Assembly: GCF_000497445.1 (NCBI RefSeq)
Contig: NZ_CM002285.1
Coordinates: 6,086,797 to 6,116,694, forward strand
Length of the DNA: 29,898 bases
Reading direction: 5' to 3'
From: Streptomyces roseochromogenus subsp. oscitans DS 12.976
Lineage (GTDB): Bacteria > Actinomycetota > Actinomycetes > Streptomycetales > Streptomycetaceae
A program made the translations under genes and the position numbers. Positions 1-29,898 of the stretch are shown piece by piece. The stretch's first letter is position 1, and every line of letters starts with the position of its first letter. Below the pieces are notes generated by a model. It worked only from the letters and a program-made list of their open reading frames with translations, had not been told where the DNA came from and did not search any database.

Positions 1-600
1 CAGGCGTCCTGGGCGCAGCAGGTGCACCAGCTGGCCGGGGGCGGTGACGAGCAGCCCGTGGCGCCGTGGAAGCCGGTGGTGGAGGACCCGTTCCAGGCGG
101 CCGCGCGCCGCCAGGCCGCCGCCCGCCCCGCCGCACCCGGCAAGCGGCTCGCCGCCCGGCTGATCGACACCCTGGCCGTGGGCGCGGTGACGGCCGTGGC
201 CGCCGTACCCCTCGGCACCAAGGCCGCCGACCACGTCCAGCAGAAGATCGACGCGGCCAGGCTGTCCGGCCGCGAGGTCACCGTCTGGCTGCTCGACGGC
301 ACCACCGCCACCAGCCTCGGCATCGTGCTCGCCGTCCTGCTGCTCGTCGGCGTGGTGTACGAGGCGCTGCCGACCGCCAAATGGGGCCGCACCCTCGGCA
401 AGAAGCTGCTGGGGCTTCAGGTGCGGGACATCGAGGCGCACGAGCCCCCGGCCTTCGGCCAGGCACTGCGCCGCTGGCTCGTCTACAGCGTGCCCGGACT
501 GCTCGGCATCGGGATCGTGGGCGTGCTGTGGTGCCTGTTCGACCGGCCCTGGCACCAGTGCTGGCACGACAAGGCGGCGCGCACCTTCGTCGCGGGCTGA
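1..600 (+). CDS. RDD family membrane protein (5' partial)
   Basis: The frame is open from the first base of the window, so the true start probably lies upstream; an internal GTG at 22 is the first possible start inside. The visible 199 residues have a short polar N-terminus and then an RDD domain: an arginine-rich entry followed by R-L-I-D at the first membrane segment (AVGAVTAVAAVPLG), a second segment (GIVLAVLLLVGVVYEALP), the typical WGRTLGKKLLGLQV stretch, and a third segment (VPGLLGIGIVGVLWCLF) before a WHDKAARTFV ending. RDD proteins are three-helix membrane proteins; some are reported as Na+(Li+)/H+ antiporters, most have no known role. A second RDD gene follows 98 bases downstream on the same strand, so the two may be a duplicated pair. 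The family call is firm, the function unknown. Confidence 0.85.
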   Translation, partial: QASWAQQVHQLAGGGDEQPVAPWKPVVEDPFQAAARRQAAARPAAPGKRLAARLIDTLAVGAVTAVAAVPLGTKAADHVQQKIDAARLSGREVTVWLLDGTTATSLGIVLAVLLLVGVVYEALPTAKWGRTLGKKLLGLQVRDIEAHEPPAFGQALRRWLVYSVPGLLGIGIVGVLWCLFDRPWHQCWHDKAARTFVAG

Positions 601-630
601 GCACCGGCCGGAGGAACGGCCCCCGGAACG

Positions 631-652
631 CCGTACCGGATACTCCGTACGG
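631..652 (+). promoter_or_regulatory. Inverted repeat around a -10-like hexamer before the second RDD gene
   Basis: CCGTAC at 631-636 and GTACGG at 647-652 are inverted copies separated by ten bases that contain GATACT, which resembles a -10 box. It lies 47 bases before the start of the downstream RDD gene. A promoter with operator is possible, but the motif may be chance in a GC-rich genome. Confidence 0.3.
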
Positions 653-698
653 CCGCCCGTCGGATGCGGAGCCGGGGCGTTCGCGGTCCACTCGGGCC

Positions 699-1430
699 AT
701 GAGCAGCGAACCGCCCCCCGGCTCCGGAGAGCAGCCCCCCGAGGACGACCCGTTCAGGAAGCGGCCCCCGTCGGACCAGGGGTCGGGCTCGCCGTACGAC
801 GCCCCGTACGGCGGTGCCCAGCAGCCCCCGCCACCCGGCGGCGGGGGCCCGCAACCGCCCCCCGGCGGCCAGCCACCCCCTTATGGCGGCGGCCAGCCTC
901 CCCCCTACGGCGGTGGCCCGTACGGCGGCGGTCCCTACGGCGCCGGGCCGGGTGGTGAGTACCCCGCCGACCCGCTCGCCGGTATGCCCCCGCTCGCCGA
1001 CAGCGGCAAGCGGACGCTCGCGCGGATCGTGGACATGATCCTCGTCGGCATCGTCGTCTGGCTGCTCACCTGGGCGTTCGGCGTGCGTGAGTACAACGTG
1101 AACGGCGACCACGTCGCGGTCGGCAAGTCCGTGGGCCAGTCCGTCATCGCGGCCGTGCTGTACATCGCGTACGACACCTTCATGATGAGCAAGTACGGCC
1201 AGACCCTGGGCAAGCAGTGGCTCAACATGCGGGTGGCGAACCTGGACAACGGCGCCACGCCCTCGGTGCAGACCAACCTGATCCGCGCCCTGGTGCTCTG
1301 GGTGCCGTTCGCCTTCTGCTGTGCCTGTATCTGGACGGTGATCTGCGGCGGTTGGAGCTACTTCGACAAACCGTACAAACAAGGCCTGCATGACAAGGCG
1401 GCCAAGACGGTGGTGGTCAGCACCGGTTGA
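699..1430 (+). CDS. RDD family membrane protein with Pro/Gly/Tyr-rich N-terminal tail
   Basis: The 243-residue protein starts at ATG 699; the longer open frame back to 66 lies over the previous RDD gene and is not used. Residues 1-100 are a low-complexity tail rich in P, G, Q and Y with repeated PPPYGGG units, as in many Streptomyces membrane proteins. An RDD domain follows: SGKRTLARIVDMILVG with the R-x-V-D signature, a membrane helix (IVVWLLTWAFG), a middle helix with KYGQTLGKQWLNMRV, and a cysteine-bearing third helix (VPFAFCCACIWTVICGG), ending in LHDKAAKTVVV. The final WSYFDKPYKQGLHDKAAKT resembles the end of the first RDD protein, supporting paralogy. No clear Shine-Dalgarno precedes the ATG. 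Role unknown; a small transporter or membrane regulator is possible. Confidence 0.85.
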   Translation: MSSEPPPGSGEQPPEDDPFRKRPPSDQGSGSPYDAPYGGAQQPPPPGGGGPQPPPGGQPPPYGGGQPPPYGGGPYGGGPYGAGPGGEYPADPLAGMPPLADSGKRTLARIVDMILVGIVVWLLTWAFGVREYNVNGDHVAVGKSVGQSVIAAVLYIAYDTFMMSKYGQTLGKQWLNMRVANLDNGATPSVQTNLIRALVLWVPFAFCCACIWTVICGGWSYFDKPYKQGLHDKAAKTVVVSTG

Positions 1431-1436
1431 GACGTC

Positions 1437-1517
1437 GCGGCGTACACGTGAGCGGCGGCACGCATGAAAGCGGCGGGTCCGTGAAGCTCATGGACTCGCC
1501 GCCGATGTGTACGCCGC
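1437..1517. other. Strong multi-stem structured element between convergent genes
   Basis: An outer perfect 11-bp stem (GCGGCGTACAC 1437-1447 with GTGTACGCCGC 1507-1517) encloses a second stem of nine pairs (GGCGGGTCC 1472-1480 with GGACTCGCC 1492-1500, one G-T pair) and a short CGTG/CACG stem at about 1446-1462. It fills the space between the RDD stop at 1430 and the minus-strand stop at 1518. The simplest reading is a bidirectional terminator, but a three-way-junction shape is more elaborate than needed. Confidence 0.65.
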
Positions 1518-1763
1518 TCAGAGTGCCGTGGACACCGGCTGCTCCTTGGGTGCGGACTCGGCGGATCCGGCCGGTGCCTCGGCCGCGGGGGCCGATGGCA
1601 GCGGCACCGTCATCGCCACGAGCAGCCCTAGGGCCAGCGCCGCGAGGGCGATGACGGTGATCCCGAGGCCCGAACTCGTCTGGGACAGCAGCAGCATGGC
1701 GAGCGTCGAGAAGATCACGGTGCACGAACCGTATACGAGCTGTGCGGCAGTCGGACGAGGCAT
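1518..1763 (-). CDS. Small two-helix membrane protein of unknown function
   Basis: An 81-residue protein starts MPRPTAAQLVYGS. Two hydrophobic segments follow: about residues 12-30 (SCTVIFSTLAMLLLSQTSS) and 33-53 (LGITVIALAALALGLLVAMTV). The C-terminal tail is Pro/Ala/Ser/Glu-rich and probably disordered. A GAGGA sits ten bases before the ATG. Third positions are G/C as expected of a real Streptomyces gene. I recognise no catalytic motif and no named family. It is divergent from the secreted M6 protease gene, sharing the 268-base region 1764-2031, and could be co-regulated with it, but nothing shows this directly. Confidence 0.65.
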   Translation of the reverse strand: MPRPTAAQLVYGSCTVIFSTLAMLLLSQTSSGLGITVIALAALALGLLVAMTVPLPSAPAAEAPAGSAESAPKEQPVSTAL

Positions 1764-1936
1764 GGCAATCGTGTCCTCGGAAGTCTTCGGGAGATTGGGG
1801 GTGCCATTCGACTCTCTTCGCGTGCATGCCCGAACGAGCCGCCTGGTAAGCGTGACCTAACCCACGGTACCGGTGCACGGGGGGCGCACAGGGGGCACGT
1901 CCTCCGTAAAACACCGGTCGACTCCACCTAGTCCAG

Positions 1937-2008
1937 TTGACCGGAGCAAGTCAAGATCTGTCTTTTCTTCTAAACGTCTAGTCAAATTGCGTCACTTGAA
2001 CGCGTCAA
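1937..2008 (+). promoter_or_regulatory. AT-rich cluster of TTGAC/GTCAA boxes before the M6 protease
   Basis: TTGAC (1937-1941) and GTCAA (1950-1954) form an inverted pair with an eight-base spacer. GTCAA recurs at 1981-1985 and 2004-2008, and TTGA at 1996-1999. The stretch is unusually AT-rich for this genome and ends just before the ribosome binding site at 2017-2026. It probably contains the protease promoter and may contain operator sites; no known regulator box was recognised. Confidence 0.4.
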
Positions 2009-2031
2009 ACAGACGCGGGGGAGGAACTCAA

Positions 2032-4389
2032 GTGACCAGCAGATCCTGGACGTTCAGAGCGGCCGCGATCGGCGTGACGCTCGCGGCGGCCTCCGCCACG
2101 TTCGCCACCTTCGCCGTCGCGGAAGCGAGCACCCAGGCCCGGCCCGCGGCGGTCGACCGGCACGACCCGGCTCCGGTGAAGCAGCGGGCGCACGACCTCG
2201 ACGGCCCGCTCAGCAAGACCCAGGAAGCCCAGCGCCGGGAGGCGCTGAACCAGCTCATATCGGGCAAGGCCAAGGCCCAGGAGCGCAACGGCTCCAAGGT
2301 GGTCCAGCTCAAGAGCCGCAAGGGCAAGGACAAGTACGTCGAGCTGAGCCGCGAGAAGACCGACAAGATCTTCACGATCCTGGTGGAGTTCGGGGACAAG
2401 ACCGACCCCAAGTACGGTGGCACGCCCGGCCCGCTGCACAACACCATCGCCGCGCCGGACCGCAAGAACGACAACTCCACTGCCTGGCAGCAGGACTACG
2501 GCCAGAAGCACTACCAGGACCTCTACTTCGGCACCGGCAACAAGACCGAGTCGCTGAAGAAGTACTACGAGAAGCAGTCCTCGGGCCGCTACTCGGTGAA
2601 CGGCGAGGTCTCGGACTGGGTCAAGGTCCCCTACAACGAGGCCCGTTACGGCAACAACGCCTGCGGTCAGACCAACTGCCCCAGCGTGTGGAACGTGGTC
2701 AGCGACGGCCTGAACGCCTGGGTCGCGCAGCAGAAGGCGGCCGGCAAGTCGGACGCCGACATCAAGAAGGACCTCGCCCAGTACGACCAGTGGGACCGCT
2801 ACGACTACGACCACGACGGCGACTTCAACGAGCCGGACGGCTATATCGACCACTTCCAGATCGTGCACGCCGGTGAGGACGAGTCCGCGGGCGGCGGCGC
2901 GCAGGGCAAGGACGCGATCTGGGCCCACCGCTGGTACGCCTTCGGCACCGACTCGGGCAGCACCGGTCCCGCGAACAACAAGCTGGGCGGCGCCCAGGTC
3001 GGTGACACCGGCATCTGGGTCGGCGACTACACCATCCAGCCGGAGAACGGCGGCCTCGGCGTCTTCGCCCACGAGTACGGCCACGACCTCGGCCTGCCCG
3101 ACGAGTACGACACCGCCGGCGGCGACAACTCCACCGGTTTCTGGACCCTGATGTCCTCCGGCTCCTGGCTCGGTACCGGCAAGGAGTCCATCGGCGATCT
3201 GCCGGGCGACATGAACGCCTGGGACAAGCTGCAGCTCGGCTGGCTGAACTACGACACAGCGAAGGCCGGTACCCAGTCCACGCACAAGCTGGGCGTCGCC
3301 GAGTACAACACCTGGGACAAGCAGGCCCTCCTGGTCACCCTGCCGGACAAGGCGGTCACCACGACCATCACCGAGCCGGCCCAGGGGGCGGCCCAGTGGT
3401 GGAGCGGCAGCGGCAACGACCTCAAGAACACGCTGACCCGCTCCGTGGACCTCACCGGCAGGTCCTCGGCGAAGCTGGACCTGGACGGCTGGTGGGCCAC
3501 CGAGGACGGCTACGACTTCGTCTACACCGAGGTGTCGACCGACGGTGGCGCCAACTGGACCGCCCTGGACGGCACGGCGGACGGCCAGGCCATCCCGCGG
3601 GACGGCAGCGGCAAGCCGGCGCTGACCGGCTTCTCGCAGACGCACAAGAAACTGTTGTACGCGCTCGACGCCTACGCGGGCAAGAAGATCGACCTGCGCT
3701 TCCGCTACGCCACCGACAGCGGGGTCGCGGAGAACGGCTTCACAGCCGACGAGATCACCCTGACCGCCGACGGTACGCCGCTCTTCTCGGACAACGCCGA
3801 GACGCAGGACGCCGGTTGGACCGCGAACGGCTTCTCCCGCATCGGCGCGTCCTTCACCAAGGACTACAAGCAGTACTACATCGCCGAGAACCGGCAGTAC
3901 GTGTCCTACGACAAGACGCTCAAGACCGGCCCGTACAACTTCGGTTCGGCGGGGCGGCCCGGCTGGGTGGAGCACTACCCGTACCAGAACGGCCTGTTGA
4001 TCTGGAAGTGGGACACCTCCCAGGCGGACAACAACACCAACAGCGCGAACGGCCACCCGGGTTCCGGTCTGATCCTGCCGATCGACTCGCACCCGCAGGC
4101 GCTGAAGTGGTCGGACGGCACCCTGCTGCGCAACCGCGTGCAGGCCTACGACTCCCCGTTCAGCCTCTACGGCACGGACGGCATCACGCTGCACCGGGCG
4201 GACGTACCGACGGTGATCAAGGCGTCGAAGGGGGTGCCGGTCTTCGACGACCACACCAGCACCTACTACGACCCGGCGAACCCCACCGGGGGCGTGAAGG
4301 TCACTGACACCAACACCAAGATCGCGATCGTCAAGGAGGCCAGGGACGGCTCGACGATCTTGCTCAAGATTGGTCCAGCGGTGAAGTAA
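2032..4389 (+). CDS. Secreted M6 family metalloprotease (immune inhibitor A type)
   Basis: I start this 785-residue protein at GTG 2032, six bases after GGGGGAGGAAC, because that start gives a classical signal peptide (basic TSRSWTFR, then AAAIGVTLAAASATFATFAVA, cleavage near residue 32). The open frame back to 1873 would bury it. A propeptide-like stretch precedes the peptidase M6 domain, with the zinc site H347-E348-Y-G-H351 followed by DLGLPDEYD and a Met-turn-like LMSSGSW. The C-terminal half holds beta-rich MAM/VEG-like segments (LDLDGWWATEDGYDF; LDAYAGKKIDLRFRYATDSG), as in InhA proteases. M6 enzymes degrade extracellular proteins, including host or competitor peptides. It is monocistronic, closed by a hairpin at 4416-4449. 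The family call is firm; the substrate is unknown. Confidence 0.93.
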   Translation: MTSRSWTFRAAAIGVTLAAASATFATFAVAEASTQARPAAVDRHDPAPVKQRAHDLDGPLSKTQEAQRREALNQLISGKAKAQERNGSKVVQLKSRKGKDKYVELSREKTDKIFTILVEFGDKTDPKYGGTPGPLHNTIAAPDRKNDNSTAWQQDYGQKHYQDLYFGTGNKTESLKKYYEKQSSGRYSVNGEVSDWVKVPYNEARYGNNACGQTNCPSVWNVVSDGLNAWVAQQKAAGKSDADIKKDLAQYDQWDRYDYDHDGDFNEPDGYIDHFQIVHAGEDESAGGGAQGKDAIWAHRWYAFGTDSGSTGPANNKLGGAQVGDTGIWVGDYTIQPENGGLGVFAHEYGHDLGLPDEYDTAGGDNSTGFWTLMSSGSWLGTGKESIGDLPGDMNAWDKLQLGWLNYDTAKAGTQSTHKLGVAEYNTWDKQALLVTLPDKAVTTTITEPAQGAAQWWSGSGNDLKNTLTRSVDLTGRSSAKLDLDGWWATEDGYDFVYTEVSTDGGANWTALDGTADGQAIPRDGSGKPALTGFSQTHKKLLYALDAYAGKKIDLRFRYATDSGVAENGFTADEITLTADGTPLFSDNAETQDAGWTANGFSRIGASFTKDYKQYYIAENRQYVSYDKTLKTGPYNFGSAGRPGWVEHYPYQNGLLIWKWDTSQADNNTNSANGHPGSGLILPIDSHPQALKWSDGTLLRNRVQAYDSPFSLYGTDGITLHRADVPTVIKASKGVPVFDDHTSTYYDPANPTGGVKVTDTNTKIAIVKEARDGSTILLKIGPAVK

Positions 4390-4415
4390 TTCGCGTTTTC
4401 GCAGGTCAGGCGCGT

Positions 4416-4449
4416 ATCGGCGGCAGCCTCTTGGCGGGTTGCCGCCGAT
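4416..4449 (+). terminator. Rho-independent-type hairpin after the M6 protease
   Basis: ATCGGCGGCA at 4416-4425 pairs perfectly with TGCCGCCGAT at 4440-4449 around a 14-base loop. It starts 26 bases after the protease stop. There is no U-run, which is usual for Streptomyces terminators. Confidence 0.75.
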
Positions 4450-4510
4450 CGTGTTTAGGTGCGTCCTGTGGACCGCTTATTGACACCGACGGAAACGGGG
4501 ATGTGACCGC

Positions 4511-4831
4511 ATGGCCGCTGGAGGCTTCTGCAAACTGCCGAACGGCACGGTCGTGGTGGCGCTGAATCTGCCCTACGGCTCGGCCGCGGTGCGGGTACTG
4601 GTGCACGCCCAGAACCGCGCCCGAGCCCTGACCAGGCTCCGCAACCTGGGGTTGCGTGCGATTTACCTCAGGGGGAACGCCGCGCCTCCCACGCCGGACG
4701 AGGTCACGGCGGTGCTGCACCATCCGGACGGGCTGATATGGCGTACGGCACCGGCCGACAACGGTGTCATGGTGAATGAGCTGTGGCACCCGATCCGGGC
4801 GCTTCTTCGCAGGTCAGCGGTGGTGCAATAG
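4511..4831 (+). CDS. Conserved small protein of unknown function
   Basis: This 106-residue soluble protein starts at ATG 4511, ten bases after a GGGG run that may act as a weak ribosome binding site. It has no signal peptide and no membrane segment. It looks like a small alpha/beta domain: VVVALNLPYGSAAVRVLV, then an arginine-rich helix (AQNRARALTRLRNLGLRAIYL), then a PTPDEVTAVLHHPDGLIWR segment. Codon use is normal for a coding gene. A TTGACA at 4480-4485 is the best promoter-like -35 box nearby. I do not recognise the family and give no function. It runs convergently into pncA, with only seven bases between the two stops. Confidence 0.7.
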   Translation: MAAGGFCKLPNGTVVVALNLPYGSAAVRVLVHAQNRARALTRLRNLGLRAIYLRGNAAPPTPDEVTAVLHHPDGLIWRTAPADNGVMVNELWHPIRALLRRSAVVQ

Positions 4832-4838
4832 GGCTCTG

Positions 4839-5432
4839 CTAGCCGCTGACCACGGGCTTGCCCGTGAGTTCCACCCCGGCTGCCCGCATTTCCTCCAACG
4901 CCCGCTCCGTCGTCTCCGGGGCGACCCCCGCCGTGAGGTCCAGCAGGACCTGGGTGCGGAAGCCCTCTCTCGCGGCGTCCAGGGCGGTGGCGCGTACGCA
5001 GTGGTCGGTGGCTATGCCCGCCACGTCGACCTCGTCGATGTGGCGGGCGCGGAGCCAGTCGGCCAGGGGGACGCCGTTCTCGTCGGTGCCCTCGAAGCCG
5101 CTGTAGGCGGCCGAGTACGCGCCCTTGTCGAAGACGGCGTCGATGGCACCCGAGGCGACGGCGGGGGCGAAGTTCGGGTGGAAGCCGACGCCCTCCGTGC
5201 CCGCGACACAGTGCGCGGGCCAGGAGTGGACGAAGTCGGGGTCGTCGGCGAAGTGGCCGCCGGGGGCGATGTGGTGGTCCCGGGTGGCCACCACATGACG
5301 GTATCCGGTGCCCCCCGCCTGGCCGATCAGTTCCGTGATCGCGGCGGCCACGTCCGCACCCCCGGCCACCGCGAGGCTGCCCCCCTCGCAGAAGTCGTTC
5401 TGCACATCTACGACGATCAAGGCGCGGCGCAT
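4839..5432 (-). CDS. pncA: Nicotinamidase (isochorismatase-fold)
   Basis: The 197-residue enzyme hydrolyses nicotinamide to nicotinate in NAD salvage. All elements of the family are visible: the catalytic triad D9 (in VVDVQNDF), K103 (in FDKGAYSAAYSGF) and C145 (in IATDHCVRATALDA); the metal-site residues D52, H54, H60 and H74 (RDHHIAPGGHF and WPAHC); and the cis-peptide-like VAGIATDHC. A GAAGGA ribosome site lies nine bases before the ATG. It follows pncB on the same strand after 91 bases, so the two consecutive salvage steps may be co-transcribed. However, the gap has its own AT-rich palindrome (5454-5465), which could belong to an internal promoter. In mycobacteria this enzyme also activates pyrazinamide. 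Assignment is strong. Confidence 0.93.
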   Translation of the reverse strand: MRRALIVVDVQNDFCEGGSLAVAGGADVAAAITELIGQAGGTGYRHVVATRDHHIAPGGHFADDPDFVHSWPAHCVAGTEGVGFHPNFAPAVASGAIDAVFDKGAYSAAYSGFEGTDENGVPLADWLRARHIDEVDVAGIATDHCVRATALDAAREGFRTQVLLDLTAGVAPETTERALEEMRAAGVELTGKPVVSG

Positions 5433-5453
5433 GATGGGTGTCCTTCGACTAAG

Positions 5454-5465
5454 AGTTAAGTAACT
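5454..5465 (-). promoter_or_regulatory. AT-rich palindrome in the pncA leader
   Basis: AGTTA-AG-TAACT is a perfect inverted repeat lying 22 bases before the pncA ATG, in a patch far less GC-rich than its surroundings. It could overlap a -10 element (TTAACT on the minus strand) and act as an operator. The regulator is unknown. Confidence 0.4.
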
Positions 5466-5523
5466 GAGCCTAGAGACTTCCGGGCCCGTGCGGGAGGGGG
5501 CGAGGGCGGACGGCGGTCCCGCT

Positions 5524-6870
5524 CTAGCTACCCGAGCGCCCGGTGACGTACTCCGTCGGAATCACGGGTTCCCCTCGGGAGAGCTGGGTAGCGGAGAGCG
5601 GGAGATTCGCCCGGGCCGCGATGTGGCGGTCCCGGGGGACGTCCAGTGGTTCACGGGCGATCACGTCACCGCCCTTGATCAGCTCGACCAGCAGCTGGCG
5701 GTCGGCCAGCTGAGCCGGCACCGGGCCGGTGCCCACGACCTCGGCCTCCGCCACCCCGTCCTCGTCCAGCCGGCGCGCCGCCCACTTGCGGCCCCCGATG
5801 GAGGTCTTCCCGCCGCTGGACTTCTTCGCGACCGGTACCAGCGGCGCCTCGGCGTCGCCGGACTCGGCGCGGGCGACCAGCTTGTAGACCATGGAACAGG
5901 TCGGGTGCCCGGAGCCGGTGACCAGCTGGGTGCCGACACCGTACGCGTCCACCGGGGCGGCGGCGAGGGAGGCGATCGCGTATTCGTCCAGGTCGGAGGT
6001 CACGACGATCTTCGTGTGGGCCGCGCCCAGCTCGTCCAGCTGCTGCCGCACCCGGTGTGCCACGAGCAGCAGGTCGCCGGAGTCGATGCGGACCGCGCCC
6101 AGCTCGGGGCCGGCCACCTCCACCGCCGTACGAACGGCCTCGGCGACGTCGTAGGTGTCCACGAGCAGCGTGGTGTTCCGGCCGAGGGTGTCGACCTGGG
6201 CCTGGAAGGCGTCCCGCTCGCGGTCGTGCAGCAGGGTGAAGGCGTGGGCCGAGGTGCCGACGGTGGGGATGCCGTAGCGGAAGCCGGCCGCCAGGTCGGA
6301 GGTGGTCGCGAAGCCGCCGACGTACGCGGCCCGGGACGCGGCCACCGCCGCCAGCTCATGGGTGCGGCGGGCACCCATCTCGATCAGCGGCCGGTCCCCG
6401 GCGGCCGAGGCCATGCGGGAGGCGGCCGCGGCGATCGCGGAGTCGTGGTTGAGGATGGAGAGGATGACCGTCTCCAGGAGCACGCACTCGGCGAAGGTGC
6501 CCTCGACCCGCATGATCGGCGAGCCGGGGAAGTAGACCTCGCCCTCGGGGTAGCCCCAGATGTCCCCGCTGAAGCGATAGCCGGCGAGCCATGTCAGGGT
6601 CTCCTCGTCGACGATCTTCTGCTCGCGCAGGAAGCCGAGGACGCCCGCGTCGAAGCGGAAGTTCTCCACCGCGTCCAGGACACGCCCGGTGCCGGCGACC
6701 ACGCCGTAACGGCGCCCGTTCGGCAGCCGCCGGGTGAAGACCTCGAACACGCTCCGCCGTTCGGCCGTACCGGCCTTCAGCGCGGCCCGCAACATCGTCA
6801 GCTCGTACTGGTCCGTGAAGAGCGCCGTCGAGGGAACATCCACCGGCAGCCCAAGGTCCGCTGTGTTCAT
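5524..6870 (-). CDS. pncB: Nicotinate phosphoribosyltransferase
   Basis: The 448-residue enzyme converts nicotinate and PRPP to nicotinate mononucleotide, the committing Preiss-Handler step after PncA. The N-terminus TALFTDQYELTM is the family signature. GTSAHAF at 205-211 carries the conserved histidine (H209) that is phosphorylated in this family. RIDSGDL at 261-267 is the phosphate-binding region, and the SGDIWGYPEGEVYFPG segment is also characteristic. Length is normal. The ATG lies seven bases after TAGCAT, so the message is probably leaderless, and an inverted repeat overlaps the expected -35 region. It is divergent from clpS, an arrangement I also remember from M. tuberculosis (pncB1/Rv1330c next to clpS). 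Confidence 0.95.
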   Translation of the reverse strand: MNTADLGLPVDVPSTALFTDQYELTMLRAALKAGTAERRSVFEVFTRRLPNGRRYGVVAGTGRVLDAVENFRFDAGVLGFLREQKIVDEETLTWLAGYRFSGDIWGYPEGEVYFPGSPIMRVEGTFAECVLLETVILSILNHDSAIAAAASRMASAAGDRPLIEMGARRTHELAAVAASRAAYVGGFATTSDLAAGFRYGIPTVGTSAHAFTLLHDRERDAFQAQVDTLGRNTTLLVDTYDVAEAVRTAVEVAGPELGAVRIDSGDLLLVAHRVRQQLDELGAAHTKIVVTSDLDEYAIASLAAAPVDAYGVGTQLVTGSGHPTCSMVYKLVARAESGDAEAPLVPVAKKSSGGKTSIGGRKWAARRLDEDGVAEAEVVGTGPVPAQLADRQLLVELIKGGDVIAREPLDVPRDRHIAARANLPLSATQLSRGEPVIPTEYVTGRSGS

Positions 6871-6877
6871 GACGAGG

Positions 6878-6883
6878 ATGCTA
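6878..6883 (-). promoter_or_regulatory. -10 hexamer of pncB (leaderless start)
   Basis: On the minus strand TAGCAT is followed by seven bases and then the pncB ATG. This fits a TANNNT -10 box with transcription starting at or next to the A of the start codon. No Shine-Dalgarno is present. Confidence 0.55.
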
Positions 6884-6891
6884 CCCCCATT

Positions 6892-6906
6892 TCGTCAGTG
6901 TGACGA
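6892..6906. promoter_or_regulatory. Perfect inverted repeat between pncB and clpS
   Basis: TCGTCA-GTG-TGACGA is symmetrical about a three-base centre. It sits where the pncB -35 box should be and about 20 bases before the clpS start, so a bound protein could affect both genes. Whether it is an NAD-responsive operator is unknown. Confidence 0.45.
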
Positions 6907-6926
6907 TTTTCGCTGAGCGTGGCAGC

Positions 6927-7244
6927 ATGGGCACCGTGACGTCACCCGCGCCCGTAGAGATCGAACGCACCGAGTCGGCGGAGGAGGTCTTCGCCGTACC
7001 CGAGCCCGACGTCCCCTGGGTCACGATCGTGCACAACGACCCGGTCAACCTCATGAGCTATGTGACCTACGTCTTCCAGACGTACTTCGGCTACTCCAAG
7101 GACAAGGCCACCAAGCTCATGCTCGACGTCCACCACAAAGGCCGGGCGGTCGTCTCCAGCGGGACCCGCGAGGAGATGGAGCGCGACGTGCAGGCCATGC
7201 ACGGCTACGGTCTGTGGGCCACCCTCCAGCAGGACCGGAAGTAG
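6927..7244 (+). CDS. clpS: ATP-dependent Clp protease adaptor ClpS
   Basis: ClpS binds N-degron substrates and delivers them to the ClpC/ClpP protease. From ATG 6927 the protein is 105 residues. The core is intact: [16 protein letters not shown], containing the H-N-D-P-V-N-x-M peptide-binding signature, then [29 protein letters not shown] and a C-terminal Glu-rich helix. The N-terminal extension ([18 protein letters not shown]) is acidic and flexible, as usual. Other possible starts are GTG 6900 and GTG 6936; 6927 is preferred because the product then begins just before the conserved part, but no strong Shine-Dalgarno decides it. A DUF2017 gene follows after 13 bases, a constant actinobacterial pair. 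Confidence 0.93.
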
Positions 7245-7257
7245 CGAACCCATTTAC

Positions 7258-7863
7258 ATGCCCGGACATTTCGAACCGCTCCCCGGCGGCGGCGCGGCCG
7301 TCGCACTCGACGACGTCGAGATCTCCATCATCCGGTCGCTGGCCGTCCAGCTCCTGGAGCTGATCGGCCCCGGCCCCGGCGCCGACTCCCCTCAGGACCC
7401 ACTCGCCGAGCTGTTCGCGGAGGGCCCGAGCGAGCCGCCCGCCGACCCGGTGCTGCACCGGCTCTTCCCGGACGCCTACAGCGACCCGGAGAAGGCCCCG
7501 GACTCGCCCGCCGACGCCGAGGAGCGGCGGGCCCACTCCGCCGAGTTCCGCCGCTACACCGAGAACGACCTCAGGGCCGGCAAGCGCGAGAACGCGCTCG
7601 CGGTGATCCGCGCCCTGGACGCGCTCTCCCCGGTGGACGAGGGCGGGGCGGTGCTGAAGCTGGCCCCGGAGGAGTCCCGGCGATGGCTCAGCGCCCTCAA
7701 CGACCTGCGGCTCGCGATCGGCACCCGGCTGGAGATCACCGACGAGGACGACACCGATCTGCTCTACCGGCTCCCCGACGAGGACCCGCGCAAGCCGATG
7801 GTGATGGCCTATCTGTGGCTGGGCGGGCTCCAGGAGACCCTGGTCGGCACCCTGATGCCATAA
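7258..7863 (+). CDS. DUF2017 family protein, ClpS partner gene
   Basis: A 201-residue soluble, acidic protein begins MPGHFEPLPGGGAAVALDDVEISIIRSLAVQLLELI. DUF2017 proteins are actinobacterial, of unknown function and almost always encoded directly after clpS, which is the case here. The C-terminal half (NDLRLAIGTRLEITDEDD, then a YLWLGGLQETLVGTL end) is the most family-like part. No membrane segment or catalytic motif is evident. The ATG follows the clpS stop by 13 bases, with GGAAG overlapping the clpS end as a possible ribosome site, so translation is probably coupled. A role in regulated proteolysis is plausible from context only. Confidence 0.85.
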   Translation: MPGHFEPLPGGGAAVALDDVEISIIRSLAVQLLELIGPGPGADSPQDPLAELFAEGPSEPPADPVLHRLFPDAYSDPEKAPDSPADAEERRAHSAEFRRYTENDLRAGKRENALAVIRALDALSPVDEGGAVLKLAPEESRRWLSALNDLRLAIGTRLEITDEDDTDLLYRLPDEDPRKPMVMAYLWLGGLQETLVGTLMP

Positions 7864-8188
7864 CTGCGGCCGTTACGGTGCACGAGTGTTCGCTCAGCGG
7901 ACGCTCAGATCCGGATAACGATCCCGTCACCGTTGCGGCCTGGTTTGCCACGATCAGGGGATCTTTGTCCGCTTTTCCCTGTGTGGTGCGCCACAACCCG
8001 CCCTGTGATCACTATTGCGGCCGTGATAAATCTTCACGATCGCCCGGCCGACACCACCCATGTCCGGCCGGGTGCGCCACCGAGCCGACGACCGTCGGCC
8101 AGGCAACAACTCCATCATCCGGGGGGATCGAAACCCGATCCGAGGCCGACGAAAGGCCCGGGTCGGCATGGAGAAAGGCGCACCACAC
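7864..8188 (+). promoter_or_regulatory. 325-base gene-free leader of the permease, with several stem-loops
   Basis: No gene is visible here. The last 150 bases hold consecutive hairpins. CCCGGCC..ACA (8043-8053) pairs with TGT..GGCCGGG (8061-8072) with one bulge. GCCGAC (8084-8089) pairs with GTCGGC (8094-8099). GGATCG (8125-8130) pairs with CGATCC (8136-8141). GCCGAC (8145-8150) pairs with GTCGGC (8162-8167), the last one ending just before the ribosome site. GCCGAC also occurs at 8047-8052, so the three left arms and two right arms can pair in competing ways. I do not recognise a known riboswitch. The upstream half probably contains the promoter but shows no convincing boxes. Confidence 0.5.
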
Positions 8189-9625
8189 ATGACCTCATCG
8201 CAGGTCGACCAGCTTCGCGACGGCAATGAGGCCGCGCCGGCCGCGGACAGCGAGGGCGGCGAGGGGTATCAGCGCGGGCTCGGGTCCCGGCAGATCCAGA
8301 TGATCGCCATCGGCGGTGCCATCGGCACCGGCCTGTTCCTCGGCGCGGGCAAGGGCATTTCCAAGGCCGGCCCCAGCCTGATCCTGGCGTACGCCGTCGC
8401 GGGCCTCGTGATCTTCCTGATCATGCGGGCTCTCGGCGAGCTGCTGATGTACCGCCCGGTGTCGGGTTCGTTCTCCGAGTACGCGCGCGAGTTCATCGGC
8501 CCCTTCGCGGGCTTCGTCACCGGCTGGACGTACTGGCTGTTCTGGGTGGTCACCGGCATCACCGAGGTCACGGCCGCGGCCGCCTACATGACGTACTGGT
8601 TCGACGTCCCGCAGTGGGTCTCGGCCCTGATCTTCACGATCGTGCTGTACGGCGCCAACCTGATCTCCGTGAAGCTCTTCGGTGAGCTGGAGTTCTGGTT
8701 CTCCATGGTCAAGGTCACCGCGATCATCGGCATGATCCTGATCTGCGTCGGCATCCTGACGATCGGCTTCTCGGACGCGGGCAAGACCGCCTCGGTCAGC
8801 CATCTGTGGAACGACGGCGGCTTCTTCCCGCACGGCATCGGCAGCACGCTGATGACCCTGCAGATGGTCATGTTCGCCTTCCTCGCCGTCGAGCTGGTCG
8901 GTGTCACCGCGGGCGAGTCCAAGGACCCCAAGAAGGTGCTGCCGAAGGCGATCAACACCGTGCCGTGGCGCATCGCCGTCTTCTACGTCGGCGCGCTGAT
9001 CATGATCCTGTCGGTCGTGCCGTGGACCGAGTTCCACCCGGGTGTGAGCCCCTTCGTGGCCGCCTTCCAGAAGATGGGCCTGTCCGTCGGCGCCGGCATC
9101 GTGAACTTCGTCGTCCTCACGGCCGCGTTGTCCTCCTGCAACTCCGGCATGTACTCCACCGGCCGCATGCTGCGTGACCTGGCGCTCAACAGCCAGGGCC
9201 CGAAGGCCTTCACCAAGCTGACCCGCAGCGGCACCCCGCTCGTCGGCACGACGTTCTCCGCCGCGCTGATGCTCGTCGGCGTCTGGATCAACTACCAGTG
9301 GCCGGGCAAGGCATTCGACTACGTGGTGTCCTTCGCGACCATCTCCGGCATGTGGGCCTGGATCGTCATCCTGCTCTGCCAGATCCGCTACCGGTTCAAG
9401 GCGAACCGCGGGCTGCTGCCGAAGAGCGAGTTCCCCGCGCCGGGAGCGCCGTACACGAGCATCTTCGCGCTGGCGTTCCTCTTCATGGTGATCGTGCTCA
9501 TGGGTATCGACAAGGACGCCCGGGTCTCGCTGTACTGTGCTCCGCTGTGGGCCGCGATTCTCCTCGTCTCCTACTGGGTGCTCAAGCGCCGCAACCCGGA
9601 GGCCGCGGCCTTCAGCAAGCGCTGA
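8189..9625 (+). CDS. Amino-acid permease of the APC superfamily (CycA/AnsP-like)
   Basis: From ATG 8189 the protein is 478 residues with about twelve membrane helices. GAGAAAGG at 8171-8178 gives a good ribosome site for this ATG; ATG 8168 in the same frame is an alternative lacking one. After a cytosolic N-terminus, the AAT-family signature RQIQMIAIGGAIGTGLFLG appears, then GPSLILAYAVAG, MRALGELLMY, SFSEYAREFIGPFAGFVTGW, and HLWNDGGFFPHGIG. These stretches closely recall E. coli CycA (D-serine/D-alanine/glycine:H+ symporter), including the FWVVTGITEV segment, but AnsP and GabP relatives share much of it, so the substrate is not settled. It is monocistronic, with two hairpins downstream and a long structured leader upstream. 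Confidence 0.9.
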   Translation: MTSSQVDQLRDGNEAAPAADSEGGEGYQRGLGSRQIQMIAIGGAIGTGLFLGAGKGISKAGPSLILAYAVAGLVIFLIMRALGELLMYRPVSGSFSEYAREFIGPFAGFVTGWTYWLFWVVTGITEVTAAAAYMTYWFDVPQWVSALIFTIVLYGANLISVKLFGELEFWFSMVKVTAIIGMILICVGILTIGFSDAGKTASVSHLWNDGGFFPHGIGSTLMTLQMVMFAFLAVELVGVTAGESKDPKKVLPKAINTVPWRIAVFYVGALIMILSVVPWTEFHPGVSPFVAAFQKMGLSVGAGIVNFVVLTAALSSCNSGMYSTGRMLRDLALNSQGPKAFTKLTRSGTPLVGTTFSAALMLVGVWINYQWPGKAFDYVVSFATISGMWAWIVILLCQIRYRFKANRGLLPKSEFPAPGAPYTSIFALAFLFMVIVLMGIDKDARVSLYCAPLWAAILLVSYWVLKRRNPEAAAFSKR

Positions 9626-9645
9626 CCTTCCCTCCGGGACGTCCG

Positions 9646-9679
9646 GCCGCACGGGGCTCTCGTGGTGCCCCGCTGCGGC
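9646..9679 (+). terminator. First hairpin after the permease
   Basis: GCCGC-a-CGGGGC (9646-9657) pairs with GCCCCG-ct-GCGGC (9667-9679) around a nine-base loop. The 11-base word GGACGTCCGGC flanks it as a direct repeat (9637-9647 and 9689-9699). Confidence 0.5.
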
Positions 9680-9703
9680 TGCCGCTCAGGACGTCCGGCA
9701 TAT

Positions 9704-9740
9704 GGGCCGTTCCGTACCATCCCTCGGTACGGAACGGCCC
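9704..9740 (+). terminator. Strong terminator hairpin after the permease
   Basis: GGGCCGTTCCGTACC (9704-9718) pairs perfectly over 15 bp with GGTACGGAACGGCCC (9726-9740) around a seven-base loop, followed by TTCTGCTT. It separates the permease from mec. Confidence 0.85.
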
Positions 9741-9747
9741 TTCTGCT

Positions 9748-9753
9748 TATCCT
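9748..9753 (+). promoter_or_regulatory. -10 hexamer of mec (leaderless start)
   Basis: TATCCT is followed by seven bases and the mec ATG at 9761. This fits transcription starting at the start codon; no Shine-Dalgarno is present. Confidence 0.5.
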
Positions 9754-9760
9754 GACGGAC

Positions 9761-10183
9761 ATGCTGACCATCACCCAGGCCCTCGTCGACCAGATCGTCG
9801 CCCACGCGCGCAAGGATCACCCCGACGAGGCGTGCGGCGTCGTGGCGGGCCCGGCGGGCTCGGACCGCCCCGAGCGCTTCATCCCCATGCTGAACGCGGC
9901 GATGTCCCCGACGTTCTACGAGTTCGACTCGGGCGACCTGCTCAAGCTCTACCGCGAACTGGACGACCGCGACGAGGACCCGGTGGTCATCTACCACTCC
10001 CACACCGCCACCGAGGCCTACCCCTCGCGCACCGACATCTCCTACGCCAACGAGCCCGGCGCGCACTACGTCCTCGTCTCCACCGCCGACACCGACGGCC
10101 TCGGCGATTTCCAGTTCCGCTCCTTCCGGATCGTGGACGGTGAGGTCACCGAGGAGGAGGTCAAGGTCGTGGAGGCCTACTGA
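9761..10183 (+). CDS. mec: JAMM metalloprotease acting on the CysO sulfur carrier (Mec)
   Basis: From ATG 9761 the protein is 140 residues, a single MPN/JAMM domain. The full zinc signature is present: catalytic E23 (HPDEACGVV), then H-S-H-T with seven residues to S and two more to D (HSHTATEAYPSRTD). In M. tuberculosis, Mec (Rv1334) cleaves cysteine from the CysO-cysteine adduct made by CysM, releasing free cysteine. A relative, QbsD of Pseudomonas, trims residues after the diglycine of its carrier. Here cysO and cysM follow in the same order as in M. tuberculosis, but separated from mec by a 261-base region with its own leader peptide. The CysO encoded here has a tail beyond its diglycine, so trimming is a plausible extra job. 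Confidence 0.92.
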   Translation: MLTITQALVDQIVAHARKDHPDEACGVVAGPAGSDRPERFIPMLNAAMSPTFYEFDSGDLLKLYRELDDRDEDPVVIYHSHTATEAYPSRTDISYANEPGAHYVLVSTADTDGLGDFQFRSFRIVDGEVTEEEVKVVEAY

Positions 10184-10250
10184 TCCCGGGATCTGGACGG
10201 ATTTCATCCAGCATGCGAGATCACACTCCGATGGCGGGACCGGGAATCGT

Positions 10251-10256
10251 TACGAT
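10251..10256 (+). promoter_or_regulatory. -10 hexamer of the cysteine leader peptide
   Basis: TACGAT is followed by six bases and the leader ATG at 10263, so transcription should start at or beside that ATG. No good -35 box is seen at the expected spacing. Confidence 0.5.
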
Positions 10257-10262
10257 GAGCGC

Positions 10263-10358
10263 ATGGTTCTGAACGACGTGAGCGAGAAGGCGCCGGGCAT
10301 GCTGCTCGTGGCGCGGCTGCACGTCGACCTGTGCAGGCTGAACAGCGCCATCTGTTGA
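10263..10358 (+). CDS. 31-residue cysteine-type leader peptide upstream of cysO-cysM
   Basis: The peptide starts MVLNDVSEKAPG and ends ARLHVDLCRLNSAIC, with the last codon before the stop being Cys (TGT TGA) and another Cys at position 24. The H-V-D-L-x-R-x-x-S-A-x-C ending is one I remember from short actinobacterial leader peptides placed before sulfur and cysteine genes. In mycobacteria, cysteine-coding leaderless uORFs have been shown to act as cysteine-responsive attenuators. A TACGAT box six bases before the ATG implies leaderless translation, and no ribosome site is present. A large hairpin (10373-10413) follows 14 bases after the stop, and cysO starts 86 bases after it. The likely role is to let the ribosome sense cysteinyl-tRNA and control cysO-cysM. 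The coding call is strong from the motif; the mechanism is inferred. Confidence 0.8.
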   Translation: MVLNDVSEKAPGMLLVARLHVDLCRLNSAIC

Positions 10359-10372
10359 TTCCCCCTGCCGCC

Positions 10373-10413
10373 GTTCGGCCCGTGTGCCGCGGCGGGCCGC
10401 CGCACGCCCGAAC
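10373..10413 (+). terminator. Candidate attenuator hairpin between leader peptide and cysO
   Basis: GTTCGG (10373-10378) pairs with CCGAAC (10408-10413), CGT with ACG inside it, and a core GCGGCG (10389-10394) pairs with CGCCGC (10398-10403) across GGC. The hairpin begins 14 bases after the leader stop, so a ribosome stalled on the final Cys codon would approach or cover its left arm. There is no U-run; it may act in translation or Rho-dependent control instead of intrinsic termination. Confidence 0.6.
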
Positions 10414-10444
10414 CGACGACACCTTCCGACAGGAGCCCTGAGCC

Positions 10445-10789
10445 ATGGCCATCGAGGTCCGCATCCCCACCATCCTCCGCCAGTACACCGACGGTCAGAA
10501 GGCGGTGGAGGGCAGCGGTGACACCCTCGCCGCGCTGTTCGCCGACCTCGAGACCCGGCACGCGGGCATCCGGGCCCGGATCGTGGAGGGCGAGCAGCTG
10601 CGCCGCTTCGTGAACGTCTACCTGAACGACGAGGACGTCCGCTTCCTGGACGGCATCAACACCAAGCTGTCCGACGGCGACAACGTGACGATCCTGCCGG
10701 CCGTGGCCGGAGGATCTGCCGCGGCGTCAGCCGCGTCCGGCCGGGATGGTGGCCGGGCGACGGGCGGGCCTGCGCGGATCGGTCGCTGA
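10445..10789 (+). CDS. cysO: Sulfur carrier protein CysO (MoaD/ThiS fold) with C-terminal tail
   Basis: The 114-residue protein has AGGAG nine bases before its ATG. Residues 1-90 match the ubiquitin-like CysO core: EVRIPTILRQYTDGQKAVEGSGDTL, FVNVYLNDEDVRFLDG and VTILPAVAGG. In M. tuberculosis CysO ends exactly at this Gly-Gly, which is made into a thiocarboxylate that donates sulfur to CysM. Here the frame continues for 24 residues after G89-G90 (SAAASAASGRDGG and so on), low in complexity, with 6 of 24 codons ending in A or T, unlike the core. The tail must be removed before activation, presumably by the Mec protease, or the protein is inactive. It is followed by cysM after six bases. Core identity is strong; the tail is unusual. 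Confidence 0.92.
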   Translation: MAIEVRIPTILRQYTDGQKAVEGSGDTLAALFADLETRHAGIRARIVEGEQLRRFVNVYLNDEDVRFLDGINTKLSDGDNVTILPAVAGGSAAASAASGRDGGRATGGPARIGR

Positions 10790-11746
<957 letters not shown>

Positions 11747-11776
11747 CACCGCATTAACCCGCATCAAGCGGTCACC

Positions 11777-11798
11777 AGCCCCCTCTCATGAGGGGGCT
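11777..11798 (+). terminator. Terminator after cysM
   Basis: AGCCCCCTC (11777-11785) pairs perfectly with GAGGGGGCT (11790-11798) around the tetraloop TCAT, 30 bases after the cysM stop. Confidence 0.85.
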
Positions 11799-11906
11799 AA
11801 GCCATTCCTATGGCGAGGCAAAGAAATCCCTCCGGTACTGCCGGTAGTGCCAGGGCCAGAGCTACGTTCCTCCCGCATCCTGTCATGTCACGCTCACCCA
11901 GCGTTC

Positions 11907-11945
11907 TGACATTCGACAGGTGTCTGTGAGTGTCATGCTCATGAC
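11907..11945 (+). promoter_or_regulatory. Nested palindromes upstream of the sedolisin gene
   Basis: TGACA (11907-11911) and GACA (11915-11918) are mirrored by TGTC (11921-11924) and TGTCA (11931-11935). GTCATG-CT-CATGAC (11932-11945) is a perfect 14-base palindrome. They lie 77-115 bases before the protease ATG, where an operator would be expected. The regulator is unknown. Confidence 0.4.
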
Positions 11946-12021
11946 TGCGTTCGCCGCCGCTACGCGTGTCACGGGCTGCCAATCCAGTGCGCATCCCCAC
12001 GTCAACCGGAGGCAGTACCCC

Positions 12022-14091
12022 ATGCGTGAGTCACGCCTGAGCAAGCGGAGACGGAGCCTGCGAAGACTCCTCGCCGTCTCCTTCCCCGCTCTCACCCTCA
12101 CCGTCGCCGGGCTCGTCGCGGCACCGACCGCCGGCGCCCAGACCGCCGCGGCCCACCCCCACGGCACCAAGGTCACGCAGAACAACAAAGCGCTGACCGC
12201 ACCCGAGCGGCAGACCTACCACTCCACCGGCAAGGCCGGCCAGAAGGTGCCCACGACGCACCTGTGCGCCACCGCCGAGCCGGGCCACGCGTCCTGCTTC
12301 GCCCAGCGCCGCACCGACATCAAGCAGCGCCTCGCCTCGGCGCTCGCCGCCGCGGCACCCTCCGGCCTCTCCCCGGCCAACCTGCACAGCGCCTACAACC
12401 TGCCCACCACGGGCGGTTCCGGCATGACCGTCGCCATCGTCGACGCCTACAACGACCCCAACGCCGAGTCGGACCTGGGCACTTACCGCTCCACCTACGG
12501 CCTGTCGTCCTGCACCAAGGCCAACGGCTGCTTCAAGCAGGTCAGCCAGACCGGCTCCACCACCTCGCTGCCGACCAACGACACCGGCTGGGCCGGTGAA
12601 GAGATGCTCGACATCGACATGGTCAGCGCGGTCTGCCCGAACTGCAACATCATCCTGGTCGAGGCCAACTCCGCCACCGACTCCGACCTCGGCACCGCCG
12701 AGAACGAGGCCGTCGCGCTGGGCGCCAAGTTCATCTCCAACAGCTGGGGCGGCTCCGAGTCCTCCGCCCAGACCGGCGAAGACACCCAGTACTTCAAGCA
12801 CCCGGGCGTCGCGATCACCGTCTCCTCCGGTGACTCCGCCTACGGCGCCGAGTACCCGGCGACCTCCCAGTACGTGACCGCCGTCGGCGGCACCGCGCTC
12901 ACCACCGCCTCCAACTCCCGCGGCTGGAGCGAGTCGGTGTGGCACACCAGCTCCACCGAGGGCACCGGCTCCGGCTGCTCCGCCTACGACCCGAAGCCGA
13001 GCTGGCAGACCGACAGCGGCTGCTCCAACCGCATGGAGGCCGACGTCTCCGCGGTCGCCGACCCGGCCACCGGCGTCGCGGTCTACGACACCTACGGCGG
13101 CTCCGGCTGGGCGGTCTACGGCGGCACCAGCGCCTCCTCGCCGATCATGGCCTCGGTCTACGCCCTCGCGGGCACCCCGGGCTCCGGCGACTACCCGGCG
13201 AAGTACCCCTACCAGCACACCGGCAACCTGTACGACGTCACCAGCGGCAACAACGGCAGCTGCTCCCCGTCGTACTTCTGCACCGCGGGCACCGGCTACG
13301 ACGGCCCGACCGGCTGGGGCACCCCGAACGGCACCGCCGCCTTCACCGCCGGCTCCAGCAGCGGCAACACGGTGACCGTCACCAACCCCGGCAGCCAGTC
13401 CACCACCGCGGGCGGCTCGGTCAGCCTGCAGATCAACGCCACCGACAGCGCGGGCGCGGCCCTCACCTACAGCGCCTCCGGCCTGCCGACCGGGCTGTCC
13501 ATCAACAGCTCCACCGGCCTGATCTCCGGCACCGCCTCCACCGCGGGCACCTACCAGGTCACGGTCACCGCGAAGGACTCCACCGGCGCCTCCGGCTCGA
13601 CCTCCTTCACCTGGACCGTCGGCTCCGGCGGTGGCGGCTGCACCTCGTCCCAGCTGCTGGCCAACCCCGGCTTCGAGTCGGGCAACACCGGCTGGACCGC
13701 GACCAGCGGCGTGATCACCAACGGCACCGGTGAGGCGGCGCACAGCGGCTCGTACTACGCCTGGCTCGACGGCTACGGCTCCTCGCACACCGACACGCTG
13801 TCCCAGTCGGTGACGATCCCGGCCGGCTGCAAGGCCACGCTCAGCTTCTACCTGCACATCGACACCGCGGAGACCACCACCAGCACCGCGTACGACAAGC
13901 TGACGGTGACCGCCGGTTCGACGACCCTCGCGTCGTACTCGAACCTCAACGCCAACTCCGGGTACGCGCAGAAGACCTTCGACCTGTCCTCGCTGGCGGG
14001 CCAGACGGTCACCCTGAAGTTCAACGGCGTCGAGGACTCCTCGCTGCAGACCAGCTTCGTCGTGGACGACACCGCCCTGACGACCAGCTGA
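12022..14091 (+). CDS. Secreted S53 family serine-carboxyl peptidase (sedolisin) with C-terminal adhesion-type domains
   Basis: ATG 12022 has ACCGGAGGCAG eight bases upstream and gives a 689-residue protein with a long Arg-rich signal peptide ([13 protein letters not shown], then [22 protein letters not shown]). The catalytic domain runs from about residue 114 to 445. E193 and D197 (in GEEMLDIDM) are the Glu/Asp pair, D271 (VSSGDSAYG) the oxyanion Asp, and S370 (YGGTSASSP) the nucleophile. A Ca-site-like TGWGTPNG end follows. Residues 450-538 form an Ig/cadherin-like repeat ([19 protein letters not shown]). Residues 540-689 form a beta-sandwich starting [19 protein letters not shown], like a carbohydrate- or surface-binding module. 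The region between signal and protease is only about 75 residues, shorter than the usual S53 prodomain. It is monocistronic. S53 enzymes work at acid pH on extracellular protein. Confidence 0.93.
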
Positions 14092-14114
14092 TCCGTCCCA
14101 CCTGAACCACCCGT

Positions 14115-14149
14115 GATCCCGCACGCGGAAACGACTCGCGTGCGGGATC
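14115..14149 (+). terminator. Terminator after the sedolisin gene
   Basis: GATCCCGCACGCG (14115-14127) pairs perfectly over 13 bp with CGCGTGCGGGATC (14137-14149), followed by CTTTCGTCT. Confidence 0.9.
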
Positions 14150-14241
14150 CTTTCGTCTGCGGGATCCGTTCGTCGTGCTGCTACGTCTCATCTGCACCAG
14201 GCGGCCGACCCCCCGCGGCCACGGCAGAAAGGCGAAACCCC

Positions 14242-14706
14242 ATGCGCCGTACCACGACATCCCTCGCCCTCGCGGCGGCAGCGCTGCTCCTCGCCGGATG
14301 CGGCTCGCAGAGCGGCTCGGACAACGCAGGCGGCAGCAAGGTGTCGCCGTCGGCGTCGTCGCCGTCCTCCGCGCCGTCCAAGGGGGGTTGCGCCCCGCAG
14401 GTGGAGCTGAAGGCCGCCGACAGCAGCCGTACCGTGTGCGTGGCCAAGGGCGGCGAAGTCCGCCTGACCCTGAAGGGCACCAAGTCCCGCCCCTGGAAGC
14501 CGGTCATGGTGAGCGGCAGCGCGCTCAAGGGCATCAACGCGGGCTTCGTCCTCCAGCCCGGCGACGCCACCGCCGCGTACCACGCCGTGGCCGCCGGCAC
14601 CGTGAAGCTGACCTCTTCCCGACCGCTGTGCGCCGAGCCGACGGCTCCCGGTCAGGTCTCCTGCAAGGGGATCCAGGAGTGGACGGTCACCGTGAACGTG
14701 CGGTGA
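14242..14706 (+). CDS. Putative lipoprotein of unknown function
   Basis: ATG 14242 follows GAAAGG by ten bases. The 154-residue product has a lipoprotein signal (MRRTTTSLALAAAALLLAGC) with the lipobox LAGC and the lipidated Cys at 20. A Ser-rich linker (VSPSASSPSSAPSKG) follows, then a small extracytoplasmic domain of about 105 residues. That domain contains three cysteines after the linker (in GGCAPQ, RTVCVAKG and RPLCAEP) and a fourth near the end (VSCKGIQEW), enough for two disulfides. The pattern of beta strands (EVRLTLKGTKSRPW, TAAYHAVAAGTVKLTSSRP, WTVTVNV) suggests a cupredoxin-like or Ig-like sandwich, but no metal site is recognised. Exported lipid-anchored protein is well supported; function is not. 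Confidence 0.8.
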   Translation: MRRTTTSLALAAAALLLAGCGSQSGSDNAGGSKVSPSASSPSSAPSKGGCAPQVELKAADSSRTVCVAKGGEVRLTLKGTKSRPWKPVMVSGSALKGINAGFVLQPGDATAAYHAVAAGTVKLTSSRPLCAEPTAPGQVSCKGIQEWTVTVNVR

Positions 14707-14739
14707 GGCAGCACCGGCGAGGGGTGCGCACGACAGCCC

Positions 14740-15198
14740 CTAATCCGCGAGGTGGCGTACCTGGTCCCACAGCACCGGGTCGACCACCCCGACCCGGCGC
14801 CGGAAGTCGCCCACCGGCACCTCACGCAGCTCGTCCGTCTCCAGGAAGCTGGGACGGCCGCGGGCGTCGCCGACCGCGCCGGGCGGCAGCGGGATCACCC
14901 CGGCGTGCTCGTCGTGGTACTTGCTGGTGATCTTCGCGACCGTGACCCGGTTCCCGCGCACGGCCAGCACCAGACACGGCCGGTCCTTCACGTCGGTGCG
15001 GTCCTCGTAGGGCACGTCCGCCCACCAGATGTCCCCGGGGACCGGCCGGGCGGCCTGCGCCGGGCGCGTTCCCGCACGGCCGAGCGGCCTGAGGCGCCGT
15101 CCGCCGGGCCGGCGACCGCGCCCCCAGCCGTCGACGAGCGTGGCGACCAGCGCGAGCAGTACGACCGCCGCGAGCGCCAGCCACCAGGACGTGTCCAT
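14740..15198 (-). CDS. Membrane-anchored PemK/MazF-fold protein
   Basis: The 152-residue protein has one N-terminal membrane helix (WWLALAAVVLLALVATLVDGW, residues 5-25), a 28-residue Arg/Pro-rich linker, then a PemK/MazF-like domain from about 54. Its GDIWWADVPYEDRTDVKDRP, CLVLAVRGNRVTVAKITSK and a VPVGDFRRRVGVVD end match the strands of the toxin fold. R73 (in DRPCLVL) and T91-S92 (in KITSK) correspond to the Arg and Thr/Ser of the MazF active site. No antitoxin gene is adjacent on either side, so a classical toxin-antitoxin role is doubtful; it may be a membrane-tethered RNase or a non-catalytic relative. TAACGT six bases before the ATG suggests a leaderless message. It converges on the lipoprotein gene. 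Confidence 0.78.
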   Translation of the reverse strand: MDTSWWLALAAVVLLALVATLVDGWGRGRRPGGRRLRPLGRAGTRPAQAARPVPGDIWWADVPYEDRTDVKDRPCLVLAVRGNRVTVAKITSKYHDEHAGVIPLPPGAVGDARGRPSFLETDELREVPVGDFRRRVGVVDPVLWDQVRHLAD

Positions 15199-15204
15199 AC
15201 GACG

Positions 15205-15210
15205 ACGTTA
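15205..15210 (-). promoter_or_regulatory. -10 hexamer of the PemK-like gene (leaderless start)
   Basis: On the minus strand TAACGT is followed by six bases and the ATG at 15198; no ribosome site is present. Confidence 0.45.
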
Positions 15211-15380
15211 CCGGCGCGCGCCGAGGATCGCGCGCCCTCTGGTGAACCTTGTGCGCCCCGGGTCCAGCCGAACCGGTGACAGCACAGGTGAGTTCGCCCA
15301 CAACGGCCCTTTGCGGAGGAGCGACCCGCGCTTTCGCGCCTTACGCTCGACAAACCGCACGACCCCCGTTTCCTGCCCTT

Positions 15381-15406
15381 TTGATCTTTCCGCTTGATCT
15401 TTCCGC
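15381..15406 (+). repeat. 13-bp tandem duplication in the leader of the MBL gene
   Basis: TTGATCTTTCCGC occurs at 15381-15393 and again, immediately adjacent, at 15394-15406. The pair ends just before the CGGAGG ribosome site at 15410-15415. It looks like a recent slippage or duplication, or a pair of regulatory boxes. Confidence 0.85.
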
Positions 15407-15425
15407 CAACGGAGGTTTCTGCTTC

Positions 15426-16178
15426 ATGAAGCTCACCGTCGTCGGCTGCTCGGGGTCATTTCCGTCCGCGGAATCGGCCTGCTCGAGCTACCTCGTCGAG
15501 GCCGACGGCTTCCGGCTGCTTCTCGACATGGGCAACGGCGCCCTGGGCGAGCTGCAGCGCCACTGCGGTCTCTACGACCTCGACGCGATCTTCCTCAGCC
15601 ATCTGCACGCCGATCACTGCATCGACATGCTCGCCTATTTCGTCGCGCGTTACTACCGTCACGACGGCGGCCCCTGCGACCCCATCCCGGTCTATGGCCC
15701 CGAGGGCACCGAACACCGCCTCACCACGGCCTACGCCGACACCCCCTCCGCCTCCTCCATGAGCGAGGTCTTCGACTTCCACACCGTCAAGCCGTCCACG
15801 TTCGAGATGGGCCCGTTCACGGTGCACACCGAGCGGGTCCGCCATCCCGTGGAGGCGTACGCCATCCGGATCGAGCACGGCGGGCGGTCGCTGACGTACT
15901 CCGGCGACACGGGTGTCACCGAGGCACTGGACGAGCTGGCCCGGGACACCGACCTGTTCCTGTGCGAGGCCGCGTTCACGCACGGCAAGGAGAACATCCC
16001 GGACCTGCATCTCAACGGCCGGGAGGCGGGTGAGACGGCGGGCCGCGCCGGCGCCCGCCGCCTGATCCTCACCCACATCCCGCCGTGGACCGACCCACAG
16101 ATCAACCTCCGCGACGCACGCGAGGTGTTCACGGGCCCGGTGGAGCTGGCAGCGCCACGGGTGACGTACGAGGTCTAG
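15426..16178 (+). CDS. MBL-fold metallohydrolase resembling the class II cAMP phosphodiesterase Rv1339
   Basis: ATG 15426 has CGGAGG ten bases upstream; the product is 250 residues. H59-L-H61-A-D63-H64 is the metallo-beta-lactamase signature, with further ligands likely at H in ERVRHPVEAYA, D in YSGDTG and H in LILTHIPPW. The pattern VVGCSGSFPS, GALGELQRH, LSHLHADHCID, SGDTG, DLFLCEAAFTH and LTHIPPWTDP closely follows what I remember of M. tuberculosis Rv1339, an atypical class II cAMP phosphodiesterase. The position between cysM and rph is also shared. A cAMP-degrading role is therefore likely but not shown; the RNase Z-like MBL family is the alternative. A 13-bp tandem repeat sits in its leader. 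It converges on nagE2 through a shared terminator. Confidence 0.88.
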   Translation: MKLTVVGCSGSFPSAESACSSYLVEADGFRLLLDMGNGALGELQRHCGLYDLDAIFLSHLHADHCIDMLAYFVARYYRHDGGPCDPIPVYGPEGTEHRLTTAYADTPSASSMSEVFDFHTVKPSTFEMGPFTVHTERVRHPVEAYAIRIEHGGRSLTYSGDTGVTEALDELARDTDLFLCEAAFTHGKENIPDLHLNGREAGETAGRAGARRLILTHIPPWTDPQINLRDAREVFTGPVELAAPRVTYEV

Positions 16179-16193
16179 CTTCCGCACATGACG

Positions 16194-16227
16194 AAGGCCC
16201 CAGAACCTGTTGGGTTCCGGGGCCCTT
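16194..16227. terminator. Bidirectional terminator between the MBL gene and nagE2
   Basis: AAGG-CCCC-A-GAACC (16194-16207) pairs with GGTTC-C-GGGG-CCCTT (16213-16227) with one bulged C and one mismatch, around a short loop. It lies between two convergent stops at 16178 and 16238. Confidence 0.8.
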
Positions 16228-16237
16228 CCGTGGAGCG

Positions 16238-17488
16238 CTACGCCTTGGTGAGGTCCTCGACCTCCTCCTCGGGCTCGCGGCCCGGGGTCGGGAGGTTGAA
16301 CCTGATGATCGCGAAGCGGAAGACCACGTAGTAGATCACCGCGAAGACCAGGCCGATGGGGATGATCATCCAGGGCTTGGTGGCCAGGCCCCAGTTGAGG
16401 ACGTAGTCGATCGCACCGGCCGAGAAGCTGAAGCCGTGGTGCACGCCCAGCGACCAGGTCACCGCCATCGACACCGCGGTGAGCACCGCGTGGATCGCGT
16501 ACAGCAGCGGGGCGATGAACATGAACGCGAACTCGATCGGCTCGGTGATACCGGTGACGAACGAGGTCAGGGCGAGGGACAGCATCATGCCGCCGACGGC
16601 CTTGCGGCGCTCCGGGCGGGCGCAGTGGGTGATCGCCAGTGCGGCGGCCGGGAGGGCGAACATCATGATCGGGAAGAAGCCCGTCATGAACTGGCCGGCG
16701 GTCGGGTCGCCGTGGAAGAAGCGGGGCAGGTCACCGTGCCACAGGGCACCGGCGGAGTCCTTGTAGCTGCCGATCTCCTGCCAGGCCACCGTGTTGACGA
16801 ACTGGTGCATGCCGATGGGCAGCAGACCGCGGTTGATGAGACCGAAGAGGCCCGCGCCGACCGCGCCGAGGCCGGTCATCCACTTGCCGAAGTCGGTGAT
16901 GACGTTGCCGATGGGCTCCCAGATCAGGCCGAAGACCACACCGATGCCGGTGCCGATGAAGGCCATCAGGATGGGAACCAGCCGGCGGCCGTTGAAGAAG
17001 CCCAGCCAGTCGGGCAGCTTGGTGCGGTGGAAGCGCTGCCAGACGACGGCGGCGATGAGGCCCATGACGATGCCGCCGAGCACCTTGGGGTCGTTGTAGG
17101 TCGCGGGGATGTCCGCGCCCTTGGTTATCTTGGCCTCGGTGATCGGGAACGCGGTCAGCACGTTCTTGTACACCAGGAAGCCGACCAGCGCCGCCAGCGC
17201 CGTGGAGCCGTCGGCCTTCTTGGCGAAGCCGATGGCGATGCCCACGCAGAACAGCAGCGGCAGATTGCTGAACACGGCATCGCCGGCCGTGGCGAAGACG
17301 GCCGCGACCTTGTTCCAGCCGAGGCCGTCCTTGCCGAACACGTCGTCCTGGCCGAGACGAAGCAGAATCCCCGCCGCCGGCAGTACGGCGATCGGGAGCT
17401 GCAGGCTGCGGCCGACCTTCTGCAGGCCCTGGAACAGGCCGGATCCCCGCTTCTTCGCGGGAGCCGCCGTGGCGGTGGCGGTGCTCAT
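16238..17488 (-). CDS. nagE2: PTS N-acetylglucosamine permease EIIC (NagE2-like)
   Basis: The 416-residue membrane protein is a stand-alone EIIC of the glucose/GlcNAc PTS class. It imports GlcNAc while phosphorylating it, with phosphate arriving from a separate EIIB (NagF, 19143-19376). Visible signatures are LQKVGRSLQLPIAVLPAAGIL at the start, FFNGRRLVPI (164-173), GMHQF (226-230), FFPIMMFALPAAALAITHC and G-I-T-E-P-I-E-F (313-320), which contains the conserved sugar-binding Glu. No EIIB or EIIA domain is fused; the C-terminus is acidic (EPEEEVEDLTKA). A GGAGGA ribosome site precedes the ATG. Two dre-like sites lie directly upstream, so DasR repression relieved by GlcNAc metabolites is expected. 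In S. coelicolor the gene in this position (nagE2) is the main GlcNAc transporter. Confidence 0.93.
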   Translation of the reverse strand: MSTATATAAPAKKRGSGLFQGLQKVGRSLQLPIAVLPAAGILLRLGQDDVFGKDGLGWNKVAAVFATAGDAVFSNLPLLFCVGIAIGFAKKADGSTALAALVGFLVYKNVLTAFPITEAKITKGADIPATYNDPKVLGGIVMGLIAAVVWQRFHRTKLPDWLGFFNGRRLVPILMAFIGTGIGVVFGLIWEPIGNVITDFGKWMTGLGAVGAGLFGLINRGLLPIGMHQFVNTVAWQEIGSYKDSAGALWHGDLPRFFHGDPTAGQFMTGFFPIMMFALPAAALAITHCARPERRKAVGGMMLSLALTSFVTGITEPIEFAFMFIAPLLYAIHAVLTAVSMAVTWSLGVHHGFSFSAGAIDYVLNWGLATKPWMIIPIGLVFAVIYYVVFRFAIIRFNLPTPGREPEEEVEDLTKA

Positions 17489-17508
17489 GGGATGGTTCCT
17501 CCATCGGG

Positions 17509-17541
17509 GGTGGTCTACACCACTCAGTGGTGTAGACCTGT
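17509..17541. promoter_or_regulatory. Double DasR-type (dre) site upstream of nagE2
   Basis: Two sites resembling the remembered dre consensus (A/G-C/G-TGGTCTAGACCA-C/G-T) occur head to head: GGTGGTCTACACCACT (17509-17524) and AGTGGTGTAGACCTGT (17526-17541). Together GGTCTACACCACT, a central C, and AGTGGTGTAGACC make a perfect 27-base palindrome (17512-17538). It is 21 bases or more upstream of the nagE2 ATG, overlapping the expected promoter. Confidence 0.9.
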
Positions 17542-17627
17542 TGTAGCACGATGAAGGCGGGATAAGGAACCACGAAATCCGCTACCGATACGCTACGCGG
17601 CGTGCCGATGTGCTAAAGGGGGTGAGG

Positions 17628-18944
17628 TCACGCCTTGGTGATGTCCTCGACCTCGTCCTCCGGCTCGCGGCCCGGCGTCCTCAGGTCGAACTTCGTGATG
17701 GCGAACCGGAAGACGACGTAATAGACCGCCGCGAAGCACAGGCCGATCGGGATGATCGCCCACGGTTTCGTCGCCAGGTTCCAGTTGATCACGTAGTCGA
17801 TCAGACCGGCCGAGAAGCTGAAGCCGTCATGCACTCCGAGCGCCCAGGTGACCGCCATCGAGACACCGGTGAGCACGGCGTGGAAGGCGTAGAGCACGGG
17901 CGCGATGAAGAGGAAGGAGTACTCGATCGGTTCGGTGATGCCCGTCACGAACGACGTCAGCGCCACCGACAGCATCAGACCGCCGACCTCCTTGCGGCGG
18001 TGCGGCTTGGCGCAGTGGGTGATCGCCAGCGCGGCCGCCGGCAGCGCGAACATCATGATCGGGAAGAAGCCCGAGGTGAACTGGCCCGCGTGCGGGTCGC
18101 CCGCGAGGAACATGTTGATGTCGCCGTGCACCACCGTGCCGTCCGGCTTGGTGTAGCTGCCGAACTGGAACCAGATGGGCACGTTCAGGAACTGGTGCAG
18201 GCCGACCACCAGCAGTGCGCGGTTCGCCACCCCGAAGATGCCCGCGCCCCAGGCGCCCGCGTCCCGCAGCCAGTGGCTGAAGCTCTCCAGACCGCTGCCG
18301 ATCGGCGGCCAGATCCACAGGCACAGCGCCGCGAAGACGATGGCGACGAACGCCATCATGATCGGCACCAGACGCCGTCCGTTGAAGAAGCCGAGCCAGT
18401 CCACCAGCCTGGTGCGGTGGAAGCGGGCCCAGAAGAAGGCGGCCAGCAGACCCATGACGATGCCGCCGAAGACGCCCGGGTTCTGGAAGGTGAAGGGCGC
18501 CACGGAGCCCACGCCCGCGCCGCTGCTGACCTGGCAGCCGACCTGCGGGATCGCCTTCGAGCCGCCGGGGCAGGACTCGGGGAACTGGTGCAGCACGCCG
18601 TAGTAGACGAGGAAGCCGGCCACCGCCGCGAGCGCCGTCGAGCCGTCCGCCTTCTTCGCCATGCCGATCGCCACGCCCACGCAGAACAGCAGCGGAAGGC
18701 CGAGCGAGCCGTCGAGCAGGGCGCCGCCCGCGCCCATCATCACCTTGGAGACGTCCGTCCAGCCCAGCCCGTCCTTGCCGAACACGTCCGGCTGGCCCAG
18801 GCGGTTCAGGATGCCCGCCGCCGGCAGCACCGCGATCGGCAGCTGCAGACTCCGGCCCATCTTCTGCAGGCCCTGGAACGCACGGTGCCAGCGTTCCCGC
18901 GCCGGACTGACCGTGCCGCCGGCGGGTGTGCTCTCGGCGCTCAT
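17628..18944 (-). CDS. nagE1: PTS N-acetylglucosamine-type permease EIIC (NagE1-like paralogue)
   Basis: From ATG 18944, with GGAGG six bases upstream, the protein is 438 residues. It is clearly a paralogue of the adjacent nagE2: the same LQKMGRSLQLPIAVLPAAGIL, FFNGRRLVPI, FFPIMMFALPAAALAITHC and GITEPIEY motifs and the same acidic tail. It differs by an inserted loop around residues 122-155 containing two cysteines (C125 and C137), absent from nagE2. The open frame extending upstream to 19097 covers the dre site and is not used. In S. coelicolor the corresponding paralogue contributes little to GlcNAc uptake, so a different sugar or low-level role is possible. A dre-like site lies 65-80 bases upstream of the ATG. 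Confidence 0.9.
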   Translation of the reverse strand: MSAESTPAGGTVSPARERWHRAFQGLQKMGRSLQLPIAVLPAAGILNRLGQPDVFGKDGLGWTDVSKVMMGAGGALLDGSLGLPLLFCVGVAIGMAKKADGSTALAAVAGFLVYYGVLHQFPESCPGGSKAIPQVGCQVSSGAGVGSVAPFTFQNPGVFGGIVMGLLAAFFWARFHRTRLVDWLGFFNGRRLVPIMMAFVAIVFAALCLWIWPPIGSGLESFSHWLRDAGAWGAGIFGVANRALLVVGLHQFLNVPIWFQFGSYTKPDGTVVHGDINMFLAGDPHAGQFTSGFFPIMMFALPAAALAITHCAKPHRRKEVGGLMLSVALTSFVTGITEPIEYSFLFIAPVLYAFHAVLTGVSMAVTWALGVHDGFSFSAGLIDYVINWNLATKPWAIIPIGLCFAAVYYVVFRFAITKFDLRTPGREPEDEVEDITKA

Positions 18945-19008
18945 GGGCGACCTCCGGCCACTCGGCTCGAACGCGGTTCGTCGGACGCGGTTTGGCGACC
19001 GTCCCCAC

Positions 19009-19024
19009 GGTGGTGTAGACCAGT
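19009..19024. promoter_or_regulatory. DasR-type (dre) site between nagE1 and nagF
   Basis: GGTGGTGTAGACCAGT matches the dre pattern at most positions. It sits in the 198-base divergent region, 65 bases from nagE1 and about 119 from nagF, and could control both. A second box closer to nagF was looked for and not seen. Confidence 0.85.
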
Positions 19025-19142
19025 TGGCGGACGGTTCCGCTGTCGTGATCGCCATCATCCGGCACGCACGGCATGACCGCTCGCGAAGATGGGCCAACTG
19101 TGGGTTACTGCGACTAAGCGGTTCGGATCAGGGAGAAGGAAC

Positions 19143-19376
19143 ATGGCCACCAAGGCTGAGAAGATCGTCGCCGCGCTCGGCGGGCTGGACAACATCGAGG
19201 AGATCGAGGGCTGCATCACCCGCCTGCGCACCGAGGTGTGCGACGCCTCGCTGGTCGACGAGGCCGCCCTGAAGGCCGCCGGCGCCCACGGCGTCGTCAA
19301 GATGGGCACCGCCATCCAGGTCGTCATCGGCACCGACGCCGACCCGATCGCCGCGGAGATCGAAGACATGATGTGA
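19143..19376 (+). CDS. nagF: PTS EIIB component for GlcNAc (NagF)
   Basis: The 77-residue cytosolic protein carries the phosphocysteine C24 in the GlcNAc/glucose-class EIIB signature ([16 protein letters not shown]). The [24 protein letters not shown] ending is also typical. It passes phosphate from EIIA (Crr, not in this window) to the EIIC permeases NagE1/NagE2. ATG 19143 has GGGAGAAGGAAC just upstream; an earlier in-frame ATG at 19089 would add 18 residues with no family match and is rejected. It is divergent from nagE1 and followed by a terminator at 19413-19445. Confidence 0.93.
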
Positions 19377-19412
19377 ACCGCCCCGGCCCCGAGGGCCGCC
19401 GGCTTCACCTTC

Positions 19413-19445
19413 AAGGGGCTCTTTCCGACGCGGGACGAGCCCCTT
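19413..19445 (+). terminator. Terminator after nagF
   Basis: AAGGGGCTC (19413-19421) pairs perfectly with GAGCCCCTT (19437-19445) around a 15-base loop, 36 bases after the nagF stop. Confidence 0.8.
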
Positions 19446-19458
19446 CCTCATGTGCGAC

Positions 19459-19464
19459 TAGGCT
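19459..19464 (+). promoter_or_regulatory. -10 hexamer of rph (leaderless start)
   Basis: TAGGCT is followed by seven bases and the rph ATG at 19472. TAGGNT is a common Streptomyces -10 box; no ribosome site is present. Confidence 0.55.
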
Positions 19465-19471
19465 CCATGCC

Positions 19472-20209
19472 ATGTCTCGCATCGACGGCCGTACCCCCGA
19501 ACAGCTCCGCCCGGTCACCATCGAACGAGGATGGAGCAAGCACGCCGAGGGCTCCGTCCTCGTCTCCTTCGGCGACACCAAGGTGTTCTGCACCGCCTCC
19601 GTGACCGAAGGCGTCCCCCGCTGGCGCAAGGGCAGCGGCGAGGGCTGGGTCACCGCGGAGTACGCCATGCTGCCCCGCGCCACCAACACCCGCGGCGACC
19701 GCGAGTCCGTCAAGGGCAAGATCGGCGGCCGTACCCATGAGATCTCCCGCCTCATCGGCCGCTCGCTGCGCGCCGTCATCGACTACAAGGCGCTCGGCGA
19801 GAACACCATCGTCCTCGACTGCGACGTCCTCCAGGCCGACGGCGGCACCCGTACCGCCGCCATCACCGGCGCGTACGTCGCCCTCGCCGACGCCGTCGCC
19901 TGGGCTCAGGGCAAGAAGCTGATCAAGGCCGGCCGGCAGCCGCTCACCGGCACCGTCTCGGCCGTCTCCGTCGGCATCGTCGGCGGCGTCCCGCTCCTCG
20001 ACCTCTGCTACGAGGAAGATGTGCGCGCCGAGACCGACATGAACGTCGTCTGCACCGGCGACGGCCGCTTCGTCGAGGTCCAGGGCACCGCCGAGGCCGA
20101 GCCGTTCGCCCGCGAGGAGCTGAACTCCCTGCTCGACCTCGCCGTCGCCGGCTGTACCGAGCTCGCCGCGATCCAGCGCGCCACGCTGGACGCCACGCTC
20201 GGAAAGTAA
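19472..20209 (+). CDS. rph: Ribonuclease PH
   Basis: The 245-residue phosphorolytic exoribonuclease trims tRNA 3' ends. Family landmarks are intact: [51 protein letters not shown] (phosphate-binding loop), [40 protein letters not shown] and [11 protein letters not shown]. Length is normal. The start at ATG 19472 fits a leaderless message (TAGGCT seven bases upstream). In many actinobacteria, including M. tuberculosis, the next gene is the dITP/XTP pyrophosphatase rdgB; here a terminator hairpin and a lipoprotein gene follow instead. Confidence 0.96.
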
Positions 20210-20249
20210 CGGGCAGAAAGAAAGTAAAGGGCAGGCCAACAGGACGGGT

Positions 20250-20270
20250 GCGCGCGGGCAACCCGCGCGC
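20250..20270 (+). terminator. Terminator after rph
   Basis: GCGCGCGGG (20250-20258) pairs perfectly with CCCGCGCGC (20262-20270) across CAA, 40 bases after the rph stop. Confidence 0.8.
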
Positions 20271-20323
20271 CCTCCCCGGCGTCCTAGCTACGGACAGCCT
20301 TACCAGGGGAGGGAAACACCACC

Positions 20324-20710
20324 ATGGCCGTCAGCCGACGCCGTCTCGCCGCCGTCGTGGCGACCGCGACGCTCACCGCCGGCCTCGCCACCGGCTGCGA
20401 CACCGTCGGCAAGGCCCTGGACTGCGTGCACACCGCCGACTCCATCGCCGACAGCGTCACCGACCTGCAGCAGGCAGTGGAGAGCGCCGCGAACGATCCC
20501 AACCAGGCCGACGCCTCTCTCGACTCCATCGAGAAGAACCTGGGGAAGATCGGCGACAAGACCGACAACGCCGAGGTCAACAAGGCCGTCGACGACCTGA
20601 ACAAGGCCGTGGGGAACGTCCGTACAGCCATCAAGAACGGCGACAGGACCCCGGACGTGAGCCCGGTGACGGATGCGGCGGGCGAATTGACCAAGGTCTG
20701 CACAAAGTGA
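20324..20710 (+). CDS. Putative lipoprotein of unknown function, helical
   Basis: ATG 20324 lies behind CAGGGGAGGG. The 128-residue product has a lipoprotein signal (MAVSRRRLAAVVATATLTAGLATGC) with lipobox LATGC and Cys 25 as the lipidation site. The mature part is charged and helical, with heptad-like spacing (ADSIADSVTDLQQAVESAAND, SLDSIEKNLGKIGDK, NKAVDDLNKAVGNVRTAI) that suggests a coiled-coil or helical bundle. C33 and a C-terminal C126 (KVCTK) could form a disulfide. No known family was recognised. It ends just before a Streptomyces-type intergenic repeat. Confidence 0.82.
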   Translation: MAVSRRRLAAVVATATLTAGLATGCDTVGKALDCVHTADSIADSVTDLQQAVESAANDPNQADASLDSIEKNLGKIGDKTDNAEVNKAVDDLNKAVGNVRTAIKNGDRTPDVSPVTDAAGELTKVCTK

Positions 20711-20712
20711 CC

Positions 20713-20785
20713 TCAGGGGCGCGGGGCTGCATCAACATGCGGCTCCGCCGCGCAGGCGCGAGCAACCACAACGGACCCGCAGACG
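20713..20785. repeat. Streptomyces REP-like intergenic repeat and bidirectional terminator
   Basis: The stretch beginning AGGGGCGCGGGGCTGCAT and continuing through ATGCGGCTCCGCCGCG to GACCCGCAGACG recalls a repeat I remember as scattered between genes in many Streptomyces. Within it GCGGGGCTGCAT (20721-20732) folds onto ATGCGGCTCCGC (20737-20748) with two G-T pairs and a CAAC loop. It lies between two convergent genes, a usual place for this repeat. Confidence 0.6.
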
Positions 20786-20795
20786 CCGACGTTGC

Positions 20796-21494
20796 TCAGT
20801 ACCCCCGGTCTCGGCGTTCTTCCCGCCCCTCGCGAAGCGACTTGCGCTGCTCCTTCAGCCGTTTCCGCTCGGCCCGTGTGACCTTGCGTTCCACGCCGAC
20901 CCCGCCCCAGAAGGCGAGCCCTCCGATGATCACCCGCGGAGCGCCCGGCTCGGGCGGCCCGTCGTCCCGGGGGTGCTCGAAGCCGCCCATGATGCCGATG
21001 CCCCGGACGACGACCTCGACCCCCGGCGGCACGATCACCTGGACCCCGCCCATGACCGCCACGCAGTTGATCTCGACCTCGTGGTCCGCGAAGTTCGCCT
21101 CGCGCAGGTCGATCTCGCCGCCGCCCATGAACGCGAAACAGTTGAACCGCTTCGGCACCGTCCAGCGGCCCTTGCGCTCGAACCCCGACAGAATCGCGAT
21201 CCCGCCGCTCGAGGACCCCATGCCGCCGACGATCCGGGACGCCCAACTCCCGCTCTCCGCAGGCGACTTGGTGAACGAGACCGGTGCAGGGTGCGCCGCC
21301 GTGCCGGCCGTCGGCAGATCGCGGGTGAGCGGCGCCAGCTCGCCGTAGGTGCGCGCCTTGTACAGCGCGTCCAGGCGCTCCTCGAACTCGTGCATGTCGA
21401 GGCGGCCCTCGGCCAGAGCGTCCCGGAGGACCTCGGCGACCCGCTCACGGTCGGCGTCGGACGCCCGGAGGTCCGGGACTGCGTCGTCGGTCAT
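20796..21494 (-). CDS. DUF1707 / LiaF-like cell-envelope response protein
   Basis: The 232-residue protein has an N-terminal DUF1707 domain (LRASDADRERVAEVLRDALAEGRLDMHEFEERLDALYKARTYGELAPLTRDLP). The C-terminal half is a LiaF-like or DUF2154-like beta-helix of repeated hydrophobic turns (FNCFAFMGGGEIDLREANF, EINCVAVMGGVQVIVPPGVEV, GIGIMGGFE, IGGLAFWGGVGV). The C-terminus is a highly basic and acidic tail. Such proteins are common in actinobacteria and related to LiaF, which senses cell-wall stress. It has no membrane segment of its own. It is the last gene of the ABC operon, nine bases after the ATPase, but TAGGCT six bases before its ATG suggests an extra promoter and leaderless start. Confidence 0.85.
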   Translation of the reverse strand: MTDDAVPDLRASDADRERVAEVLRDALAEGRLDMHEFEERLDALYKARTYGELAPLTRDLPTAGTAAHPAPVSFTKSPAESGSWASRIVGGMGSSSGGIAILSGFERKGRWTVPKRFNCFAFMGGGEIDLREANFADHEVEINCVAVMGGVQVIVPPGVEVVVRGIGIMGGFEHPRDDGPPEPGAPRVIIGGLAFWGGVGVERKVTRAERKRLKEQRKSLREGREERRDRGY

Positions 21495-21500
21495 GACAGA

Positions 21501-21506
21501 AGCCTA
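21501..21506 (-). promoter_or_regulatory. -10 hexamer of the DUF1707 gene overlapping the ATPase stop
   Basis: On the minus strand TAGGCT begins with the TAG stop of the ABC ATPase and is followed by six bases and the ATG at 21494. It fits an internal leaderless promoter. Confidence 0.4.
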
Positions 21507-22484
21507 CGAGACGGCCTTCTCCGCGTACATCTTGGCGATGACGGCCTCGATGTCCGGCTCCCGTACCGACAGGTCCACCAGCGGATACTCCGCCGCGAGC
21601 CGCGCGACGAGCGGCGCCGCCGACTGCCCCGCCGGGAACGCCAGCCACTGCCGCGGCCCCTCCACCCGCACCACCCGCGCCGACGGCACCTCGACCGGCG
21701 GCAGCTCCCGCTCCAGGTCCACCACCAGCGTCCGCTCGCTCTCGCCTGCCTCGTGCAGCCCGGTGAGCGGACCGTCGTACATCAGCCGGCCGTGGTCGAT
21801 CACCATCACCCGGGAACACAACTGCTCGATGTCCTGCAGGTCGTGCGTGGTCAGCAGGACGGTCGTGGCGCGTTCGGCGTTCAACTCCCGCAGGAATCCC
21901 CGCACCTTGGCCTTCGACACGACGTCCAGGCCGATCGTCGGCTCGTCCAGGTACAGCACCTCGGGGTCGTGCAGCAGGGCCGCCGCGATGTCCCCGCGCA
22001 TCCGCTGCCCGAGTGAGAGCTGCCGCACGGGCACGTCCAACAGGGCCTCCAGCTCCAGGAGTTCGACACACCGGTCCAGGTTCTCGCGGTAACGGGCGTC
22101 CGGGATCCGGTACATGCGGTGCGCCAGCCGGTAGGAGTCGATCAGCGGCAGGTCCCACCACAGGGTCGTACGCTGCCCGAACACCACCCCGATCCGGTGC
22201 GCGAGGCGCCGCCGCTCCCGCGACGGATCGATGCCCGCCACCCGCAGCCGCCCCGCGCTCGGCGTCAGGATGCCGGTCAGCATCTTGATCGTGGTCGACT
22301 TCCCGGCGCCGTTCGGCCCGATGTAGCCGACCATCTCCCCGCACGCCACGGTGAACGAGAGCGAGTCCACCGCCCGCACCTCACGCCGCTCCCGTTTCAG
22401 AAACCCGGTCTTCTTGCGCACGTCGAAGACCTTCTCCACATTCTCCAGCGCGATGAAGCCCTCGGTGAATGCCCCGTCCGTCAT
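21504..22484 (-). CDS. ABC transporter ATP-binding protein (ABC-2 exporter)
   Basis: The 326-residue ATPase powers the two membrane proteins encoded just upstream. Walker A is GPNGAGKS (56-63), the signature is the variant LSLGQ (156-160), Walker B is VLYLDE (176-181), and GLD and an H-loop (TTHD) follow. The Q-loop FGQRTTLWWDLPLIDSY is long and aromatic, as in the ABC-2 efflux ATPases related to the viologen exporter (VepABC) family. A C-terminal domain of about 90 residues follows the nucleotide-binding fold. The ATG is three bases after the second permease stop, so the genes are tightly coupled. Exported substrate unknown. Confidence 0.92.
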   Translation of the reverse strand: MTDGAFTEGFIALENVEKVFDVRKKTGFLKRERREVRAVDSLSFTVACGEMVGYIGPNGAGKSTTIKMLTGILTPSAGRLRVAGIDPSRERRRLAHRIGVVFGQRTTLWWDLPLIDSYRLAHRMYRIPDARYRENLDRCVELLELEALLDVPVRQLSLGQRMRGDIAAALLHDPEVLYLDEPTIGLDVVSKAKVRGFLRELNAERATTVLLTTHDLQDIEQLCSRVMVIDHGRLMYDGPLTGLHEAGESERTLVVDLERELPPVEVPSARVVRVEGPRQWLAFPAGQSAAPLVARLAAEYPLVDLSVREPDIEAVIAKMYAEKAVS

Positions 22485-22487
22485 CTG

Positions 22488-23318
22488 TCAGCTCCCTGTG
22501 CTCCGGTACGAACGAAGTCCCGCCCGCCAGGACAGCCCCGCCAGCGCACAGCACCCCACCGCCACCAGCGGCGGAGCGAACGCCACCCACCCGGGCAGCC
22601 CCAGCGGATACGGCCGCCCCAGCACATAGGTCGCGGGCAGCCAGTTGACGAAGGCCAGCGGCAGCACGAAGGTCACCCCGCGCACCAGCTCCTTCGCGAA
22701 CACCGTCGGCGGATACTGCAGCAGCGTCGTCCCGCCGTAGGTGAAGGCGTTCTGCACCTCCGAGGCGTCCTGCGCCAGGAACTGGAAGGCAGCACCCGCC
22801 ACGAACACCGCGCAGAAGATCCCGCAGCCGCTCACCACCATCACCGGCATCAGCAGCAGCTTCAGCGGTGTCCAGTCGACGTCGACCCGGGGCAGCGACC
22901 AGCCCAGCACCAGCGCGCCCTGCACCACCCGGCCCAGCCGCCGCAGCGCGAACTGGTCGGCCGCCACCTGCGCCAGCACCGGCGCCGGACGCACCAGGAG
23001 CGTGTCCAGCGTGCCGTCGCGCACCCGCCGCCCCAGCCGCTCCATCGACCCGATCACCAGGTCGGCCAGCCCGAAGGCCAGACCGGACAGGCCGTAGAGG
23101 AAGGCCACCTCGGGCAGCGACCAGCCGCCCAGGGCGTTCACCCGCGAGAACATCAGCATGATCCCGACGAAGTCGAGCATGGTCGCCGCGAAGTTGCCGA
23201 ACGTGGTCATCACGAACGAGGCGCGGTACGCCATCGTGGACCGCACCCACATCCCGGCGATCATCAGATACGCCCGCAGCCCCTCCCGCACCCGCCCGCG
23301 GTGACGTACCTCATCCAC
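22488..23318 (-). CDS. ABC-2 type membrane permease (DUF990-like), second subunit
   Basis: I choose GTG 23318, which overlaps the upstream permease stop by eight bases (GTGGATGA), as a classical coupled start; the open frame back to 23426 is out of context. The product is 276 residues with about six membrane helices: ASFVMTTFGNFAATMLDFVGIMLMF, VAFLYGLSGLAFGLADLVIGS, a cluster around LLLMPVMVVSGCGIFCAVFVAGAAF, and a final VAFAPPLVAVGCCALAGLSW. GTLDTLLVRPAPVLAQVAAD is the conserved cytosolic loop of this family. It should form a heterodimer with the upstream permease and dock on the ATPase. Efflux is likely; substrate unknown. Confidence 0.87.
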   Translation of the reverse strand: MDEVRHRGRVREGLRAYLMIAGMWVRSTMAYRASFVMTTFGNFAATMLDFVGIMLMFSRVNALGGWSLPEVAFLYGLSGLAFGLADLVIGSMERLGRRVRDGTLDTLLVRPAPVLAQVAADQFALRRLGRVVQGALVLGWSLPRVDVDWTPLKLLLMPVMVVSGCGIFCAVFVAGAAFQFLAQDASEVQNAFTYGGTTLLQYPPTVFAKELVRGVTFVLPLAFVNWLPATYVLGRPYPLGLPGWVAFAPPLVAVGCCALAGLSWRAGLRSYRSTGS

Positions 23319-24111
23319 CCTGGACCACCACCCTGCGCGTCGCCGCAGACTGCACCAGCCGCCCGGCGCCCAGCAGCGCCACCGCCCACGCCCCCTGGAA
23401 CGCGTACGTGCCCAGCGGATCCGCATGCCCCAGCAGGATCTGGGCCGGCGCCTGGAGCAGCGAGGACCACGGCAGAGCGCGTACGACCTCGCCGAGCGTG
23501 CCCGGGAAGACGTTCAGCGGCAGCAGCATGCCCGAGCAGAAAAAGCCGGCGAGCCATGCCATCTGCGTCACACCCGTACCGTCCAGGAGCCAGAACGCGC
23601 TCAGCGCGACCAGATACCGGATCCCGAACCCGACGAGCATCGCCAGCAGCACGGCGACGAAGAAGGCGATCCAGGTGCCCGCGTCCGTCGGCAGGTACAC
23701 CGGGAAGCACAGGGCGCCGAAGAGGAAGGGGACCGCTCCCCGGCCCAGCAGCTGGAAGAAGGCCCGGCCGAGATCGGTGGCGAGCCACCACAGCTGCAGG
23801 TCGGCGGGCCGGCACAGGTCGATCGCCACGTCCCCCGTACGGATGCGTTCCATCAGCTCGTTCTCGACGCCTCCGCCGCCGATCGCGAGCGTCGACAGGA
23901 ACGCCTGGCCCACCCATACATAGGTCACGACCTGCGACTGATCCCACCCGCCCAGGTGCGGTCGCTGGTCCCAGAGCGCGCGATACGTGTACACGAGGAT
24001 CAGCCCGAAGACCGTGTTCGTGAACACCCCTGCCGCAGTGGCGGCCCGATACGTCGCGTACCGTCTGAATCCCCCCGCCGCGACGGCCACGTACAACCGT
24101 CCCGCGCCCAC
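23311..24111 (-). CDS. ABC-2 type membrane permease (DUF990-like), first subunit
   Basis: GTG 24111 has GGGAGG nine bases upstream and starts VGAGRLYVAVAAGGFRRYATYRAAT; the 266-residue product has about six helices. Landmarks are TNTVFGLILVYTYRAL, the loop RIRTGDVAIDLCRPADLQLWWLATDLGRAFFQ (parallel to the DGTLDTLLVRP loop of the second subunit) and LNVFPGTLGEVVRALPW, typical of DUF990 ABC-2 permeases. An enormous open frame runs on upstream through the PBP gene region and is a shadow. First gene of the operon, divergent from the penicillin-binding protein. By family it exports an unknown, probably hydrophobic, compound. Confidence 0.86.
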   Translation of the reverse strand: MGAGRLYVAVAAGGFRRYATYRAATAAGVFTNTVFGLILVYTYRALWDQRPHLGGWDQSQVVTYVWVGQAFLSTLAIGGGGVENELMERIRTGDVAIDLCRPADLQLWWLATDLGRAFFQLLGRGAVPFLFGALCFPVYLPTDAGTWIAFFVAVLLAMLVGFGIRYLVALSAFWLLDGTGVTQMAWLAGFFCSGMLLPLNVFPGTLGEVVRALPWSSLLQAPAQILLGHADPLGTYAFQGAWAVALLGAGRLVQSAATRRVVVQGG

Positions 24112-24152
24112 GCCAGTCCACCTCCCGGGACCGCTCGACACCGAAGCGCAGG

Positions 24153-24158
24153 AGCCTA
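24153..24158 (-). promoter_or_regulatory. -10 hexamer candidate for the ABC operon
   Basis: On the minus strand TAGGCT lies about 41 bases before the GTG at 24111, consistent with a short leader carrying the GGGAGG ribosome site. A 7-bp hairpin (CGGCCAC 24177-24183 with GTGGCCG 24191-24197) lies just upstream in the divergent region. No convincing -35 box was seen. Confidence 0.35.
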
Positions 24159-24261
24159 GTCGGGAGGCCCGGTCGCCGGCCACGCATTTTGTGGCCGAAG
24201 CGTGCCGGAATCCGGGAACGGAACGCCAGGTGCGAGAGTCTTCCAACCGGGGGCGCAGAAG

Positions 24262-24286
24262 CGTACGAGGCGTACGGGAACGTACG
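24262..24286 (+). promoter_or_regulatory. Three CGTACG palindromes one helical turn apart
   Basis: CGTACG occurs at 24262-24267, 24271-24276 and 24281-24286, with spacings of nine and ten bases. The array lies about 30-50 bases before the PBP start, between promoter and ribosome site. Same-face spacing suggests an operator for an oligomeric regulator. Confidence 0.4.
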
Positions 24287-24315
24287 ACGCGAAAAAACAG
24301 GAGTCCGTGCACGAC

Positions 24316-27300
24316 ATGAGCGACGAGCCGCAGCCGCAGCAGCCGACCGAAGGCGTGCCGCCGACAGAGCCGCTGCAGGCTGAACGGCCCGGTGACCCCG
24401 GGGGCGAGCGGCCAGAGTCCGGCGAGCGGGCAGGGTCCGGGGCGACGCCTAAACCGGCGAACCCGACGCCTGCCGCGGAGACCGAGCGAGCCGAGGGATC
24501 CGGGCGGGCTGGGCAGGCCGCGCGTGGTGATCAAGGTCGGGAGGCCGAGGCCGGCCGAACGGGTGATCGTCCGGCGGCCCAGGACCGGACGGCCTCCATG
24601 GCTCGGGCCCGCCAGGCTGCCCGAGGCGGCCGCACGGAGCCGGGGACGGCCACGCCGAGCGGCGACACGACCTCCGGTGAGGGCTCGGGCCCGGTTTCGG
24701 CACCCGGCTCGCCAGCCGGTTCGGCTCCGGCGTCCGGCAGGAATGCGACGACTCGTGAGGGTTCGGCGTCCGGTGCGGGTTCGGTGTCTGGCGGGGATGC
24801 GGCGGTTCGTGAGGGCTCGGCCAAGCATGCGGCGGCTCGCGAGGGTTCGGCCTCCGGTGCGGGCTCGGTGTCCGGCAAGGATGCGGCGGTTCGCGAGAGC
24901 TCGGCCAACGACGCGGCGGTTCGTGAGGGCTCGGGCTCCGGTGGGGACTCGGCGGGCGGTGCGGCCACGGGTTCGGCTTCGGCGTCCGTCGGTGGCGCGT
25001 CGGCAGCCGGTGTGTCCAAGGCATCCGAGGGAGTCGGCGCGGCCGCTGGGCGTCGTAGTGGCTCCGGGAAGCCGCAGGGGTCGGGGACGCCGGCCGGTTC
25101 CGAGCAGGGGCAGTCGGCCGAGAGCACCCAGGTGCTCCGGCGTGTCACGGCGCCCCGCGGGTCCGACGCGGCCGCTGCGGGCCCCGGTGAGACGCGGGCG
25201 CCCGAGACCACCCAGGTCCTCAGGCGGGTCAACGCACCCCGAGCGGCCGAGCCGGGCGACCCCGTCGAGACCACGGCCGCCTCCCCGGCCGGTGAGCCGA
25301 GCGCCACCGGCCGTACCCCGCGCACCTCGCGTACTTCTCACACCACCGGTACCGGCGCGAACCTCGCTGCCCAGGCCGCCGGCGCGGCAGGTGCCGCCGG
25401 CGCCGCCGCCGGACAGGCCTCCCAAGCGAGCCCCGCCGGAGCCGCCACCCCCACCCGCGGCCCTCGCACCGGCACCAACGCCCGCCGCGACACCCCCCGG
25501 AGCGACGCCCGGGCCTCCGAGGAGAACACCACCCTCCTCGCCGCCACCCCCGGCGACGGTCAGCCGGCCGGAGGCGATGGCGGCGCGGGCAAAAAGCCCA
25601 AGCGACCCAAGCGGACCGGGTGGCGGAGGATCATTCCCACCTGGCGGATGGTGTTCGGCACCTTCATCGTCGGCGTGCTGCTGATCATGGGGCTCTTCTT
25701 CGTCGGCTACTCGATGGTCAACATCCCGCCGGCCAACGCCATGGCCATGAAGCAGAGCAACGTCTACCTCTACGCCGACGGCTCCCAGCTGGCCCGCGAC
25801 GGCGACATCAACCGCGAGAACGTGAGCCTCGCCCAGGTCTCCAAGGACGCCCAGCACGCCGTACTGGCCGCCGAGGACCGCGACTTCTACTCCGAGTCGG
25901 CCGTCGACCCCAAGGCGATGGTCCGCGCCATGTGGAACACCGCGACCGGCAAGGGCAAGCAGTCCGGCTCGACGATCACCCAGCAGTACGTGAAGAACTA
26001 CTACCTGGCCCAGGAGCAGACGCTCACCCGCAAGGCCAAGGAGTTCTTCATCTCGATCAAGCTGGACCGGCAGAAGTCCAAGGACGAGATCTTCGAGGGC
26101 TACCTCAACACCAGCTTCTTCGGCCGCAACGCCTACGGCATCCAGGCCGCCGCCCAGGCCTACTACGGCATGGACGCCAAGGACCTGGACCCGGCCCGCG
26201 CCGCCTACCTCGCCGCGCTCGTCAACGCGCCCAGCGAGTACGACGTCGTGGCCCACCCCGAGAACAAGTCGGCGGCGGTCGCCCGCTGGAACTACGTCCT
26301 GGACGGCATGGTCAAGAAGAGGTGGCTCAGCCAGTCCCAGCGCGCCGGCCTGAAGTTCCCGATGCCGAAGGAGCAGACGGTCTCCACCGGCCTGTCCGGC
26401 CAGCGCGGCTACCTCGTGCAGGCGGTCAAGGACTACCTGTCCAAGAACAACATCATCGACTCCGACCAGCTCGCGGCCGGCGGCTACCGCATCACCACCA
26501 CCATCCAGAAGGACAAGCAGAACGCCTTCGTCAAGGCGGTGAACGACCAGCTGATCTCCAAGTTGGACAAGAAGAACAACAAGGCCGACAACTACGTCCG
26601 CGCGGGCGGCGCCTCCGTCGACCCGAAGACCGGCAAGGTCGTCGCGATGTACGGCGGCATCGACTACGTGAAGCAGTACACCAACGGCGCGACCCGTGGT
26701 GACTTCCAGGTCGGCTCGACGTTCAAGCCGTTCGTGTTCACCTCGGCGGTGCAGAACGGCTCGACCACCCAGGACGGCCGCACCATCACCCCGAACACCA
26801 TGTACGACGGCACCAACGAGCGCCCCGTACAAGGCTGGAACGGCGGTGCCTACGCCCCGCAGAACGAGGACCAGAAGTCGTACGGCCAGATCAACGTCAC
26901 GAAGGCGACGGACCTGTCCGTGAACGCCGTCTACGCGCAGATGGCGGTCGACGTCGGCCCCTCCAAGGTCAAGAAGACCGCGATCGACCTCGGCATCCCC
27001 TCCGGCACCCCGGACCTCCAGCCCTACCCGTCGATCGCCCTCGGCACCGCCACCGCCAGCGTGCTGGACATGGCGGAGAGCTACGCAACCCTCGCCAACC
27101 ACGGCCAGCACGGCACGTACACCCTGATCGACAAGATCACCAAGGACGGCACGAACGAGATCAAGCTGCCCGAGCAGTCGGTCGAGCAGGCCGTCAGCCG
27201 GGAGGCTGCCGACACCACCACGTCGATCCTGCAGAGCGTGGTCGACAACGGCACCGCCACCGCCGCGCAGGCCGCGGACCGTCCGGCGGCCGGCAAGACC

Positions 27301-27921
27301 GGTACGGCCGAGAACGACACCGCCGCCTGGTTCGCGGGCTACACCCCGGACCTGGCCACGGTGGTCTCCGTCATGGGCCAGGACCCGGTGACGGCCAAGC
27401 ACATGGGGCTGTACGGCGCTCTCGGCCAGCCCCGTATGAACGGTGGCGGCCCGCCGACCCAGATCTGGGCCCAGTACACGCACGACGCGCTGCAGGACCA
27501 GCCGGCCAACGACTTCGACCTCCAGCTGGAGCAGGGCGCCGAGGCGACGCAGCCGCCCGCCGCGACCGGCTCGGCTCAGCCGGGCACGAACGGTGGCCAG
27601 AGCGGCAGTCCGACCGCGAGCCCGACCGGCGGCGGCGCGACCATGAGCCCGGCCGGCGGCACCACCGGCACCCCCACCACCGGCGGGACGACCACCGGAG
27701 GATCCCCCACCACCGGTGGTGGCACCACGACCGGCGGCACCCCCACGACCGGAGGCAACACGACGGGCGGGGGCACGACCACCGGCGGTGACACCACGGG
27801 TGGCGGCGCGACCGGCACGGACACCACCGGCGGCGGTACGGCCGCGGGCGGCATGACCGACGGCGGCGGAGGCACGACAGGCACGGCCGCCGGCGCGGGA
27901 GGCGGCGACCCCGCCGCCTGA
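24316..27921 (+). CDS. Bifunctional penicillin-binding protein (GT51 transglycosylase / transpeptidase) with long disordered tails
   Basis: From ATG 24316 the protein is 1201 residues, against roughly 700-800 for most actinobacterial class A PBPs. Residues 1-435 are a disordered cytoplasmic tail rich in A, G, S, T and E, with repeated REGSA units and two TQVLRRV-x-APR motifs. A single membrane helix spans about 445-466. The transglycosylase has its catalytic E520 in AAEDRDFYSE, then GSTITQQYVKN. The transpeptidase has S801-T-F-K804, S868-V-N870 and K994-T-G-T997. Residues after about 1065 form a Thr/Gly-rich extracellular tail (TTGG repeats). It polymerises and crosslinks peptidoglycan. CAGGAG is 12 bases before the ATG; GTG 24307 is a close alternative start. 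Divergent from the ABC operon. Confidence 0.93.
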   Translation: MSDEPQPQQPTEGVPPTEPLQAERPGDPGGERPESGERAGSGATPKPANPTPAAETERAEGSGRAGQAARGDQGREAEAGRTGDRPAAQDRTASMARARQAARGGRTEPGTATPSGDTTSGEGSGPVSAPGSPAGSAPASGRNATTREGSASGAGSVSGGDAAVREGSAKHAAAREGSASGAGSVSGKDAAVRESSANDAAVREGSGSGGDSAGGAATGSASASVGGASAAGVSKASEGVGAAAGRRSGSGKPQGSGTPAGSEQGQSAESTQVLRRVTAPRGSDAAAAGPGETRAPETTQVLRRVNAPRAAEPGDPVETTAASPAGEPSATGRTPRTSRTSHTTGTGANLAAQAAGAAGAAGAAAGQASQASPAGAATPTRGPRTGTNARRDTPRSDARASEENTTLLAATPGDGQPAGGDGGAGKKPKRPKRTGWRRIIPTWRMVFGTFIVGVLLIMGLFFVGYSMVNIPPANAMAMKQSNVYLYADGSQLARDGDINRENVSLAQVSKDAQHAVLAAEDRDFYSESAVDPKAMVRAMWNTATGKGKQSGSTITQQYVKNYYLAQEQTLTRKAKEFFISIKLDRQKSKDEIFEGYLNTSFFGRNAYGIQAAAQAYYGMDAKDLDPARAAYLAALVNAPSEYDVVAHPENKSAAVARWNYVLDGMVKKRWLSQSQRAGLKFPMPKEQTVSTGLSGQRGYLVQAVKDYLSKNNIIDSDQLAAGGYRITTTIQKDKQNAFVKAVNDQLISKLDKKNNKADNYVRAGGASVDPKTGKVVAMYGGIDYVKQYTNGATRGDFQVGSTFKPFVFTSAVQNGSTTQDGRTITPNTMYDGTNERPVQGWNGGAYAPQNEDQKSYGQINVTKATDLSVNAVYAQMAVDVGPSKVKKTAIDLGIPSGTPDLQPYPSIALGTATASVLDMAESYATLANHGQHGTYTLIDKITKDGTNEIKLPEQSVEQAVSREAADTTTSILQSVVDNGTATAAQAADRPAAGKTGTAENDTAAWFAGYTPDLATVVSVMGQDPVTAKHMGLYGALGQPRMNGGGPPTQIWAQYTHDALQDQPANDFDLQLEQGAEATQPPAATGSAQPGTNGGQSGSPTASPTGGGATMSPAGGTTGTPTTGGTTTGGSPTTGGGTTTGGTPTTGGNTTGGGTTTGGDTTGGGATGTDTTGGGTAAGGMTDGGGGTTGTAAGAGGGDPAA

Positions 27922-27940
27922 TGCCCCGGTGATGCCCCGG
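27919..27940 (+). repeat. 11-bp tandem repeat over the PBP stop codon
   Basis: TGATGCCCCGG is present twice in a row (27919-27929, 27930-27940) and a third copy begins at 27941. The PBP stop TGA is the first three bases of the first copy, so the repeat supplies extra in-series TGA words between two convergent genes. Confidence 0.8.
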
Positions 27941-27947
27941 TGATGTC

Positions 27948-28268
27948 TCAGTGCCCGCTGGTCGCCTTCAGCCCCACCACGGCGACCAGCAGCAGACAGA
28001 CGAAGAAGATGCGGGCGGCGGTGACCGGCTCACCCAGCACCACCATGCCGAGCACCGCCGCACCGGCCGCCCCGATACCGACCCACACGCCGTAGGCGGT
28101 ACCGATGGGCAGAGACTTCGCGGCGTACGACAGCAGAAGCATGCTGGCCACGATCCCGGCGCCGGTGAACAGGCTGGGCACCAGCCGGGTGAAGCCCTCC
28201 GTGTACTTCATCCCGATCGACCAGCCGACTTCCAGCAGACCGGCGACGATCAGCAGAATCCAGGCCAT
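27948..28268 (-). CDS. gdx: SMR family guanidinium exporter (SugE/Gdx-like)
   Basis: The 106-residue four-helix protein starts MAWILLIVAGLLEVGWSIGMKYTEGF with the essential E13 of the small multidrug resistance family. LPIGTAYGVWVGIGAAGAAVLGMVVLGEP is the second signature, and the single-gene SugE/Gdx subtype is suggested by the W-S/K-Y-T-E-G-F stretch. GGAGG lies seven bases before the ATG. Upstream on the same strand is a sequence that reads as a guanidine-III riboswitch, which supports guanidinium:H+ antiport rather than general drug efflux. Gdx proteins act as dual-topology homodimers, consistent with a single gene here. It ends against the PBP stop, convergently. Confidence 0.9.
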   Translation of the reverse strand: MAWILLIVAGLLEVGWSIGMKYTEGFTRLVPSLFTGAGIVASMLLLSYAAKSLPIGTAYGVWVGIGAAGAAVLGMVVLGEPVTAARIFFVCLLLVAVVGLKATSGH

Positions 28269-28300
28269 GACAGCACCTCCGGTAGGTATCTCTGAACGGG

Positions 28301-28356
28301 GGTGCGTCGTCTTTTCCTGGGGGTCGGGGATCCCGGTACGGCGCGTCTCGTCGGGC
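28301..28356 (-). promoter_or_regulatory. Guanidine-III riboswitch (ykkC-III) upstream of gdx
   Basis: Read on the minus strand, CCCG-ACGAGACGCGCCGUAC-CGGG is followed by a C-rich linker and AGGAAAAGACGACGC. I compare it with the Thermobifida fusca guanidine-III aptamer as I remember it: CCGG, ACGAGGUGCGCCGUAC, CCGG, then AGGACAAGACGGCGC. The first stem covaries (CCGG/CCGG becomes CCCG/CGGG) while the loop ACGAG..GCGCCGUAC and the 3' AGGA.AAGACG stay fixed. GCGCCGU can pair with ACGACGC with one C-A mismatch as the second stem. The linker is longer than in T. fusca. The aptamer ends about 22 bases before the GGAGG site of gdx. Confidence 0.82.
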
Positions 28357-28389
28357 TGACCGCTTTCGAACATAGCAAAGGAAGTGCAA

Positions 28390-28421
28390 AAGGGGCCGGT
28401 GACGATGGTCACCGGCCCCTT
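28390..28421 (-). terminator. Terminator of the GroES-like gene, before gdx
   Basis: AAGGGGCCGGTGAC (28390-28403) pairs perfectly over 14 bp with GTCACCGGCCCCTT (28408-28421) around GATG. On the minus strand it is followed by TTTTGC, a short U-run, fitting termination of the gene that stops at 28475. Confidence 0.9.
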
Positions 28422-28426
28422 CGGCT

Positions 28427-28467
28427 GCCGAAAGACAGCAGCCGAAAGACGGCTGCCCGAAGACAGC
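28427..28467. repeat. Three imperfect 13-14 bp tandem copies after the GroES-like gene
   Basis: GCCGAAAGACAGC (28427-28439), GCCGAAAGACGGC (28441-28453) and GCCCGAAGACAGC (28455-28467) repeat with a 14-base period, just beyond the stop codon and before the terminator. Confidence 0.75.
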
Positions 28468-28474
28468 CGCCGAA

Positions 28475-28834
28475 TTACAGATACAGCCCCGTGGAGTCCT
28501 CCGACCCCTCGAAGCGGTCCGCGGCCACGGCGTGCAGATCGCGCTCGCGCATGAGCACGTACGCCACACCCCGCACCTCGACCTCGGCCCGGTCCTCCGG
28601 GTCGTACAGAACGCGGTCGCCGGGCTCCACGGTCCGTACGTTCTGGCCGACCGCCACGACCTCGGCCCAGGCCAGCCGGCGTCCGACCGCGGCGGTGGCG
28701 GGAATCAGAATGCCGCCCCCCGATCGCCGCTCGCCCTCGCCCGTGTCCTGCTTGACCAGAACGCGGTCGTGCAGCATCCGGATGGGGAGCTTGTCGTGAT
28801 GGGGGGTGCGGTGCTGGTCTCTGTTGGGGCTCAC
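28475..28834 (-). CDS. GroES/Cpn10-family protein (extra copy, no adjacent groEL)
   Basis: The 119-residue protein has a full Cpn10 fold: LPIRMLHDRVLVKQD, a mobile-loop region (TGEGERRSGGGILIPATA), AWAEVVAVGQNV, VEPGDRVLYDPEDRAEVEVRG and YVLMRERDLHAV. It has about 18 extra N-terminal and 15 extra C-terminal residues compared with GroES (about 95-100 residues). No groEL is adjacent, so it is a stand-alone paralogue; whether it caps a chaperonin is unclear, as the loop is Gly-rich and altered. GTG 28834 has TAGGTT six bases upstream, supporting a leaderless start; ATG 28777 (MLHDRVLV) is an alternative that would trim the extension. Confidence 0.85.
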   Translation of the reverse strand: MSPNRDQHRTPHHDKLPIRMLHDRVLVKQDTGEGERRSGGGILIPATAAVGRRLAWAEVVAVGQNVRTVEPGDRVLYDPEDRAEVEVRGVAYVLMRERDLHAVAADRFEGSEDSTGLYL

Positions 28835-28840
28835 GCCTCG

Positions 28841-28846
28841 AACCTA
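28841..28846 (-). promoter_or_regulatory. -10 hexamer of the GroES-like gene (leaderless start)
   Basis: On the minus strand TAGGTT is followed by six bases and the GTG at 28834; no ribosome site is present. Confidence 0.5.
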
Positions 28847-28877
28847 CCTGTCTTCGCCCTGCCCGTACGCCTCCGGG

Positions 28878-29207
28878 TCAGCCCTTGCGTCGCCGGGAGC
28901 CCATGGCGAGCAGCCCGACGACACCGACCGCGACCAGCGCGACCGGCACGACCCGCTCCATCCGCAGGGCGCCCTCCTCATCCACGAACCGCGCCCTGAC
29001 CTCACTCACCACCCGGTTGACCTGTACATACGCCCGGCCGATGGTGTGGTCGACGTTGGCGACGACCTTGGCTTTCGCATCCCCGATGATCGTCTGCGGA
29101 TGGACCCGCACCCCGATCTCGTCGAGCGTCTCGGCCAGCACTTCACGGCGGCGCTTGATGTCCGCCTCGATCTGCGCCGGGGTTCTGGTGTCCGACGTGT
29201 CCGCCAC
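28878..29207 (-). CDS. DUF3618 family membrane-anchored protein
   Basis: GTG 29207 has CGGAGG seven bases upstream and yields 109 residues: VADTSDTRTPAQIEADIKRR, REVLAETLDEIGVRVHPQTI, then a polar helix and one C-terminal membrane segment (VVPVALVAVGVVGLLAMG) ending RRRKG. The RTPAQIEADIxxRRxxLAxTLDEIxxRVxP pattern is the DUF3618 signature, common in actinobacteria and of unknown role. The much longer open frame back to 29735 overlaps bcp and is not coding. Divergent from bcp. Confidence 0.88.
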   Translation of the reverse strand: MADTSDTRTPAQIEADIKRRREVLAETLDEIGVRVHPQTIIGDAKAKVVANVDHTIGRAYVQVNRVVSEVRARFVDEEGALRMERVVPVALVAVGVVGLLAMGSRRRKG

Positions 29208-29288
29208 CGTACGGCCTCCGAAGTCTCCTGATGCTGTTCCGGACAGTTTGTCAGTTGCGGGCCGCACCGCACCGCAAGGCCCCCCGGT

Positions 29289-29294
29289 TACGCT
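29289..29294 (+). promoter_or_regulatory. -10 hexamer of bcp (leaderless start)
   Basis: TACGCT is followed by six bases and the bcp ATG at 29301; no ribosome site is present. Confidence 0.5.
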
Positions 29295-29300
29295 GGCCCG

Positions 29301-29768
29301 ATGAGTGAGCGACTCCAGCCGGGGGACGTGGCCCCCGCCTTCACCCTCCCGGACGCCGACGGCAACGAGGTGTCCCTGTCCGCCCACAAGGGCCGCAAGG
29401 TCATCGTCTACTTCTACCCGGCCGCCCTGACCCCCGGCTGCACCAAGCAGGCCTGCGACTTCACGGACAACCTGGACCTGCTGGCCGGCGCCGGCTTCGA
29501 CGTCATCGGCATCAGCCCGGACCAGCCGGAGAAGCTGGCGAAGTTCCGCGAGAAGGAATCCCTGAAGGTGACCCTCCTCGCCGACCCGGAGAAGAAGGTC
29601 ACCGAGGCCTACGGCGCCTACGGGGAGAAGAAGAACTACGGCAAGACGTACCTGGGCGTCATCCGCTCCACGATCGTCGTGGACGAGGAGGGCAAGGTCG
29701 AACGGGCCCTCTACAACGTCCGTGCCACCGGCCACGTAGCCAAGATCATCAAAGATCTGGGCATCTGA
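29301..29768 (+). CDS. bcp: Thioredoxin-dependent thiol peroxidase (Bcp/PrxQ)
   Basis: The 155-residue peroxiredoxin reduces hydroperoxides using thioredoxin. The PrxQ signature is clear: YFYPAALTPGCTKQACDFTD with peroxidatic C47 and the resolving cysteine five residues later at C52, as in Bcp. The motif GISPDQPEKLAKF and the end VRATGHVAKIIKDL are also typical. Length is normal for the subfamily. The ATG is six bases behind TACGCT, so the message is probably leaderless. It is divergent from the DUF3618 gene and closed by a terminator at 29802-29839. Confidence 0.95.
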   Translation: MSERLQPGDVAPAFTLPDADGNEVSLSAHKGRKVIVYFYPAALTPGCTKQACDFTDNLDLLAGAGFDVIGISPDQPEKLAKFREKESLKVTLLADPEKKVTEAYGAYGEKKNYGKTYLGVIRSTIVVDEEGKVERALYNVRATGHVAKIIKDLGI

Positions 29769-29801
29769 GGAGCCGGACGTCTGACGCCCCCTCTCGGCGG
29801 A

Positions 29802-29839
29802 GGGCGGCCCGCCCCGGAGTGACCCGGTGCGGGCCGCCC
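29802..29839. terminator. Bidirectional terminator after bcp
   Basis: GGGCGGCCCGC (29802-29812) pairs perfectly with GCGGGCCGCCC (29829-29839) around a 16-base loop. It abuts a possible minus-strand stop at 29840. Confidence 0.85.
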
Positions 29840-29898
29840 CTACGACCCGCTCGGCGCCGACGATGCCGACGGCCCCCGCCCGCCCGGTCCGCCCCGCG
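29840..29898 (-). CDS. Possible C-terminus of a gene running in from the right edge
   Basis: On the minus strand a TAG at 29842-29840 ends an open frame to the window edge reading about 18 residues rich in Gly, Pro and Ser (ending GPSASSAPSGS). This looks like a low-complexity Streptomyces tail, and the hairpin next to it fits a shared terminator with bcp. Too short to identify or to exclude chance. Confidence 0.35.
   Translation of the reverse strand, partial: RGGPGGRGPSASSAPSGS

Follow-up and report, generated by a model that had tools for sequence, protein, structure and literature searches.

A conserved, very probably leaderless cysteine leader before cysO-cysM in Streptomyces overlaps a SigR-type promoter

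The short frame between a mec-like gene and cysO raises the question of whether ribosomes sense cysteine there, and from which promoters such a sensor would be transcribed. In the window (the whole 29,898-nucleotide stretch of Streptomyces DNA that was analysed), a mec-like gene (JAB), the leader, a cysO-like gene (ThiS) and a cysM-like gene (cysteine synthase) follow one another on the plus strand (Table 1). A strong terminator-like hairpin (9704-9740, plus strand; 15 pairs, then a T-rich tail) lies between a permease gene and mec and would set mec-cysO-cysM apart from upstream transcription. From the evidence below, the frame is a conserved member of a known leader family; it is a cysteine leader, very probably leaderless, and probably lets ribosomes sense cysteine. 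What is new is the arrangement, in which the leader overlaps a SigR-type promoter and, probably, holds two nested leaderless starts. Published work is cited from the accessible parts of each source.

Table 1. Features of the mec-cysO-cysM region (positions in the window).
Feature	Position	Strand	Basis
mec-like gene, Prok-JAB domain	9761..10183	+	Pfam PF14464, 106 bits; upstream of leader
SigR-type -35 element GGAAT	10243..10247	+	GGAAT-N18/19-GTT in 190/191 leader-bearing loci; consensus from the accessible part of PMC9205884
Housekeeping (HrdB-like) -10 box TACGAT	10251..10256	+	TAnnAT in 187/187 tabulated loci and 3 re-read
SigR-type -10 element GTT	10266..10268	+	overlaps leader codon 2; two registers: N18 134/187, N19 53/187
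Leader ORF, 31 codons, ATG to TGT TGA	10263..10358	+	NF042934, 35.9 bits; 191/198 readable family loci
Codon 6 GTG, proposed second leaderless start (SigR transcripts)	10278..10280	+	GTG 177 / ATG 10 of 187, GTG in 3 more; function inferred
Peptide core R-L-H-V-D-L-C-R-x5-C	10314..10355	+	protein-level conservation; last Cys codon UGU 10353-10355
GC-rich hairpin, putative role	10373..10413	+	folding and covariation tests
cysO Shine-Dalgarno AGGAG	10431..10435	+	sequence reading
cysO-like sulfur carrier gene	10445..10789	+	Pfam ThiS PF02597, 63.8 bits
cysM-like cysteine synthase gene	10796..11746	+	TIGR01136 cysKM, 369.7 bits, cut-off 344.15

The frame at 10263-10358 encodes 31 residues (MVLNDVSEKAPGMLLVARLHVDLCRLNSAIC), with Cys24 as TGC (10332-10334), Cys31 as TGT (10353-10355) and TGA as its stop (10356-10358). 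A reading of the sequence alone had described a TACGAT box (10251-10256) six bases before ATG 10263, 31 codons ending in TGT TGA, 14 bases from the stop to 10373, and cysO at 10445; all of this is borne out by the letters. The peptide matches the whole profile (positions 1-19) of the NCBIfam family NF042934, “putative leader peptide” (cis_reg_atten), at 35.9 bits against a cut-off of 27, and shares its 19-position core. The score against NF042936, the Ms4527A Cys-rich leader, was 16.6 bits, below the cut-off of 45, which places the peptide outside that family. Matches to NF042934 above the cut-off occur at 10 places in the genome, the window leader included, and in 78 of the 118 genomes of a class sample. 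Unlike the window leader, the family is tied by its search results neither to cysO nor to a stress promoter.

Conservation was followed in 200 cysO upstream regions: that of the window, those of 80 named loci and those of a further 119 loci in the same family (from genomes of 17 genera); the 80 nearest named loci comprise 79 labelled Streptomyces and one labelled Kitasatospora. Readable regions numbered 198, L033 (masked Ns) and L137 (sequence too short) being left out, as was L103, which is the window again. The leader core is present in 191 of the 198 readable Streptomycetaceae loci and absent from seven (L035, L057, L112, L130, L132, L189, L217). The sequence-only reading, which would have fallen had the frame and its Cys codons not been conserved in related Streptomyces, therefore gains support on this point: relatives keep the frame, its start codon, the spacing of the box and the Cys codons, as expected of a leaderless cysteine leader. 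The 191 leader loci consist of 187 tabulated loci, three re-read ones (L065, L072, L099) and L200. Entry to the table required a GGAAT-N18/19-GTT match and left TAnnAT, its spacing and the ATG free; 169 of the 187 are distinct from box to core. Because the loci are related, counts across them are not independent; substitutions per codon or base were mapped on a cysO tree. The frame is open from the ATG to the core in 185 of the 187 loci. The exceptions are L155 and L156, where reading from either start meets a TGA and the leader resumes at an ATG further on. These two loci carry an apparent short duplication after codon 6 that shifts the frame, and the reopening ATG overlaps a TGA.

The peptide itself appears to be under selection. 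The core residues R, L, H, D, L and the second R are unchanged in the 187 loci, with up to 16 third-base codon changes on the tree; residues that stay fixed while their codons change argue for selection on the peptide and not only on the RNA. The first Cys is found in 186 of the 187 leaders (TGC in 184, TGT in two) and the last in 180, always as TGT; no locus lacks both codons. These residues would also suit an arrest peptide, in which the nascent RLHVDLCR chain stalls the ribosome and cysteine or another ligand, rather than starvation at Cys codons, is the signal: codon starvation alone needs none of them, and seven leaders do without the last Cys. We nevertheless regard arrest as quite improbable, given that none of the 187 leaders is without both Cys codons, that UGU is fixed at the last, and that mycobacterial relatives with Cys runs are, in the literature accessible to us, reported to respond to cysteine.

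The preference for UGU at the last Cys extends beyond cysO. Among the NF042934 members of the genome (L001-L012; 12 of 13 loci were readable by pattern), the codon is TGT in 11 of 12 and encodes Ser in the twelfth, the other Cys codons being mostly TGC. It is TGT in 27 of the 27 readable loci of the class sample (30 loci, six of them from the window’s genus, of which three are cysO leaders), where the other Cys codons of the peptides are TGC 43 times and TGT 12 times; the corresponding counts in eighteen long window ORFs with GC-rich third positions are 64 and 13. UGU may mark the decision codon through slower wobble decoding. If the rule holds, it singles out the codon at which this widespread family of actinomycete leaders takes its decision. 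As a cause of the UGU we considered base pairing between CUGUUG (10352-10357) and CGACAG next to the Shine-Dalgarno sequence (10427-10432), and rejected it despite its invariance in 32 hand-chosen sequences: ACAGGAG precedes cysO in only 133 of the 191 leader loci while UGU stays, so this pairing does not account for it. In one other family (L282, L284, L285), Cys-run leaders such as RRAVDLCRVAGCCCCCC have the same core, with TGT at the same place.

At the other end of the frame, TAnnAT stands exactly six bases 5' of the ATG in 190 of the 191 leader loci (the 187 tabulated and the three re-read). The hexamer starts eight bases into the SigR-type box in all 187 tabulated loci, and on the cysO tree its two middle bases change five and seven times and the other four never. 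This fixed TAnnAT-N6-ATG spacing fits leaderless initiation at ATG 10263. By eye, the AT-rich box of L270, a leader from outside the family, lies seven, not six, bases before the ATG.

With TACGAT, the sequence-only reading had found one promoter correctly, but its picture was incomplete, as an overlapping SigR-type promoter had been missed. An exact GGAAT-N18-GTT, the one match in the whole window, overlaps the leader start at 10243-10268. Shuffles of the whole window contain 0.35 such matches on average, so the single match is not significant in this sequence alone, and what counts is conservation of the box across loci. GGAAT-N18/19-GTT is found at the leader start in 190 of the 191 leader-bearing loci; L200, the sole exception among them, is without GGAAT and GTT, yet has TACGAT, six bases and ATG. 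The GTT coincides with codon 2 in 134 loci and is shifted by one base downstream in 53; the register changes twice on the tree. Kept in either of two registers, it behaves as a DNA element, not as a codon. GGAAT-N18-19-GTT is the published SigR consensus (PMC9205884), and by the match at 10243-10268 and its conservation the locus has the promoter type of the SigR regulon.

The outgroup consisted of 57 loci outside the family, the best 57 of 114 non-kin genomes with a match. Twenty-eight of these 57 actinomycete loci have GGAAT-N18/19-GTT at most 300 bases from cysO and no leader, the chance level for the box being about 0.002 per locus in mononucleotide shuffles; an N17 match in L244, also non-kin, sits in the mec coding sequence and was not counted. 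A leader was found by motif search in four of the 57, all of one other family and all without the box. The SigR-type box before cysO is thus widespread and found without the leader. In the window’s own genome, the upstream stretches inspected for other NF042934 members held no GGAAT-N18/19-GTT by eye. The literature found, as far as accessible, does not show SigR dependence of cysM, and genes of the cysO/cysM region are not named in the searched parts of PMC9205884 and PMC2375139.

Codon 6 (10278) stands at, or close to, the predicted SigR start point. This codon is GTG in 177 and ATG in 10 of the 187 tabulated loci, and GTG in L065, L072 and L099; on the cysO tree its third base never changes and its first changes between G and A twice, unlike codons 3, 4, 8 and 9, which change freely. 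GTG or ATG occupies codon 6 in all 190 loci that have both the leader and the box and in none of five leaders without the box, which have GCC (L200) or CAC (the four leaders of the other family, L270 by eye); the Fisher p of 4e-10 for this comparison ignores the relatedness of loci, the five box-less leaders coming from only two lineages. At the same position, RTG occurs with none of the 28 boxes without a leader outside the family and in two of the seven leader-loss loci within it. With the fifth base of GGAAt numbered -31 (PMC10012870), +1 falls on codon 6; a SigR start some two bases earlier is also compatible with the base composition that follows GTT in other boxes. Mycobacteria commonly use leaderless RTG starts (PMC4633059). 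Codon 6 would be most simply explained as a second leaderless start, used by SigR transcripts. L155 and L156 were rejected as proof of such a start, as their frame reopens at the later ATG.

Alternatively, the housekeeping promoter alone could make the leader, with codon 6 kept for another reason. SigR transcripts would then begin within the ORF, lack a usable start codon and thereby escape cysteine control during thiol stress. That the SigR start position is a predicted one leaves room for this reading, and the 28 of 57 non-kin loci in which SigR-type boxes stand before cysO without a leader make bypass a plausible history. It is unlikely in our estimation, because RTG at codon 6 is tied to the presence of leader and box together and GTG has been replaced only by ATG, twice on the tree. 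We give slightly better than even chances to the joint claim that there are two in-frame leaderless starts, one at each sigma factor’s promoter start point, and that UGU is fixed by position-specific selection across the family’s actinomycete leaders. With one start per promoter, the choice of sigma factor would alter the leader’s N-terminus and never remove the sensor.

The seven leader-loss loci bear on whether the frame has a role at all. All seven keep the SigR-type box and TAnnAT, and such persistence would be expected if the frame were an accident of overlapping promoters with no regulatory function. This is very hard to credit: the core, well downstream of the promoter, shows conservation at the protein level, the leader belongs to NF042934, and in loci that have lost the leader both the ATG (kept in four of the seven, with GTG in one more) and codon 6 have decayed.

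A two-promoter, two-start cysteine leader controlling cysO-cysM is therefore the explanation that we favour, and we hold it to be rather probable. On comparison of the loci, both promoter boxes, both start-like codons, the peptide core and UGU are conserved; from this we infer the transcript starts, translation, the cysteine response and the coupling step. The leader ORF between mec and cysO-cysM would act in cis as a cysteine sensor under two overlapping promoters. Transcripts from the housekeeping promoter (TACGAT) would start at or next to ATG 10263 and those from the SigR-type promoter (GGAAT-N18-GTT) at or near codon 6, GTG 10278. Both would be leaderless and open the same frame, giving a 31- or a 26-residue peptide, so that the mRNA would carry the sensor under normal growth and thiol stress alike. 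The ribosome would read the RLHVDLCR core and slow at the Cys codons, the last being UGU, when charged tRNA-Cys is scarce. This slowing would raise expression of cysO-cysM; the likeliest means is a change in the RNA that separates leader from cysO, affecting access to the ribosome-binding site or access of Rho. If this is true, about 25 base pairs bring together two ways of controlling cysteine supply, one in which the ribosome gauges demand and one in which SigR responds to thiol stress, and the locus shows how a leaderless sensor survives a promoter switch.

The sequence-only reading had assigned the coupling step to a strong, attenuating hairpin at 10373-10413. Its position is as read; its strength does not exceed what base composition gives, the hairpin being no stabler than shuffles. 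The fold of 10359-10460 reaches -34.6 kcal/mol, compared with -37.3 in dinucleotide shuffles (z +0.77), and that of 10263-10450 gives a z of +0.07. In an alignment of 32 sequences, hand-chosen for similar layout, 96.8% of the cells of the helix are paired, which does not exceed shuffles. The covariance proposed as a check across Streptomyces did not appear in alignments of these 32, with no double-sided change in 33 predicted pairs or in the named helix, and next to no shared fold emerged when 66 loci were aligned. The window sequence has no terminator-like site between leader and cysO, and none of 184 distinct loci has a five-T run between the last Cys codon and the cysO Shine-Dalgarno sequence. 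With stability at shuffle level, no covariation and no U-run, the hairpin is not an intrinsic terminator, and its attenuating role is not supported. A conserved switch at 10373-10413 was rejected on stability, double-sided changes and common fold, and a classical transcription attenuator because there is neither a hairpin with a U-run nor a set of covarying alternative hairpins. An Rfam element at the leader was likewise discarded, the sole gathering-level match in the window being located elsewhere; it is a Guanidine-III riboswitch at 28301-28376 (minus strand; 42.4 bits, gathering score 36).

The real gaps leave the cysO Shine-Dalgarno sequence less exposed than shuffled gaps do (0.134 vs 0.229; 90 of 184 loci), and in 184 loci it pairs with the leader (0.34) and the gap (0.47). 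Masking up to the first or the last Cys codon did not separate real from shuffled sequences (Wilcoxon p 0.72 for the first, 0.29 for the last); in this simulation of a stalled ribosome, masking the leader freed the site no more than in controls. In these folding models, the hiding of the site leans towards control at the ribosome-binding site. Candidate routes from leader to cysO are translational control, Rho and nascent-chain arrest.

The leader is less new than the sequence-only reading had taken it to be: its family is already named in NCBIfam, and later papers credit Canestrari 2020 with describing leaderless ORFs of mycobacteria that respond to cysteine. As early as 2005, mycobacterial cys operons were predicted to have Cys leader peptides that lack terminators (PMC1262725). 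The mycobacterial Ms4527A family (NF042936) is likewise a leaderless Cys-rich leader before sulfur genes; it has Cys runs where the window leader has two spaced Cys, and, unlike here, the accessible literature on it describes no overlapping SigR-type promoter. Leader peptides of Streptomyces lividans are likewise leaderless attenuator ORFs, several without a U-tract, and the accessible table of eight includes no cysteine leader (PMC8079986). In M. tuberculosis, SigH, a SigR-type sigma factor, controls the orthologous mec-cysO-cysM operon with the consensus GGAAYR-N17-18-GTT; the accessible text assigns regulation to Rv1334 (mec) as first gene and describes no leader (PMC4803200). The cysM gene of S. 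coelicolor is diamide-induced and hardly expressed without diamide, with NdgR also named and SigB cited as raising cysM (PMC4340878), and SCO2910-SCO2912 rise in oxidative stress (PMC4991794). SCO2912, annotated as hypothetical, adjoins SCO2911 and is co-induced with it (PMC4340878; PMC4991794). In titles and abstracts, subscription papers lying mostly outside the search, no Streptomyces cysO leader, leader-nested stress-promoter start or UGU rule was found. The locus offers a simple Streptomyces genetic test of leaderless GTG initiation and of cysteine control of stress-induced cysO-cysM mRNA. SCO2912, we presume, may be a misannotated frame over the leader region.
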